From: Akkermansiaceae bacterium
GTDB taxonomy: Bacteria > Verrucomicrobiota > Verrucomicrobiia > Verrucomicrobiales > Akkermansiaceae
NCBI GenBank assembly: GCA_026421245.1
Contig: JAPKDJ010000020.1
Location: forward strand, 1-59,918
Length of the DNA stretch: 59,918 nt
Direction: 5' to 3'
Part shown: positions 1 to 59,918 of the stretch, piece by piece
Layout of the letters: the number at the start of each line of letters is the position of its first letter
Position numbering within the stretch: the stretch's first letter is position 1
Translations under genes and position numbers: made by a program
The notes under the pieces: generated by a model
The model's input: the letters and a program-made list of their open reading frames with translations, nothing else
Databases searched by the model: none
Told to the model about the DNA's origin: nothing

Positions 1-2
1 CA

Positions 3-1259
3 TTGGAGGCACTGAAAAACACCGATGCCGCCAAGACCTTACTGGCGAGTAGCAATCCCCCTGCAGATCTCATTCAAGCGCTCACGGCACAAAGTGACCT
101 CCCTGCTGCGACCAAAGATCTGCTTTCTACCGCTACCGCCACTCAGGCTGATTACATGGGTTCTGGGCAGAAAATTATCTATGTCATGATCGCATACATG
201 CTGTGCTACATGCCGACCCTCGGCCTTGGTAACACCATCACTTTCTCTCATCTGGCCCAGGTTGAATTTCCGAAGGTTCGTGTTTGGGGAACCATCGGAT
301 GGATTGTCGCAGGCCTGACCTTGGGCTTGGCCGGATGGTCGGCTTCTCTGAATATCTTCTGGCTCGGGGCCATCTCAAGCCTGGCTCTTGGGGTCTACAG
401 TTTCACTCTCCCCCACACCCCGCCCCCGTCAAAGGGCAAACCGTTGGATGTTGGTTCGATCTTCATGAGAGATGCTTTCAAGCTTTTCAAAGATCCATCG
501 TTCCTGGTCTTTGCGATCTGTTCGATGCTCATCTGCATTCCGCTCGGATATTATTACGGACAGGCCTCTGCCTATCTTGGCTCGGTTGGGTTCGAACAAG
601 CGGCATCGACGATGACTCTCGGGCAAATGTCAGAGATTTTCTTCATGCTCTTGATCCCTTTCTTCTTCCGAAAGCTTGGAGTGAAGATGATGCTTTTGAT
701 TGGAATGCTTTGTTGGGTGGCGCGTTACCTTCTTTTCGCTTTTGGAGCTCCTGACCAGGTCACTTGGATGCTTCTTCTTGGAGTGCTTCTTCACGGGATC
801 TGTTACGATTTCTTCTTTGTGACGGGCTTTATTTATACAGATAAAAAGGCACCCAAAGAGATCCGGGGCCAAGCGCAATCACTTCTTGTGTTCCTTACCC
901 AGGGACTCGGATTGTTCTTTGGTTTCCGAATGGCCTTTGGTGGAACCTGGCCATTTTCGCAAAAGGCCCTGCCAAACACCTTTGGCGACTACGGAGTGGC
1001 ACCTGCGGCTCACGGTCCATTGATGGAGTCCATCAAGGAAAAGTCCGGAGAAACCGAAGTGAGCTTCATCGATAGCCTTCTTGGAATGTTTGGCAAAGGG
1101 TATCCCGACGGTGTTTCGTCAGATCTGATTGGCAAGGCGATGTCAGGCTGGAAGGACTATTGGATGTTCCCGGCGGGGATGGCATTCGTCATCGCGGTCG
1201 TCTTTTTTGTAGCGTTTTGGGACAAGAGTGCCGATGGCGACAACGACGAAGCCGTATGA
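3..1259 (+). CDS. MFS transporter, nucleoside:H+ symporter (NHS) family, 5'-truncated by the window edge
   Basis: Inner-membrane secondary transporter that probably imports a nucleoside or sugar-like solute with protons. The 418 visible residues hold about ten hydrophobic segments. They also carry features typical of this MFS branch: VRVWGTIGWI, an LPHTPPP linker between the two six-helix halves, and LGQMSEIFFMLLIPFFF in the second half. The reading frame is open to base 3 and the visible start is only an internal TTG, so the true start and the first helices lie upstream. The stop overlaps the next start (ATGA at 1256-1259), and a small membrane protein, a Gfo/Idh oxidoreductase and a DUF1080 protein follow. 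That context points to uptake plus catabolism of a sugar derivative. The substrate cannot be read from the sequence. Confidence 0.85.
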   Translation: MEALKNTDAAKTLLASSNPPADLIQALTAQSDLPAATKDLLSTATATQADYMGSGQKIIYVMIAYMLCYMPTLGLGNTITFSHLAQVEFPKVRVWGTIGWIVAGLTLGLAGWSASLNIFWLGAISSLALGVYSFTLPHTPPPSKGKPLDVGSIFMRDAFKLFKDPSFLVFAICSMLICIPLGYYYGQASAYLGSVGFEQAASTMTLGQMSEIFFMLLIPFFFRKLGVKMMLLIGMLCWVARYLLFAFGAPDQVTWMLLLGVLLHGICYDFFFVTGFIYTDKKAPKEIRGQAQSLLVFLTQGLGLFFGFRMAFGGTWPFSQKALPNTFGDYGVAPAAHGPLMESIKEKSGETEVSFIDSLLGMFGKGYPDGVSSDLIGKAMSGWKDYWMFPAGMAFVIAVVFFVAFWDKSADGDNDEAV

Positions 1260-1444
1260 CCATTCTGGCACTTCAGAGCGGAGATTGGGCCTCCGTTACG
1301 GTTGCGATCATCATCGTAGGATGTGTGATCGGAGGAATGGTGAAGTTTTCTCGGGCCCTTCGAGTTTTAAAGAGAGGGCGCCCTGAGATCGACGCCGAGC
1401 TCGCGGAGGAACAAGAATTTCAAAATAATGAGCAAAACGATTAA
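1256..1444 (+). CDS. small single-pass membrane protein (62 aa)
   Basis: Short ORF starting at the ATG of the ATGA overlap with the MFS gene and ending 17 nt inside the next gene, so it is translationally coupled on both sides. Residues about 12-28 form one hydrophobic helix (SVTVAIIIVGCVIGGMV). A basic stretch follows (RALRVLKRGRP), then an acidic tail (EIDAELAEEQEF). This is the layout of a small membrane-anchored accessory subunit with a cytoplasmic tail. I do not recognise a family. Its fixed place between transporter and oxidoreductase suggests it assists the transporter, which is inference only. Confidence 0.6.
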   Translation: MTILALQSGDWASVTVAIIIVGCVIGGMVKFSRALRVLKRGRPEIDAELAEEQEFQNNEQND

Positions 1445-2504
1445 AGTATTATGTGTCGGAGCCGGTCACATGGGGACTTCCCATGCCCGTGCCTACCACG
1501 CGATCGAGGGATTTGAAATCTGCGGGATTGTCACCCGGTCAGAGGGGAGCCGGAAGGCGCTCAATGCCGACCTTGGGGAAAACTATCCTGAGTTCGCAAA
1601 CTACGAAGAAGCCCTCGCTGCGACGAAGCCCGATGCGGTTTCGATTTCAACCTATCCCGATACTCACGCTGAATTCGCGAAAGCGGCGATGGATGCGGGT
1701 GCCGATGTTTTCATTGAAAAACCCCTCGCTGAAACAGTGGCGGAGGCGGAGGAGATCGTGGCGAAGGCGCGCGAGACCGGGCGCAAGTTGGTGATTGGTT
1801 ACATTTTGCGTCATCACCCGAGTTGGATTAAATTCATCGAGATTTCACAGACACTTGGTAAGCCGCTGGTGATGCGGATGAATCTCAATCAGCAGTCGAG
1901 CGGAGACAACTGGAAGACACACAAGAACCTGATGTCGTCCATCTCGCCCATCGTGGATTGCGGCGTGCACTATGTCGATGTGATGTGCCAGATGACACGC
2001 AGCAAACCGATTCGTGTGAGCGGAATTGGAGCGCGCCTGAGCGATGAACTCCCGGAGGGAAAGATCAACTATGGTCACTTGCAGGTGACTTTTGAAGACG
2101 GCAGCGTTGGTTGGTATGAAGCGGGCTGGGGTCCCATGATGAGCGAAACCGCTTTCTTCGTGAAGGACGTGGTGGGGCCGAAGGGCTGCGTCACGATCTG
2201 CGCGAAGGATGCCGGCGGCGAAGGTTCCTCGGCGGATGTCGATTCCCACTCCAAGACCGAGTCGCTTCGTCTGCATCACAGCGAGTTGAATGCGGAAGGA
2301 AAATTTGTGAAACAGGACGACTGGATCAGGACCGATGATGAGCCGGATCACGATGGCCTTTGCTATCGCGAGCAGGAGTATTTCCTGAATGCCATCCTGG
2401 AAGACGCCGACCTCGGCGATCACATGGATGATGCCATCAGCTCAATGCGAATCGTGGCAGCGGCCGATGAAAGCTTCCGCACTGGAAAGACCGTAGAACT
2501 TTAA
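1428..2504 (+). CDS. Gfo/Idh/MocA family oxidoreductase
   Basis: NAD(P)-dependent sugar or inositol-type dehydrogenase, 358 aa. The N-terminal Rossmann fold starts with VLCVGAGHMGTSHARAY (GxGxxG-like loop near residues 11-16). The family signature EKPLA, whose lysine is catalytic, is present near residue 97. The C-terminal alpha/beta domain is complete, with HYVDVMCQM in the substrate-pocket region. The start ATG at 1428 overlaps the preceding small ORF. The family acts on many cyclic polyols and hexose derivatives, so the substrate is unknown. The operon with an NHS-type transporter and a DUF1080 protein resembles sugar-catabolic operons common in Planctomycetota and Verrucomicrobiota. Confidence 0.9.
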   Translation: MSKTIKVLCVGAGHMGTSHARAYHAIEGFEICGIVTRSEGSRKALNADLGENYPEFANYEEALAATKPDAVSISTYPDTHAEFAKAAMDAGADVFIEKPLAETVAEAEEIVAKARETGRKLVIGYILRHHPSWIKFIEISQTLGKPLVMRMNLNQQSSGDNWKTHKNLMSSISPIVDCGVHYVDVMCQMTRSKPIRVSGIGARLSDELPEGKINYGHLQVTFEDGSVGWYEAGWGPMMSETAFFVKDVVGPKGCVTICAKDAGGEGSSADVDSHSKTESLRLHHSELNAEGKFVKQDDWIRTDDEPDHDGLCYREQEYFLNAILEDADLGDHMDDAISSMRIVAAADESFRTGKTVEL

Positions 2505-2521
2505 AACCAATTCTTAGAATC

Positions 2522-3154
2522 ATGAAATCACTACTTTTCGCTTTGGCCACCGTCAGCTCTGCTTACGCAGGAGAATTCGTTGATCTTTTCAACGGCAAGG
2601 ACTTCGCCAACTGGGGAGGCAAGAACAAGATCGAGCATGCTGGTTACGCCGTTAAGGACGGTATGATCACTTCGACCAAGAAGTGCCGGGTTCTTCAGAC
2701 GGAGAAGGAATACTCCAACTACGTGCTGCAGTTTGAGTTCAAGCTCACCTCCGGGGCGAACAACGGGCTTGGAATTCACTATCCTGGCAAAGGTGATGCC
2801 GCCTACTCCGGGATGGAAATTCAAATCCTCGATAACACTCATCCCAAGTATGCCAACTTGAAGGACTACCAATTTCATGGAGGCCTTTATACTTTGGTCG
2901 CGGCCAAAAAGGGACACCTTAAGCCGGTTGGTGAGTGGAACAAGGAAACGGTTACCGTGAATGGACCCCATGTGAAAGTGGAGCTCAACGGGACTGTGAT
3001 TATGGAAGCCAATCTTGATGAGGTGAATAAGGCCAAGCCAAAGCACGAAGGTGCAAAGCGTCGCAAGGGGCACATTGCTTTTTGCGGACACGGCGACATC
3101 GTGAGCTTTAAGAAGATCAAACTCAAGGAGCTGGCGGCCAAGAAAGCCGAGTAA
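2522..3154 (+). CDS. secreted DUF1080 (3-keto-disaccharide hydrolase-like) protein
   Basis: The 210-aa protein has a short signal peptide (MKSLLFALATVSSAYA, cleavage before GEF). A single DUF1080 concanavalin-like jelly-roll follows, with the typical start FVDLFNGKDFANW and the downstream NNGLGIHYPG and GMEIQILDN segments. Some DUF1080 members cleave 3-keto-glycosides made by Gfo/Idh-type dehydrogenases, and the gene just upstream is such a dehydrogenase, so a 3-keto-glycoside route is a reasonable inference. It lies 17 nt after the Gfo/Idh stop and is probably the last gene of this operon. The lysine-rich C-terminus (KLKELAAKKAE) shows no anchor. Confidence 0.85.
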   Translation: MKSLLFALATVSSAYAGEFVDLFNGKDFANWGGKNKIEHAGYAVKDGMITSTKKCRVLQTEKEYSNYVLQFEFKLTSGANNGLGIHYPGKGDAAYSGMEIQILDNTHPKYANLKDYQFHGGLYTLVAAKKGHLKPVGEWNKETVTVNGPHVKVELNGTVIMEANLDEVNKAKPKHEGAKRRKGHIAFCGHGDIVSFKKIKLKELAAKKAE

Positions 3155-3326
3155 GGACTCCCAAATGATTTAAAATCCTCCGTCACGTGTGGGTGGTGGG
3201 GGATGTTCTCTCTCGCGATGTCGGGTCTTAAACGGCAGCGGATGGGGCGTAGCCTGCAGAAGAATAGGGGATCATATTAGCACTATTTCCATCCTGCCAA
3301 GCCGTTGTCAGTCAACATGCGCGATG

Positions 3327-3659
3327 TTAGAACTCTTCTTCTTTTGAAGGGCGCTTGAAAATTGTGACCGTGATCTTATTTTCCTGATCAAGCTTGGCTT
3401 TGATGGTCTCCTCGTGCGCTACGATTTTTGGAGTGGCGAAAGAATGGTTTGAAGAAGCGGGAAGGTCCTTTTCGTTCGGATTCGATGTCTTGTTGGATAT
3501 CGAAAATGAAATCTTAGGATCGTCTTCCTTCAGGTTCAATTCGATTGAGCCTTCGAGAGTCGTTCGCGGTCCGCTACGACCCAGTATTCAGTCGTGAATC
3601 ACGAGCCGGGAAACCTCAAATTTTGCGTCCTCGATCTGCTCTTCCTGCGCGAAAATCTA
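3327..3659 (-). pseudogene. decayed secreted-protein gene (remnant)
   Basis: On the minus strand one frame reads from a TAG at 3659-3657 through IFAQEEQIEDAKFEVSRL, which looks like the end of a signal peptide and the mature start. It is stopped by TGA at 3590-3588, then continues open for about 86 codons (SIELNLKEDDPKISFSISN in its first part) to a stop at 3327. The composition is protein-like across the internal stop, and no start or hydrophobic core precedes the TAG in any frame. I do not recognise the family. The rest of the 3155-3804 gap holds no gene, clear promoter or terminator that I can support. Confidence 0.4.
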
Positions 3660-3804
3660 CATTTTGCTCACTGCTTAGATTAGAGATCTAAGATCCATTC
3701 TGTTTTCGTGGGGAGGTGGGTGATTGGTCTTATGGATCCGGCTTCCGAGAGCGCGTGTGGGAATCTTGCTTGTCAGGGGAGGGATGGGTTGAGAGTTTGG
3801 GGAG

Positions 3805-5334
3805 ATGAAACAGCTGGTGATTTTTTTTGGAATGGTGGGGATGGTTTTGGGGGAGACGAAGAAGCCGAATGTGATGGTGTTTTTGGTGGACGATATGGGC
3901 CTCATGGATACGTCGGTGGCATTTTTGACGGACAAGGAGGGGAAGGCGAAGCGATATCCTTTGAATGATTTTTATCGGACGCCGGCGATGGCGCGGTTGG
4001 CAAAGCAGGGGGTGAGGTTTAGTCAATTTTATGCGATGAGTGTGTGCTCGCCGTCGCGGATTTCGCTTTTGACGGGCCAGAATGCGGCGCGGCATAGGGC
4101 GACAAATTGGATCAATCCGGCGTCGAATAATAAGGGGAAATTTGGTCCACCAAAGTGGGACTGGGAGGGGCTCGGGAAGGGCGAAGCGACGTTGGCTGGA
4201 GTTTTGGCGAAGGAGGGGTATCGGACGATGCATGTGGGGAAGGCGCATCTCGGGCCAAATGGAAGTGAGGGTGAGGACCCGCTGAACGTGGGATTTGAGG
4301 AAAATGTGGGAGGGGCGGCTTTTGGGGCCCCCGGGAGTTACTATGGGGAGAAGAGTTATGGACACGAGACGAAGCGGAAGTCGCATGCGGTTCCTCATTT
4401 GGAGGCCTACCACGGGTCAGAGATTTTTTTGACGGAGGCGCTGACGCTGGAGGCGAAGAAGCGAGTGGCGCAGGCGGTGAAGGACGGAAAGCCATTCTTT
4501 TTGCATTTTGCGCATTATGCGGTGCATGCACCTTTTCACTCGGATCCACGGTTCGCGAAGAATTATGTGAACTCGGGGAAGCCGAAAAATGCCCAAGCGT
4601 TCGCGACTTTGATCGAGGGGATGGACAAATCGCTGGGGGATATGCTGGATTGTTTTGAGGAACTCGGGGTGGCGGAGAATACGTTGGTGATTTTTCTCGG
4701 GGACAATGGGTCTGATGCTCCGCTGGGTCATCAGCATGAGGTGGCGTGTGCGGCGCCTTTGCGTGGAAAGAAAGGGGCTCACTACGAGGGGGGGATGCGG
4801 GTTCCTTTTATTGCGGCCTGGGCCAAACGTGACGAGGAGTTGTCCCAGCAGAAGGTGTTGGCAATACCAGCGGGGGTGATTCAGCCGCAGGTGGCGGCGG
4901 TGCAGGATATTTTCCCGACGGTGCTAAAAGTGGTAGGCGCGAAAGAGCCGAAAGGGCATGTGATTGATGGCAAGGCGCTGCAGATATTACTAACGGGGCA
5001 GAAGGATGAGGGACGAGAGGAGCAATTCCTGATGCATTATCCGCACGGACCCCATCGGAGTAATTATTTCACGACGTGGCGGGATGGAGATTGGAAGGTG
5101 ATCTATCATGCGCTGCCAGAGACGAAATCGACGGGGAATCGGTTGCAGTTTGGAGGGGGGAACTACCAGTTGTTTAATCTGGCGAATGATCCGTTCGAGC
5201 AGCGCAATATGGCGGTCGTGAAGTCGGATCTCTTAAAAAAGATGATGACGGATATGATTGGGGAACTGGAAAAGCACGGGGCGCTTTATCCGGTGGATGA
5301 GTCGGGGAACGAGTTGAAACCGAAGGTGCCGTAA
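3805..5334 (+). CDS. secreted arylsulfatase (formylglycine-dependent)
   Basis: Sulfatase family hydrolase, 509 aa, exported to the periplasm or beyond to remove sulfate esters, most likely from algal or other sulfated glycans. The signal peptide is MKQLVIFFGMVGMVLG. The metal-binding start follows (NVMVFLVDDMG), then the formylglycine motif C81-S-P-S-R within SVCSPSRISLLTGQ. A HVGKAHLG segment and FLGDNGSDAP for the second metal-binding part are present. The C-terminal region with YFTTWRDGDWKVIYH is complete. The gene uses many GGG and TTG codons. It is read toward the polysaccharide cluster but separated from it by the regulator cassette. The substrate is not predictable from the sequence. 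Confidence 0.9.
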   Translation: MKQLVIFFGMVGMVLGETKKPNVMVFLVDDMGLMDTSVAFLTDKEGKAKRYPLNDFYRTPAMARLAKQGVRFSQFYAMSVCSPSRISLLTGQNAARHRATNWINPASNNKGKFGPPKWDWEGLGKGEATLAGVLAKEGYRTMHVGKAHLGPNGSEGEDPLNVGFEENVGGAAFGAPGSYYGEKSYGHETKRKSHAVPHLEAYHGSEIFLTEALTLEAKKRVAQAVKDGKPFFLHFAHYAVHAPFHSDPRFAKNYVNSGKPKNAQAFATLIEGMDKSLGDMLDCFEELGVAENTLVIFLGDNGSDAPLGHQHEVACAAPLRGKKGAHYEGGMRVPFIAAWAKRDEELSQQKVLAIPAGVIQPQVAAVQDIFPTVLKVVGAKEPKGHVIDGKALQILLTGQKDEGREEQFLMHYPHGPHRSNYFTTWRDGDWKVIYHALPETKSTGNRLQFGGGNYQLFNLANDPFEQRNMAVVKSDLLKKMMTDMIGELEKHGALYPVDESGNELKPKVP

Positions 5335-5365
5335 GACGACTGGGGGGGCAGTGGGAAATGAGTTT

Positions 5366-5383
5366 GTTCATTTTAAATTGAAC
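5366..5383. promoter_or_regulatory. copy 1 of 18-bp near-palindromic operator
   Basis: GTTCATTTTAAATTGAAC is a dyad: arms GTTCA and TGAAC around TTTAAA, broken by one symmetric mismatch pair. It sits 13 nt before the GTG of the GbsR-like gene. The identical 18 bp recurs at 6485-6502, directly after the regulator pair. MarR/GbsR dimers bind dyads of this size, so it is a good candidate autoregulatory site. Binding by this protein is inferred. Confidence 0.65.
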
Positions 5384-5396
5384 ATATCTTGAATCT

Positions 5397-5912
5397 GTGT
5401 CTTTTACAGGCATGTCTGGTGACACCGATGTGGAGATTGGCCTGAGTGATTTTGAATCACAGGCGATCGATTTTTTTTGCGATGGAGTGAAGCTTTTGGG
5501 TCTTCCGAAGTCGATCGGGGAGATCTACGGGCTGCTGTTTGTTTCACAGGAGGCCCTGTCGCTGAACGACTTGGTGAAGCGGCTCGGAATCAGCAAGGGG
5601 TCGGCGAGCCAAGGGCTGAAGACGCTTCGGAAATTGGGGGCGGTGCGCGAGTCTGATTCGGTGGAGGGGCGGAAGAGTTATTATCAGCCGGACGTTGAGT
5701 TGAAGCAACTTGTGGGAGGATTTATTAAGGAACAGGTGAGGCCACATTTGGAAAGCGGGGAAGGAAAGTTGGCGAATTTGAAAGAGATGGTGAAAGAGAT
5801 GCCGGGAGATGCTCGGTCGGATTTTTACGCGGGACGGCTTCAGCGGCTGGGACAATGGTCGAAGCGTGCGAAAGTGGTCTTACCTCTCTTACAGAAATTT
5901 TTAGGACGATAG
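5397..5912 (+). CDS. GbsR/MarR-family transcriptional regulator
   Basis: Winged-helix DNA-binding protein, 171 aa from the GTG at 5397. An ATG at 5412 (166 aa) is an equally possible start, and neither has a good Shine-Dalgarno. The helix-turn-helix is visible around residues 43-75 (LSLNDLVKRLGISKGSASQGLKTL). A wing segment VEGRKSYY follows, then a helical C-terminal dimerisation region. The SKGSASQGLK recognition helix is characteristic of the GbsR subgroup. The gene is three bases upstream of an RfaH/UpxY-type gene. A perfectly repeated palindrome precedes the first gene and follows the second. I infer control of the polysaccharide operon and probable autoregulation. The ligand is unknown. 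Confidence 0.85.
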   Translation: MSFTGMSGDTDVEIGLSDFESQAIDFFCDGVKLLGLPKSIGEIYGLLFVSQEALSLNDLVKRLGISKGSASQGLKTLRKLGAVRESDSVEGRKSYYQPDVELKQLVGGFIKEQVRPHLESGEGKLANLKEMVKEMPGDARSDFYAGRLQRLGQWSKRAKVVLPLLQKFLGR

Positions 5913-5915
5913 ATT

Positions 5916-6467
5916 ATGAGTATTGATCCTGCCTGGTATGTGCTGCGCACGCAGTTGAAGCGTGAGCGATTGGCGGCGGCGAATTTGCGTCAGCTGGAAG
6001 GGGTGGAGGTGTTTTCACCTCGGTTGAAGTATCAAAAAACGACTCGTCGGGGGCGAGTTTGGTGGGTGGAGCCGTTGTTTCCGGGGTATTTGTTGGCCAG
6101 GTTTTCGCTGGAGGAAAAGGGAAGAGTGGTGACTTATACGGCAGGGGTGAGCCGGATGATTAGCTTTGGGAGCACCGTGCCGGAAGTGCCAGAGGATTTT
6201 GTCGAGAGCTTACAGAAGGAGGTGGCGAAGGTTGAGACCGGAGATGAGGAGATTGTGGTGAATTGGAAGGTGAATCTCGGCGATGAATTGGAGGTGGCGG
6301 ACGGCCCGTTCAAGGGAATGGAGGGAGAGGTGGTGGAAGTGCGACCCGGATCGGAGCGTGTGAGCTTGCTTTTGGAGTTTTTGGGCGAAACGCAGTCGGT
6401 TGAGGTGAGCTTGTTTAATTTGATCTTAGCCAGGCCGGATGTTCCAGAAGGATGGCGCGGAGATTAA
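5916..6467 (+). CDS. NusG paralogue of the RfaH/UpxY type (operon-specific antiterminator)
   Basis: The 183-aa protein has an N-terminal NGN domain (WYVLRTQLKRERLAAANL; EPLFPGYLLARF; AGVSRMISFG) and a C-terminal KOW domain (LGDELEVADGPFKGMEGEVVEV). The EPLFPxYL and GVSxxxxFG segments resemble RfaH more than housekeeping NusG. The stretch before GVS reads TYTA where E. coli RfaH has NATR, so the threonine counterpart is kept and the arginine is replaced. Such proteins load onto RNA polymerase at specific leader sites and suppress termination in long surface-polysaccharide operons. A 27-kb co-directional polysaccharide cluster begins 175 bp downstream, and its leader holds an exact ops 11-mer. 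Start ATG follows the regulator stop by 3 nt. Confidence 0.9.
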   Translation: MSIDPAWYVLRTQLKRERLAAANLRQLEGVEVFSPRLKYQKTTRRGRVWWVEPLFPGYLLARFSLEEKGRVVTYTAGVSRMISFGSTVPEVPEDFVESLQKEVAKVETGDEEIVVNWKVNLGDELEVADGPFKGMEGEVVEVRPGSERVSLLLEFLGETQSVEVSLFNLILARPDVPEGWRGD

Positions 6468-6484
6468 TTTGCTTTATCAAATTA
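6465..6484. repeat. 7-bp inverted repeat at the end of the NusG-like gene
   Basis: TAATTTG-cttat-type dyad: perfect 7-nt arms TAATTTG and CAAATTA with a 6-nt spacer. It includes the NusG-like stop codon and directly abuts the second operator copy. It is AT-rich with no T-run, so it is not an intrinsic terminator. It could be a second protein-binding half of the regulatory region. Confidence 0.45.
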
Positions 6485-6502
6485 GTTCATTTTAAATTGA
6501 AC
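6485..6502. promoter_or_regulatory. copy 2 of 18-bp near-palindromic operator
   Basis: Identical to the site at 5366-5383 (GTTCATTTTAAATTGAAC). It lies 140 nt before the first gene of the polysaccharide cluster. It is followed by two smaller dyads, ATGAT-caa-ATCAT at 6505-6517 and the perfect 10-bp palindrome AGTGATCACT at 6548-6557. I infer that the cluster promoter lies here under GbsR-type control. I could not assign convincing -35 and -10 boxes. Confidence 0.65.
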
Positions 6503-6616
6503 AAATGATCAAATCATGAGTCTATCAATGCCAGCGAGTTGATGCTCAGTGATCACTCCAAATTACAAGGCAGCCTTTCCCGTGGTTTCTTCCTTCAAAT
6601 GGAACGATCGACCAAG

Positions 6617-6627
6617 GGCGGTAGCGT
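6617..6627 (+). promoter_or_regulatory. ops-like element (exact GGCGGTAGCGT)
   Basis: An exact match to the 11-nt core of the ops element, which recruits RfaH to paused RNA polymerase in enterobacteria. It lies in the non-template orientation in the leader between an RfaH-type gene and a long polysaccharide cluster, which is where an ops site is expected. It ends 15 nt before the TTG start of the first gene, and that start lacks a Shine-Dalgarno. This fits the model in which RfaH also recruits the ribosome. Function in this phylum is inferred. Confidence 0.7.
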
Positions 6628-6642
6628 ATTATTGATTTTGTT

Positions 6643-7755
6643 TTGAATGTTCCCTTATTAGATGTTCCCGCGCAAAATGCGGAGTTGAAGGATGAGTTGA
6701 TGGAGGCTTTCGAGGGTGTTCTGGACTCGGGATATTTTATTCTTGGGCCGGAAGTAGAGGCTTTTGAGAGAGAGGTCGCTTCCTACCTAGGCACTCCACA
6801 TGCGATCGGGGTCTCCTCAGGGACGGATGCTCTCGTCGTGGCTCTAATGGCCTCAGGGGTGGGACCGGGTGACGAGGTGATATGCCCGGCATTCACCTTT
6901 TTTGCCTCTGCCGGAAGTATTGCACGGGTTGGAGCTGTCCCAGTGTTTATTGATTCGGAGGAGGATCGCTTTAATTTGGATCTCGAAGGGGCGGACGAAC
7001 TAATCACAGAGAGAACGAAAGCGATTATGCCGGTTCATCTCTTTGGACGTGGTGCAGCAATGGGGCACGTCAACGACTTTGCGAAGAAGCATTCGCTCGT
7101 GGTGATTGAAGACACCGCCCAGTCGCTGGGAGCTTCAATTGCCACCCAAAAATGCGGAACGATGGGAGACTTTGGGATCTATAGTTTTTTCCCCTCCAAA
7201 AACCTGGGGGGATTCGGAGATGGGGGCTTGGTAAGCTGCGCAGATGACGAGAAGGCCGAGTTGGTTCGCCGTCTCAGAAATCATGGGATGTTTCCCAAGT
7301 ATTATCATTCGAAAGTCGGCGGCAATTTCAGAATTGATGCCCTTCAGGCTGCTCTTTTAAGGAAGAAGCTTCCTAAACTCGATTCATACGGTCGTGGAAG
7401 GGCCGAGAATGCGACCTATTATTTGCATGAATTTTCCGACCTAGATCCAGCAAGGGTGACTCTTCCTCTTGCTGGAACAGCTGAAGAAGGGGTGATTTGG
7501 AATCAGTTCACACTCAAAGTGCACGGAGAGCGGGATAGGTTGCAGGCCTACCTTCTGGAAAACCAGGTCGGGTGCGAAATCTACTATCCGGTGCCCTTGC
7601 ACAAGCAGGAGTGCTTTGCCCATCTCCCGGCGGTGGAGTTGCCTGTGGCGGAGAAGCTGGCGTGCGAAGTGCTGAGTATTCCGGTGTATGCCGAGCTTGG
7701 CGAAGAACGGCGGCAACGGGTTGTGGCCGTCGTGAAATCGTTTTTCAAATCATGA
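6643..7755 (+). CDS. DegT/DnrJ/EryC1/StrS family PLP-dependent sugar aminotransferase
   Basis: Makes an amino sugar nucleotide for the polysaccharide, or acts on a related keto-sugar, 370 aa. The N-terminus has the family start [11 protein letters not shown]. The PLP-anchoring region has [11 protein letters not shown], and the downstream DTAQSLGA and [11 protein letters not shown] give the Schiff-base lysine (FFPSKN). The start is a TTG at 6643, because a TAG lies in frame just upstream and no ATG is available. There is no Shine-Dalgarno, and the ops-like element ends 15 nt upstream. The stop overlaps the fcl start (ATGA). First gene of the long cluster. Confidence 0.9.
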
Positions 7756-8687
7756 AAATATTCATCGCAGGTCATCGTGGAATGGTGGGTTCGGCACTTG
7801 TGCGCGAAGCAGAAAAACGAGGTGGATACGAGATTCTCACGGCCACGCGCAGTGAGCTTGATCTCCTCAATCAGTTGGAATGTCACCAATGGCTGCAGGA
7901 GAATCGCCCGGATCAGGTCATCATTGCGGCGGCCAAGGTCGGGGGCATTCATGCCAATTCCACCTATCCCGCAGAGTTCATTTACGAAAATCTCACCATC
8001 GCTACCAATCTCATCGAAGGCGCACGCCAAGCAGAGGTTGGTCGTGTTCTCTTTCTCGGCAGTTCATGCATTTATCCCAAATTGGCGCCCCAGCCCATGC
8101 CCGAAGATTGTCTTCTGACGAGTCCGTTGGAAGGGACTAACGAGGCCTATGCCATTGCAAAAATTGCGGGGCTCAAAATGTGCCAGCATTATCGGGCTCA
8201 GTATGGGCTCAGGTACCATTCGGCGATGCCGACCAATCTCTACGGTCCGGGCGACAACTATCACCCGGAGAATTCCCATGTGATTCCTGCTTTGATTCGA
8301 CGTTTTCACGAGGCGAAAGAGAGGGGAGATGCGAAAGTGACGATTTGGGGAAGCGGAACTCCACGAAGAGAGTTCCTGCATGTCGAAGATCTTGCGGAAG
8401 CTTGTTTTCATCTTTTGGGCCATCAGGATCCACCTGACTGGGTCAACTTGGGTGTCGGTCAGGATGTCACTATTCTCGAGCTTGCCCAGCTGGTCGCGAA
8501 GACGGTGGGCTTTGAGGGCGAGATCGAAACCGACCCTTCCAAGCCTGATGGGACGCCTCGAAAGCTTCTCGACGTTTCCATGCTCAACGAAACCGGTTGG
8601 TCTGCGAAGATCCCCTTTGCCGATGGCCTTGCCGGTGCCTATCAAGACTTTCTCGCGACACTCGATCAGGGCACTGCCCGGCTCTAA
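7752..8687 (+). CDS. fcl: GDP-L-fucose synthase
   Basis: Epimerises and reduces GDP-4-keto-6-deoxymannose to GDP-L-fucose in the cytoplasm, 311 aa. It is an extended short-chain dehydrogenase with GHRGMVG (G7, G10, G13) for NADPH. The catalytic set is Ser in GSSCIYP (104-105) with Y133 and K137 in [10 protein letters not shown]. The start ATG at 7752 sits in an ATGA overlap with the aminotransferase; the longer upstream reading in the same frame runs through that gene and is not supported. gmd, which makes its substrate, is the next gene. Confidence 0.93.
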
Positions 8688-8697
8688 AACACACTCT

Positions 8698-9816
8698 ATG
8701 AAAAAAGCACTCATTACCGGAATCACTGGCCAGGATGGATCCTATCTTGCCGAACTTCTCCTTGAAAAAGGATACGAAGTGCACGGAATCAAACGTCGGG
8801 CATCTTCCTTTAATACCGAGCGGGTCGATCACATCTATGAAGATCCCCATGTTGAGGCTGCGAGGTTCAAGCTCCACTATGGCGACTTGACCGACACCTC
8901 CAATCTCACCCGTATTATGAGTGAGATCCAACCGGATGAAGTCTATAATCTCGGGGCCCAGTCCCACGTTGCGGTATCCTTTGAATCTCCTGAGTATACG
9001 GCGGATGTGGACGCGATTGGAGCACTTCGACTGTTGGAGGCGATCCGCTTTCTGGGGTTGCAGAAAAAAACCCGCTACTATCAAGCATCGACTTCCGAAC
9101 TTTACGGTTTAGTCCAAGAGGTTCCCCAGAAGGAAACAACCCCATTCTATCCGCGAAGTCCCTATGCCGCGGCGAAAATGTATGCCTACTGGATTACTAT
9201 CAACTATCGCGAGTCTTATGGGATTTACGCATGCAACGGAATCTTGTTTAACCACGAATCTCCGAGACGTGGCGAAACATTTGTCACCCGAAAGATTACC
9301 CGTGCTCTCGCCAATATTTCGCAGGGTCTCGAGAAATGTCTTTTTCTGGGAAACATGGATGCGCTTCGCGACTGGGGGCATGCCAAGGACTACGTGCGGA
9401 TGCAGTGGATGATGCTCCAGCAGGAAGAGGCCGAGGACTTTGTCATCGCAACGGGTAAGCAGATTTCGGTGCGCGATTTCGTTGCGCTTGCGGCGAAAGA
9501 AGCAGGAATCGAACTCACCTTTTCCGGTAAAGGATTGGAAGAGATTGCAACTGTGACTTCGGTTGACCATGAGAAGGCTCCCGCGATCAGTACCGGAGAT
9601 GTGATCGTCAAAGTGGATCCTCGTTATTTCCGTCCGGCGGAAGTGGAAACCTTGCTTGGAGACCCGAGCAAGGCAAAGGAAAAGCTGGGGTGGGTCCCCG
9701 AAATAACGGTCGAGGAGATGTGTGCCGAGATGGTCGCGCATGACCTTGAAAAATCCAAACAACATGCCCTTCTGAAGGAACACGGACATAAGGTTTCGGT
9801 TGCAACAGAGGGTTAG
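8698..9816 (+). CDS. gmd: GDP-mannose 4,6-dehydratase
   Basis: Converts GDP-mannose to GDP-4-keto-6-deoxymannose, the precursor used by the adjacent GDP-fucose synthase, 372 aa. The N-terminus carries the NADP-binding [16 protein letters not shown] (G8, G11, G14). The family-specific [15 protein letters not shown], the [14 protein letters not shown] segment and the catalytic [12 protein letters not shown] are also present. [16 protein letters not shown] is the typical substrate-binding part. The start ATG at 8698 is 10 nt after the fcl stop. Together the two genes give the cluster its own GDP-fucose route. The fcl-gmd order is the reverse of the common gmd-fcl order. Confidence 0.95.
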
Positions 9817-9834
9817 ATCCCCTTACAGAGCTCA

Positions 9835-10581
9835 ATGGAAACTCGGCCGGTCATCGGATTACCTGTTGCTGTCACCGACTATGCGGGGGCGGCGCAGTGG
9901 TGCCAGGCCCGGGCTCGGGCCGGCGACCGCGCCTATGCCGTGAGTGCGGCCAATACCCATTTGCTTTCCCACGCCCGTCACAATGAGGACTTCGGAAAAA
10001 CGATGGAACGGTTTGATTTGATCTGCCCGGACGGGATGCCTTTGATTTGGTCTCTCAATGCCCAACTTCCGCCCGATCAAAAACTCAAGGACAGGGTATA
10101 CGGTCCGACTCTTATGTTGGAGGTTTTCCGGGAGACTGAAGGGAAAAGCGGACACTCCCATTTTCTTCTTGGGGGGAAACAGAGCACGCTTAGCCAACTT
10201 ACAGATCGCTTTTCTCGTAATGAAATTGCAGGAAGTTATTCTCCTCCTTTTGAAGAGTGGACTGCTGATGAAAACGAAAAGATTATCAAGTTGATTCAAC
10301 AATCCGGGGCAAAGTACGTTTGGGTTGGGCTCGGATGCCCGAAACAGGAAATCTGGCTTGCCTGTCATCTCAATTCACTTCCCCCCGCCGTCTACTTTGG
10401 AATTGGTGCGGCGTTTGCTTTCCACGCGGGAGAGGTCAAGCAGGCTCCCGGTTTCATCCAAAAGACAGGCATGGAGTGGCTCTTCCGACTATGTGCCGAG
10501 CCTCGCCGGCTTTGGAAGAGATACGCGGTTCACAATAGCTTGTTTCTTTTTTATACAGTCAAGGACCACGTCACCAATTAG
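9835..10581 (+). CDS. WecG/TagA/CpsF family glycosyltransferase
   Basis: GT26-type transferase, 248 aa, that adds a second sugar (often a ManNAc or glucosaminuronate type) to the undecaprenyl-linked primer on the inner face of the membrane. The recognisable path is AVSAANTHLL, DLICPDGMPLIW, a KDRVYGPTLM segment, and the strongly conserved VWVGLGCPKQEIW. YFGIGAAFAFHAG and a C-terminal GMEWLFRL-EPRRLWKRY follow and complete the family core. It starts 18 nt after gmd and ends 2 nt before cysC. Confidence 0.9.
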   Translation: METRPVIGLPVAVTDYAGAAQWCQARARAGDRAYAVSAANTHLLSHARHNEDFGKTMERFDLICPDGMPLIWSLNAQLPPDQKLKDRVYGPTLMLEVFRETEGKSGHSHFLLGGKQSTLSQLTDRFSRNEIAGSYSPPFEEWTADENEKIIKLIQQSGAKYVWVGLGCPKQEIWLACHLNSLPPAVYFGIGAAFAFHAGEVKQAPGFIQKTGMEWLFRLCAEPRRLWKRYAVHNSLFLFYTVKDHVTN

Positions 10582-10583
10582 CA

Positions 10584-11165
10584 ATGGCGGAGAACATTCA
10601 TACCCAGTTTCACCGATTTGTCGCACCTGCGGAGAAAGAAGCTCTCCTCGGCCAGAGAGGGATTGTTCTATGGCTGTATGGACTCAGCGGATCGGGAAAA
10701 TCTACAATTGCCGCGGCCCTGGAACGTTCCCTGCACGAAGGGGGGCATTTTACGGTCATCCTTGATGGCGATAACTTTCGCCACGGGCTGAATTCCGATC
10801 TTGGTTTCAGCGACGAAGATCGGCATGAAAATGTCCGGCGGGTCGCTGAAGTGGCTAGGGTTTTCGCCTTACAGGGAGTCATAGTTCTCGTAAGTGTGAT
10901 CACTCCAAAAAAATCTCTCCGTTCTTTAGCGCGGGGGATTGTCGGAGAATCGTTTCAGGAGATCTTTATCCGGGCTTCCTACGAGACCTGTGCGACGAGA
11001 GATCCTAAAGGTCTCTATGCCAAAGTGGCCGAGGGGAAAATCAAGCAATTCACGGGCAAGGAGAGTGGGTTTGAAGAGCCCTGTTCGCCGGACTTGCTCA
11101 TAGATACCGAGAAAATTGATCCGACCTCTGCGGTTGAAATGATAAAAACTCTCTTGCCAGAGTGA
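10584..11165 (+). CDS. cysC: adenylylsulfate (APS) kinase
   Basis: Phosphorylates APS to PAPS, the sulfate donor for sulfotransferases, 193 aa. Walker A is GLSGSGKST (33-41). The DGDNFRHGLNSDLGFS segment binds APS, and a RRVAEVARVFALQG helix and VSVITPKKSLR follow as in CysC proteins. It starts 2 nt after the glycosyltransferase stop, and cysD follows after 64 nt. Finding APS kinase with sulfate adenylyltransferase inside a glycan cluster, rather than with reductive sulfate-assimilation genes, suggests PAPS for polysaccharide sulfation. No sulfotransferase is recognisable nearby. Confidence 0.93.
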   Translation: MAENIHTQFHRFVAPAEKEALLGQRGIVLWLYGLSGSGKSTIAAALERSLHEGGHFTVILDGDNFRHGLNSDLGFSDEDRHENVRRVAEVARVFALQGVIVLVSVITPKKSLRSLARGIVGESFQEIFIRASYETCATRDPKGLYAKVAEGKIKQFTGKESGFEEPCSPDLLIDTEKIDPTSAVEMIKTLLPE

Positions 11166-11229
11166 AAAATCGGCTTTATCCCCCTCCCCGCAGCAAAAAC
11201 CTGACTAACCTGACCAACTTAATCATCAT

Positions 11230-12135
11230 ATGTTTGATTACAACCTGAGCCACCTCGACCAACTTGAGGCCGAAGCAATTTTCATCCTCCGGGAAACAGC
11301 GGCTCAATTTGAGAATCCCGGTCTCCTATTCTCTGCTGGCAAGGACTCCATTGTGATGGCCCACATTTCCCGGAAGGCCTTTTATCCTGCCCGGATCCCT
11401 TTTCCCCTCGTGCACGTCGATACGGGCCATAACTTCCCGGAAACCATTGAATTCCGGGATGCCTACGCAGATAAAATAGGGGCCCGTCTATACGTAGGCA
11501 TGGTGCAAGATTCCATTGACCAAGGCACTGCGGTTGAGGAAACCGGTCCAAACGCCTCTCGAAACAAACTTCAAACCGTGACCCTTCTCGAGACCATCGA
11601 AGAGCAGCAATATGACGCTGTTCTTGGAGGCGGTCGGCGGGATGAGGAAAAAGCCCGGGCCAAGGAGCGATTCTTTTCCCACCGGAACGACTTTGGTGAA
11701 TGGGACCCAAAAAACCAACGTCCCGAGCTCTGGAATCTTTTCAACGGAAGAAAGCAACCGGGAGAGCACTTTCGGATCTTTCCCCTCTCAAACTTTACCG
11801 AGATGGACGTTTGGATGTATATGCACCAAGAAGGGATTGAGCTTCCAAGCCTGTATTACGCCCATGAGCGCGAGACGGTCACACGCAATGGGGTGATCCT
11901 CGCGGTTTCGGAATTCGTGCAACCCAGGGAGGGAGAGCTGGTGGAAACCAAAGTAATCCGCTTCCGGACCATGGGTGATGCAACCATTACTGGCGCAGTT
12001 GAAAGCAGCGCCAACACAATGGAAAAGATCATCGAGGAAGTTGCCGCTGCCCGACAGACCGAACGTGGGAATCGGGCTGATGACAAACGCTCGGAAACGG
12101 CGATGGAAGACCGAAAGAAAGAAGGTTATTTTTAG
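11230..12135 (+). CDS. cysD: sulfate adenylyltransferase small subunit
   Basis: ATP sulfurylase catalytic subunit, 301 aa, usual family length. It forms APS from ATP and sulfate with the CysN GTPase. The PP-loop ATP pyrophosphatase signature SAGKDS (35-40) is intact. LVHVDTGHNFPETIEFRD, GGGRRDEEKARAKER and PLSNFTEMDVWMY are hallmark blocks. The C-terminus ends EDRKKEGYF, the highly conserved tail of this family. Its partner cysN is not adjacent: a 1.3-kb secreted-protein gene separates them. Confidence 0.95.
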   Translation: MFDYNLSHLDQLEAEAIFILRETAAQFENPGLLFSAGKDSIVMAHISRKAFYPARIPFPLVHVDTGHNFPETIEFRDAYADKIGARLYVGMVQDSIDQGTAVEETGPNASRNKLQTVTLLETIEEQQYDAVLGGGRRDEEKARAKERFFSHRNDFGEWDPKNQRPELWNLFNGRKQPGEHFRIFPLSNFTEMDVWMYMHQEGIELPSLYYAHERETVTRNGVILAVSEFVQPREGELVETKVIRFRTMGDATITGAVESSANTMEKIIEEVAAARQTERGNRADDKRSETAMEDRKKEGYF

Positions 12136-12174
12136 AATCCCCTAAACGATCTTTTTAGTTACCTTCTCAGACCT

Positions 12175-13482
12175 ATGTTTATTCGCAGAATCCAAATATT
12201 CGTTTTCATCCTCTTTCTTCCGGGAGTGGTTGAAGCGAGAACCCTCGATGAGCTCAAGGTTTCCTATGAGGTGAAGATGCTTGAGTTAAAAAACAAGCAC
12301 ACCCTTGCTCTCGACAAACTGGTCACGGGCTATTTGGGCGCTTTGGAGCGGGTTCAGAAAAAACTTCAGGAGGGAGGCCGCCTCGACGACGTCCTGAAGA
12401 TCACGAAGGAGAAAGAAGATCTCAAGAACAAAGCCTGGCCGCTGCCCAAATTGGGAAAGTCGTTGCCCGCGGATCTGGTTAAAATGCGCAAGGTTTATGA
12501 AAAGACTCGGGTCCTTGTCGACAGGGAGAACGCCACTGCGATCGTTGAGGTGGCAACCAAGATGGACGGGCTGCTTGAGAAACAGACGGAAACCTTAACC
12601 AAAGCGGGGCGCATTGCTCAGGCAAAAAAAGCGAAAGTGCAGCGCGAAGCCATCGCGGCCGATCCAAAGATTGTTTCGTCAAAGAATCTGCTGGAGCGGG
12701 TGAGGCTTGATCGAAATGCTCCTGTCGCGATGAGAATCCGCCGCTCCGGTGATCATCTGGAGGTCTTGGTTCGCTTCGACAAGAGCGGGGATTTCAGCAT
12801 GGATAGCCCGGTCGAAAACGTGGTCGAAATTACCGGAGGGAAAAAACAGAAAGGGGAAACCAAAGCAACCGTTCTTGGAGAATTCGTAGGAGCAAAGGGC
12901 TATCAAGTTGATCCCTATGTCGCTTTCGAAAGTGATTTAGATGACGTTCTGACTCCTCCGATGCAGGCAGTCAGCCTTGAGGTGAAACCGGGAGTCACTC
13001 ACGAGGAGCGGAAGTGTCTTCGAATCAAGATGGGACCGGTGGCTCCCAATCCGCGAATTGAATGGCCCAATCTCCTAGAACCAGAGACCAGTGCATCGTT
13101 AGTCAAACTTAATTTTCACTACCTGATTCCTCTGGAAAATCAAAAATTGAGAGGCTTTGCCTTTCACCAAGGACTTCTCGCGCCACTTGACGGTCAGGTC
13201 ATGACGACAAGGGGACGTTGGGTCGGAAAGTCGATCGTAGCCGAATCCATTAATAACAACGCCAATCTCAGATTCTATTTCGAGGGACTTTCCGGCGGAG
13301 GGAAAACCTTTAACGGTGGCAACGAGGTGGTCTACCTTGATGACCTCAAAGTCACTTTCCAGCAGTTTTCCGCTCATTCTGTTGCCACCTACAAGGATGG
13401 AAAGGTCGCGAACAAACCGGTGACAGATGCCGAGGCTCAGAAGGCCATCATCCTCTCCGGGAGACTTGTTTCTCAAAATTAG
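12175..13482 (+). CDS. secreted coiled-coil protein of unknown function lying between cysD and cysN
   Basis: The 435-aa protein has a signal peptide (IFVFILFLPGVVEA, mature start near residue 22). Residues about 25-165 are highly charged and helical (LKVSYEVKMLELKNKHTLAL), a coiled-coil type seen in many secreted PVC-phylum proteins. The rest is beta-rich, with a segment near residues 345-415 (GRWVGKSIVAESINN; EVVYLDDLKVTF) resembling a carbohydrate-binding jelly-roll edge, which is inference from composition. The gene interrupts the usual cysDN pair with 39-nt and 12-nt gaps on the same strand, so it should be cotranscribed. No known catalytic motif is visible. Confidence 0.75.
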   Translation: MFIRRIQIFVFILFLPGVVEARTLDELKVSYEVKMLELKNKHTLALDKLVTGYLGALERVQKKLQEGGRLDDVLKITKEKEDLKNKAWPLPKLGKSLPADLVKMRKVYEKTRVLVDRENATAIVEVATKMDGLLEKQTETLTKAGRIAQAKKAKVQREAIAADPKIVSSKNLLERVRLDRNAPVAMRIRRSGDHLEVLVRFDKSGDFSMDSPVENVVEITGGKKQKGETKATVLGEFVGAKGYQVDPYVAFESDLDDVLTPPMQAVSLEVKPGVTHEERKCLRIKMGPVAPNPRIEWPNLLEPETSASLVKLNFHYLIPLENQKLRGFAFHQGLLAPLDGQVMTTRGRWVGKSIVAESINNNANLRFYFEGLSGGGKTFNGGNEVVYLDDLKVTFQQFSAHSVATYKDGKVANKPVTDAEAQKAIILSGRLVSQN

Positions 13483-13494
13483 ATCAAACCTATA

Positions 13495-14739
13495 ATGGAC
13501 CTTCTTCGTTTCACCACCGCTGGCTCAGTTGATGATGGTAAATCCACTCTCATTGGCCGCCTCCTCTATGACTCCAAGTCGATCTTTGAAGATCAATTGG
13601 AAGCAATTAAGGAATCGTCACGGAAAAAGGGTGATGAGAATATGAACCTCGCTCTCCTCACTGACGGGCTCAAGGCCGAGCGGGAGCAAGGAATAACCAT
13701 CGATGTCGCCTACCGCTATTTCGCCACACCCAAGCGGAAATTTATCATCGCTGATACCCCTGGGCACATTCAATACACCCGGAACATGGTCACGGGAGCC
13801 TCAACTGCGAATCTCGCGATCGTTCTTATCGACGCCCGGAAAGGAGTCATCGAGCAGACAAAAAGACACTCGTTCATTGCGAATCTTCTTCGAATCCAGC
13901 ACGTGGTGGTCGCAGTCAATAAAATGGATTTGGTGGATTACAGCCAGGATGTTTATGACAAAATTATTGCTGATTATAAATCGTTTGCATCCCGGCTCGA
14001 TAATATCGTCGATATCAGGCCGATTCCAATCTCCGCCCTTAACGGGGATAACATTGTCAACCGGTCTGAAAACATGCCTTGGTACGAGGGCGCGAGCCTC
14101 CTTTACCATCTGGAGAATGTCTACGTGGGTGGTGATGAAAACCACGTTCAAGCCCGATTCCCGGTGCAGTGGGTGATTCGACCTCAAAGTGACAAATTTC
14201 ATGACTTCCGTGGCTTTGCTGGGAGGGTTTCGGGCGGCGTATTCAAACCGGGCGATGCTGTCCGCATCATGCCTTCCGGTTTTTCCACAACGATTGATAA
14301 AATTTATCAGGATAAAAAAGAGCTCGCCGAAGCTTTTGCCCCTCAGTCGGTTGTCATGACGTTGAACGATGAGATCGATATTTCCCGTGGAGATATGCTC
14401 GTCAAAGACAATAATGCTCCGCACTTGGGTCAGGATATTGAAGCGATGATTTGTTGGTTTTCGACCGTAAATCTTAATCCCCGCAGCAAGTTTGTGATCA
14501 GGCATACCACGAGAGAGGCGAAAGCGATTGTCTCCGAGCTTCGCTATAAGATGGACATTAACACCTTGAGAAAAAATGAGGATGTGAGCTCGTTAACTCT
14601 CAACGAGATCGGGCGTGTCAAACTCCATACCGCATCTCCTCTCTTCTACGATTCCTACAACAAGAATCGTCACACCGGATCATTTATTCTTATCGATCCC
14701 GGCACGAATGAAACGGTGGCGGCAGGTATGATCCTTTGA
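13495..14739 (+). CDS. cysN: sulfate adenylyltransferase large subunit (GTPase)
   Basis: Regulatory GTPase subunit that drives APS formation by CysD, 414 aa. The G-domain has GSVDDGKST (10-18), the switch segment EREQGITIDVAYRYF, the G3 motif DTPGH and the G4 motif NKMD. Translation-factor-like beta-barrel domains follow. It ends at IDPGTNETVAAGMIL, as stand-alone CysN does, with no fused APS kinase, consistent with the separate cysC in the same cluster. It is 12 nt downstream of the secreted coiled-coil gene. Confidence 0.95.
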   Translation: MDLLRFTTAGSVDDGKSTLIGRLLYDSKSIFEDQLEAIKESSRKKGDENMNLALLTDGLKAEREQGITIDVAYRYFATPKRKFIIADTPGHIQYTRNMVTGASTANLAIVLIDARKGVIEQTKRHSFIANLLRIQHVVVAVNKMDLVDYSQDVYDKIIADYKSFASRLDNIVDIRPIPISALNGDNIVNRSENMPWYEGASLLYHLENVYVGGDENHVQARFPVQWVIRPQSDKFHDFRGFAGRVSGGVFKPGDAVRIMPSGFSTTIDKIYQDKKELAEAFAPQSVVMTLNDEIDISRGDMLVKDNNAPHLGQDIEAMICWFSTVNLNPRSKFVIRHTTREAKAIVSELRYKMDINTLRKNEDVSSLTLNEIGRVKLHTASPLFYDSYNKNRHTGSFILIDPGTNETVAAGMIL

Positions 14740-14743
14740 TGAC

Positions 14744-14765
14744 AAGGGACGCTGACATGTCCCTT
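14744..14765. repeat. hairpin-forming inverted repeat between cysN and the flippase gene
   Basis: Perfect 7-bp arms AAGGGAC and GTCCCTT with an 8-nt loop, starting 5 nt after the cysN stop. No T-run follows, so it is not an intrinsic terminator. It may stabilise the mRNA or attenuate expression between the sulfate-activation genes and the flippase. Confidence 0.4.
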
Positions 14766-14806
14766 CGACTTCGAATGCTGGAAAGGGAATTTGCAGCAAT
14801 GACTTT

Positions 14807-16327
14807 ATGATCCGACGGCTTTCATCGAGTCCGGCTGCCCTAAATGCGGGAGCATCGTACTTTGGTTTTGTTTCGACGTCTTTGTATGGGCTCTTAAGCA
14901 TCCCAGTTGCGGTCCATTATCTTGAAAAGTCAGAAATTGGCTTGTGGGCCGTTGTCAATACGATGCTGAGTTATCTCGTGTGGATGGACCTTGGCATTGG
15001 TTCGGGGATGGGGAGGTTAATGGGCGAAGCAGTTGCAAACGATGACAGGGACGAGATTGATCGATGGTGGACCGCTACCCGCGTGACGCTATGGGTGCAA
15101 GGTGCCATCGTCATCATTCTCGGAGTTCTCTTGGTGCCGGTTTTGATCCAGTGGATGGACATCGATTCTAAACTGAGAGATGACACATGGCACCTCTTGT
15201 TGGGCGGGGTCTTAATTACCGGGTTGTCTTTTCCTGTGAGGGGCACGATAGGACTTTTGACTGCGCAGAACCGATTTCATTGGGTTCTTCTGATGCAGGC
15301 CATCGCCCCTTGGTGCGGTTTTATTGTATTCTACCTTTGTCTCCGAGCTGGGTGGGGACTGAAATCCTATCTAGCATCCCTCGTGGTCTCGCAGATTGCC
15401 ATTTGGGTTTGCTGTCGTTTTTCCATTGTCTTCGGTCCGTACACTCCGAAATGGAATGGGTCAGGAGTAAAAAAAGCCCGATTTTTAACTCTCTTCAGTC
15501 TGAGTGGCAACATGGCAATCGTGGGATTAGTGGGCGCAGTCTTAAAAGGTTTGCCGACTCTCATGTTGGCTCGTCTTGGCGGACTCACAATGGTGCCCGT
15601 CTATAATTTCACCTCCAGAGCTCCATTTCTTGGAGGGAGTCTGATTGGGAGAACCTATCAATCCTTTTACCCGAGCTTACAAAGGCTGCATGTCTTAGGA
15701 AAGCGGGAGGCTTTTCTTAAGAAGCATCTTGCTGTTGGGAGAGTGAGCCTGAGCGGTGCCCTCTGTGGAGCTGCCATTGTTCTGGCCGTGAACCCCATGA
15801 TTGTTCAGTTGATTGCGGCCGACCATTACTTTGCCGGCTTGATGGCCAACATGTGGTTTGCCGTTGCATTGGTCACCACCCCTTTTGCAGGCCTTTTTCA
15901 GATCCTTCTGCCGATCTCGGGGTCCATGGGAAAGGCGGCAACGGTTTCGATTGTAAAGCTTTTCGCAAGTATGTTCTTCGCAATTCTTGGTTGGGAATGG
16001 TTCGGACTTGCTGGAGTAGCAGCAGTCTTTGCTTTGCAGCCGCTAGTGGATCTTGGCTACGCATGGCTGAGGGGAGTAAAGGGATGCGGTTATACATACC
16101 GAGAGATTTCTCCCCAGTTGTTGGCTCTTGGTTTCCTGACAATTTTCCTGACTTTCCTGACTGGATCTTTCGTTGCGGCGTCCGATCAATCGCCGACCGT
16201 TCTTAGACTATTTTCCCAGCAATTCGAATTTCCCGGGCAGAGTGCTCTCTTGGCTACGGCAGGCCTATTCCTGATCGGACTTATTTTTCTTGGTTGTAGC
16301 TTGTGGAAACTAATCAAGGAGAGATAA
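14807..16327 (+). CDS. polysaccharide flippase (Wzx/MOP superfamily)
   Basis: Inner-membrane translocase of undecaprenyl-linked repeat units, 506 aa. About twelve or more hydrophobic segments span the protein. The N-terminus (ALNAGASYFGFVSTSLYGLLSIP) and the early EIGLWAVVNTMLSYLVWMDLG segment are typical of the polysaccharide transport branch of the MATE-like MOP superfamily. It stands 67 nt after cysN, with a small hairpin in between. With the polymerase-like protein at 27419 it suggests a Wzx/Wzy-dependent pathway. Confidence 0.85.
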   Translation: MIRRLSSSPAALNAGASYFGFVSTSLYGLLSIPVAVHYLEKSEIGLWAVVNTMLSYLVWMDLGIGSGMGRLMGEAVANDDRDEIDRWWTATRVTLWVQGAIVIILGVLLVPVLIQWMDIDSKLRDDTWHLLLGGVLITGLSFPVRGTIGLLTAQNRFHWVLLMQAIAPWCGFIVFYLCLRAGWGLKSYLASLVVSQIAIWVCCRFSIVFGPYTPKWNGSGVKKARFLTLFSLSGNMAIVGLVGAVLKGLPTLMLARLGGLTMVPVYNFTSRAPFLGGSLIGRTYQSFYPSLQRLHVLGKREAFLKKHLAVGRVSLSGALCGAAIVLAVNPMIVQLIAADHYFAGLMANMWFAVALVTTPFAGLFQILLPISGSMGKAATVSIVKLFASMFFAILGWEWFGLAGVAAVFALQPLVDLGYAWLRGVKGCGYTYREISPQLLALGFLTIFLTFLTGSFVAASDQSPTVLRLFSQQFEFPGQSALLATAGLFLIGLIFLGCSLWKLIKER

Positions 16328-16434
16328 CCTCATTTCACTTCGAAATCTCTTCAGGGATTTCATGCGATTTAGGAAATAGAGTCTCCCCTATTACCTGTAA
16401 GAGAGTGAGGAATTTAATTCCGTAGCTTCAGAAG

Positions 16435-16827
16435 GTGGCCACTCATACCGGAATTCCGGTTGTTCATATTACAGGATCAATTATCAACCGCACCAAGACG
16501 ATTGGCCGGGTCATCAAAGATGCCGGCCCCCTGGAGTTTCTTGAGCTGTTTTTGAATGCGGAGTTTATCTTTACGAATTCATTCCACGGCACAGCGTTTG
16601 CTCTCAATTTCGGTCGCCCCTTGGTGGGGATCAAGCACTCGACCCGGAATGCAAGAATGAGGCCCCTTTTAAAATTCGTGAGTTGGCCCGACAGCCTGGT
16701 TGGTGATGAGACTCCGGTGACTGAGATTGAAGAAATTGCACGTGAAAGTGCCACCGCTGTCGACGATAGTATGTTGTCAGCAATAAGATCGTCTTCCATC
16801 GAGTTTCTCAAACGGAATCTTGACTGA
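16435..16827 (+). pseudogene. C-terminal fragment of a polysaccharide pyruvyl transferase
   Basis: Only about 130 codons remain. The segment FLELFLNAEFIFTNSFHGTA followed by FALNFGRPLVGIK matches the C-terminal sugar-nucleotide-binding half of polysaccharide pyruvyl transferases, including the S-F-H-G-T motif. The intact homologue at 17858 has the matching VELFKNAEATFISGTLHGT. A TAG lies in frame four codons before the GTG and no N-terminal half is found upstream, where 107 nt separate it from the flippase. It is therefore a truncated remnant. A free-standing small protein is unlikely. Confidence 0.7.
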
Positions 16828-16856
16828 AATTCGACTGAATAAATATCAAGCAACAA

Positions 16857-17846
16857 ATGAAGATGTCACTTCTAGCCCGTCTTAAAAAAAAGTGTCGCCG
16901 CGCACTGGAGTGGATGAAACTGCAGCGAGAGTCGGCACTCGATGCGCATCGATATTTTTGCTCGGCCAGTTGGGCGGGACCGGCAAAAAAACACGAACTT
17001 ACTCATATCGAATCAGATTTGATCAAACATTATCATGTCTTGGAGAAGGGCTTGGTGATGGCTGACTTTCGCCCCCGTTCGGGGGTTGCGATATTGAAGC
17101 GGCTCATTGTTCTGACCTCCATCTGGAAGGATGCCGGAGGGGATGAAAATGAGTTTCACTTTCAGGCGGCTCTTGCGGTGATCAAATCCTACCACCGAAA
17201 GCATCACAACTTGAACATTGATGTTTCAGATTTAATTCCTCCCGGGTTTTGCGACGAAGATGAGATCTGTAAGGTGGACGCGGGATCAAAACTGCCAAAC
17301 GAAATATCAGCGGATGATCTGGCCAAATTTGACCGATTCGCTCTAAGCCGCCACAGTGTGCGTCAATTTAGTTTGGACCGGGTTCCAGAGCACGACCTCC
17401 TGACCAGCGCGGTCGAGGTTGCGATCTCTGCGCCCTCGGTGTGCAATCGCCAGACTTGGAGGGTTCATTTATATGAAGGAGAAGCGGCACAGAAAATGTT
17501 ATCTTTCCAGAATGGGAACCGTGGGTTTGGCCACCTCATTCCGACGGTCGCCATTGTGACCTCTGACATGAGACTTTTTGGCGGAGGGGGAGAACGTTAT
17601 CAGGGATGGATTGAGGGCGGGTTGTTTTCGATGAACTTTCTCCTGGCCCTTCATGCCCGGGGCCTTTCGTCTGTTGCTTTGAACTGGTCTCGTTTAAACA
17701 AGGACGATCGTCTCCTAAGGGCGGCCGCAAAGATTCCGGAACATGAACGGATCATCATGCTGATTGGGTGCGGCTACGCCTCCGAGGGCCACGAGGTCAC
17801 TTGTTCTCCGCGGTCGCCTGTTTCCCAGTTCATCAAGTGGCACTAA
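16857..17846 (+). CDS. nitroreductase-family flavoprotein of a polysaccharide cluster
   Basis: The 329-aa protein has an N-terminal helical extension (about 1-155, with HVLEKGLVMADFRPRSG) ahead of a nitroreductase fold. The FMN-binding start SRHSVRQFS (near 164) is clear. AISAPSVCNRQTWRVHLY is the second FMN segment, and MLIGCGYASEG is near the end. It precedes a pyruvyl transferase by 11 nt. The nitroreductase/pyruvyl-transferase pairing recurs in many surface-polysaccharide loci. The reaction is not established; reduction of a sugar or lipid intermediate is a guess. Confidence 0.8.
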   Translation: MKMSLLARLKKKCRRALEWMKLQRESALDAHRYFCSASWAGPAKKHELTHIESDLIKHYHVLEKGLVMADFRPRSGVAILKRLIVLTSIWKDAGGDENEFHFQAALAVIKSYHRKHHNLNIDVSDLIPPGFCDEDEICKVDAGSKLPNEISADDLAKFDRFALSRHSVRQFSLDRVPEHDLLTSAVEVAISAPSVCNRQTWRVHLYEGEAAQKMLSFQNGNRGFGHLIPTVAIVTSDMRLFGGGGERYQGWIEGGLFSMNFLLALHARGLSSVALNWSRLNKDDRLLRAAAKIPEHERIIMLIGCGYASEGHEVTCSPRSPVSQFIKWH

Positions 17847-17857
17847 AAATTTAATTT

Positions 17858-18946
17858 ATGACAGCCAAATCCAGACCTCGCATTGGGGTCCTTACCTATC
17901 ACAACGGCCCAAATTTTGGCGGGTTTCTTCAAGCTTGGCATCTGGTTCATGCAATTCGTGCGCTGGGTTATGAGGCTCATGCCGTGAATTATCTTCACGC
18001 GACTCATCACGAAAGTAATCAGATTAAAATTCCGTTGAAGAACCTCTCTTCAGTGAAAGCAAAGATTTTTTGGATGCTGAAACGGAGGGGTTTTTGCAAC
18101 ATTGAAGATGATCTTTGTAAACATCCGTTCGTCTCGGACGCTTCAAAGGTTCCTTGGGATGACTTTGATGCTTTTGTCGTAGGGAGTGACGTAGTGTGGG
18201 ACTACTCGTGCGAAAATTATGGGCACGACCCAGTGTATTTTGGTGGAATTAGCGGTTTGAAGGATAAACCGATTATCGCCTACGCAGCCAGCTGCGGCCC
18301 CTCCGATCCCCAGGGCCCTTTTCCAGATTACATCAGGAACGGACTGAAGAATTTTACGAGTATTGGAGTGCGGGATGAAGCGACCGCTAATTTAGTCAGA
18401 GAGGCATCGGGATTGGACAGCGAACTAGTCGTGGATCCAACTTGGCTGGCCCCTGATCCTCCTTCGAAATCCCCATTGAAACCCAAAGGAAAGTATCTCT
18501 TTGCCTATGGAGGGAATATCAGCGCACAGCAAAGTGCGGATTTAAGCGACTATTGTCGTTCCCGCAATCTGCTTCTTATAAGTGCACTATCAAGATGTTC
18601 AGGTGCGGATAAGATGTATCGGACTCTGACTCCCTTTCAATGGGTGGAGCTGTTTAAAAATGCCGAGGCGACATTCATAAGTGGGACCTTACATGGAACG
18701 ATTTATTCCATGAAATATGGACGCCCCTTCATCCTTGCCAATGCACCAGCGACTTCAGCGAAAATTAAACAAATTTTGCAGCGCACGTCTCAGGATTTCC
18801 GACTTTTTGAGCCTGGAGAGATAGCGCCTGATGACCTGGCGATTCTCGATTCGAAATTGGCGAAAGCGCCCGAGCTCCCCTTGAGCTGGATCAATCAATC
18901 TCAGTTGTTTCTGGAAAGATCTCTTTCGAGATGCGTCGCTCGCTAA
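17858..18946 (+). CDS. polysaccharide pyruvyl transferase family protein
   Basis: Transfers pyruvate from phosphoenolpyruvate to form a ketal on a sugar residue, giving the polymer negative charge, 362 aa. The start IGVLTYHNGPNFGGFLQAW is the typical N-terminal loop. AFVVGSDVVWDYS, SIGVRDEATANLV and the C-terminal TFISGTLHGTIYSMKYGRPF are the diagnostic blocks. A fragment of a second copy lies 1 kb upstream at 16435. It is in tandem with the nitroreductase-family gene and followed by a GT4 gene. Confidence 0.88.
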   Translation: MTAKSRPRIGVLTYHNGPNFGGFLQAWHLVHAIRALGYEAHAVNYLHATHHESNQIKIPLKNLSSVKAKIFWMLKRRGFCNIEDDLCKHPFVSDASKVPWDDFDAFVVGSDVVWDYSCENYGHDPVYFGGISGLKDKPIIAYAASCGPSDPQGPFPDYIRNGLKNFTSIGVRDEATANLVREASGLDSELVVDPTWLAPDPPSKSPLKPKGKYLFAYGGNISAQQSADLSDYCRSRNLLLISALSRCSGADKMYRTLTPFQWVELFKNAEATFISGTLHGTIYSMKYGRPFILANAPATSAKIKQILQRTSQDFRLFEPGEIAPDDLAILDSKLAKAPELPLSWINQSQLFLERSLSRCVAR

Positions 18947-18960
18947 AAATAAAATCATCG

Positions 18961-20118
18961 ATGGCAAAGAAAATCGCAATTATAGCTAACGTTCCGGTCT
19001 GGATAATCCCGGGTTTGGAAAAGCTCAAACACGGAGGCCACTATTGCACTTGGCTTGAAGCTTTGATTCCGGCGTTCGAACGGGAAAAGAGAGATTTCGA
19101 ACTTCATTGGATTACCTTCTCGAAGGAGACTTCGGAATATCATTTTAAGGAAGCCTTCGGCCAATTTTTTCACATCTTTCCGAGAGGAAGTCTGGCAGTT
19201 GGAATTGTATCAAAGTTTTTTTTGGAAACCTGGAAAGTGAAAAAGTTGATTAGGAAACTGAGCCCCGATCTGGTTCATGCATGGGGCAGCGAAGAAGTGT
19301 GCGGGATTGCGGGAGCTAGATCCGGGGTGCCTCAAAAGTTGTTCACGCTACAGGGATGTTTGACCGACTATGTCAGAGAGGTTGGGGGAGCATTTCTTTT
19401 CCGTGTGCAAGCCAGGTATGAGAAAAAAACTGTTGGAGCTTACGAGCATGGAACTGCCGAAAGTCCAATGGCAGCTCTGCTCCTTTCCGATCTAAATCCT
19501 AAGATCATGGTCGATATTGTGGAGTATGGGGTGGATGAAAAGTTTCACGAAGCGAATTGGGACCCAGTCCAACAGCCCACAGTTTTGTTCGTCGGATCCA
19601 TCGATGAGAGGAAAGGTGTTGCGCATTTAATCGAGGTGGCCGCTCTGCCGCAGTGCGCCGGAATCAACTTTCGAATTGCGGGAGAGGGGGCTTTGAAAAA
19701 CCATCTTATGGAGAAGGCGACTGAAAATGTGACCTGGCTTGGGAAAGTTGATCGTTCGAAAGTGATCTCCGAGCTCGAAGCGGCATGGGCTTTGGTCATT
19801 CCTACTTTTGCTGACACAGGCCCAACGGTAGTAAAGGAGGCACGAGTGGTCGGATTACCTGTTGTGATCACAAATGCCGCAGGCGCTTCTAGTTATGTTG
19901 ATGATTCAGGATGTGGATTTGTCATAGAACCTGCAGACTTGGTGGGATTGAGTAAATCGATTCTTGAGATTTGTGGAGATCGCGAGGATTGCATGGAAAT
20001 GGGAAGGAAAGGATGGCAGGAGCACCGTGAAATCCTAAATCCTGCGACAACCGCACGGAGCTTCAGACAGATCTATGAAAAACTTCTCTCTCCTCCAGAT
20101 TCTCTCTCCGCTACTTAG
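18961..20118 (+). CDS. glycosyltransferase family 4 protein
   Basis: GT-B retaining glycosyltransferase, 385 aa from the ATG at 18961; an ATG at 18931 lies inside the previous gene and is less likely. The N-terminal acceptor domain starts AKKIAIIANVPVWIIPG. The nucleotide-sugar domain has VLFVGSIDERKGVAHLIEV, FRIAGEGALKNHL and VIPTFADTGPTVVKEARVVGLP, where the usual E-x7-E region is modified. It should act at the cytoplasmic face on the lipid-linked repeat. Donor and acceptor are unknown. Confidence 0.87.
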   Translation: MAKKIAIIANVPVWIIPGLEKLKHGGHYCTWLEALIPAFEREKRDFELHWITFSKETSEYHFKEAFGQFFHIFPRGSLAVGIVSKFFLETWKVKKLIRKLSPDLVHAWGSEEVCGIAGARSGVPQKLFTLQGCLTDYVREVGGAFLFRVQARYEKKTVGAYEHGTAESPMAALLLSDLNPKIMVDIVEYGVDEKFHEANWDPVQQPTVLFVGSIDERKGVAHLIEVAALPQCAGINFRIAGEGALKNHLMEKATENVTWLGKVDRSKVISELEAAWALVIPTFADTGPTVVKEARVVGLPVVITNAAGASSYVDDSGCGFVIEPADLVGLSKSILEICGDREDCMEMGRKGWQEHREILNPATTARSFRQIYEKLLSPPDSLSAT

Positions 20119-20207
20119 AGGTGCGATCTTGCCGACACTTGAAACTTGCTCCGTCCAAGTTGAATTCGCAACTCAAGCGCTAAAGTGTTAAACTATTTCC
20201 TGAGCTC

Positions 20208-20858
20208 ATGCAATTGTTACGTTTGTTAAAGAAATATATGCTGACCTTTCTTTCGCCATTTTGGGGAGTTATTCTGAAACTCAGAGGCCTTTCAGTGGGG
20301 AGAGGATTCGTGTGTATCGGAAGGCCTGGAATCAATCGAACCTCTGGAAGTACGATCTCGCTTGGAGATGAGGTCTCTCTCTGCAACACGGGAATTGCCA
20401 ACCCCCTTGCCGAGGGGGGGAGGTGCCGATTGGCGACAATCGCTCCGGGAGCGGAAATCAAGCTGGCCGATCGAGTGGGTGTGAGTTCATCAATTATCTG
20501 TGCAGCGACAAGTGTTGTCATTGGGGAGGGAACGATCATCGGAGGTGGAGCCATGATTCTCGATACGGATTTTCATCTGCAAACAAAAGAGGGAGACTGG
20601 GGAACTGATCCGCAGGCAGTCAGCCGGCCTGTTGTGATTGGGAGGAAGTGTTTTATCGGAGCTCGTGCCATCATTCTAAAAGGAGTGACGGTAGGTGATC
20701 ATGCCGTAATTGGTGCTGGTTCGGTTGTGACACGGGATGTTGCATCGAACACGGTGGTGGCAGGAAATCCTGCCACGGTAATCAGGGGGAATCCCAGAGA
20801 CCTTGAATCGGGGACGCAGGGGGACAGCGAAATGATTCCAGTAAATTCGAAACTGTGA
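20208..20858 (+). CDS. left-handed beta-helix (hexapeptide repeat) acyltransferase
   Basis: The 216-aa protein has an N-terminal helix (LLRLLKKYMLTFLSPFWGV). Hexapeptide-repeat coils follow from about residue 40 to 190 (GSTISLGDEVSLCN, ATSVVIGEGTIIGGGAMI). The C-terminal block RPVVIGRKCFIGARAIILKGVTVGDHAVIGAGSVVTRDV is the classical acetyltransferase signature. AGNPATVIR closes it. It probably acetylates a sugar of the repeat unit. The next gene starts in a GTGA overlap at its stop. Confidence 0.85.
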   Translation: MQLLRLLKKYMLTFLSPFWGVILKLRGLSVGRGFVCIGRPGINRTSGSTISLGDEVSLCNTGIANPLAEGGRCRLATIAPGAEIKLADRVGVSSSIICAATSVVIGEGTIIGGGAMILDTDFHLQTKEGDWGTDPQAVSRPVVIGRKCFIGARAIILKGVTVGDHAVIGAGSVVTRDVASNTVVAGNPATVIRGNPRDLESGTQGDSEMIPVNSKL

Positions 20859-21844
20859 TTACGCGAGAAAATTTCTTTGATCGCTATTGGGCGGCCCTAG
20901 ATGATGAAGGCTGGAAGGGCATCGTTCTTCATTCGTGGAAGGATCTCCCTGAAAAAATTGAATCGGATGTCGACTATGCCGTTGCGGGTTGCAGCCCTCG
21001 TGAGTTACTTGTTTTTCTGGAGCGATTCTCCAGGGAGCATGGTTGGAGGCTTGTTCAGGTGATTGAACATGAACCTTCGGCATTCTTTTGTGTCTGTATG
21101 CAGAATGGCGGTGAATTTGAGCAGATTGCGCTGGATGTCACTTGGGACTACCGGAGGCTCGGGCATTTTCTTGTGAGTTCCGAAACTCTTCAAAAAGAGG
21201 CGAGAGAAGTGGGGGGCAAATCTTTCAAGGTCACTTCTCCGGGAGCAGAGGCAGCTTACATTTTGGCAAAGGCCGCTGCCAAAAATAAGGGCTACCACGA
21301 GATCGAATCGCGATTGAAGGAACTCTGTCACGAGGACTCCAGCAACTTTGCCGAAAGTCTAAAACAGGCCTTTGGATTTCAACCGAAGATTGAAGAATCC
21401 GAAGCCGGTCTTTTGGGCGAACTCAAGGAATGGTATCCGGATGCTGCGGCCTTTAAACCTGTGCGCTCCGGCAAACGATACGGTCTTTCGGAAATCCAAC
21501 TGTATCTTCGTCGGTGTCGGCAGCCTACGGGATTGTGGCTGGGTTTTTCCACTGGTGATTCACCCTCTGGCGAAGAGGTGATCGAAGATGCTCTGAGGCC
21601 AATCAAGCCACTCTATCGCAGGAACAAGGTCACGCCACGCCTGAAGTCATCAGGGGCCGTGAAGGCTTTGAATCTAATGATCAGGACCTCTCTTGTGGTC
21701 GAGACCAAGGCGGGGAAAAATCTTTTGGCATGTAAACTGAGAGCCATGATCGACGCAGAGGCTTCGAAGGATTCAGCCGAAGTGACTCGATCGATTCTAG
21801 ACCATCTCAACAAGAGAATCGTTCGGAGAATTGCAAAACTTTGA
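20855..21844 (+). CDS. nucleotidyltransferase-like protein with degenerate P-loop kinase domain
   Basis: The 329-aa protein has a GTG start overlapping the acyltransferase stop. The N-terminal part has SDVDYAV (near residue 38), a nucleotidyltransferase-fold D-x-D arrangement. Around residues 226-244 the sequence WLGFSTGDSPSGEEVIE aligns without gaps with WVGILGPDGSGKSSVIE of the kinase-like protein at 31227, but the Walker A glycines and lysine are lost (K becomes G). After this the protein stops about 90 residues short of that paralogue. I infer a catalytically dead or repurposed relative. Family and function are unknown. Confidence 0.7.
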   Translation: MITRENFFDRYWAALDDEGWKGIVLHSWKDLPEKIESDVDYAVAGCSPRELLVFLERFSREHGWRLVQVIEHEPSAFFCVCMQNGGEFEQIALDVTWDYRRLGHFLVSSETLQKEAREVGGKSFKVTSPGAEAAYILAKAAAKNKGYHEIESRLKELCHEDSSNFAESLKQAFGFQPKIEESEAGLLGELKEWYPDAAAFKPVRSGKRYGLSEIQLYLRRCRQPTGLWLGFSTGDSPSGEEVIEDALRPIKPLYRRNKVTPRLKSSGAVKALNLMIRTSLVVETKAGKNLLACKLRAMIDAEASKDSAEVTRSILDHLNKRIVRRIAKL

Positions 21845-21895
21845 TTCGGCGAAAGGCCACGTGCCTCGCAGAACGCAAAACCCATTTCATCTCCC

Positions 21896-23128
21896 GTGAA
21901 GATCCTATTAATCGCTTATGCCTGTGAGCCCGGAAGAGGTTCGGAGTTGGGGACGGGTTGGAACATGTCCCTTGGGTTGGCCAAAACTCACGACTTAACG
22001 GTTGTGACCCGTGCCAACAACCGTGAAAAGATTGAAGATGATCTCAAAGGGTATTCCGGGCCGTCTCCCCGATTTATCTATGTAGACCCGGGTTCCTGGG
22101 CATTGCGTCTTAAGAAGATGGGGGTTTTGCCCGTGCAGGTCTTTTATCAACTATGGCAGATGGCTGTTGCCAAGACCCTGAGGAAAGCGGACGGAAACTT
22201 CGAGATTGTCCACCAACTGACATTTAATTCGTTTGAGGTTCCGCCCTTGGCTTTTTGGAGACTTGAGGGAGCAAAAATTTGGGGTCCGATGGGCGGAGGA
22301 CAAACTGTTCCCCGATCTCTTTTGAGTGCCTTCGGAGGAAAGGGAGGGGTAAAAGAGTTTTTGCGAAACCTCAGGGTGCGCCTTTCATCCTGGAATCCGT
22401 TGTGTCGTGGAACCTTGCGAAGATCATCATTGGTCTTGTTTGCGAATCAGGAAACGAAGCAGCTTCTGGGGAAAAATTGTAAAGGAAGAACAGATTTCAT
22501 GATCGATGTGGGTGTCGACATCACCAAGTTCACTCCGAGGGAAAAATCCACCTCAAGTGATCAGGTGGTCTTCCTATTTGCGGGCCGGCTTGAGGGGCGG
22601 AAAGGTGTGTTGCTTCTCATTCGAGCTTTTGAGAAGCACGCCAAAGAGACTTCAAATACGGAACTACGCATCGTGGGAGACGGGCCTCTCGCGGATTGCT
22701 TGAAAGAGGAAGTGGGGCGGATGGATTGCTCTGACCGGATCGTTTTGACTGGGCTTGTGAGCCACACGGAGATGGAGCATGAATTTGCCCGAGCTGATGT
22801 TTTTTCTTTTCCGAGTTTGAGGGATACTTCGGGAGCTGCTGTTTTGGAGGCTATGACAATGGAACTCCCTGTCATTTGTTTTGATCACCAGGGATCGGCA
22901 ATCATGGTTTCCGACGATTGCGGGCTGAAGGTGGCCGCTGGATCAACTGAGGAGGCGATCGATAACCTCTCGCAAGCTATGAGCGATTTGGCCGGAAATC
23001 GGGAGGAAAGGGTTGCGATGGGCAAGGCGGGGAGGCTCCGAGTTTCCGGCGAATATGATTGGGCCTCCAAGGTCTCAAGAATCAATCTCTATTATGAAGA
23101 ATTTAGAACTGCGGCCTCGCCGGATTAA
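21896..23128 (+). CDS. glycosyltransferase family 4 protein
   Basis: GT-B fold, 410 aa, GTG start at 21896. The N-terminal KILLIAYACEPGRGSELGTGW motif is shared with the paralogue at 29030 (VVIEAYSCEPGEGSEKGVGW) and marks a specific GT4 subgroup. The C-terminal domain has FLFAGRLEGRKGVLLLIRAFE, LRIVGDGPLADCL and FSFPSLRDTSGAAVLEAM. The stop codon lies in the loop of a 9-bp hairpin (23114-23139). Transposase and glycosyltransferase debris follow directly, so this is the last intact gene before a rearranged junction. Confidence 0.87.
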   Translation: MKILLIAYACEPGRGSELGTGWNMSLGLAKTHDLTVVTRANNREKIEDDLKGYSGPSPRFIYVDPGSWALRLKKMGVLPVQVFYQLWQMAVAKTLRKADGNFEIVHQLTFNSFEVPPLAFWRLEGAKIWGPMGGGQTVPRSLLSAFGGKGGVKEFLRNLRVRLSSWNPLCRGTLRRSSLVLFANQETKQLLGKNCKGRTDFMIDVGVDITKFTPREKSTSSDQVVFLFAGRLEGRKGVLLLIRAFEKHAKETSNTELRIVGDGPLADCLKEEVGRMDCSDRIVLTGLVSHTEMEHEFARADVFSFPSLRDTSGAAVLEAMTMELPVICFDHQGSAIMVSDDCGLKVAAGSTEEAIDNLSQAMSDLAGNREERVAMGKAGRLRVSGEYDWASKVSRINLYYEEFRTAASPD

Positions 23129-23139
23129 TGCGGCGAGGC
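23114..23139. repeat. 9-bp hairpin around the glycosyltransferase stop codon
   Basis: Arms GCCTCGCCG and CGGCGAGGC are perfectly complementary with an 8-nt loop containing the TAA stop. No T-run follows, so intrinsic termination is unlikely. It stands at the border of the decayed IS region and may be an mRNA-stabilising hairpin or a trace of the rearrangement. Confidence 0.45.
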
Positions 23140-23251
23140 GGTAGGCGATTCGAATTTCAAAACTCAAAGTAAATTAAGGTTAGAGCGCCTCCGGTAACCT
23201 AATCGTCATTTAGGATATCCCTGATAATCTCTGGCTTAGGTAGCTTCTCGG

Positions 23252-23529
23252 ATGAGGGCATATCGCAAGATCAACGGTGGTGGAGATCTCTTTGCTGCTC
23301 TTGATCACCAAAAAAAAGTCACCCAGCGTGAAGTCGGCATCCTTAAACTGGGCGCCCTCATCAATTGGGAGAGCTTTCGTCCCGTCCTCGAAGAGGTCGC
23401 CGGCTATACCACCAAAGATTAGAGTAAAGATGGCCGACCTCCTTTCGATCCGATCTTCATGCGCAAGGTCCTCATTCTTCAAAATATCATGGCTTGAGTG
23501 GTGAAGCTGCCTTTCACTTTCTTGCTTAG
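23252..23529 (+). mobile_element. decayed N-terminal fragment of an IS5-family transposase
   Basis: Translation from the ATG at 23252 gives MRAYRKINGGGDLFAALDHQ, then a segment INWESFRPVLEEV, a TAG, and SKDGRPPFDPIFMRKVLILQ. This is the conserved N-terminal block of IS5-type transposases (DUF772 region). Two or three in-frame stops interrupt it. A frameshifted GLSGEAAFHFLA resembles the next conserved helix. The catalytic DDE domain is absent. No terminal inverted repeats could be assigned. The element is dead and lies between two glycosyltransferase sequences, one of them broken. Confidence 0.7.
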
Positions 23530-23748
23530 GTGAGTGAGAGATTGGAGATCGATTATTATGGGAATTTTGATTTAACAGGGGCCCGTTCTCCGGATTTTTT
23601 CCTGAAATCATTGGCGGGCTTCTTAAAACGGTTTCCAGAAGCACGGGACGCAACGCGCTTTGTCTTTTATGGGGCATGGCCATCGTCAGCCTTGATTCCG
23701 AAGGATCTCAAAATCCTTAAGGATTTTCCGGGAGTTAAAGGGGCCTGA
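23530..23748 (+). pseudogene. internal fragment of a glycosyltransferase
   Basis: About 72 codons remain. LEIDYYGNFDLTGARSPDFF, then FLKRFPEARDATRFVFYGAW, reads like the start of the C-terminal GT-B domain (a Y-x-G-N-F turn, S-P-x-x-F-L helix, R-x-x-F-x-G strand). There is no N-terminal half, no nucleotide-sugar motif and no conserved end. It directly follows the transposase debris, so I infer that insertion or an IS-mediated deletion removed the rest. Expression is unlikely to give an active protein. Confidence 0.55.
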
Positions 23749-23796
23749 TATTTGTGAGAACAGACGTTTGGAAGAGAACAAAAAATCATAATTGGT

Positions 23797-24858
23797 ATGA
23801 ACGACCACGAAGTCATTTCCCGGTCATTTGTTGCTCTAGGAGCAGCGGGGACGGATGTTTTTCTTGTGAAAAAAGGGGGGCGGGTCCTGCTGGCGCTTCC
23901 TCGCAAAAAAGAAGCCGCTCTGATGGCGTTGCGACTTTACCAGCCCCAGCGAATCGTAGCGAAAGTTTTTGTGTGGTGTGTCGAGTGGTCTGTGAGGCTT
24001 GGAGTTCATGGTCTTTTCTGCAAAAAACTCCACATTGAAGAGGGTGCTGAGCCTGCAGGGCAGAAGATGACCAATGTTGAGACGGGTAGCGAAGGAGTGT
24101 TGCTCGGAAATCCGGATCACAAGGTGCAAAGAGCGATTGCTTCTTATTGGAACGAAGGCCGGTTTGAGGTTGCGAAGATGGCCTTTGGGAGCGAGGGCGT
24201 TGACTTGATCGACGGAGAAGCCGCAACAATTCAAAACCTGCCAAAGGGTTTAGTCGGGATTCCGGAGATTTTGGGAACGCAGAACTCGGGAGAGGTCGGA
24301 ATGATGAGGCTGCCCTATTTCAGGGGGCGTTTTGTGAATCCAAATGAGCCCCAAGCCTACTTGACTTTACTTGGTCAGTGGGTTCTTGGGGAAGCACCTT
24401 GCTTGTTGAATACGTTTCCCGAATGGGAAAAAATCAGGGACGTTCTTTCTAGTCGTCTGAGGGGGGATGAGGTTTTCAATCGTTTGAATAAAATCGAGCT
24501 GACTCCTTCGGTTCGTCATGGAGATTTTGCCCCGTGGAATTTACTCAGGAATGCAAAAGGGGACATACTTGCGCTTGATTGGGAGTGGGGAGTGCCATGG
24601 GGGGTTCCGGGATTTGATCTTGTGCACTTTCTCTCACAGGACCTGCGTTTGGTCCAGCGACTGTCTCCCGAAGAGATCGTGGATGAAGTTGAGGCCGCTC
24701 TTGGTAAGGATCCTTACCAAGCTTATTTGAAACGGGTTGGCTGGGGCGATGCTCGCCGTGAACTTTTCATCGCTGCGATGGCTTTTTCTCTGGGTTCAAA
24801 TCTTGAGGGATCTGGGCCGATCCTGGATCGATTGCTGACTGCTTCATTAGATCATTGA
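23797..24858 (+). CDS. aminoglycoside phosphotransferase (APH)-fold kinase-like protein
   Basis: The 353-aa protein carries the APH catalytic motif VRHGDFAPWNLL (H-G-D-F-x-P-x-N) and the metal-binding LALDWEWG downstream, followed by FDLVHFL, as in the APH/choline kinase superfamily. The N-terminal 100 residues match no domain I recognise. The gene is embedded among glycosyltransferases, so it more likely phosphorylates a sugar or lipid intermediate than an antibiotic. Together with the two nucleotidyltransferase/P-loop proteins it forms a set of odd kinase-like genes in this cluster. It starts 48 nt after the broken glycosyltransferase fragment. Confidence 0.75.
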   Translation: MNDHEVISRSFVALGAAGTDVFLVKKGGRVLLALPRKKEAALMALRLYQPQRIVAKVFVWCVEWSVRLGVHGLFCKKLHIEEGAEPAGQKMTNVETGSEGVLLGNPDHKVQRAIASYWNEGRFEVAKMAFGSEGVDLIDGEAATIQNLPKGLVGIPEILGTQNSGEVGMMRLPYFRGRFVNPNEPQAYLTLLGQWVLGEAPCLLNTFPEWEKIRDVLSSRLRGDEVFNRLNKIELTPSVRHGDFAPWNLLRNAKGDILALDWEWGVPWGVPGFDLVHFLSQDLRLVQRLSPEEIVDEVEAALGKDPYQAYLKRVGWGDARRELFIAAMAFSLGSNLEGSGPILDRLLTASLDH

Positions 24859-24928
24859 CGGGTCCGGTATTCTGTCGTTCTTACAGTCTCCTTTTTATCC
24901 AGTCAGGTTCCCGCGAATAAAATAATCA

Positions 24929-27343
24929 ATGTCAAACGAGACCGACAGAACGCCTAAAGTCAAGGAGGCCGCGATACCCATCGTGGTTTTTGCCCAGGTG
25001 CCTCCACCTGAACATGGCCAAAGCCGTATGGTAAAGCTCGCACTTCAGGCGCTTCGTGCTGACGAAAAATCTTTTGATGTTCATCATGTCAACGCTCGGT
25101 TATCGGAAACGTTGGAGGAGGTTGGGGAGAATTCCCTTCGAAAGGGAGTTCTTATTGCGGGATATCTCCTTCAGGCGATCCGGCTTAGGTGCAAGCTCTC
25201 TCAGCCAGTGCTTTATTATGTTCCGGGGCCGGTAAAATGGAGTGCGGTAATCAGGGACTGGTTTGTTCTGGCGGTCATACGGCGTTTCTATTGCCGAGTC
25301 GTCTTCCATTGGCATGCCATCGGGCAGGGGGAATGGGCCAACGGATCAGAGAGGGTTTACCTGCCGGGACCGAAGTGGTTTGATCGAATTGCGCGTAAAA
25401 TAAGCCGATTGGTTCTTGAAGAGCCTCATGGTTCAATCGCGGTGTCAGAGCAGTCTCAAGCTGATGTTTCAGCAGTGGGATCCGTCCATTCCCTTGTGGT
25501 GCGTAACGGGATCGCGGATCCTTGCCCTGACTATGGGAGGAATTTGGGGCTTGAGCGCCTCAGGGCCATAGCTGCTTTTAAGGATTCCCAAGCACCTGTC
25601 TTTAGAATTCTTTTCCTTTCCCATGGAACGGAAGCCAAGGGGCTTTTTGATGCGATCAAAGCGATCCGACTTCTTTTGGAGGAAACGGAGGATTCGTGGC
25701 GTTTCCAGTTTTCTCTGGCCGGCGGGGTAGAGAGCACCCTCGCTTGCAGATTTGAAGAAGAAGTAGAAGCGCTTAAGAATCTCGGAGGCTCCCGGTTGGA
25801 CCTTCAGATTCTTGGCTACCTTGGGGCTGAGGGAAAATCCCAAGCGTATGCGGGGCATGACATTTTTCTTTCACCCAGCCGATGGGAGAGTTTCGGCCTG
25901 ACGACGGTGGAAGCCATGGCTCATGGGATGAACATCGTCGCTTCGGAATCGGACGGTGTGAAGGGGGTATTATTGACGGATTATCTCTATCTGACCCCCC
26001 CGGCTGACAGTAGAGCGCTTTTTCGGTCTCTCTTGAAATGTTGTCGAGACTTTCACGAAGGACGGAATTCTGAAACGATCGAGTTGCTGCGTTCTCGGTT
26101 CCTTCAAAACTATCAACTGGATGACTTTATGGGCAACCTGAGGGATGTCTTAAAGAAATTCTGTGGACCTGCTTTACTGGCTTCGACGAGGGTCACTGAA
26201 GGTCCTTCGTTGGTGAGATCGGCAGAGAAAATTCCAATTTCCGTCTATCTTGCTGATCAAAATCCCGGTTATGACCGTAGTTTCGGGATTTCCCGCATGT
26301 CTCATATCGTGCTGCAAGCTCTCTATTCTACGGGTAGCGTTGAACTCACTACGATCGTTTCAAAAACCTCCCAGCGTGCTCCGGAAGGAGTTACGCAGGC
26401 TCTAGTATTGCCATGGGGAACTCGTCACAAATTGGTTCGTTTTCTCACTGACCACTTACATCCGCTTTTATCATTAATCCGGGATTCAAGTGCTGTGAAT
26501 TATTTCCCGAAAGGATACCTTCCGTTATTGAGCCGCCAATGCCGCCCCTCGGTGGTGACAATTCACGATACCATCATCCAGTATGATGAAGATCATTACC
26601 CCGAGTGGCGCAGTCAGTGGGAATACAGTTATTGGGCAATGATGTTGAAGCATACCCTTCGGCAAGCGGATTGGATTTTGACCGTATCCGAGTCTTCAAA
26701 AAATCAGATTCTTTCTTTTATGGCCCGACATGGAATCCCGGCCAAAAAAATTACGGTGACTTATGAACCTTGTTCATACGACGGTGTTCCCCAGCCTGAT
26801 TTTCATGAGAAGGAAGACTATGTCATCCACCTTGCTTCGGTGGAGCCTCACAAGGGGACAGCTCGGTTGATCCGGTGGTGGGTTGAAATTGCGAAAACGA
26901 GGGAAGATCTCCCGGCTCTTCACCTGATTGGCAACGTGCCTGAAGAAATCAGATCTCTCGTTGAAGAATCTGACAGAATCATAAAGCGCCCCTTCTTGAG
27001 TGATGAGGAATTGCAGGCGACATACCGCAAGGCAAAGGCTTTGATTCTGCCCTCCGAAATCGAAGGCTTTGGTCTTCCGGCATTGGAGGCTTACTATCTC
27101 GGAACCCCTGTTTGCTTTGTTCGTGAGACTTCGGTTGAAGAAGTGTTGAGTGTGGCGACGGCGAAAGGGGGAATGTCTTTGGACAACCCAGAATCCCAGA
27201 TGGCCGCTCTGGACGAAGTCCTAGCAATGGATCCTGGAGAAATACGGGACTGCGGTCTCAGGCTTCGCAAGGTCTATTCACTAAAAACTGTATCTGAACG
27301 GATGCTGACGGTATTTCAGGAAGTGTCGCGGGAATTCTCGTAA
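24929..27343 (+). CDS. tandem-domain glycosyltransferase (two GT4 modules)
   Basis: At 804 aa it is about twice the usual GT4 length. Module 1 (about 1-420) has PIVVFAQVPPPEHGQSRM at its start and SPSRWESFGLTTVEAMAHG near its end. Module 2 (about 435-804) begins IPISVYLADQNPGYDRSFG. It contains VVTIHDTIIQYDEDHYPEW, VIHLASVEPHKGTARLI, and PSEIEGFGLPALEAYYLGTP with the E-x7-E nucleotide-sugar motif. Both modules look complete, so it could add two consecutive sugars. No frameshift is visible at the junction. Donors are unknown. Confidence 0.87.
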   Translation: MSNETDRTPKVKEAAIPIVVFAQVPPPEHGQSRMVKLALQALRADEKSFDVHHVNARLSETLEEVGENSLRKGVLIAGYLLQAIRLRCKLSQPVLYYVPGPVKWSAVIRDWFVLAVIRRFYCRVVFHWHAIGQGEWANGSERVYLPGPKWFDRIARKISRLVLEEPHGSIAVSEQSQADVSAVGSVHSLVVRNGIADPCPDYGRNLGLERLRAIAAFKDSQAPVFRILFLSHGTEAKGLFDAIKAIRLLLEETEDSWRFQFSLAGGVESTLACRFEEEVEALKNLGGSRLDLQILGYLGAEGKSQAYAGHDIFLSPSRWESFGLTTVEAMAHGMNIVASESDGVKGVLLTDYLYLTPPADSRALFRSLLKCCRDFHEGRNSETIELLRSRFLQNYQLDDFMGNLRDVLKKFCGPALLASTRVTEGPSLVRSAEKIPISVYLADQNPGYDRSFGISRMSHIVLQALYSTGSVELTTIVSKTSQRAPEGVTQALVLPWGTRHKLVRFLTDHLHPLLSLIRDSSAVNYFPKGYLPLLSRQCRPSVVTIHDTIIQYDEDHYPEWRSQWEYSYWAMMLKHTLRQADWILTVSESSKNQILSFMARHGIPAKKITVTYEPCSYDGVPQPDFHEKEDYVIHLASVEPHKGTARLIRWWVEIAKTREDLPALHLIGNVPEEIRSLVEESDRIIKRPFLSDEELQATYRKAKALILPSEIEGFGLPALEAYYLGTPVCFVRETSVEEVLSVATAKGGMSLDNPESQMAALDEVLAMDPGEIRDCGLRLRKVYSLKTVSERMLTVFQEVSREFS

Positions 27344-27418
27344 CGATTTAGTTGCCCTTTTATCGAGAACGTCGTCTGCTTGTGTCTCGTAAATATTCAA
27401 ATACCCACAAACTGCTAA

Positions 27419-28966
27419 ATGAATCAGAATAAGCTCAAGGTCGCGATCACCGCTGTCATCACATTGATGCTCAGCCTGTATCTGGGGATTGGTGCTGCTT
27501 CAGCACAGGGCGAGGTATTGAAAGTGACGGGAGTGGCAATGATGATTGCTATCTTGGTCGGGTTTGGCAGCCGGATCTGGTTGCTCGTTCCGCTCACGAT
27601 GTTATCGAGCCTTTCGTTCCGCTGGATGCCGGGGCAATGGCGTGCTGCTGACCTGGCTTATCTGATTGTGATTGGGGGATGCACTCTTCTCTTCCTGACC
27701 CGTAACCTGAAATTTAAAATTCAGTGGCGCCTCATTCATCTTTTTGGACTGCTTGTCATTGGGTCCGTTGTTCAGGCGTATGCAAGAAATCCGGTGGGAT
27801 TGAATGTCCTTGGAAGTTCCAGTGTGGGTGGCCGGGCTTATTTTACATTTGGAGTGGGTTTAATGATGTGTGTGTTGTTCAGTGTCCTGAGTGTTCCGGT
27901 TAAGGATCTGTTTGCCATGCGTAAGTATGCTCTCGTTGGAGGGGTATTCACGTTGGTGGCCCAGTGGCTCGCCTACGTGCCGGGGCTGGCCCTGCCACTG
28001 GCTTTGGCGTTGGGAACCGGAAATCTTGATTTTAACTCTCAAGGTACAAGCGGCGGCGCGGCGGGCCGGAATATGGCAGGTGCGGATTCTGCTAAAATCT
28101 TATCAAGGATTACGGTCGCCTATACGAATCCGCTAAAATCACTCCTTTTTAATCGTTGGACCCTCATTGTCTGCTTTGCCATTTTGGGAGGTTTGGTCAG
28201 CGGCTTCAGAAGCCAACTGGGAGGGGGGATTCTGATTTTGGCAATTGGCGTATTTTATTGGCAGGGGATCAGAGCAGTGATTGCAGCTTTTTTGGTGGGA
28301 GTTTTTGGTCTGATGAGTCTGGCGATCTTGAATTTGATGCTTCCTCTGTCAGCGGAGGCGCAGAGAGCCTTATCATTCCTTCCGGGAACATGGGAGCAGC
28401 GTTATGTGCGAGAGGGTGAGGATTCAAACGACTGGCGGTTCGAGATGTGGGAAGAGGCCCTTACTTCGGAACGCTGGATTAAGAATAAGATGATGGGAGA
28501 TGGCCTCGGTTTCAGCTCGAAGGAGCTCGACCTTCAGTCGGCTATGTCGCAAGGGGAGCACCAGATGGCTGGGTTTGGTACCCTGAGCGCGCAACAAGTG
28601 TCTCTTTTGATCAATGGTGACTATCACAGCGGCCCGGTGAGTTTTGTGAGGGCGGTGGGCTACGTCGGGTTAGGGATCTTTGCGCTGGGGTTGATCGCAG
28701 TTCTCATTTCCAGTCATCGGCTGCTAAGGTCTCTCAAAGGAACTCCCTATTTCGGGATAGCGGCACTCGTATGTATTCCTGCTTTTGCACAGCCATTTAT
28801 ATTCTTCTTTGTTTTTGGGACCTTTTCCGGAGACATCTCACAGTTTTTTCTAAATGTTGGGATGATTTGCTTCCTTAGAAATAATATCGATTTTGAGAAT
28901 TTGCATCGTGATCCGAGAGAGGAACCTATGGAAGAGTCTGAAGTTTCTGCCAAGGCCTTGTCATAG
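27419..28966 (+). CDS. O-antigen polymerase/ligase-like membrane protein (Wzy/WaaL superfamily)
   Basis: The 515-aa polytopic protein has about ten to twelve hydrophobic segments and one large exported loop (about 300-405). The loop begins after NLMLPLSAEAQRALSFLPG and contains RFEMWEEAL, the type of loop that carries the catalytic region in Wzy/WaaL proteins. The final hydrophobic pair lies near 415-480. It probably polymerises flipped repeat units in the periplasm. A second, different polymerase/ligase lies in the exosortase block at 41006. Sequence alone does not separate polymerase from ligase. Confidence 0.75.
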   Translation: MNQNKLKVAITAVITLMLSLYLGIGAASAQGEVLKVTGVAMMIAILVGFGSRIWLLVPLTMLSSLSFRWMPGQWRAADLAYLIVIGGCTLLFLTRNLKFKIQWRLIHLFGLLVIGSVVQAYARNPVGLNVLGSSSVGGRAYFTFGVGLMMCVLFSVLSVPVKDLFAMRKYALVGGVFTLVAQWLAYVPGLALPLALALGTGNLDFNSQGTSGGAAGRNMAGADSAKILSRITVAYTNPLKSLLFNRWTLIVCFAILGGLVSGFRSQLGGGILILAIGVFYWQGIRAVIAAFLVGVFGLMSLAILNLMLPLSAEAQRALSFLPGTWEQRYVREGEDSNDWRFEMWEEALTSERWIKNKMMGDGLGFSSKELDLQSAMSQGEHQMAGFGTLSAQQVSLLINGDYHSGPVSFVRAVGYVGLGIFALGLIAVLISSHRLLRSLKGTPYFGIAALVCIPAFAQPFIFFFVFGTFSGDISQFFLNVGMICFLRNNIDFENLHRDPREEPMEESEVSAKALS

Positions 28967-29029
28967 GCTGGAAGTCTGGTATGGGGAGGGGAAATGATCC
29001 TTCTTCCCGATAGCTATTAAGTTTTTGAG

Positions 29030-30268
29030 ATGAAAGTTGTCATCGAGGCCTACTCCTGCGAGCCGGGGGAAGGATCGGAAAAAGGAGTGGGGTGGAATGT
29101 CGTCTGCCAGCTGGCTGCTCGATATCAACATCAGCTGGCCGTGATTACGAGGTCGAGAAACAGGGAGAAAATCGAGGAGGTGGCTGACGAGCGGACAAAG
29201 GATGTGGAGTGGATCTATGTCGAACCTCCGGCCTTCTTCGCAAGGGTTAAGAAACGAGGGTCTGTTGGGCTACGACTTTATAACCTCCTATGGCAACGTG
29301 AGATGAAGAAGGCGGCGGCCCATTATCTAGCCAGTCACCAGGTTGATGTTTTGCATCGACTGACTTTTGGGAGCGTTATTCCGCCGAGTTTGCTCTCGGG
29401 CTTTAAGAAGCCGTTGGTGGTCGGGCCTGCGGGTGGCGCCGAGATGAGCCCTCCCGAGCTTGTCGCAGATCTTCCGTTGCGACTTTGGCTGAAAGACCGG
29501 ATCAGGGAGTTGCTTTTTAAATTTGGATCTTGGTTGCCATCAACGAGAAAGGCCTACCGAAGTTGCTCGGTGGCACTGGGGGCGACGGATGCTTCGGTTA
29601 CGGCCTTTAAAAAACTCGGGGTGGACGATGTTCGGCGCGTTCCGCAATCGGGTTGTGGTGATGATGAGGTGGAGGCATTTGCGCTTTCCCGCCCTGTCGA
29701 TCCTACCCCGCATGAAGGTCCGATACGGTTGCTGACCGCTTGCCGATTGGTGCATTGGAAAGGGGTCGATTTGGCGATTGAGGCAGTCCATAAAGCGATC
29801 GTAAGCGGTGTGGATGTTGAGCTGACGATTCTTGAGTCGGGTCCTGAGCGCAAATCCCTGGAAGCGAGGGTTGCAAGACACGGATTGGCCGACCGGATTC
29901 ACTTTGCCGAGAAGTTGCCTGCACTGGAGGATGTCTATGAGTTAATGAGAGCATGCGATGCCTTAATCCATCCTGCCTTGAACGAAGCCTTTGGTCAGGC
30001 GGTGCTGGAGTCGCTTGCTTTGGGGCGTCAGGTAATTTGTCTCGATTGGGCGGGACCGGGAATGATTGTGACCGATCACTGTGGAATTAAGATTCGGCCG
30101 GGTTCACGGGAGGATGTGGTTTCCGGATTCGCGCGGGCGATAGCCTCCCTGCCGGAACGGCGGCAAAAATGGGAAGAGATCCAAAACGCGGCAATCAAGC
30201 GGGCGAAGGCCTTTTCCTGGCAACGGCTTGCCGGAGAAATCGATCAGGCATACCGAGACAGTGTCTGA
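29030..30268 (+). CDS. glycosyltransferase family 4 protein
   Basis: GT-B transferase, 412 aa, paralogous to the one at 21896 (EAYSCEPGEGSEKGVGWN at the N-terminus). The shared RSRNREKIEE and HQVDVLHRLTFGSVIPPSLL segments support recent common origin. The C-terminal domain has LTACRLVHWKGVDLAIEAV, LTILESGPERKSLE and HPALNEAFGQAVLESLALG with the E-x7-E motif. It probably uses a related donor or acceptor to the paralogue. Confidence 0.88.
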   Translation: MKVVIEAYSCEPGEGSEKGVGWNVVCQLAARYQHQLAVITRSRNREKIEEVADERTKDVEWIYVEPPAFFARVKKRGSVGLRLYNLLWQREMKKAAAHYLASHQVDVLHRLTFGSVIPPSLLSGFKKPLVVGPAGGAEMSPPELVADLPLRLWLKDRIRELLFKFGSWLPSTRKAYRSCSVALGATDASVTAFKKLGVDDVRRVPQSGCGDDEVEAFALSRPVDPTPHEGPIRLLTACRLVHWKGVDLAIEAVHKAIVSGVDVELTILESGPERKSLEARVARHGLADRIHFAEKLPALEDVYELMRACDALIHPALNEAFGQAVLESLALGRQVICLDWAGPGMIVTDHCGIKIRPGSREDVVSGFARAIASLPERRQKWEEIQNAAIKRAKAFSWQRLAGEIDQAYRDSV

Positions 30269-30343
30269 GATAGAGCGAAGACACTTCGCCTATGGACAAT
30301 TCAAAGAAGAATGTCGAAAGTTCGACCAACATTATGAACTCAA

Positions 30344-31243
30344 ATGAAATCCGAGAAAATTGATTTTTCGATCATTACCCCTAGCCTGAATTATGGGAAA
30401 TTCATTGGGGAGTGTCTTGAAAGTGTTGACATCCAGCACGATGTTGTTTTGGAGCATTTGATTTACGATGCTGGTTCCACCGATGAAACCGATGAAATCG
30501 TTTCCAGATACCCTAAAGTTCGTTTGATTCAGGAGCCAGACGACGGAATGAGTCACGCTATCAATAAAGGTTTCGCGGCGGCCAAGGGGAAGTGGGTGAT
30601 GTGGCTAAACGCCGATGATCGATTGAAACCAGGAGCGCTGAAAGCAGTTCTTGAATTTGCGGCCGGGAAAAGTGCTGACGTAATTTATTCTGGATGGGAT
30701 TTTGTAAATGAAACTGGGTCTTTGCAAAGATCGATGACGCTGTTTCCCTTTCAGAAAACAATGCATTGTTACTTAGTTTGTTATATTGGATCGACCGCCG
30801 CTTTTTACCGAAAGAGGACAGTCATTGATGAAGGCCACTTGTTGAATGAGAATTTTAAATATGTGATGGATGGGGAGTTCTACAATCGTCTGGCATCAGT
30901 AGGTAAGAAGTTTTCCTATCTTCACTCCAAACTAGCAGATTTCCGAGTGCATGGAGGGAACTTGAGTCTCCGGCACCGAAACAAGCGGGATCGGAATGCT
31001 TCCGATGAACTTGTGAGGCAAAAGCAGTTTGCAGAATCAGCCACGATTATTCGCTGCTACGGGCAGCAAGTCATGCATTCGCCACCGTGGGTTTGGTTTG
31101 CGGACGGGATCCTTTCAATCTTTTTCAGGTTAAATAAATTCGTATTCAAGCGAGTCTACCGATGGTGTATTCCCTTGGTAAAGCTGGAGGCCACCTCTGC
31201 TCAGAAGATTAGTGGGAAAGAGGGTGATGAATCTTCGAACTAA
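30344..31243 (+). CDS. glycosyltransferase family 2 protein
   Basis: Inverting GT-A transferase, 299 aa. The N-terminal DFSIITPSLNYGKFIGECL and YDAGSTDETDEIV make the UDP-sugar-binding part. MWLNADDRLKPGALK contains the metal-binding D-x-D (N-A-D-D), and a later DGEFYNRLA is the usual acceptor-side motif. No membrane helix is required for the fold. The stop lies 17 nt past the start of the next gene, so the two are coupled. Confidence 0.88.
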   Translation: MKSEKIDFSIITPSLNYGKFIGECLESVDIQHDVVLEHLIYDAGSTDETDEIVSRYPKVRLIQEPDDGMSHAINKGFAAAKGKWVMWLNADDRLKPGALKAVLEFAAGKSADVIYSGWDFVNETGSLQRSMTLFPFQKTMHCYLVCYIGSTAAFYRKRTVIDEGHLLNENFKYVMDGEFYNRLASVGKKFSYLHSKLADFRVHGGNLSLRHRNKRDRNASDELVRQKQFAESATIIRCYGQQVMHSPPWVWFADGILSIFFRLNKFVFKRVYRWCIPLVKLEATSAQKISGKEGDESSN

Positions 31244-32495
31244 AGAGGGGCTTCAAGCCTATGCAAAAGCGGGCTCCGGAAACGTGGCATTTCTCCGCTT
31301 CGAGAGGGGAGGACTGGAGCAGGGGCCACTGAGTGACTGGGATATCGCTGTCAGGGACCGTTCAAAAGCTCTCACAATTTGCGAAAATCAGCTCGGGACT
31401 TCATGGCTGAGGATTCCACGCCGATACGTAATTCAGCACTTTTTTAAATGGGGGCAAGTTGACCTTCTTCCGGTCTTTGAATGGAACGGGGTGGAGTATT
31501 TAGATCGGGAGTCTTTTTGGGACGGGGTTTCGGTCTCCGGAGACGGGATCCCGAGACCTGCTTTGGGGCATGATGCCTTCATTGCCTGGATGACGGGCTT
31601 ACTTTGGGGGGCGCGGTTTAATTCTCGATACACTGGCTTTGTGAAGCTGGGAGCGACCGAGGACGAGGCCAATTTCAGGAGTAGTTTGGAAGCAGCCTTT
31701 GGAGGTCAACTTGCGGAAGCGCTTTACCAACTGGCGGCTGAGGGGAAAGCGTCCGAGGCGACGAATATGGCCGGCAAGCTGAGGGTTACCTTGTGGCTTC
31801 GCAGGTTGAGATCTTCTCCGCTGAAGACTTTAAAAGGGGTGGCGAGGCATTGGTTTTGTGAACTCGGGTTTCATTGGCGCACGCCCTATCCATGGGTCGG
31901 AATTTTGGGTCCCGACGGGAGTGGAAAATCATCGGTGATCGAGGGTTTGACCGAGAAGCTCAAGCTTTCGAGGATAAAGATGAGGTCGATCCACTGGCTG
32001 CCTCAGCTCAGTAGAAATGCCGAGACATCGACGGCAGTGGTTACCGATCCCCACGCCAGGCCACCCAAATCAAGTTTTCTATCGCTGTTACAACTTGGAA
32101 AGATTGTCGTGGTCTGGTGGATCGCGATGGCGCGTGATCTAGTTCATTTGCGGGCCAAGCAATCGCTTGTGCTTTCCGATCGTTTTTATCCAGATCTTTT
32201 GGCGGACCCGAGGAGGTATCGATATGGGGCCGGGATGGGAGTTGCCAAGTGGGTCTTTAAGCTCATCCCCAAACCGGACAGGGTAATTATTCTTCATACT
32301 GCGGCAGAGACTATCTTGAAGAGAAAACAGGAAGTTGCGCCCGCTGAATTGGAGCGGCAACTCAAGGCATATCATACGATCTCGGAAGACTGGGGAGATC
32401 GAGCTGTTCTGGTAGATTGCGGGCAGGAGCTCGATGAAGTTGTGGAGAGGGTTTTCGAAACCTTGGTGTTGGCCTTGGCTAAAAGGACGAGATGA
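31227..32495 (+). CDS. nucleotidyltransferase-like domain fused to thymidylate-kinase-like P-loop kinase
   Basis: 422 aa from the ATG at 31227; a GTG at 31212 is also in frame but has no better ribosome site. The N-terminal domain (about 1-200) has LSDWDIAV near residue 37 and a WGQVDLLPVFEW strand, fitting a minimal nucleotidyltransferase fold. The C-terminal domain has intact Walker A GPDGSGKS (228-235), LVLSDRFYPDLLADP and RVIILHTAAETILKRKQE, a thymidylate-kinase-like set including the D-R-F/Y substrate loop. Its relative at 20855 has lost the P-loop. Function in the glycan cluster is unknown. It ends in an ATGA overlap with a GT4 gene. Confidence 0.8.
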   Translation: MNLRTKEGLQAYAKAGSGNVAFLRFERGGLEQGPLSDWDIAVRDRSKALTICENQLGTSWLRIPRRYVIQHFFKWGQVDLLPVFEWNGVEYLDRESFWDGVSVSGDGIPRPALGHDAFIAWMTGLLWGARFNSRYTGFVKLGATEDEANFRSSLEAAFGGQLAEALYQLAAEGKASEATNMAGKLRVTLWLRRLRSSPLKTLKGVARHWFCELGFHWRTPYPWVGILGPDGSGKSSVIEGLTEKLKLSRIKMRSIHWLPQLSRNAETSTAVVTDPHARPPKSSFLSLLQLGKIVVVWWIAMARDLVHLRAKQSLVLSDRFYPDLLADPRRYRYGAGMGVAKWVFKLIPKPDRVIILHTAAETILKRKQEVAPAELERQLKAYHTISEDWGDRAVLVDCGQELDEVVERVFETLVLALAKRTR

Positions 32496-33631
32496 AAAAA
32501 GTCGCTCATATTCTTTCTTATTTTCCGGGACAGGAGGGTTTGACCAGCTTTTGCAGAGGGCTGGGTTCTGCCTTCGAAAAAATTGAGGAGCTGGACGTCC
32601 CCATTATCACTTTTCGCGGAAAACCGGCTAAGGAGTTTACCGGGAGGGAGCCCCCGCTGATCAAGTATCCCCATCGGAAGAAACATCCGTTTGATCTGCC
32701 GACTGATTTTTTGCGTGCCCTTGATTCCGGGGAGTTGGTTCTCGATGGAGCGGTCTTGCATGGAACCTACAGCCCGCAAGTTTTTGCTTTGGCACGAGCT
32801 CTTCACAAACGGAAGGTTCCTTATATTTTCATGCCCCATGATCCTTATGTGAGGGATCTCACAAGACACGGGGCTTTCAGGAAGTTCGCGTTTTGGCATT
32901 TGTGCGAAAAGTGGGTGATTGATCATGCTGCCGCGATTCAGCTGCTGTCTGCCGGTCACGAGGCTCCTTTACGGGCACTGGGCCGAAAAACTCCGGTCTA
33001 TACGATTGCGAACGGCTGCCATCCGGAGGACCGGAAGTTTATCGATCCGAAAGCTAGGATTCCGGGGGAGGGGGATGATTTTGTGATTCAGTATCTCGGG
33101 AGAATGGATCGAAATCACAAGGGGTTGGATCTCCTCATACGTGGATTTGCGCAATTCCTCTCGGGTTTCGAAAATGATGAAAAGATCTTTCTCCAATTGA
33201 GCGGGAATGATTGGGTGGACAGACCATTCCTTGAATCGTTGGCAAAAGAACTGGGGATATCCGACCGCATGAGGTTCACCGGCCGACTTCCGGAGCACTC
33301 GGTCACGATCCACAGCAGGGCGGATCTGTCCGTGTTGTGCTCACGTTTTGACGGGTTCGGACTGACGATCGTGGAGGCGATGTTGGCAGGGAGGCCGGTG
33401 ATGGTCTCCCGCGAGGCCGGGATTGCCGAACATGTGGAAAAGGCAAAGGCTGGATTTTTGGTGGATCCGAATGTGGCAAGTATCGCGGAAGGTTTCGATA
33501 CGGTATGGACAGCGCGTGGGGAGCTAGCGGCGATGGGGGGACGGGCGCAGGATTTTGTGTGCTCTGATTTGACTTGGGCAGCTGTGGCTCGAAAATCACG
33601 GACGATTTATAAGTCGGTTTTTGGCTGCTAA
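32492..33631 (+). CDS. glycosyltransferase family 4 protein
   Basis: GT-B fold, 379 aa, start in an ATGA overlap with the kinase-like gene. The N-terminus is KVAHILSYFPGQEGLTSFCR. The C-terminal donor-binding domain has IQYLGRMDRNHKGLDLLIRG and CSRFDGFGLTIVEAMLAGRP, with a good E-x7-E motif. It is the last gene of the 27-kb glycan cluster; an 84-bp gap follows with a TTGACA at 33669-33674 but no convincing -10 partner. Confidence 0.89.
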   Translation: MKKVAHILSYFPGQEGLTSFCRGLGSAFEKIEELDVPIITFRGKPAKEFTGREPPLIKYPHRKKHPFDLPTDFLRALDSGELVLDGAVLHGTYSPQVFALARALHKRKVPYIFMPHDPYVRDLTRHGAFRKFAFWHLCEKWVIDHAAAIQLLSAGHEAPLRALGRKTPVYTIANGCHPEDRKFIDPKARIPGEGDDFVIQYLGRMDRNHKGLDLLIRGFAQFLSGFENDEKIFLQLSGNDWVDRPFLESLAKELGISDRMRFTGRLPEHSVTIHSRADLSVLCSRFDGFGLTIVEAMLAGRPVMVSREAGIAEHVEKAKAGFLVDPNVASIAEGFDTVWTARGELAAMGGRAQDFVCSDLTWAAVARKSRTIYKSVFGC

Positions 33632-33715
33632 CTTGAAGTGCAATCCAAGATTGATTTGGGGATTATTTTTGACAACGTGCGCTAACATGAGTTTTCTGAT
33701 AGTGATTTAGAAGGG

Positions 33716-35857
33716 ATGATTAAAAAAATTCCAAATTTCAACATAGAGCGCTTGCCCAGATGGGCCAAGTTGATCTGTGCTTGCCTCCTGATTCCCGCAA
33801 CTCCTGCGACCGCTGCGGTAGATCTGAATGGTGACGGGGCCTCTGAGATTTGGAATTTACTGTATCCCGAAGTTCTTCCAGATGATGGCGACTTTGACGG
33901 CGACGGGCAATCGAACATTAGCGAAATGATTGCGGGGACGAGTCCAACTGATTCATCAGACTGGTTTCATATTGGGATGATTCAGGTTGCCAACGATGAA
34001 GTCGTACTTGGGTGGGAAGGAGTGCCGGGCAAAGTTTACGAAATCGAAGCAAGGGATCGCGATTCTGGCGCTTGGGAGACGAAAGTAACTATCAGCCCGG
34101 TTATTTCTCCACAAGCGATGACGGTGACGATGCCTTCGACAGATTCGGCAGGAGTCTACCGACTCGTGGCCAATGATTTTGACAGTGATGGTGACGGAGT
34201 TGAGGCATGGGAAGAGTTTTTGATGGGGTGGAGTGATCAGTCCACCCATAGCTCGGGACAAGTTGGAATTCCGGACTACGAGCAGGCGATTCGTCAATTA
34301 GAGAGCGCTGGTGGAACGACTCTGGTAAATGGGGAATCACTGGAACGGCGCCTCCCAACTGATGAGGAGGCAGCTCGATTTCTAATTCAATCAAGCTTTG
34401 GCCCGACAATGGACTCGATCCGTGCTGTCACGGAAAACGGAATCACTGGTTATCTCGATGAGCAACTATCGTCCACCCCGAGTCTGACTGGGAGTGAAAT
34501 GTGGAAAACTGGCATGACTTTTTCGTCCGCGCTATGGCGGCATGGTTGGTGGAGGGCAGCTCTCATTGCACCAGATCAATTGAACCAGAGGATGGCCTAC
34601 GCACTAAGCCAGATATTTGTGGTGAATAACGAGCCAGGATCGGTGATCGGTGATAACATCAGTACGCAGGCCGCTTATTACGATATTTTTGTGAAAAACG
34701 GCTTTGGGGCCTTTCGGGAAATCTTAAATGACGTGACGTATAGTTCATCAATGGGGTTTTATCTGTCGCACTTAAACAATCGGAAAGGCGATCTTTCTAT
34801 TAATCGTTTTCCGGATGAAAACTTTGCGAGAGAGATCATGCAGCTGTTTACAATCGGGCTTTGGAAATTAAATCCCGATGGCACGCATCAGCTTGATGAC
34901 GGAGGGAAGAGCATACCAACTTATGATAATGAGATAATCAAGGAGATGGCCAAGGTGTTTACGGGAATGAGTCATAGCACGACGAAGAGAGGGCAACCGG
35001 CGACAAGTTTTTATGATTTCGGGACTGGTTCTGACTATGTGAACCCTATGAAGGTTTGGGATGAAGAGCACGAACCAGGAACCAAGGTTCTATTTGACGG
35101 AGTTGTTATTCCTGCCGGTCAAACTGGTGAGGTCGACGTGCAACAAACGCTTGATGCGCTGTGCGCCCATCAGAACGTGGCGCCGTTTATTTGTTTTCGC
35201 TTGATTCAAAGATTTACAACCTCAAATCCGAGTCCCGCTTATTTGAGGCGAGTGACATCTTCGTGGGATGCAAGCGATGGTGATCTAGGGGAGGTTTTGA
35301 AAGCCATTTTACTTGATCCCGAAGTCCGGGCTGGGGGTGGAGACTCCAGTCAGTCCGGAAAGGTCAGAGAGCCGTTGATTCGCCTGACTCATATTTTGAG
35401 AGCCTTTGCTGACCCAGACACTTCGGGGAAGTATGGGGCCTTTCATACAACTCTGAAGGCTGAGTTGGGGCAGTATGCAATGTCTTCCCCGTCAGTTTTT
35501 AACTTTTACCTACCAGGCTACACACCACGAGGAGAACCATATGAGCTTGGGCTTAAGGCTCCTGAGCTGCAGATTGCTACTACCAGTTCACTTCTGGCTA
35601 CCCACGATCGGCTCAAAAAGACAGCGACGATCGGACATTTTGTCAGAGGGATCGACTATTCCGAGGAGCTTGCTCTCACGGATGATCCTGATCAATTGGC
35701 TGATCGCCTCGACCTTCTCCTCACCTGGGGTGAAATGTCCCCGAACACGAAATCGGTCATCATGGAGCGAATCAACAACGAGTTCTTCCAACTCGAGAAA
35801 GTCAGGGCGGCGGTGCAAATCATTGTCACGTCCCCTGAATTCAGCGTCTTGAGATAA
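33716..35857 (+). CDS. secreted DUF1800 family protein with EF-hand/dockerin-like N-terminus
   Basis: 713 aa. The hydrophobic export segment is LICACLLIPATPATAA. The mature start carries two calcium-loop-like repeats (DLNGDGASEIW, DFDGDGQSNISEM). The DUF1800 body starts with AARFLIQSSFGPTMDSI and contains NFAREIMQLFTIGLWKLNPDG and EMAKVFTGMS. The biochemical role is unknown. DUF1800 genes are typically followed by DUF1501 genes, as here (2-nt gap), so the pair is one functional unit. The downstream exosortase, EpsI and glycan genes suggest a cell-surface role. Confidence 0.88.
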   Translation: MIKKIPNFNIERLPRWAKLICACLLIPATPATAAVDLNGDGASEIWNLLYPEVLPDDGDFDGDGQSNISEMIAGTSPTDSSDWFHIGMIQVANDEVVLGWEGVPGKVYEIEARDRDSGAWETKVTISPVISPQAMTVTMPSTDSAGVYRLVANDFDSDGDGVEAWEEFLMGWSDQSTHSSGQVGIPDYEQAIRQLESAGGTTLVNGESLERRLPTDEEAARFLIQSSFGPTMDSIRAVTENGITGYLDEQLSSTPSLTGSEMWKTGMTFSSALWRHGWWRAALIAPDQLNQRMAYALSQIFVVNNEPGSVIGDNISTQAAYYDIFVKNGFGAFREILNDVTYSSSMGFYLSHLNNRKGDLSINRFPDENFAREIMQLFTIGLWKLNPDGTHQLDDGGKSIPTYDNEIIKEMAKVFTGMSHSTTKRGQPATSFYDFGTGSDYVNPMKVWDEEHEPGTKVLFDGVVIPAGQTGEVDVQQTLDALCAHQNVAPFICFRLIQRFTTSNPSPAYLRRVTSSWDASDGDLGEVLKAILLDPEVRAGGGDSSQSGKVREPLIRLTHILRAFADPDTSGKYGAFHTTLKAELGQYAMSSPSVFNFYLPGYTPRGEPYELGLKAPELQIATTSSLLATHDRLKKTATIGHFVRGIDYSEELALTDDPDQLADRLDLLLTWGEMSPNTKSVIMERINNEFFQLEKVRAAVQIIVTSPEFSVLR

Positions 35858-35859
35858 TT

Positions 35860-37263
35860 ATGAAGGAGGAGATGATAAATACGAACAGAAGAAGTTTCAT
35901 TGGGGAACTCAGTTGTGCATCAGTGGGTTCGATTGCGGCGCTTTCTTCTGCTCTGAATTTGAAGCTGGTTGGTTCGCTTTCCGCTGCTGAAACGCCAGCA
36001 GCGGAGGACTTTAAAGCCCTGGTGTGCGTGTTTCTCGCCGGTGGAAACGATTCGTTCAATATGCTGCTGCCGCAGGCCGGAGAGGAGTATGCCGAATATG
36101 CCGTCGCCCGAAGATCATTGGCGCTGCCGACCACGGAGATTACACCGCTTAGTCATACTTTGCCCGATGGCCGGCAGCTTGGAGTGAACTCCAATATGCC
36201 AGGCCTGATCAGTCTTTATGAGGGAGGTAAAGCGGCCTTCGTATCGAATGTTGGGACATTGATCGAGAGAACCACTGTCGCGAGTATTCAGGCTGGAACA
36301 GCAACCCTTCCTTTAGGGTTATTCTCTCATTCTGATCAGCAACTTCATTGGCAAACTAGCCTCCCCGAAACACGCCTGCCTGACTCTGGTTGGGCTGGTC
36401 GGCTAGGGGATTACTTTCAAGACCTAAATGGTGTCAGTGGAGTATCGATGAATATGTCGACGGCGGGCACAAATATCTTTCAAAGTAGCAGTGGGACTGC
36501 CGTCTTCTCTAAATCTCCTGGCACGCTGCCGGGTTTGGCCAACTGGGAGACCGGAAGTTACCTTAATCGAAGGAGGGCAATCGAAACGGTTCTCGAAGCC
36601 GAATACCAGAATGTCTTTGAACGTGCTTTGGCGAGCAAGACCGTAGACGCGATCGCGGCGAGTAAAGAATATCGAGATGCGGTGGCGACTGCTCCAGAAA
36701 TCACTTCTCCGTTTACGATGACGAATCCGATTTCGGCGCAACTTAAGGATGTGGTGCAGAGCATCTCGGCAAGAGAAGGATTGAGCAAGAAGCGCCAGAC
36801 GTTTTTTGTTAAGGCTCCGGGATGGGACCTGCATTCTTCTCTGGATCCGCACGCAACAATGCTCGCCCAGCTGAGCGAGGCAATTACCGAGTTTCAGGCT
36901 GCTATCGAGAGTATGAATCTCTCGGACAACGTGACGTTATTCACGGCTTCGGACTTTGGTCGAACGCTCTCTCCCAATGGGGGTGGAAGCGATCATGCAT
37001 GGGGAGGCAATCAGATTGTCGTAGGTGGGGCAGTCAACGGGAAGAAAGTATATGGATCGTATCCTGAATTGGCGTTGGGGAACCCATTGGACTCGGGACG
37101 CGGCCGATTGGTTCCAACTCTTTCGGTAGATGAGTATTTCGCTGAGCTTGCGCTCTGGATGGGAGTTCCAAAGTCCAGCTTGGCAATGATTCTCCCGAAT
37201 GTTGGGCGTTTTTATGACACGAGCTTGCCAGAGCCTCCTCTTGGATTAATGAATCTGCTATGA
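35860..37263 (+). CDS. DUF1501 family protein with a Tat-type signal
   Basis: 467 aa from the ATG at 35860. An ATG at 35872 directly follows an AAGGAGGAG stretch and may be used instead. The twin-arginine signal is NRRSFIGE followed by a hydrophobic segment, so export as a folded protein is likely. The body has ALVCVFLAGGNDSFNMLLP and VTLFTASDFGRTLSPNGGGSDHAWGGNQIV, the hallmark blocks of DUF1501 (alkaline-phosphatase-like fold). It follows DUF1800 by 2 nt and overlaps the next gene by ATGA. Function is unknown. Confidence 0.9.
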   Translation: MKEEMINTNRRSFIGELSCASVGSIAALSSALNLKLVGSLSAAETPAAEDFKALVCVFLAGGNDSFNMLLPQAGEEYAEYAVARRSLALPTTEITPLSHTLPDGRQLGVNSNMPGLISLYEGGKAAFVSNVGTLIERTTVASIQAGTATLPLGLFSHSDQQLHWQTSLPETRLPDSGWAGRLGDYFQDLNGVSGVSMNMSTAGTNIFQSSSGTAVFSKSPGTLPGLANWETGSYLNRRRAIETVLEAEYQNVFERALASKTVDAIAASKEYRDAVATAPEITSPFTMTNPISAQLKDVVQSISAREGLSKKRQTFFVKAPGWDLHSSLDPHATMLAQLSEAITEFQAAIESMNLSDNVTLFTASDFGRTLSPNGGGSDHAWGGNQIVVGGAVNGKKVYGSYPELALGNPLDSGRGRLVPTLSVDEYFAELALWMGVPKSSLAMILPNVGRFYDTSLPEPPLGLMNLL

Positions 37264-37772
37264 CCAGACGGCTGGTATTATTAGGGGTATTGGGGGTGGT
37301 TGTTCTGGCGGTCTTGAGGTTCGGTCCCAAAGAATCTTTTTCCTCCGAAGCGGTTCAATATCCGGAAGGGGAAACTGTTTCTGAAAAAGAGCCCCCTCCC
37401 TCGTCAGTGCGGGTGATCCCAAACTCGTGGTTTGAGCTTGAATACGGGGCGGACGAGAATTCCCTCAAAGATGATCTTGAGATTGTGGCGACGACACTTA
37501 CGGAGAGCCAGACGATGATCAAAGATTTCACGAGCTATTTCCTTCCGGACAACGAAGCCCTCACGTCTTTCTTGAGTGGTGTAAACCGTGATCGGATGGC
37601 TTGGATTCGACCATCTCATAGGGCGATTAGTGGAAATGGAGAACTATTGGATCGTTTCGGATCTCCGCTTTTTTTTCATAGGGAGACAGGAACGCGTTTC
37701 CAAGTTAGATCTGCAGGAAGTGATCGATTAATGTGGACTGATGACGATGTTGTTTATCCTGAGGCAAACTGA
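37260..37772 (+). CDS. membrane-anchored protein with a type II secretion GspG-like tail
   Basis: 170 aa, start in an ATGA overlap with the DUF1501 gene. One N-terminal hydrophobic helix (LVLLGVLGVVVLAVL), then a disordered proline/glutamate linker. The C-terminal 45 residues (LLDRFGSPLFFHRETGTRF, SAGSDRLMWTDDDVVY) resemble the calcium-binding end of GspG major pseudopilins (D-x-W-G-x-P ... SAGPDG ... TxDD). There is no prepilin cleavage motif, so it is pseudopilin-like only in its tail. It may be a partner of the DUF1800/DUF1501 pair. Confidence 0.65.
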   Translation: MTRRLVLLGVLGVVVLAVLRFGPKESFSSEAVQYPEGETVSEKEPPPSSVRVIPNSWFELEYGADENSLKDDLEIVATTLTESQTMIKDFTSYFLPDNEALTSFLSGVNRDRMAWIRPSHRAISGNGELLDRFGSPLFFHRETGTRFQVRSAGSDRLMWTDDDVVYPEAN

Positions 37773-37828
37773 AGGAGCCACGGGGATTTGCCTTGTTGCC
37801 TGACTGTATTGAGCCTTAATAGCGGGAC

Positions 37829-38812
37829 ATGAACAGTGAGACCGACACTGCGAGTGAAATCACTCTTTCTAGGAATGGATTTTCATCCATGGCGCCCGCA
37901 GTTCTTTTTACTGGTGCTGCCGCATGGGTGATTTTTTTATACATGTTTACGTTCTATCCGGCGTATCCGACGACACCGGGCCTATCGCTGGCGGGATGGA
38001 CATGGAGTGCTTGTAACTCGCTTAATGGATTTCTTCATGGACGGTTTGTTCCCCTCGCCTTTGTGGTGATGGCTGTGATTGCATGGAAAAATAATAGGGG
38101 CGAAAAGCTATCCCCATCGATGTGGGGGATTTTTTCACTTTCTTTGGGATTGCTGTTCTACCTTGTGTCGATTCGGACCATCCAACCTCGTTTGGCGCTG
38201 ATTGGGGTGCCATTTGTAATTATCGGCTTAGTCCATTTCAGTTTTGGACTGAGATTTGCCAAAGCGATTATCTTCCCTGCCTTTTTCTTCTGGTTTACCA
38301 TCCCAGTGCCGGGCCTGGAGGCGGCCTTGACTGGGAACCTCCAAACTCTAATCACCAAACTTTGTTACCAGACGGGCATGTTTTTCGGAATGGATCTCAC
38401 CCGCTCAGGTTCAACGATTACTATTGGTGGTTCTGATCTCGAGATTGCTGAAGGCTGTAGTGGGATTCGATCACTGATGGCCCTTGTGATGATCGCCGCA
38501 GTTTACGCCAACTACACCCAAAAGGAGCTTTGGAAAAAAGCGGTTCTTTTTGCTTCGGCGATGCCACTTGCAATTGTTGGGAACTTTGGCCGAATTTTCA
38601 CCATTTTGGTTCTAACTCAATTGGGGATGGAAGAATTTGCCAAGCAAACCTACCACGATTGGGCGGGGCTCCTGCTGTTCTTTCCAATCACATTGTCGGG
38701 CCTCTATATGGTCGATTATTTGCTTAACCTAAAGACACGCCGTAAGAAGAAGGTTAAGCGCACGATAAAAGCGAAGAGCGATCCTTCGAAGACCCCGATT
38801 GCTGATCAATGA
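37829..38812 (+). CDS. exosortase/archaeosortase family transpeptidase
   Basis: Polytopic membrane cysteine protease/transpeptidase, 327 aa, that cleaves C-terminal sorting signals (PEP-CTERM or related) and attaches proteins to the envelope or polymer. The catalytic triad is readable: C210 in EGCSGIRS, R255 in GNFGRI, and H276 in YHDWAG. About eight helices surround it. The positively charged C-terminal tail is cytoplasmic. EpsI follows in an ATGA overlap, as in classic exosortase loci. No substrate with an evident PEP-CTERM tail is seen in the window. Confidence 0.92.
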   Translation: MNSETDTASEITLSRNGFSSMAPAVLFTGAAAWVIFLYMFTFYPAYPTTPGLSLAGWTWSACNSLNGFLHGRFVPLAFVVMAVIAWKNNRGEKLSPSMWGIFSLSLGLLFYLVSIRTIQPRLALIGVPFVIIGLVHFSFGLRFAKAIIFPAFFFWFTIPVPGLEAALTGNLQTLITKLCYQTGMFFGMDLTRSGSTITIGGSDLEIAEGCSGIRSLMALVMIAAVYANYTQKELWKKAVLFASAMPLAIVGNFGRIFTILVLTQLGMEEFAKQTYHDWAGLLLFFPITLSGLYMVDYLLNLKTRRKKKVKRTIKAKSDPSKTPIADQ

Positions 38813-39603
38813 AAAAACGAGCCATAGTTCTTCTGGGAATTGCTATTCTTTCTCTGGGTGCCGTTCTGTGGCTACCCGATATCCCCAAGATGAAGCCGTC
38901 GCGACTTGCGAACGAGCTTCCTGAGATGTTTAACGATTGGACGGGGAAACCCAAGGAGGCAGGGGCTCGAGAGAGAAAGGTGCTCGCGCAGGATACTGAA
39001 TTTGAAAGAATGCAATACTTTCATCGGGATGGGGGGTTACCGTCTGTTGAAGCTTCAATTGTTTTTTCGGGAAAAAATCTTAGCCAGAGTATTCACCGCC
39101 CCGAGGTCTGTCTCCGCGCACAAGGTTGGGAGTTTGTGAGCGAGGCCTATCACAATTGGGAGGGGATCTTGCCTGATGGGGAGATCCTTCCCGTTAAGGA
39201 AATTATTTGCAAACAAGTCCATCGTTATAAGGATGACGAAGGCAGACTAAACCCAACGATCCTTGAGAATGGGAAGGAGTTGATGATTTGGAGGTCCTTC
39301 TGTTACACTTTTATCGGTCATGAACGGATTGTTTCCGGCCACTACGAACGCACGGCGGAGGATATTAAAGATCGGCTTTTTAAAGGTTATGACCAACGTT
39401 GGGCCTATGCCACTTTTTCCTCGTTCATTAGCGGGAAATACGCTGAGCAAGGAGCCTCCATCGGATCAATGATCGTTCTCGATGAGGCAGAGACAAGAGG
39501 GCACATTCGCTCTTTTTTGAAGGAATTGCTTCCTAAGATTTTGTCAGCACCCGGAGAGGGATCCGACGATTCAATCAATAAACGAAGATCATCCGGCTCA
39601 TGA
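38809..39603 (+). CDS. EpsI-family exosortase-associated protein
   Basis: 264 aa with an N-terminal hydrophobic anchor (AIVLLGIAILSLGAVLWLP) and a periplasmic domain. The diagnostic SIHRPEVCLRAQGW is present, with the conserved R-P-x-x-C-x-x-x-x-G-W. MIWRSFCYTFIG follows. EpsI proteins go with exosortases and polysaccharide production; the biochemical role is not settled. ATGA overlaps on both sides make it translationally coupled to the exosortase and the sugar transferase. Confidence 0.9.
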   Translation: MKKRAIVLLGIAILSLGAVLWLPDIPKMKPSRLANELPEMFNDWTGKPKEAGARERKVLAQDTEFERMQYFHRDGGLPSVEASIVFSGKNLSQSIHRPEVCLRAQGWEFVSEAYHNWEGILPDGEILPVKEIICKQVHRYKDDEGRLNPTILENGKELMIWRSFCYTFIGHERIVSGHYERTAEDIKDRLFKGYDQRWAYATFSSFISGKYAEQGASIGSMIVLDEAETRGHIRSFLKELLPKILSAPGEGSDDSINKRRSSGS

Positions 39604-41009
39604 TTGACCGCGGCTCCAAACAACTTTTTTCGATCCAGCTTTTGCAGGTTGCCGATGCGATTCTGGTTTGGGTTGGCTTTGTTCTGGCGGCAGCAGTGCG
39701 TGGTCCGGTCAGGAATATTTTGGGGATGAGTGACCTCGGCGAAAGCGGTTTTGAGGGGATGACTTGGGTCGTCTATATCGTGGTTCCATTTACTCCTTTG
39801 GTGCTTGAGCGGTTTGGTCATTACGACCACTTTCTTTCGAAGCGATGGTCTCAGAGATTTAGCGGCCTTTTCCGGGGGATGCTGATTGTTGTCTTTATTG
39901 TTGGGATCGTGGCTGTTTTCGGAAAAATGACCGATACCAGACGTCTGATTCTTGGGTCAGGGATTCTCTTTAGCTTTGCACTTCTTTGGGTAAGAGATCA
40001 GGCGACTACCAAGGTAATAAAGGCACGGGCAGCTTATGGAGGCTTTCGTGAACGTGTGGTGCTTGCTGGAGCTGTCACAGAAACGGCAACTTTCCTGGAA
40101 GAGCTGGAACATGGGGTTTCAGAGACCTGGAAGATTGTAGCCCACTTCGATTTAAGCAAAAGGTCGGTGAGAGAACTTGATGAGATCATAAAAAACGAGT
40201 CGGTGCAGCGGGTGATCTTTTTATCCCAGCACACCGAATTCGAGAGGGTGGCACGGGCCGTCGAGGTTTGCGAAGTGCAAGGAGTCGAGGCTTGGATTGG
40301 AGCTTCTTTTTTACAGACCCAAGTGGCTCGACCCAGCTTTGATTCGATCGGTGGTTTGCCGATGCTGGTCTTTCGCTCAACCCCCGAACTTTCCTGGCAA
40401 CTCTTTGCCAAGAAGTTGGTCGATGTGGTCGGCGCTCTGGCGATCGTGGGAATCTCTTTCCCGTTGTGGATTGTAGCAATGGTCGGCATTCGACTTGCCA
40501 GCCCCGGTGCCCCGGCCATTTTCACCCAACAGCGCTCTGGCCTTTATGGAAAGCCATTTTGGATTTATAAATTCCGCACGATGGTTCCAAATGCTGAGAA
40601 GTTGCTCGCCGACGTTAAGGAAGAGCATGGCAACGAGGTTGATGGCCCTGCTTTTAAGCTGCGATCTGATCCGAGAATCTTTGGTTTCGGCAACTTTTTG
40701 CGGAAGTACAGTATCGACGAACTCCCCCAGATGATCAATGTCTTGAAAGGTGAAATGAGTCTGGTGGGGCCTCGACCGCTGCCGCTTCATGAAATTGATT
40801 CCATTGTGAACTCTGCTCACAGACGTCGTCTCAGTATGAAACCTGGAGTGACGTGCCTATGGCAGATTAGTGGCCGAAGTGATATTACTGATTTCGATGA
40901 ATGGGTAAAACTTGATGTCGAATATATCGACTGCTGGTCTCTTTGGGAGGACTTTCGAATTCTAATCAAAACGGTTCCAGCGGTATTATTTAGTAAGGGT
41001 GCGAGATGA
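39600..41009 (+). CDS. initiating sugar phosphotransferase (polyprenyl glycosylphosphotransferase, WcaJ/EpsE type)
   Basis: Transfers a sugar-1-phosphate to undecaprenyl phosphate to start repeat-unit synthesis, 469 aa. The N-terminal half has several membrane helices and a CoA-binding-like domain (EHGVSETWKIVAHFDLS). The C-terminal catalytic domain has RSGLYGKPFWIYKFRTMVPN, DELPQMINVLKGEMSLVGPRP and KPGVTCLWQISGRS, the conserved Asp/Glu and PRP blocks. Only one such enzyme is seen in the window, so it may prime the polymer made by the cluster upstream as well. ATGA overlaps link it to both neighbours. Confidence 0.93.
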   Translation: MIDRGSKQLFSIQLLQVADAILVWVGFVLAAAVRGPVRNILGMSDLGESGFEGMTWVVYIVVPFTPLVLERFGHYDHFLSKRWSQRFSGLFRGMLIVVFIVGIVAVFGKMTDTRRLILGSGILFSFALLWVRDQATTKVIKARAAYGGFRERVVLAGAVTETATFLEELEHGVSETWKIVAHFDLSKRSVRELDEIIKNESVQRVIFLSQHTEFERVARAVEVCEVQGVEAWIGASFLQTQVARPSFDSIGGLPMLVFRSTPELSWQLFAKKLVDVVGALAIVGISFPLWIVAMVGIRLASPGAPAIFTQQRSGLYGKPFWIYKFRTMVPNAEKLLADVKEEHGNEVDGPAFKLRSDPRIFGFGNFLRKYSIDELPQMINVLKGEMSLVGPRPLPLHEIDSIVNSAHRRRLSMKPGVTCLWQISGRSDITDFDEWVKLDVEYIDCWSLWEDFRILIKTVPAVLFSKGAR

Positions 41010-43228
41010 GTAAAATGTTGTTTTTAGTTTATGTCTTGGTTTCTTTGGGGTTTGCCGTGATTGCGGTAACCGGGGGCGATCACGTGATCGGAAGAGCGGG
41101 CTTTGGGCTTGTCTTGCTGGCGCTCCCCGTCTTTCTGCTGGGTTTGAATAATCTTTTTTCATCTAAAGTTCGCGAACGAACTTGGCTTTCGGTGATCACT
41201 GTTCTTGGAGGGGGATACTTCATCTGGCGGGCTCTCGCAGGTGGCCCCATAGGTCTGGCACTTCCGGACATCACACTGGTCTTGGCAATTCTTGTCACCT
41301 ATCAGGCGGTGACGATGTCAGGGATTGGGTTGAAGAAGGCCATCATCGTAGTTCTGGCAATCGTTTGTGTTGCAAATGTAGGGATTGCTGTGGTCCAGGC
41401 ACTGTCAGGTAGTGACTACGACTTTTGGGAGGGCTCGGCAAAGGAGGCTTCTGCAGTTACCGGATTTTTCGGTCACTACAACGCATTCGCCTCGTTTCTC
41501 AATGGCGCGATTTTCTTTTTTTTGAGCGTGGCACTATTGGGGAAGGGAAAGATCGTGCGAATTGGGTGCATCCTGCTTGTTGTCGGGATGCTTGTGGCTC
41601 TCCACCTAAGTGGTTCACGAGGTGGGTGGATCTCGTTTGTGATTGGTGGAGTGGCCTGGTTGATTGCGATCAATATTTGGTTGGTCCAGCAGAAGAGCAA
41701 GTGGGTGGGGGTGTCTATTATTGCCTCATTTGGCCTGGGGGTGAGTGGGGTGTTGACCTCTGTCTTGGTAGTTCAAAAACTGTCTGAGAAACGTGCTGAG
41801 CACAGCGATGAGGGCCTGCCGGTAGAACAAGACGTGATCGTAGATGACGGGGGACGCCTAGACTTCCAGCAGATGGCCATAGAAGTATTTCAAGATGGGC
41901 CGGTCTTAGGAAATGGGCCCCGGGCATTCTCATATGTTTCTCTTCAGAAGTGGGACCCCTCGGAATTGTTATTTAGTAACCGGCCTCCAGAATGGGTTCA
42001 CAACGAATATCTGCAGGCCCTCACCGATTATGGAGCGGTGGGACTCGTGATTATTTTAATCGTTCTCCTTCTGCATGGAATTTTGGGTTGTTATTCCTTG
42101 TTCACTGAGAGTAACGGGGATGTCGATCCAATCTTTAAGATTGGTGCTCTTGGAGGGCTGGTAGCTGTCCTGTGTCAGTGTTTGTTTAGTTTTTTGATGC
42201 ACTTTCCGTCATGTGCAATTCTGTGCGCATTCCATCTTGGGATTTTAGCCTCGAGCCCTAGGGCATTTCGAAGCAAGGGGGGATTCGAGATGGCGGGGAA
42301 GGTGGCGACCGGAGTTTTGGGGATCGCGACTTCGGTGTCTCTTATTCTGGTTTCCGTGCCACTTTTTCAGTCATTTCGTTTAAGTCTCAAGGCAAACCAG
42401 GCGCTTGCGAATGTGGTGACCGCCGGAGACGCTTTCCATGCTCTGGAGATCTTAGACGAAGCAGGGACAGCGGGCCGTGACCCGAAGATTTTTGAAGTTG
42501 CGGGACGTCTGGCAATGACAAAGGCGGCTGTTTCTATGGTGAATAAGGATCGTGAGCTCGCAAAAAGATTTAACGAGCGTGCAAGGATCGCCTTTGAGAA
42601 GGCCCTTAAGTATAACCCACATTTTTCTCCGGCAATCGCAGGATTACCCCGGGTACATGATGCGCTGGGCAATGCACTGGAAGCTGAAAAAGGTCATGAG
42701 AAGGCGATGGCCACTCTTTGGGCTCGCGAGTTTCGGCTAAAGCCTCATTATTATGCCGCTAAGAGCGCGATGATGGAAGGATATCGCGCGATGGTCGGGC
42801 AGGATGACTTGATGGCCTTGCAGCACTTTCGCAAGGCTCTTGAGAGAATTAGCAAGCGACGTGAGCTACTTGAGCGTCATTGGGAACGCCCTGACGAGAA
42901 GAGCCTTCGGATGGAAGTTGAAGGCTGGATTGCTTTCCATGAGGCGCGAATGTTGTTCCGGAAGGGAGATGATGTCTGGAAGAATGCAAGGCCCCGTAAT
43001 CCGGGCTTGGCGTATGGGCTCATGCTTGAGGCTCAAAAACGCTACCGGGCCAGTGAGAAGGTGGTGCGGGACAAGGATTCGCGGTGGGGACGGCAAGTGG
43101 AGCAATTGGAAGTGAACTTGAACCTTTTTGTGACTGTTCGGGAACGCCCCGCCCAATTGACCGCGGAACAGATTGCGAAGATTGTGACTCCCGAAGCGGG
43201 CCTTGATTCCGGACCCTCGAACCGTTAA
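41006..43228 (+). CDS. O-antigen ligase/polymerase-like protein with C-terminal TPR-type domain
   Basis: 740 aa. Residues 1-460 are polytopic, and LHLSGSRGGWISFVIGG gives the Wzy_C-type loop start. The loop holds VLGNGPRAFSYVSLQKWDPS and EWVHNEYLQALTDYG, as in O-antigen ligase-superfamily proteins. Residues about 465-740 are soluble, helical and repeat-like (FEKALKYNPHFSPAIAGLPR; LQHFRKALERI), resembling TPRs. Fusions like this are common in exosortase loci. It differs from the polymerase-like protein at 27419. The start is an ATGA overlap with the sugar transferase. Confidence 0.85.
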   Translation: MSKMLFLVYVLVSLGFAVIAVTGGDHVIGRAGFGLVLLALPVFLLGLNNLFSSKVRERTWLSVITVLGGGYFIWRALAGGPIGLALPDITLVLAILVTYQAVTMSGIGLKKAIIVVLAIVCVANVGIAVVQALSGSDYDFWEGSAKEASAVTGFFGHYNAFASFLNGAIFFFLSVALLGKGKIVRIGCILLVVGMLVALHLSGSRGGWISFVIGGVAWLIAINIWLVQQKSKWVGVSIIASFGLGVSGVLTSVLVVQKLSEKRAEHSDEGLPVEQDVIVDDGGRLDFQQMAIEVFQDGPVLGNGPRAFSYVSLQKWDPSELLFSNRPPEWVHNEYLQALTDYGAVGLVIILIVLLLHGILGCYSLFTESNGDVDPIFKIGALGGLVAVLCQCLFSFLMHFPSCAILCAFHLGILASSPRAFRSKGGFEMAGKVATGVLGIATSVSLILVSVPLFQSFRLSLKANQALANVVTAGDAFHALEILDEAGTAGRDPKIFEVAGRLAMTKAAVSMVNKDRELAKRFNERARIAFEKALKYNPHFSPAIAGLPRVHDALGNALEAEKGHEKAMATLWAREFRLKPHYYAAKSAMMEGYRAMVGQDDLMALQHFRKALERISKRRELLERHWERPDEKSLRMEVEGWIAFHEARMLFRKGDDVWKNARPRNPGLAYGLMLEAQKRYRASEKVVRDKDSRWGRQVEQLEVNLNLFVTVRERPAQLTAEQIAKIVTPEAGLDSGPSNR

Positions 43229-43239
43229 ACCTCTGTGAC

Positions 43240-44205
43240 ATGAACTCCAATTTTGGCATGAAACTTTTTTCTGGGACGGCTCATCCCATGTTGGCCGGGC
43301 AGATTGCCTCCAGCCTCGGTGTTGAGCTTGCTGATGTCAATGTGACCGCCTTTCCCGATGGCGAAACGTTCGTGAAGATCAACGAGAACATTCGAGGTGA
43401 AGATGTCTACATCATCCAGCCGACTTGTCCTCCAACCAACCACAATCTCATGGAACTCATGATCATTGTAGATGCGGCAAAACGAGCGAGTGCGGGGAGG
43501 ATCAATGCCGTGATTCCATTTTTTGGATATGCCCGGCAGGACCGGAAAGATCAACCTCGCGTGCCAATTACAGCCAAATTGGTGGCAGATTTGTTATCGG
43601 CGGCTGGTGTTGACCGAGTGGTGACGATGGATCTTCATGCCGCCCAAATTCAGGGATTCTTTAACATCCCCGTGGATCATCTTTATGGTAAGCCCATCAT
43701 TATCCGTGAATTGAGAGAGCGATTCGGAGACGGCTGTTCGGATCTCACCGTGGTCTCTCCCGATGTTGGAGGGGTGAAGATGGCTCGCGCTTATTCCGAT
43801 GCCCTGGGAGCTCAGCTTGCCATCGTGGCGAAGCACCGTATCTCGGCAACGGAGGTGGAGGCGATGCAGGTCATTGGAAATGTCGAAGGGCGTGATGTTG
43901 TTCTTGTTGACGACATGACCGAGACTGCCGGAACTCTCTGTGCGGCCGCTGAAATATTGAAAAAAGGGGGGGCAAACCGCATTTTTGCAGCCGTTTCGCA
44001 TGCGGTCATCGGAGAGTTGGGGCACAAAAGGATCGAGGAATCTGCCATTGAAGAAGTCATCACCACAGATTCCACTCCGGTGGAAGCCCGTGGGAAAGTC
44101 CGCCCGGTGTCTATTGCTCCGATTCTGGGACAGGCTATTCAGAGGATTCACAATGGTGAGTCGGTGACGTCGTTGTTCGATATCAATACCGATGTTGATG
44201 ACTAA
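43240..44205 (+). CDS. prs: ribose-phosphate pyrophosphokinase
   Basis: Makes PRPP from ribose-5-phosphate and ATP, 321 aa, the usual length. The signature DLHAAQIQGFF (metal and ATP) and VVSPDVGGVKMARA are present. The PRPP loop VVLVDDMTETAGTL is complete, and YARQDRKD matches the ATP-binding arginine loop. It starts 11 nt after the polymerase gene, yet its housekeeping role suggests it may also have its own promoter. A good intrinsic terminator follows 54 nt after the stop. Confidence 0.96.
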   Translation: MNSNFGMKLFSGTAHPMLAGQIASSLGVELADVNVTAFPDGETFVKINENIRGEDVYIIQPTCPPTNHNLMELMIIVDAAKRASAGRINAVIPFFGYARQDRKDQPRVPITAKLVADLLSAAGVDRVVTMDLHAAQIQGFFNIPVDHLYGKPIIIRELRERFGDGCSDLTVVSPDVGGVKMARAYSDALGAQLAIVAKHRISATEVEAMQVIGNVEGRDVVLVDDMTETAGTLCAAAEILKKGGANRIFAAVSHAVIGELGHKRIEESAIEEVITTDSTPVEARGKVRPVSIAPILGQAIQRIHNGESVTSLFDINTDVDD

Positions 44206-44259
44206 CGCCAATGGGCCACCTTGTGAATTGACCTGAGTTAGGGTCATGTAAGAAGACAA

Positions 44260-44291
44260 CCTCAGGTTAATCCTGGGGTTTCTTGTTTTAA
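44260..44291 (+). terminator. Rho-independent terminator after prs
   Basis: Stem CCTCAGG / CCTGGGG (7 bp with one G-T pair), loop TTAAT, then a T-rich run TTTCTTGTTTT. It closes the long + strand run before the minus-strand ThuA-domain gene, which ends about 40 nt further on. Confidence 0.75.
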
Positions 44292-44328
44292 GAGGCGCTA
44301 CACGTCGGGTGTGCCGTGAGCGGAATGT

Positions 44329-46794
44329 TCAGAATTTTAAGCGAAAGAATTGGCGGAACTGCTCTGATCCGGCATCGATCCCGACACGTTGGAAACCTGC
44401 CAAGACTCCTTCTTGATCGGGCCATGGCGTGGGAATTGTTTCTGGAGTTGTCCATTGGACGAGGTCGACTGATTGCTCAATCGCAGGGGCCGGGAGCGCT
44501 GGCGAGGAGGGCAGGAGAAACACATAGGAAAGAGTTCCCGATGAGTTGATGAATTTTGGAAAGAAGGTGCGGGCGAATGAAGGATCATTGGGAGGCGATC
44601 CGATCCCAGCTTCGACAAGGTTGGTGATTCCGTCCTGGTCAAGGTCATCGAGCCCACCGAGCTTAACGAGAATCTCATGACCGACCGAAGATGTGATCGA
44701 AAGAGCAAGAGATTGACCAATCGATGATGACGGGTATCCGTCATCATCGCCGGATGGAAGAAGCCCTGCAAATGAGTCGATTTCAACTGAGGATCCGTCG
44801 CGAATTTCAAGAGTGTCACCTTTCGCCAAAATCTTAAACACCGTGCTCTTTTCGGCTCTAAAGAGGCCCCTTACGGGCAGCGAGTTTTCGACTAATTGAG
44901 CGAGAAAGCAAATGCTTCCATCGGAACATAAGGTAAGGGTGGTGCTCTCAAGCGAGTCTCCCATTGTCGCAGTGGGGCTGATGGCTGGTAAAGGATCTCC
45001 CTGACGGACGAGAACCCGGGTGTCCGAAGCGAGTCTCAAGAGGACTTGGTCGTTGTCGGGAGTGACCGAGGCCCCGGTGAGAGTGTTGCTCAAAAAACAA
45101 TCTCCACGCTCGTTCATGATAAACTCTGAGCCTGCCAAGTCGCCAATAAATGCGACTTCGTCGATTTCTTCCCCCTCTTGTAGAATAATATGGGCCTCCA
45201 ATCCAGAAGGCTCAACTCGGACCAAGACAGTATCATTTCCCGGGCCAATCCCTCCGGTCAACGAAACAGCCGCGACAATCTGTCCAGCACTATTGATTTT
45301 AATTTTTCCGATTTCTCCCCAAAAAACCTGAGAGCTGCCCGGGATGGATTTCCCCTGAATGATGGGAAAATCGATTTCATTTCCGTTCCTTCGAACAATT
45401 GCCTGTCCTGCGTCAGATAAGTTTGCAACGAGCGCGATCTGATTGTTCGAATTCATCGATAGCTCTCCTTCGTAGAGATTCGAAAAAACGACTCCCGGAG
45501 GGAGCAAGGGATGGCTGCCGCCTTCTTCAAGGATCACGCCTTCGCCCGATAGGAAAACACCTGAAAGCAGGGTCGGTGGCAGTTCTGACTCTAGGTTGAT
45601 CCGGCAAAGCAACTCACCGGATCTGCTGGCTACGAATCCGTTGCCGATTCCGGTGTTCAGAGAAGCGATCGTGGTTCCAACAGGTGCCCCGGGGATCTGG
45701 CGACCTTCAAGCAGAATTGGGGCGGCGGCGGTTTTCCAAATCCCTTGAACCGTGGCACCGGATTTATTCTTGATGTTCTGTGAGAAGATTTGTGATCCCT
45801 GACCAGTGGGACAGGCGATCATTTCGGGGTTTGGATTGCCATTAAACGTATAGGCTTCTCCATCGATCGTCACAGTGTCGCCCTCAATCACGAGACCTTC
45901 CGGAGCATTGGCGTTGGCGATCCAGTAGCATCTTTTGTCAGGTTCCAGTAATGAGCCACTCCCGACGATTTCTCCGGAAGCCATCATCCCTCCAATTGTG
46001 AAGGTGGAGAAATGCCTCTTGGTAACCCACTGAGTCGCGCGGAGGACGAGGTCTAAAAATTCCGGTTGGATGATTGTATCGTAAGTTGTGGTTGACCCAC
46101 CCGCCGGGACATGGCCGCTGGCGGTGTAGAATACCCGACCAAGTTCCTCATTCCTCACCCAGGTCCAAGGGAATCTGTTTTCGCCATCAACTCTCTCCTG
46201 AAGAATGGTAATATCAGGGTTTAGATTCTTAAGAATGTAAGTTTCGTCAAAAGAGTCCAGTGGCGGAAGATTCTTTGTCAGCAGATGGTCTGGCCTGATC
46301 GTTTGGGGGCTAAATCTTCCGATGGTGTGCCTTTGGAATCTTCCGCCCAAGAGGTCGCTGAATCGAGAGTCGTTTCGAAATGCGGCGCTGGCGACATGTA
46401 AGCCAACCAACGCCCCTCCGCCACGCACATAGTCTCGAATGACTGGAACCAAGGGCTGGTTGAAGGAGGAGTCACCGGAGCTGATTAGATTCCCATACAT
46501 CATTAGGGCATCGTAGCCGGAGAGATTGGCTGCTGTGAGATCGCCGAGATTGTTGGTGAAGGACAAGGAGAGACTCCGGGCCAGAAAAGCCGGTGAAAGG
46601 TGATCGAAAACCGATTCCGGCCTATGGTGGGGGTTTTCCTGAAATCCCAGAAACAGGATTTTGGTGGGATGAGCTGTTCCAGAGGGATCGACCACGGCGA
46701 TCACTTCATGATCCACAGGGGTTGCATGGCTCATTCCGGCAATGAAAACGGTCAATAGCCAGGCCCCGAATCGGGCATTTGAAACTCTCTGCAT
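44329..46794 (-). CDS. secreted ThuA-domain protein with tandem NxxGxxxF-type repeats
   Basis: 821 aa with signal peptide (FGAWLLTVFIAGMSHA). The N-terminal ThuA-like domain (about 45-255) has TKILFLGFQENPHHRPESVF and GGGALVGLHVASAAFRNDSR, a glutamine-amidotransferase-like fold. ThuA proteins in this phylum often act in sugar catabolism, but this one is secreted. Residues about 350-740 contain several degenerate repeats such as MNSNNQIALVANL, INSAGQIVAAVSL and MNERGDCFLSNTL, the NxxGxxxF choice-of-anchor type. The C-terminus ends FRQFFRLKF. Role unknown; a surface-exposed glycan-related function is inferred. Confidence 0.75.
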   Translation of the reverse strand: MQRVSNARFGAWLLTVFIAGMSHATPVDHEVIAVVDPSGTAHPTKILFLGFQENPHHRPESVFDHLSPAFLARSLSLSFTNNLGDLTAANLSGYDALMMYGNLISSGDSSFNQPLVPVIRDYVRGGGALVGLHVASAAFRNDSRFSDLLGGRFQRHTIGRFSPQTIRPDHLLTKNLPPLDSFDETYILKNLNPDITILQERVDGENRFPWTWVRNEELGRVFYTASGHVPAGGSTTTYDTIIQPEFLDLVLRATQWVTKRHFSTFTIGGMMASGEIVGSGSLLEPDKRCYWIANANAPEGLVIEGDTVTIDGEAYTFNGNPNPEMIACPTGQGSQIFSQNIKNKSGATVQGIWKTAAAPILLEGRQIPGAPVGTTIASLNTGIGNGFVASRSGELLCRINLESELPPTLLSGVFLSGEGVILEEGGSHPLLPPGVVFSNLYEGELSMNSNNQIALVANLSDAGQAIVRRNGNEIDFPIIQGKSIPGSSQVFWGEIGKIKINSAGQIVAAVSLTGGIGPGNDTVLVRVEPSGLEAHIILQEGEEIDEVAFIGDLAGSEFIMNERGDCFLSNTLTGASVTPDNDQVLLRLASDTRVLVRQGDPLPAISPTATMGDSLESTTLTLCSDGSICFLAQLVENSLPVRGLFRAEKSTVFKILAKGDTLEIRDGSSVEIDSFAGLLPSGDDDGYPSSSIGQSLALSITSSVGHEILVKLGGLDDLDQDGITNLVEAGIGSPPNDPSFARTFFPKFINSSGTLSYVFLLPSSPALPAPAIEQSVDLVQWTTPETIPTPWPDQEGVLAGFQRVGIDAGSEQFRQFFRLKF

Positions 46795-46882
46795 TGTTGA
46801 GATTAGGGAGATCCCTTTTTCCGTGCAAACTCAAACCCCCTTCCTTCCAGAAAGAAAAGGTGCTTCCGTCAAAAAACAGGCA

Positions 46883-46910
46883 TTGACTAAAGCCCTTTTA
46901 GCAGTCTACT
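46883..46910 (+). promoter_or_regulatory. probable sigma-70-type promoter of the rplY gene
   Basis: TTGACT (46883-46888), a 16-nt spacer, and TCTACT (46905-46910), 50 nt before the rplY ATG. The -35 matches 5 of 6 of TTGACA; the -10 is weaker. The leader that follows is GC-rich. Confidence 0.5.
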
Positions 46911-46959
46911 CACCCGCCCCGCGTGACACCCTCTGCGGGAAGATCAACCGACTACTACG

Positions 46960-47625
46960 ATGGCGAAGACCCAAACTCTCCAGGCTGAAACCCGTAAGCG
47001 CACCGGATCCGGTGTGCTGAAGCAAATGCGCCGTGAAGGCTACCTTCCCTCCGTTGTTTACGGTAGGGGCTCCGAAAACGTCAACATCAAGGTCAGCACC
47101 AAGACCCTCACCGACATGCTCGCACACAGCGCGTCGGAGAGTATCCTGGTTGATCTCGAGATCGATGGCGGCTCTGCACAGGCTGCGTTCCTTCAGTCCA
47201 CCCAGCACAACGCTCTCAGCGGAGCTTTGGTTCACGCCGATTTCCTCGCTGTGACCAAGGGCATGAAGATCAGTGCTTCCATTCCGATCGAGCTCCATGG
47301 TGAGCCGGTGGGTGTGAAATCCGGTGGAATTACCGAGCAGCTGATTCGTGATCTTGAAATCACTTGTTCCCCCAAGGATCTCCCCGAGAGGATCGATGCC
47401 AATATCGAGCATCTTGGAGTTGGCGATTCCATCACCATTGGAGATCTTGATCTTCCGGATGGAGTGGAACCAGGCCCCGCAGCGGAGGTGCTCGTGGCGA
47501 TCGTCAATGAATCCCGCGTTACCCAGTCTGACGAAGAAGAAGGAGAAGGAGAAGGTGCCGAAGGCGAAGGTGCCGAAGGCGAGGGAGAAGGTGCTGCTTC
47601 TGCCGACGCAGCGGCTTCCGAGTAA
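46960..47625 (+). CDS. rplY: 50S ribosomal protein L25 (Ctc form)
   Basis: 5S-rRNA-binding ribosomal protein of the long TL5/Ctc type, 221 aa. The N-terminal L25 beta-barrel has ETRKRTGSGVLKQMRREGYLPSVVYG. The C-terminal domain has PIELHGEPVGVKSGGITEQL and ITCSPKDLPERIDANI. It ends in a long acidic tail of E-G-A repeats with imperfect DNA repeats behind it (GEGEGAEGEGAEGEGEG). It precedes pth, a linkage seen in many bacteria. Confidence 0.95.
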   Translation: MAKTQTLQAETRKRTGSGVLKQMRREGYLPSVVYGRGSENVNIKVSTKTLTDMLAHSASESILVDLEIDGGSAQAAFLQSTQHNALSGALVHADFLAVTKGMKISASIPIELHGEPVGVKSGGITEQLIRDLEITCSPKDLPERIDANIEHLGVGDSITIGDLDLPDGVEPGPAAEVLVAIVNESRVTQSDEEEGEGEGAEGEGAEGEGEGAASADAAASE

Positions 47626-47650
47626 ATTTGTCCTTCGACTCAATTTCAAA

Positions 47651-47687
47651 GCGCCCGTTGCCTTGTGCTTCGGGTGTTTTTCTTTTC
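47651..47687 (+). terminator. possible weak intrinsic terminator between rplY and pth
   Basis: Stem GCGCCCG / CGGGTGT (7 bp with two G-T pairs), 13-nt loop, then a T-rich run. The long loop and wobble pairs make it weak, so partial readthrough into pth is likely. Confidence 0.45.
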
Positions 47688-47717
47688 TCCAACCGCTGCC
47701 TCCTCTAGGTTGATTAC

Positions 47718-48368
47718 GTGAGTTTGAAATGCATCGTTGGTCTCGGTAATCCCGGTGACAAATATCTTCACACCCGCCACAATATTGGCTTCCGGGTGCT
47801 CGACGTCCTCGCGGAAAGGGCTGGTCGGGAATTTCAGCTCGAAACGAAGTGGGAATCCCGAACCTGCAAGATGGACGATGTCTTGCTGGTTCAGCCACTC
47901 ACTTATATGAACGAAAGTGGGAGGGCCATTGGTTCCTTGGCGAGATTCTTCCGATGGGAGCCGGAACAGATCCTGGTGGTGTTTGACGATATTTCCCTTC
48001 CGTTGGGACATCTTCGATTCCGTATGAATGGGGGACATGGAGGTCACAATGGTGTTCGTTCGCTCCTCTCCCATTTGCCGACCGACCGATTTCCCCGACT
48101 TAAATTAGGGATTAATGGAGCGGATGGAGAAAAGCTTGTGGGGCACGTTTTGGGAAGCTTTGCAGGAGATGAACGAGAACTCGTAGAAAACACGCTTGCA
48201 AGAGCCGCCGATGCTGTTCAGCTTACGGTTTCTAGCGGTCTTGAAAAAGCCGCAAACGAGTTCAACACCCGAACTCCGAAGAAACCGAAAAAACAAACGG
48301 AACCAGATGAATCGCAAGTACGAGGGCATGATTGTCCTGAACACCCAGGGAACGGAGAGCAGCATTGA
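47718..48368 (+). CDS. pth: peptidyl-tRNA hydrolase
   Basis: Recycles peptidyl-tRNA released from stalled ribosomes, 216 aa, GTG start. Key residues are visible: N11 and H21 in IVGLGNPGDKY and TRHNIGF, N65 in PLTYMNESG, D90/D91 in VVFDDISLPLG, and N111 in GGHGGHNGVRS. The core ends near residue 185, and a basic tail (NTRTPKKPKKQTEPDESQ) then runs on inside the rpsF gene. The overlap with rpsF is 62 nt, unusually long for two essential genes. Confidence 0.94.
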   Translation: MSLKCIVGLGNPGDKYLHTRHNIGFRVLDVLAERAGREFQLETKWESRTCKMDDVLLVQPLTYMNESGRAIGSLARFFRWEPEQILVVFDDISLPLGHLRFRMNGGHGGHNGVRSLLSHLPTDRFPRLKLGINGADGEKLVGHVLGSFAGDERELVENTLARAADAVQLTVSSGLEKAANEFNTRTPKKPKKQTEPDESQVRGHDCPEHPGNGEQH

Positions 48369-48594
48369 CGACCTCGTCAGCACCGTCTCCAAAGAGCTCG
48401 AAGAAGAAGGCGCCAAGCTTGATGAAATCAAGCAGCTCGGTCGCAAGAAATTCGCCTACAATGCCCGCAAGCTCGATGGCGGACATTACGTGAATTACGT
48501 TTTCGAAGCCGAGGCTGACGTGGTCGAAAAAATTCAGGCCCGTCTCAAACTCAACAACTCGGTGCATCTGCAGCACTTTCAGCGTCTTTCCTAA
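48307..48594 (+). CDS. rpsF: 30S ribosomal protein S6
   Basis: Small-subunit ribosomal protein, 95 aa, with MNRKYEGMIVLNTQG at the start, LGRKKFAYNARKLDGGHYVNY in the middle and HLQHFQRLS at the end. The start at 48307 is fixed by the conserved RKYE N-terminus and lies within the last 62 nt of pth. ssb follows at 26 nt. The usual downstream rpsR and rplI are not in this operon. Confidence 0.95.
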   Translation: MNRKYEGMIVLNTQGTESSIDDLVSTVSKELEEEGAKLDEIKQLGRKKFAYNARKLDGGHYVNYVFEAEADVVEKIQARLKLNNSVHLQHFQRLS

Positions 48595-48620
48595 ATTTTT
48601 AATCTCGACCTCTTTTTGCG

Positions 48621-49124
48621 ATGGCCAACGTCAACAAAGTCATGCTCCTCGGGAATATCACCCGGGATCTTGAAGTCCGCTATACTCCCAAGGGAACGGC
48701 AGTTTGTGATCTGGGGATGGCAGTGAACCGGGTTCGAACCGGTGACAATGGAGAGAAGATTGAGGAAGTCACCTTCGTCGACGTGACCCTCTGGGGCCGT
48801 CAGGCCGAACTTGCCGGGCAATACCTTGCCAAGGGACGCTCTGTTTTCATTGAGGGGCGTCTTCAGCTCGACCAGTGGGATGACAAGCAGACCGGTCAAA
48901 AACGTCAACGTCTACGGGTTGTCGGAGAGAACATGCAGTTCATCGGCGGACAAGGCGGTGGAGGAAGTCAGGGCGGTGGCGGGAACGCCCCCCAGCAGCA
49001 AGAGTCGGGTCCTCCGCAGCAAGAGTCGGGTCCTCCGCAGCAAGAGCAGGCACCACCTCCCTCAAATCAGGGTGGAGCTGCCGCTCCCGATAGCTTTGAC
49101 AACGACGACGACATTCCATTTTAG
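48621..49124 (+). CDS. ssb: single-stranded DNA-binding protein
   Basis: Homotetrameric replication/repair protein, 167 aa. The OB-fold starts MANVNKVMLLGNITRDLEVRY and has FVDVTLWGRQAELAGQYLAKG and GRLQLDQWDDKQTGQ. A Gly/Gln/Pro-rich linker (about 115-155) carries a repeated QQESGPP. The C-terminal tip DDDIPF is the conserved protein-interaction tail. It follows rpsF, as in many rpsF-ssb operons. Confidence 0.95.
   Translation: MANVNKVMLLGNITRDLEVRYTPKGTAVCDLGMAVNRVRTGDNGEKIEEVTFVDVTLWGRQAELAGQYLAKGRSVFIEGRLQLDQWDDKQTGQKRQRLRVVGENMQFIGGQGGGGSQGGGGNAPQQQESGPPQQESGPPQQEQAPPPSNQGGAAAPDSFDNDDDIPF
48996..49046 (+). repeat. 21-bp tandem repeat in the ssb linker
   Basis: Two exact 21-nt units (48996-49016 and 49017-49037) and a 9-nt partial third. 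Each full unit encodes QQESGPP. The frame is kept, so copy-number change would only alter linker length. Confidence 0.8.
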
Positions 49125-49168
49125 AAAGTGAATGCGGCTTTCGGCCCGTCCGGAATCATTTCTACAGG

Positions 49169-49196
49169 AGCCACCCAAAATGGGGGGCTTTTTTTT
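49169..49196 (+). terminator. strong Rho-independent terminator after ssb
   Basis: Stem AGCCACCC / GGGGGGCT (8 positions with one A-G mismatch), loop AAAAT, then eight T residues. It ends the rpsF-ssb unit and touches the stop codon of the convergent sulfatase gene. No comparable T-run exists for the minus strand. Confidence 0.85.
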
Positions 49197-50529
49197 ATTC
49201 GGGTTTCTGCCATGGGACGGCGCCGCCCCGTTGAATGTGGGCGCGCATACCGACGGCCAACTCGCGGAATTTTTGAGCCTGATCTTTGGAAAGGTCCCTT
49301 TCTTCCAGGGGGTCATCGTCCAGATTGAATAACTCCCAAGGCATCATGGGTGAATTTTTCACGAGCTTCCAGGGACCTCGTTTCATGGCCCATGAGACTT
49401 CGCCCATGTAGCGAAGGTTCCCTTCACGGCGGGTGAAGAAAAGATCCCGTTCTTCGGTGACCTGGATTCCGCTTTTCAGCAAAGAAAGAAACGACCGCCC
49501 ATCCAGACCTGATGGCGGTTGCCCTCCCCCTGCTTCGAGCGCGGTTGGAAAGAGGTCCATTGTCAAGGCGGTGAAGCCTGTCGTTCCCGGCTTAATGATT
49601 CCGGGCCAAACCGCGCAGGCTGGAACCTTAAGGCCGCCTTCATACATGTCTTGTTTGCCGCCCCGGAGTTTTCCGCAGTTTCCTCCCACATTGAGTTGCC
49701 CGCCGTTGTCCGAGACAAAGACAATCAGGGTGTTTTCCCATTGTCCGTTCTTTTTGAGAGCGGCGATGACTTTTCCAATGCCGTCATCCATATGCTCGAT
49801 GAGGGCGACTAATTTGGCCCGCTTCACGGTGATGCCTTCTTCGCGCGCCATGACCTTCTCCAGCCAGTCTTTTGGCGGCTGAATGGGCGTGTGTGGGGCA
49901 TTGTAGGCAAGGTAGAGGAAGAAGGGGGATGGCGAATCCCTCGTGGCCAGAGCGTCGAGGTGGTTGACGGTCCAGGTGGTGAAAATGTCGGTGGCGTGAC
50001 CCACGGGATTTACCTTTCCTTTGTTCAAGCGCATGTAGTGCTGATTGTGCCGGCGGTGATGGTAATAGTCGTCCATCATGTCACCGAGAAACCCGTGGAA
50101 GTGATCAAAGCCCCGCGTGTTTGGGTGGGCCTCGTCATCGAGCCCAAGATGCCACTTCCCGATCGCGGCGGTTGAGTAGCCCTGCTTTTTTAATGCCTGC
50201 GGGAGTAAGGTGGCTCCGGGTGAGAGGTATCCCCAGCTATCTTCCGGTTTGGTCCGGATGACGCCGGGCACCCCTACCAATTCCTGATAGCGGCCTGAGA
50301 GCAACGCTGCTCGGGTAGGAGAGCACACCGGGCAGTTGGCGTAGAATTCCGTAAAGCGAAGCCCGCTTGCCATGAGGGCATCAAGATGAGGGCTCTGGAG
50401 GTCCGTGGCCCCGTAGCAGGAAAGGTCACCGTAACCCAGGTCATCGGCGACAATGACGAGGATATTGGGCTTTTCGGCGGCCCAAGTGGTCCGGGTCACG
50501 AAGAAGAGGAAAAACAAAAGTAAGCGCAT
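49195..50529 (-). CDS. secreted arylsulfatase (formylglycine-dependent)
   Basis: 444 aa from the ATG at 50529; an upstream in-frame ATG at 50577 would put 16 residues before the signal peptide. Signal MRLLLFFLFFVTRTTWA. Metal site NILVIVADDLGYGDLSCYG. The formylglycine motif is C69-S-P-T-R in CPVCSPTRAALLSGRY. AIGKWHLG and FVSDNGGQLNVGGNCGKLRG complete the active-site set. It ends against the ssb terminator. A short intergenic region separates it from a divergent hydrolase gene. Confidence 0.93.
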   Translation of the reverse strand: MRLLLFFLFFVTRTTWAAEKPNILVIVADDLGYGDLSCYGATDLQSPHLDALMASGLRFTEFYANCPVCSPTRAALLSGRYQELVGVPGVIRTKPEDSWGYLSPGATLLPQALKKQGYSTAAIGKWHLGLDDEAHPNTRGFDHFHGFLGDMMDDYYHHRRHNQHYMRLNKGKVNPVGHATDIFTTWTVNHLDALATRDSPSPFFLYLAYNAPHTPIQPPKDWLEKVMAREEGITVKRAKLVALIEHMDDGIGKVIAALKKNGQWENTLIVFVSDNGGQLNVGGNCGKLRGGKQDMYEGGLKVPACAVWPGIIKPGTTGFTALTMDLFPTALEAGGGQPPSGLDGRSFLSLLKSGIQVTEERDLFFTRREGNLRYMGEVSWAMKRGPWKLVKNSPMMPWELFNLDDDPLEERDLSKDQAQKFRELAVGMRAHIQRGGAVPWQKPE

Positions 50530-50625
50530 CGCCCCAATGAGTAGATTCAGAGAGGTAAGAACCCAAGCTAAAGTCATGCAATTTTCTTCTCTTATGGTCT
50601 TTTTGATCGAGATCTGTTAGCAAGG

Positions 50626-51777
50626 ATGTTCATGAAACGATCAATCGCGGTGGCAATCTTCTCGGCGACTTCAATTTTTACTGTCCATGCAGACGAGCCA
50701 AGCTTGCGGGTCGGGCATGCCCAGACTCCCGGTGAGGCGAAGGCGGAGCTGGAGGGTTTGAAGGAGAGTTATCCGAATTTGACGGACTGGAAAAAGCGGA
50801 AGAAGAAGTTGGTGGCGGGAATTTTGGAAGGAGCTCAGCTGACGATTTTACCGGAAATGACGCCCTTGAAGCCGCGGATTTCAAACAAGCGAACTCATAA
50901 GGGCTATACTGCTGAGAGTGTGGCCTTTGAGAGTTCTCCGGGATTCTTTGTGACGGGGACTTTGTATGAACCGACGGAGGAGTTCGAATCGTATGCGGGA
51001 ATCCTTTGCCCGCATGGCCACGGGGGGAGGTTCAAGGGGAGTCGGCAGGCGCGCTGTGCCGCTCTGGCCCGGATGGGGGCGAAGGTGTTCCTTTATGACA
51101 TGGTGGGTTACGGGGATTGGGAAGAAGCGGGTTGGGATCATCGCAAGACTCCCGAGGTGCTGCGGCTGCAAACCTGGAATAGCATGCGGGCGTTGGATTT
51201 CGTGCTGTCGCTGCCGAAGGTGGATGCGAAGCGGATTGGGATGACCGGTTGTTCGGGCGGAGGAACGCAGACCTTTATTCTAACGGCGATCGATGAGCGG
51301 ATCGCAGTGAGTGTGCCGGTTTGTCAGGTTTCGGCTCATTTTTTTGGAGGGTGTGTCTGTGAGAGCGGGATGCCAATCCATCACGGCGAAGATTTTAAAA
51401 CGAACAATGTCGAGGTTGCGGCACTGGCTGCTCCCAGACCCCAACTGCTCGTTTCAAATGGTTCTGATTGGACGGTGAATACGCCGAAGGTGGAGTATCC
51501 GCATGTGCAATACGTTTACGGATTATACGGTGCGAAGGAGCGAGTCGGGAATGCACATTTTCCAAAAGAGAAGCACGATTATGGCGAGTCCAAACGGATG
51601 GCGGTGTATCCGTTTCTGGCGAAGCATCTGAAGCTTGATCTCTCGGAGATTCAGAATGCCGGGGGAGAGATTGATGAGTCCTTTGTGACGGAGGAAACAC
51701 GGGAGGCGATGTTGGTCTTTGGGAAAGGGAATCCTTATCCGAAGGAGGCGGTGAAGCCGAATTCGCAATTGCCTTGA
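50626..51777 (+). CDS. secreted alpha/beta hydrolase (esterase-like)
   Basis: 383 aa; ATG at 50626 or 50632. The signal peptide ends IFTVHA. Alpha/beta-hydrolase elements: [14 protein letters not shown] (oxyanion side), nucleophile Ser in [12 protein letters not shown], an acid candidate in [10 protein letters not shown], and histidine in [11 protein letters not shown]. Similar secreted proteins act as acetyl- or glucuronoyl-esterases or dienelactone-type hydrolases, so removal of ester decorations from glycans is plausible. It is divergent from the arylsulfatase, which may serve the same substrate. Confidence 0.82.
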
Positions 51778-51807
51778 TTGCGACTCTCTGGAGAGCGTTG
51801 GGCCTCT

Positions 51808-52380
51808 TTAGAAAAGCTCCTCCTGAATAGGGCTCGGAGGATTTTTGAGGAGGGGATTGGCGGTTTTTTCAGTGGTGAGGAGATTGGGCGCGGGAGCGAA
51901 GGATTCCAGTCCTTCGAGGAGATAGGCTTGTTGCTCGTCCGCTGTGAGGATGGCCGGCATGCGGTGATGGATGGGGGAGACGAGGGAATTCGCCTCAGTG
52001 GTGAGCATGGAGAAGCAACGACCTTGTTCGGGTGAGTCTTCCCAAATTCCGGCCATCCAGAGCCATTCGTTCAAAGGGCTGCGGAAGAGATGGGTCTGCT
52101 TTTGGCCTTTTGGGCCGCTCCATTCGTAATAGGAGGCGACCGGGATGAGGCAGCGTCGTTTTTCGATGGCCTCATGCCACATGGAGCTGTCGAGGTTGTC
52201 GCTGCGGGTGTTGTTGACGACTCCCAAGCCCTTGCGTTGGAACCCCCAGCGCATGGTCGCGATCTCGCCAGAGGGGATGACGACGGAGGCTTGGTCGGTG
52301 CGGCGGATGAGGACTGAATCTTCGGGAGCCGGAAGTCTTACTTTATCCGGTTTTTTAGCTGTGTTGAAGGCGTTGCACAT
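51808..52380 (-). CDS. SOS response-associated peptidase (SRAP/YedK/HMCES family)
   Basis: Protein that crosslinks to abasic sites in single-stranded DNA, 190 aa. C2 directly after the initiator Met is the crosslinking residue. N56/N57 in VVNNTRSDN, E86 in SYYEWSG, and H138/H139 in PIHHRMPAIL make up the rest of the active site. All key residues are present, so it should be active. It runs divergently from the upstream lipoprotein side and has no operon partner of known repair function here. Confidence 0.94.
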   Translation of the reverse strand: MCNAFNTAKKPDKVRLPAPEDSVLIRRTDQASVVIPSGEIATMRWGFQRKGLGVVNNTRSDNLDSSMWHEAIEKRRCLIPVASYYEWSGPKGQKQTHLFRSPLNEWLWMAGIWEDSPEQGRCFSMLTTEANSLVSPIHHRMPAILTADEQQAYLLEGLESFAPAPNLLTTEKTANPLLKNPPSPIQEELF

Positions 52381-52389
52381 TTCTTGAGA

Positions 52390-52974
52390 TCATTCCTTGA
52401 ACCAGCGGTAGTGACCGGTGATGGGGTAGGTGAAAAGATCGTCGTGTTCGGCCGCACCTCCTCCGATATTATGGACAATGAGGGGGGCGCCATCAGAGTT
52501 CGTTTGGTCCGAGACGATCATGATGTGCGGGCGATTTCCGGCAACGGTGCAGGTGACGAGGTCGCCGGGTTTGTAGTCATCCTTGTTTTTTGTGACCTTG
52601 AGCTCGAGGCCGCGTCGGTTGAAGTAGGTCCGAAGGTTGGGGACGCGTCGGTGATCGATGTTTTTGTCGGGTCGCTTCAGGCCCCAACGTTTTGGATATT
52701 TGGAGAAATTTTTCTTCATGTCCTCGTGAACAAGCTTTTGAAGGTCGAATCCCTGATCACGGAAAGCCCGGACGATGACATCGGTGCAGACGCCCCGTTC
52801 TTTCGGAACATCGCCGCCGGGATATTTGAGGGAGACGTAGGCGGGATCGTAGGTGTTGGTGACCCCGATTTGCGCGCGGGCGGCTTCGGCGAGTTTTTCG
52901 CCTTTGGTGGTTGCGGTTTTTTGACCGCAGGCCAGCAGAGTGAGAAAGAGGATGATCGAGGTCAGAATTCTCAT
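52390..52974 (-). CDS. DUF1287 family lipoprotein
   Basis: 194 aa with a lipoprotein signal (ILFLTLLAC, lipobox Cys at 16). The DUF1287 core has ARAQIGVTNTYDPAYVSLKYPGG in its first part, then RGVCTDVIVRAFRDQGFDLQ, KPGDLVTC and HIMIVSD. The conserved Cys, Asp and His suggest a NlpC/P60-like cysteine peptidase fold, possibly acting on peptidoglycan. This is inference from family layout. It ends 9 nt before the SRAP start on the same strand. Confidence 0.85.
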   Translation of the reverse strand: MRILTSIILFLTLLACGQKTATTKGEKLAEAARAQIGVTNTYDPAYVSLKYPGGDVPKERGVCTDVIVRAFRDQGFDLQKLVHEDMKKNFSKYPKRWGLKRPDKNIDHRRVPNLRTYFNRRGLELKVTKNKDDYKPGDLVTCTVAGNRPHIMIVSDQTNSDGAPLIVHNIGGGAAEHDDLFTYPITGHYRWFKE

Positions 52975-53099
52975 TTATAGGCAAGCGAGGCAGGAGCTTG
53001 TCTTTGTTTGAGAGGCGGGGCGTTTCCGGGAAGCTCTCGCTCGACGGGAGGAGAAGTGATTGCTACTCCTATCCCGTGATCGCAGAAATCGGTGATAAG

Positions 53100-53408
53100 A
53101 TGATGACGATTCCCGAGATTTGGCTCTGGGCTGCCGGACTTAGCGTGCCCCTTGTATGGGCGGCCGCAAGGGTGGGAGGGAGAACCGGGAGCCTAGTGAC
53201 ATTCTGCTTTGCTGGTTTCTTGACTGCGATACTGGCGTATGCAGCGATTCACGAGTCGTTTCTGGACGGGGACTTTAGTCCTGCTGTTCAACAAGAGATG
53301 GGGAGTCGCTGGATTGCCCATTCGGTGACGGCGGGTTTCCTGCCGCTTGTCTTGGCGGCCTTGATTCTTGGACTGCGCCGACCCTGGGCTAAGCGAGGTC
53401 CTCGTTGA
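53100..53408 (+). CDS. small three-helix membrane protein of unknown function
   Basis: 102 aa from the ATG at 53100; a GTG at 53076 is also in frame. Helices: IWLWAAGLSVPLVWAAARV, VTFCFAGFLTAILAYAAI, and HSVTAGFLPLVLAALILGL, with a short loop ESFLDGDFSPAVQQEM between the second and third. The C-terminus is basic (RRPWAKRGPR). It overlaps the convergent NdpA-like gene by 20 nt. I do not recognise a family. The length and helix pattern fit a real small membrane protein. Confidence 0.5.
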   Translation: MMTIPEIWLWAAGLSVPLVWAAARVGGRTGSLVTFCFAGFLTAILAYAAIHESFLDGDFSPAVQQEMGSRWIAHSVTAGFLPLVLAALILGLRRPWAKRGPR

Positions 53409-54456
53409 AGTAGACTTTGATGTAGCTCATCTTGCGCTCGGCATCGTAGCCTTTTTCGAGGACGTCGTCGGGCTTATCGACGACCTTGGGCCGCAGGCGG
53501 ATTTCGACGCCGGTATCGAGCTTCATGATGGATTTCATGAATTTTCTGGCCTTGGTGACGTCGCGTTTTGAGATGTCGAAGTTTTCCTCAAGTTTGATGC
53601 CTTCCTCTTCCTCAAGACGTTTGCGTTCTTCTGCGAATCGGGTTTTTGCAGCGTCGGTGCGAAGAGCTTGTTCTTCGAACTCCTGAAGGCTGAAGTTTTT
53701 TTGTCCTGAGAGGTATGAGAGGGCCTCTTGGGCGGGTTCGTTGACGTCCCATGGCGGGCGGTCTTCAGCGACGCCTTCAGGAGAAACGGCGGCGACAGCC
53801 ATTTCGGCGACGCGTTTACTGAGGAGAGCGGAGTCGGGAATGGGGCGGACGCCGAGAAAGTCACGAACCCAAAACCGAGACTCGGAGCCTCCGCGGTCGA
53901 AGGTGAGAACGTAGAAGCCTTTTTTCTCAAGATGTTCCATGATGAGACAGCCCTTGTCGATTTTCTCGGGATTGATGCCTTGTTCGGTTTCGAGTTGAAG
54001 GTCCCCATCCCGGGTCGAGATACTGAGGAAAGGGGTCATGCTCTCAGATTTCAGGATACAAATGGCCCGTTTCATTTCTCCATCGAGATCGATGGAGTTG
54101 ATGAGCGAGATGCAAAGGTCGCCTGACCTGATGTTGGGGTGGGAGGACTTTGAATAAAGACGCTGGGCGATTTCGCAGCCTTGTTCGAGAAGCGCTTCGG
54201 AGTCTTCGAAAATGGCCTTGGCGCTGGCATTGACTTCGTTTTTTTCGAGGGAGCTGTGGTGGGTGAAGCGTTGGCCGATAAGATTACGGAAGGGCTTCAG
54301 GAAAATGGGGCAAAGGGTGGCCTGATCGTCGTCGCTGACGTTAAAAAGTTGCTTGGAGGTTTGCAGGGTTTCGTCGCGAGAGGGATTACCAACTTTTGCG
54401 AGGACTAAGCCCGAGATTTCTACCGCTTCGAAGTTCAGCTTCAACGTCATGGGCAT
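53389..54456 (-). CDS. NdpA/YejK-type nucleoid-associated protein
   Basis: 355 aa. LKLNFEAVEISGLVLAKVGNP at the start, PFRNLIGQRFTHHSSLEKNE, and LEHLEKKGFYVLTFDRGG-like middle blocks match the NA37/NdpA family found on bacterial nucleoids. The C-terminal third is charged and partly coiled (RFAEERKRLEEEEGIKLEE). An ATG at 54450 is a near alternative start. It is convergent with the small membrane protein and divergent from the VKOR gene. The biochemical role of the family is poorly defined. Confidence 0.8.
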   Translation of the reverse strand: MPMTLKLNFEAVEISGLVLAKVGNPSRDETLQTSKQLFNVSDDDQATLCPIFLKPFRNLIGQRFTHHSSLEKNEVNASAKAIFEDSEALLEQGCEIAQRLYSKSSHPNIRSGDLCISLINSIDLDGEMKRAICILKSESMTPFLSISTRDGDLQLETEQGINPEKIDKGCLIMEHLEKKGFYVLTFDRGGSESRFWVRDFLGVRPIPDSALLSKRVAEMAVAAVSPEGVAEDRPPWDVNEPAQEALSYLSGQKNFSLQEFEEQALRTDAAKTRFAEERKRLEEEEGIKLEENFDISKRDVTKARKFMKSIMKLDTGVEIRLRPKVVDKPDDVLEKGYDAERKMSYIKVYFNEDLA

Positions 54457-54540
54457 TGTCTAGGGAGCGGACTCGGAATAAGAAATTCAAATTCGCGAAA
54501 AATGCGTGAGATGTGAGCGGTTTGTGAATAAGCATGGGTC

Positions 54541-55680
54541 ATGCGCATCGTCCGGACACTCGCTTTCGTTGGTTTTGCGATCAGTGCCTATCTTTTCTCC
54601 ATGAAACTGACCGGGAAAATCACGTCGGTGGTGGGCTGTGGTGGTGAAGGTGGATGCGCTGACGTATTGGGGTCAGAATGGTCCCAGTGGTTTGGGATTC
54701 CCGTGAGCGCGGTTTCGGCCGTCTTTTATCTTGGGGTGATTGGACTGACTTTCAAGCTTTCGAAGCCTCTTCTTACGATGGCGGCGATCCTTTTGATTGG
54801 GGCGGCGGTTTGGTTTATGGGCTTGCAGGTATTTGTCATCAAATCGTTTTGCCCGTGGTGTTTCTCGACTCACATGGTGGGTTTTGCGACAGCGGCGGCG
54901 ATTCTCTGGAAGGTGCGAGGGAAGATCAAACCGGCTGTTGTTTTTGTTCCCGTGTTGCTGATTCTTGGTCTAGCTCTCGGGCAGGTATATGGACCCAAAC
55001 CTGACACGTATGAAGTGACCTCTGAGAGTAAGCTGGAAAAGCGTAAAGAAGTGAAGGAACAGGTGGCGGGCGAGGGGCGTCTGATCACTTTCAGAACGCC
55101 TGACGGCAAGGCTGTGAAAACGTATCGTCTTGGATCCGTGCCCTTCATCGGTTCGCCGGATGCGAAGCATTTTCTCGTGAAGTATTTCGACTACACTTGT
55201 GGCTCTTGCGAGAAGATGGAAGGGGACCTTGAAGCCCTCTTGCAAGTTTACCCCAAGGAGATAGGAGTCATCCTAATGCCGGCTCCTCTGAATCGGGCCT
55301 GCAATCCCTATCTCCCAAAGGGATTTCATGATCACCAGGATGCTTGCGAACTTGCTCGATTGGGACTTGCTGCTTGGAGGGCTCAGCCAGAATCCTTTAA
55401 AGAAGCGCACAAAATTCTCTTCCAGCGTCCAATTCATAGCCCTGAAAGTGCAAGGATCGAACTCGAGAAATTGATTCCCTCGGTCAAACTTGACGCTGCT
55501 TTGAAGGATCCATGGGTTGGCCAGTCGCTCAAAGCTAACTTGCAAGACTACCAGCTTCTCTCGAGCCGCGACCTTAATATGCCCAAGCTCATGATCACAG
55601 GTTCCAAGACGATGCACGGCTTGGTTGGCTCGCCCGAAGAGTTTGTTAAAATCATTGGGAGGGAGTTCAAGCTCGAGTAG
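54541..55680 (+). CDS. VKOR-DsbA fusion (vitamin K epoxide reductase with thioredoxin-like domain)
   Basis: Membrane disulfide-forming system in one chain, 379 aa. The N-terminal VKOR domain has four to five helices with C33/C39 in VVGCGGEGGCADVLGSEWS and the active pair C104/C107 in SFCPWCFSTH. A periplasmic thioredoxin-like domain has FDYTCGSCEKMEGDLEAL with C220-G-S-C223. The cis-Pro region is near SRDLNMPKLMITG. It can oxidise secreted proteins and pass electrons to quinone. The 3' end lies against a decayed minus-strand gene. Confidence 0.9.
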   Translation: MRIVRTLAFVGFAISAYLFSMKLTGKITSVVGCGGEGGCADVLGSEWSQWFGIPVSAVSAVFYLGVIGLTFKLSKPLLTMAAILLIGAAVWFMGLQVFVIKSFCPWCFSTHMVGFATAAAILWKVRGKIKPAVVFVPVLLILGLALGQVYGPKPDTYEVTSESKLEKRKEVKEQVAGEGRLITFRTPDGKAVKTYRLGSVPFIGSPDAKHFLVKYFDYTCGSCEKMEGDLEALLQVYPKEIGVILMPAPLNRACNPYLPKGFHDHQDACELARLGLAAWRAQPESFKEAHKILFQRPIHSPESARIELEKLIPSVKLDAALKDPWVGQSLKANLQDYQLLSSRDLNMPKLMITGSKTMHGLVGSPEEFVKIIGREFKLE

Positions 55681-56178
55681 TTTTTTCCTCCTCTTTTTCT
55701 CCATCGCCAACAAACTTTTCCACGATTTCTTCCCGCTGACCGGGCTGGAGCGATTGAGGTGAACTCCGCCAATTTTTTTGAGCCATTTGATCCGGTTGGC
55801 CCAGAGTTCCTGAAAGAGCCGTTTCCCAACCGAGAGGTTCATGGGGCCGGAGTTGAGGACACCATAGAGCGCTTGATCGGGCATGAACTCGATCACTCCG
55901 ATCACGAGAAGGAGTCAAAAAAAGACTTCGCCCCAGCTTTGGTCGCCTTGCAGGCCGAGAGGCACTCCATGTTCGAGGTTGCAACCAACAAGATGAGGGC
56001 GGCACGGCACCATTGCTCGAGGTCGTTTTTAAGCCCCTCCTCGACCTTTGGCCATGCGCATTCCCTTCCGGACTACGAGCCGGGAAGCGCGATCGCGATC
56101 AGCCCCACCAGAATCCGGGTGAGGGGTTTTAACAAAGGACGAAGGATTGCCCAACGGAGTAAGTTCCCGAACCTAGGA
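55667..56178 (-). pseudogene. decayed membrane-protein gene with frameshifts
   Basis: Protein-like minus-strand translation runs across three frames: LLRWAILRPLLKPLTRILVG then LIAIALPGS and a TAG; SGRECAWPKVEEGLKNDLEQ then WCRAALILLVAT; after a T-run, IEFMPDQALYGVLNSGPMNL and LFQELWANRIKWLKK; and a tail PGQREEIVEKFVGDGEKEEE to a stop at 55667. The hydrophobic start and charged end fit a small membrane protein broken by two frameshifts and a stop. The plus-strand ORF over the same bases (55759-56190) has no family features. Nothing else is seen in the 55681-56273 gap. Confidence 0.4.
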
Positions 56179-56273
56179 GGGATTTATTAAAGGAGGATCG
56201 TTGAAAAGAGAAGGCACTTTCTTGAGCCGTTTGAAAAGGGACAAGAAGGAGGCGATCATTCCGTAGATGACTT

Positions 56274-58583
56274 GTGATGATTCGATTTCTGGTTTTCCTG
56301 ATCTCTCTCTCCTTTGTTTCCGCGCAGGAGTTTGATCCCAGGGTGCTTGGTGAAATTGATGTGGTGATCGATGAGGCCATTGGTGCAAAACGCCTCCCTG
56401 GAGGGGTGATTCATTTGGAGCGGGGAGCAGCAACCTATCAAAAGAGCTACGGGAATCGGGTCATTGTCCCGGCGCTCGAGGAGGCTTCGACTGAAACGAT
56501 TTTCGATCTCGCCTCGCTCACCAAAGTCGTGGCGACCACTCCGGCGATCATGAAGTTGATTGAGGAGGGGAAGATCCAGCTCGATGTTCTGGCTCAAACT
56601 TATTTTCCTGAACTGAATGGTGATTCAAACAAATCCAAGATCACCGTTCGTCATCTTTTGACCCATACTTCCGGGTTGGCGGCGGGCCTGCGCGGAGGCT
56701 TTGAGTGGAGTGGTGACAAGACCGGGATCTCCCTCGCAGCCGGCGAGCCTTCACGGGGGCGGGCGGGATTTAACTATCGATATAGTGATCTCAATTTCAT
56801 CCTGCTCGGCGAGATTGTTGCCCGGGTATCAGGTCTTTCGTTCGAGGATTATTGTCGGCAGCATCTCTTCCAGCCGATGGGAATGAAGGAAACCTGCTTC
56901 TTGCCTGATCCGAAATTGAAGGGAAGAATTGCGCCAACGACGCTTTTGGCAGACGGGAAGCTCTTGAGAGGAATCGTTCATGACCCGACTGCCCGTCGAA
57001 TGGGAGGAGTTGCCGGGCATGCCGGGCTTTTTAGCACTGCAGAGGATCTTGCGCGATATGCGCGGATGTTGCTCAACGGTGGACGCCACGAGGGACGGCA
57101 GATTTTGAAATTGGAAACAGTGCGCTTGATGTCCTCGGTGCAATCGCTGTCAAACATCTCCGCGCAACGCGGTCTGGGTTTTGACATCAACTCGCCAGAC
57201 GCCTCGCTTCGTGGTGAGCTCTTTCCAAATGGTTCTTTTGGCCACACCGGATGGACGGGCACCTCGATGTGGATTGATCCTGCAAGCCGGACTTTTGTGA
57301 TCTTTCTGAGTAACCGAAATCATCCTTCCGGGGGGGACGTGCTCGCTTTGAGAAGAAAGCTGGGAACCCTCGCCGCGAGGGCAACAGGGTTTGAATTCTC
57401 AAAGATAAAAAACACCCTTCCTGCTGTCGTGAGGAGGTCATCAAAACTACTGAATGTTTTGAACGGGATCGATGTTCTTGAGCGTGACCAGTTTGCTCCG
57501 CTTGCCGGGCTGAGGGTGGGGTTGATCACGAACCAAACCGGAATCAACCGGAAACGGGTGAGCACGATTGATTTACTTGATCGTTCCAAAAAAGTGGATC
57601 TCAAGTTGCTCTTCGGCCCAGAACACGGCATTCGCGGAACTCTTGATGACAAGGTTGAGGATGGGGTGGATGATCAAACGAAGCTTCCCGTGGTGAGTCT
57701 CTATGCCGGGGAAGATCGGCGGAAACCGAAGGCTGAACATCTCACCCTGATTGATGCCCTCGTCTTCGATATGCAGGACATCGGCACGCGTTTTTATACC
57801 TTTATTTCCACGATGGGACTGGCGATGGAGGCCGCGGAGAAAGCGGGGCTCAAGTTTTTTGTTCTCGATCGAGTCAATCCTATCGGAGCGACAAAGGTGG
57901 CCGGGCCGCTGCGAGACGGGGAACCTACCTTCACTTCTTTTCACAACGTGCCCATTCAGCATGGGATGACGATTGGGGAGATCGCTCGGCTTTACCAAAA
58001 AGAGCACTGCCCGAAGCTCAAGCTCACCGTGATTCCGGTTGAGAACTGGAAACGGGGAATGCGGTTTGATGAAACCGGCCTCCCGTGGGTCAAGCCATCA
58101 CCCAATATGCCGAATCTTACCGCTGCGACTCTTTATCCCGGATTGGGGTTACTGGAGTTTACCAATGTTTCGGTGGGGCGGGGGACCGCCCTTCCTTTCG
58201 AGATCTTTGGGGCGCCATACCTCGATGCCGGGGCCTTCACGCAGAAGCTCAAGAAGGCCAAACTTCCTGGTCTCGAATTCGTGCCCATCCACTTCACGCC
58301 AAAGGCGAGCAAGTTTGCGAATCAAGAATGCCGAGGGGTGAGGATTCTCCTGACGGATCCGGTGAAGTGCCCCTCGGTTGAATTGGGTATTCTTTTGGCG
58401 CAGACCCTTCGTGAACTCTATCGGGAGCAATGGGAGACCAAGAAACTCAATACCCTGCTTCGGCAACCGGGGACGGAGGATACGATCAAAGGGCTGCGGC
58501 CTCGGAGTAGTATTGTCGAGTCGTGGCAGAAGGACCTGGAGCAATTTATGACCAGGAGGACAGGTGTCCTTCTTTATCGTTGA
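56274..58583 (+). CDS. serine hydrolase (beta-lactamase/PBP4b-like) fused to NamZ (DUF1343) exo-muramidase
   Basis: 769 aa with signal FLVFLISLSFVSA. The N-terminal beta-lactamase domain (about 25-375) has S81-L-T-K84, Y170-S-D and H324-T-G. The C-terminal DUF1343 domain (about 395-765) has GLRVGLITNQTGINR, LKLLFGPEHGIRG (E450, H451), VFDMQDIGTRFYTFISTM and VGRGTALPFEIFGAPYLD. NamZ members remove terminal N-acetylmuramic acid from peptidoglycan fragments, so this probably acts in cell-wall recycling or scavenging in the periplasm. The fusion joins two activities usually encoded separately. Confidence 0.9.
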   Translation: MMIRFLVFLISLSFVSAQEFDPRVLGEIDVVIDEAIGAKRLPGGVIHLERGAATYQKSYGNRVIVPALEEASTETIFDLASLTKVVATTPAIMKLIEEGKIQLDVLAQTYFPELNGDSNKSKITVRHLLTHTSGLAAGLRGGFEWSGDKTGISLAAGEPSRGRAGFNYRYSDLNFILLGEIVARVSGLSFEDYCRQHLFQPMGMKETCFLPDPKLKGRIAPTTLLADGKLLRGIVHDPTARRMGGVAGHAGLFSTAEDLARYARMLLNGGRHEGRQILKLETVRLMSSVQSLSNISAQRGLGFDINSPDASLRGELFPNGSFGHTGWTGTSMWIDPASRTFVIFLSNRNHPSGGDVLALRRKLGTLAARATGFEFSKIKNTLPAVVRRSSKLLNVLNGIDVLERDQFAPLAGLRVGLITNQTGINRKRVSTIDLLDRSKKVDLKLLFGPEHGIRGTLDDKVEDGVDDQTKLPVVSLYAGEDRRKPKAEHLTLIDALVFDMQDIGTRFYTFISTMGLAMEAAEKAGLKFFVLDRVNPIGATKVAGPLRDGEPTFTSFHNVPIQHGMTIGEIARLYQKEHCPKLKLTVIPVENWKRGMRFDETGLPWVKPSPNMPNLTAATLYPGLGLLEFTNVSVGRGTALPFEIFGAPYLDAGAFTQKLKKAKLPGLEFVPIHFTPKASKFANQECRGVRILLTDPVKCPSVELGILLAQTLRELYREQWETKKLNTLLRQPGTEDTIKGLRPRSSIVESWQKDLEQFMTRRTGVLLYR

Positions 58584-58633
58584 GGGCGAAAAAAATTCTT
58601 CAGTGATTAGCGTGAGGTTGTAGTGTCCCGGCG

Positions 58634-59452
58634 ATGACGACTTTCAATTCCTCACCGTGGCAGTTTGGCGTTTCTGATTTTTCGACCAGCGAGCCGCTGA
58701 AAAATGGCGAGCTGATCAAGGCCAGTGGACTTGATTTTATCGAACCGGGTCTTGCAAAAGCGGCGGCGATGCCTGAAGAGGATTTTTTAAAAGCGGCGGA
58801 TCGTCTCCGGGCTGCCGAGGTGCCGGTTTTATCCGCGAATTGGTTTCTTCCTCCCTCGCTCAAAGTGGTTGGGCCGGAGGTCGATGACGGGAAATCGCGT
58901 GAGTTTTTGAAGCTTGCTCTTGGCCGGGCCAATCATCTCGGAGCCAAGGCCGTGGTCTTTGGAAGTCCGGTCTCGCGTTCCATCCCGGTGGGCTGGGCCG
59001 AATTGGAGGCACGTGAGCAAATGATTCGTTTTTGTCGCCTCGCGGCGGAGGTGATCCAAGAGGGTGGTTGGGACCTGCGGATTGCGGTTGAACACGTGAA
59101 TCATACCGAAACGAACTTCCTCAACACCTTTGCCGAAGCCCTCGCGATCACGCGGGAGATTGACCGGCCCGAAATCGGATTGGCGGCGGACTTTTACCAC
59201 TTTGCGATGGAAGGGGAGGCGATTGACGTTATGCGAGAGGCCGCCGATCTCATCTGCGCGGTCCAGCTTGCCGACCCGAATGGTCGCGTCTTTCCGAAGG
59301 CCGACGCTGATATTCCTGGAATCGTTCCCTTCTTCGAGCAACTTGCCGGGATCGGCTATCAGGGGGGCGTTTCAGTAGAAGCCACCGTGGGAGCGGATCT
59401 TGCCAGAGATTGTGCGGCGGCAGCGGAGTTCTTTGACTGCCATTGTGGCTAG
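58634..59452 (+). CDS. sugar phosphate isomerase/epimerase family (xylose isomerase-like TIM barrel)
   Basis: 272 aa. The TIM-barrel is of the AP_endonuc_2/xylose isomerase-like type: GLDFIEPGLAKAA, AKAVVFGSPVSRSIP, LRIAVEHVNHTETNFLNTF, and LAADFYHFAMEGE with metal-ligand Glu, Asp and His. It ends GGVSVEATVGADL. It isomerises or epimerises a sugar in catabolism; the substrate is unknown. It has a 50-nt gap from the NamZ fusion and is followed closely by a truncated sulfatase. Confidence 0.87.
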   Translation: MTTFNSSPWQFGVSDFSTSEPLKNGELIKASGLDFIEPGLAKAAAMPEEDFLKAADRLRAAEVPVLSANWFLPPSLKVVGPEVDDGKSREFLKLALGRANHLGAKAVVFGSPVSRSIPVGWAELEAREQMIRFCRLAAEVIQEGGWDLRIAVEHVNHTETNFLNTFAEALAITREIDRPEIGLAADFYHFAMEGEAIDVMREAADLICAVQLADPNGRVFPKADADIPGIVPFFEQLAGIGYQGGVSVEATVGADLARDCAAAAEFFDCHCG

Positions 59453-59468
59453 TTGTCGTATATGGGAA

Positions 59469-59918
59469 ATGCGCACGCTTTTGGGACTTGCGATCTTGTT
59501 TGGCGACCCTCTTACCTTCGACACGACTCCTCTTGGGGAGAAAGATCGTCCGTGCCGTCCGGGGCCGATGGCTTCGGATTGGAATCCCTACGACAACATT
59601 CCGACCACGACGAAGAAGGGAGTGGACTACCTCGAGGCGCAGGCCAAGACGGAGGAACCGTTCTTCCTCTACTTCGCGTATCCCTCGCCCCATGCCCCGA
59701 TCATCCCGAACGATGAGTTCGACGGAAAATCGAAGGCGGGGCTCTATGGGGACTTGGTTTATGAGACGGATCACTCCATCGGGCAGCTTCTGAAGGCGCT
59801 GAAGGATTCGGGTCAGGCCGAGAATCCCATTGTGATTTTTTCAGCGGACAATGGGCCAGAGCATTATGCTTGTGCGCGCGATGCCAAGTTCGATCACTGG
59901 TCGGCGCATCCCTTCCGG
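59469..59918 (+). pseudogene. sulfatase lacking its catalytic N-terminal region (3' end beyond the window)
   Basis: Translation from the ATG at 59469 gives a short signal-like MRTLLGLAILFG joined directly to DPLTFDTTPLGEKDRPCRPG. It goes on to EEPFFLYFAYPSPHAPIIPN and IVIFSADNGPEHYACA. These are the middle and later parts of an arylsulfatase. The metal-binding start (NxxxILxDDxG) and the formylglycine CxPxR motif that should come between are absent. An in-frame deletion of roughly 100-150 codons is inferred, so the product should be inactive as a sulfatase. The reading frame stays open to the window end. Confidence 0.65.

Follow-up and report, generated by a model that had tools for sequence, protein, structure and literature searches.

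A conserved RfaH-ops-like element downstream of a NusG paralogue gene in Verrucomicrobiota

The NusG paralogue, its leader and the glycan operon

The window, by which we mean the whole analysed stretch of 59,918 nucleotides from an Akkermansiaceae genome, carries at 5916–6467 of the forward strand a gene for a NusG paralogue of RfaH/UpxY type, P0001, assigned by Pfam, NCBIfam and tree analysis. P0001 has 183 amino acids and contains a NusG N-terminal domain (PF02357, E 3.7e-14). Its best NCBIfam match was RfaH (TIGR01955, 81.4 bits, cut-off 144.5), followed by UpxY (NF033644, 74.4 bits, cut-off 100) and LoaP (NF033641, 50.4 bits, cut-off 125), all below cut-off; the RfaH/UpxY-like gene named in the original prediction is thus present, with a NusG domain and with RfaH and UpxY as nearest models. 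Finding an RfaH-like protein beyond Proteobacteria is no novelty by itself, since RfaH occurs in 23 of 117 phyla, about 95% of it in Proteobacteria (excerpted text of PMC7593976). The 16 nearest relatives of P0001 in named contigs share 51–86% identity with it and are found in Akkermansiaceae, Verrucomicrobiales and similar records; the scan's remaining 46 loci share 24–42% and come from other phyla, going by record titles where these are informative. A second, weak paralogue match in the genome of the window looks like the housekeeping NusG by its sequence. Modelling with AlphaFold2 from a 15-row alignment gave a pLDDT <50 over residues 106–183, leaving the C-terminal domain, which in RfaH converts from an alpha-hairpin to a beta-barrel, without confident structure.

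Upstream of P0001 lies a gene for a MarR-type HTH regulator, P0002 (5397–5912, forward strand), a relative of which immediately precedes the paralogue in 108/158 loci. The palindrome GTTCATTTTAAATTGAAC is located before the HTH gene (5366–5383), as a possible operator, and a second copy after the paralogue (6485–6502) might be the operator of a leader promoter. TTGAAC - 17 nt - GTCTAT at 6497–6525 of the forward strand is a possible promoter whose spacing recurs in several loci of the genus; a sigma-70 scan of the leader returned no promoter and two terminator-like sites vs 2.0 expected. A similar GTTCA-N8-TGAAC is present in 50/158 leaders, and many loci of the window's genus have TGAGTCTAT-like letters at a fixed distance. 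As the palindrome occurs both before the HTH gene and after the paralogue, with similar sequences in these 50 leaders, the arrangement points to control by the HTH protein over its own operon as well as over the onset of leader transcription, a possible second regulatory layer at initiation.

The leader contains the 11-mer GGCGGTAGCGT at 6617–6627 of the forward strand, its sole exact copy within the window, starting 150 nt past the end of the paralogue ORF and ending 15 nt before a TTG start at 6643. It was predicted as an exact ops element between an RfaH/UpxY-type gene and a glycan operon, and this position was confirmed. The match to the enterobacterial ops holds for all 11 bases and ends there: the ops-type core GGCGGTAGCGTA (6617–6628) agrees with the 12-mer GGCGGTAGCGTG in 11/12 bases, with A instead of G at base 12 (6628), and takes the form GGCGGYAGCKTG in relatives. 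At the E. coli ops G12 supports pausing (excerpted text of PMC5995543).

The predicted TTG start 15 nt past the 11-mer opens, as expected, the first gene of the operon, which encodes a DegT-type aminotransferase (6643–7755, forward strand, by Pfam). The absence of a Shine-Dalgarno sequence before it, which had been pointed out, is common here, only 5/32 other genes of the window having a match of at least 4 nt by a simple rule; such matches are rare window-wide. ORF, Pfam and NCBIfam analysis of 6643–33631 of the forward strand bears out the proposed 27-kb cluster insofar as these are mostly sugar genes, but the co-directional genes continue to 44205, with a gap at 23.1–23.8 kb. The cluster comprises genes for the aminotransferase, an NDP-sugar epimerase, GDP-mannose-dehydratase-type proteins, a WecG-type transferase, APS kinase, CysD, an EF-Tu-type GTPase (CysN-like), a flippase-like protein, a pyruvyl transferase and several glycosyltransferases, besides other genes and genes without family. 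Exosortase and Wzy_C genes follow past the sugar genes at 37829–43228, and a DUF1800 and DUF1501 pair lies between the glycosyltransferases and the exosortase region at 33716–37263. The APS kinase, CysD and CysN-like GTPase genes lie at 10584–14739, within the operon, and their presence suggests that its product is a sulfated polysaccharide; elsewhere, too, a gene for APS kinase is often the first to follow a copy of the element.

Conservation of the core and of the leader hairpin

The chance of finding the 11-mer had been given as 1.4% per strand of 60 kb. This arithmetic is right, but the whole genome (4.3 Mb, both strands, 4^11) has two exact copies vs about two expected by chance, so that the 11-mer alone is weak evidence and conservation decides. 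The second genomic copy (C73:18550), within an opposite-strand ORF resembling a HAD hydrolase by eye, was taken as a chance occurrence.

We read the leaders of 158 of the 212 paralogue matches from the phylum and family searches; one leader (L220) is shorter than 350 nt, giving n=157 at 350 nt. The relatives are not independent samples, and the named-contig loci and family genomes partly overlap. Conservation in the same leader of relatives had been set beforehand as the test, and the element passed it: GGCGGYAGC follows the paralogue in 15/15 nearest named relatives with full gene and leader, the 16th (L016) being excluded since it is cut off within the gene. The first downstream gene varies among these relatives (aminotransferase, GDP-fucose-synthetase-like and Glf-like, by eye). 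Phylum-wide, the 19-mer GACCAMGGGCGGYAGCKTG, which was learned from the same leaders, was found within three mismatches in 77/157 leaders, with no hit on the reverse strand, 0/156 upstream of the gene and 2/3140 in dinucleotide shuffles, and the strict pattern GGCGGYAGCKT in 63/157 leaders, with none on the reverse strand or in shuffles. By the three-mismatch rule 80/157 paralogue leaders are without the element; several genera without it in this leader have copies elsewhere in the genome.

Two further tests were independent of any core motif derived from these data. In its exact enterobacterial form the 11-mer occurs in 12/157 leaders (0.013 expected), on none of the reverse strands and in 0/156 sequences upstream of the gene. 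The hairpin-only pattern GGTTT-N12..26-GACCR picked 57 stretches, and GGCGG came next in 57/57; C3, G4, G5, A7, G8 and C9 are each present in 57/57. On the reverse strand the pattern picked a single stretch, where GGCGG was not next. What is conserved is the unit of hairpin and GGCGGYAGCKTG, and not the exact enterobacterial 11-mer, as GGCGGTAGYGT is found in only 6/15 nearest named relatives and the exact 11-mer in only 12/157 leaders. If the match were fortuitous, or the site a general pause served by no factor of its own, two exact 11-mers in the genome, a number close to chance expectation, would be unsurprising. The tests of strand, shuffling, co-occurrence and conservation contradict this reading; that relatives keep the element in the same leader is enough to refute it, and we rejected it as having next to no probability. 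These results support the reading of the 11-mer as an ops-like signal of the NusG paralogue.

The whole element spans about 55 nt and consists of a covarying hairpin (GGUUU...GACC) followed by GGCGGYAGCKTG. In the window the leader RNA hairpin (GGUUUCUUCC...GGAACGAUCGACC) occupies 6584–6613 of the forward strand, as determined by folding, by the covariance model R1 and by covariation in 60 relatives. R1 places the whole element at 6576–6631 of the forward strand with 47.8 bits (E 2.3e-11; the window is among R1's own 60 rows), and the next match in the window reached 12.2 bits. R1 E-values are rough, as they come from a short calibration, and the searches over 40 genomes used stricter filters. 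In alignment A2 the core is preceded by a stem of the pattern GGUUU-N-loop-N-(2 nt)-GACC. T6627, which corresponds to U11, the position of the E. coli ops pause, lies 14 nt downstream of the 3' foot of this stem; from this spacing we infer that folding of the hairpin would be finished at about the moment the polymerase pauses.

Covariation was assessed in 60 of 68 representative elements with an 11-pair helix drawn from these same sequences, eight divergent elements being left out of R1 (L080, L082, L087, L091, L111, L154, L162 and L223). The helix cells were paired in 85.0% vs 69.2% in column shuffles, cells changed on both sides numbered 128 vs 44.9, and the covariation score was 0.471 vs 0.184 (sd 0.015), with 0/500 shuffles as high in each case and slid controls at or below 0.203. 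Two weaker measures gave 8 vs 6.2 for pairs changed on both sides (27/500 shuffles) and 31 vs 26.3 for further pair types (4/500 shuffles). The stability of the window hairpin alone is not above that of shuffles (z -1.0). On these grounds we regard the element as real and conserved, and as a putative RfaH-ops-like recruitment element of Verrucomicrobiota.

Distribution of the element and its association with the paralogue

With profile A1 at E<=1e-12 a paralogue was found in 114/387 genomes of the phylum and 113/145 of the family. Of the 114 phylum matches 28 are weak (E >1e-20), and some of these may be plain NusG; the paralogue is strong (E<=1e-20) in 86 genomes. R1 matched 51/377 phylum genomes at E<=1e-3, 47 of them with a paralogue; the four without one at E<=1e-12 (G209, G282, G301 and G359) have best R1 E-values of 4e-4 or weaker. 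At E<=1e-5, where genome counts were read by hand from match tables, as were the counts of copies away from the paralogue, R1 matched 39/377 phylum genomes, and 39/39 have a strong paralogue (hypergeometric 2e-29, kinship ignored). More than half of the 86 strong-paralogue genomes have no R1 element at this threshold, 39 having one. In the family, R1 matched 113/141 genomes at E<=0.05 and 100/141 at E<=1e-5, and 99 of these 100 also have the paralogue, G401 being the exception. Among the 111 family genomes with a paralogue that were covered by both searches, 12 lack an R1 match at E<=1e-5: G237, G240, G407 and G413 have none at all, and G390, G397, G403, G411, G451, G464, G474 and G482 have weak ones.

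The genome of the window has one element, and three other genomes of its genus have two each. In at least 44/141 family genomes an element lies on another contig than the paralogue or far away from it, although the distance is not always proved because contigs are fragments. G420 has 11 copies, several of near-equal score (L248, L318, L319 and others), which are possibly repeated cassettes. From the match lists we picked by hand 57 copies that do not directly follow a paralogue; these include L233 (1.2 kb), L276 (9 kb) and L278 (14 kb), which lie near the paralogue on its contig, and L322 in G401. An ORF of at least 100 amino acids lies close downstream of 49/57 copies and is missing for eight. 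According to the 25 of 44 Pfam families listed, the first ORFs of the 49 copies encode sugar transferases (8), UDP-galactopyranose mutase (Glf, 7), APS kinase (7), epimerases (4), ABC-2 membrane or permease proteins (4) and Wzz (2), and one each DegT, UDP-glucose dehydrogenase, glycosyltransferase 1, nucleotidyl transferase and others. As many copies lie away from the paralogue and before other polysaccharide genes, the element probably acts in cis in the genome of the window and also in trans in many relatives, and the surface polysaccharide operons marked by it look like a trans-acting regulon.

This distribution also bears on a reading in which the leader is a translational or metabolite switch, that is, a riboswitch or leader peptide with no connection to the NusG paralogue. 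A short leader with a hairpin near a weak start codon would suit such a switch, but no Rfam family matches the window at gathering score, the element accompanies the paralogue in the 39/39 phylum and 99/100 family genomes at E<=1e-5, and it precedes many different first genes. We therefore consider a switch very improbable.

Outside the phylum, a search of 249 Pseudomonadota genomes with R1 gave no match at E<=1e-5 (best E 6.1e-4). Weak matches (E 6e-4 to 0.01) were found in 16 of these genomes at 18 places; by eye most look like chance, and L303 and L309 look like true JUMPstart. In 198 genomes of a third phylum, that of a Syntrophaceae genome, the best E was 4.0e-4. When R1, which was built from Verrucomicrobiota only, was run on 16 kb of E. 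coli K-12, the rfb JUMPstart was the top match with 20.1 bits vs 6.7 for the next; in E. coli rfb the core is likewise preceded by CCA in an identical register, with the CC of the hairpin foot at equal distance. Exact GGCGGTAGCGT lies at most 500 nt downstream on the same strand in 6/30 Pseudomonadota RfaH-like loci (0.003 expected; none on the reverse strand or upstream). These copies, 70–340 nt downstream of RfaH-like genes (L364, L365, L369, L370, L372 and L380), are cis ops. R1 matches these six loci and a few others weakly, and the six alignments shown span the core only. Folding of the sequences before the six copies revealed a clear stem in L372 (z -4.8) and L364 (z -2.9), the others ranging from z -1.1 to 0.8; as the stem is clear in 2/6 only, we do not claim an upstream hairpin for Pseudomonadota in general.

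Recognition, origin and comparison with known systems

In the E. coli ops, C3:G8 and G4:A7 build a hairpin in the non-template strand, and RfaH reads only G5 and T6 through a hydrogen-bond network of K10, H20, R23 and R73 (excerpted texts of PMC5995543 and PMC6391919). The bases that form and present this hairpin, C3, G4, G5, A7 and G8, are all present in the window. Among 76 elements picked with the 19-mer at up to three mismatches, a procedure that favours core bases, C3, G4, G5, G8 and C9 are found in 76/76 and A7 in 75/76; one further element was dropped for an N. Base 6 is C in 52, T in 22, and G and A in one each, the window having T, and in the 57 hairpin-picked stretches it is C in 39, T in 17 and G in one. 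Base 10 is G in 48 of the 76, T in 22, C in five and A in one, base 11 is T in 69, and base 12 is G in 55, A in 11, C in five and T in five.

On the protein side, E. coli RfaH K10, H20, R23 and R73 correspond to Q13, N23, L27 and A76 of P0001 in a MAFFT alignment. Among 73 aligned members K is found at the K10 place in 12 and H at the H20 place in 21, and the R23 and R73 places vary or differ. E52 and R148, the counterparts of E. coli E48 and R138, are present in 73/73. E48 is the autoinhibition residue of RfaH and R138 its partner; since E. coli NusG also has R at the R138 place and no E at the E48 place, only E52 is telling. We found no protein residue that predicts T6 vs C6, the best alignment columns looking like lineage signal only. 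With C3, G4, G5, A7 and G8 fixed and both T6 and the contact residues variable, the display frame appears to be kept, whereas the read base has changed and so has the pocket for it, and an RfaH-like loading site with a shifted code is the most likely interpretation.

In genus g5 (G237, G240, G407 and G413) the paralogue is present without an R1 match, and the leaders carry ACCAATGGCGGACGCATG or near forms. At one mismatch, copies of the g5 core pattern also occur in three genomes, where the gene that follows was identified by eye as GDP-mannose-dehydratase-like in two and as encoding a membrane protein in the third; at two mismatches the pattern also hits chance-looking places, including one in the genome of the window and one in G024. 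At the g5 loci L389, L390, L391 and L393 and, grouped with these, at L388, L394 and L395, a lineage-specific core, GGCGGACGCATG, was observed in the cis leader, with near copies before other sugar or membrane genes.

Judged from sequence comparison, we consider it quite probable that the RfaH-like NusG paralogue encoded next to the element uses it as its loading site, with P0001 as the likely reader. Transcription of the leader would start somewhere after 6502, and the leader RNA hairpin would fold as RNA polymerase reaches GGCGGTAGCGT, where the enzyme would pause. In the paused bubble the non-template strand would form a small C3:G8 / G4:A7 hairpin that exposes G5 along with base 6, which is a pyrimidine in most relatives. 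The paralogue would bind this DNA display together with the polymerase, exclude housekeeping NusG and Rho, and stay on the polymerase through the long glycan operon, possibly with antitermination and help to ribosomes. In the window's genome this action would be in cis on the adjoining operon, and in relatives probably also on unlinked polysaccharide operons with the same element.

Alternatively, the paralogue might read RNA as LoaP does and bind the leader hairpin, leaving GGCGGYAGCGT as pause and spacer only. Strong covariation of the hairpin and sequence conservation in its lower stem would speak for this, as would the reported binding of LoaP to a hairpin in leader RNA (excerpted text of PMC12691694) and the fact that the residues with which E. 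coli RfaH reads ops are not fixed here. However, the core is more invariant than the hairpin and retains bases on which E. coli RfaH depends in addition to the pause, and the Pseudomonadota copies beside RfaH-like genes keep the core, to which their displayed R1 alignments are confined. We consider RNA reading unlikely.

Concerning the origin of the element, a quick tree of 164 proteins separated RfaH types from NusG (SH-aLRT 99) and united the Verrucomicrobiota in one group (94), and the six Pseudomonadota proteins with exact ops are spread over all three Pseudomonadota groups. As exact ops thus stands beside RfaH-like genes in all three groups, we lean towards a shared origin of ops over two origins; descent from an early RfaH is favoured and not proved, the tree being a short search without UpxY, LoaP and TaA. 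Convergence, in which the Verrucomicrobiota signal arose separately from a consensus pause, is compatible with a loading site and would agree with the fit of the ops flanks to the general pause consensus (excerpted text of PMC5995543), with the differing contact residues and with the separation of the Verrucomicrobiota group from Pseudomonadota. Yet the central bases, dispensable for pausing according to the same excerpt, are invariant here except base 6, the hairpin-foot CC is equally distant from the core in E. coli rfb, and exact ops follows 6/30 Pseudomonadota RfaH-like genes at 70–340 nt in all three tree groups, so that convergence appears possible but rather doubtful.

Taken together, the observations can be joined in a broader reading, to which we give an even chance: RfaH-ops would be an ancient multi-phylum regulon with a drifting code. 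Its composite signal would combine a DNA hairpin of fixed frame (C3:G8, G4, G5), whose read base (T6 in enterobacteria, C or T in most Verrucomicrobiota, GGAC or GGAT in one genus) evolves in step with the protein pocket, with a nascent-RNA hairpin at a fixed upstream distance that forms as the polymerase pauses. Verrucomicrobiota lineages would switch between regulons that act in cis only and regulons that act in trans, with a regulator that uses ops even though it is without the E. coli contact residues. The data suggest that RfaH-ops control may be older and wider than thought. Among the literature matches listed, in a search with subscription journals mostly outside its reach, there was no earlier report of an ops element in Verrucomicrobiota. 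A second phylum with its own ops regulon, in cis and probably in trans, would provide natural pairs of element and reader, and the code for recruitment to RNA polymerase would therefore become workable by comparison; it would also give a handle on exopolysaccharide control in Verrucomicrobiota.

Several known systems resemble the one described here. LoaP is likewise a NusG paralogue with a leader RNA hairpin, but its dfn hairpin is of the UNCG type, and the excerpted text of PMC12691694 describes no ops core for it. UpxY of Bacteroidetes is also encoded beside a capsule or EPS operon; P0001 lies below the cut-off of the UpxY protein model, by which the two were compared, and the recruitment mode of UpxY-like operon-encoded paralogues is called unknown in the excerpted text of PMC7593976. 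A stem-loop has been described for JUMPstart (RF01707; excerpted text of PMC2864571). RF01707 gave no match to the window leader at E<=10, and 0/60 family genomes reach its cut-off; of its weak matches in 33 of these 60 genomes (E<=1), two are cis elements (G390 and G409) and one is another R1 match (G277). Compared with RfaH-ops of E. coli, the system belongs to another phylum, the regulator gene stands beside its target in many genera, T6 is mostly C, K10, H20, R23 and R73 are not fixed, base 12 of the window is A, and upstream of the core there is an 11-pair hairpin with a sequence of its own. As the scores lie below the protein and Rfam cut-offs and the contact residues differ, we do not class it as RfaH-ops proper. 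The two systems share a NusG paralogue, the exact 11-mer in the window, the hairpin bases C3:G8 and G4:A7, G5 and mostly T11, the location in leaders of surface-polysaccharide operons, and copies that are unlinked to the regulator gene.
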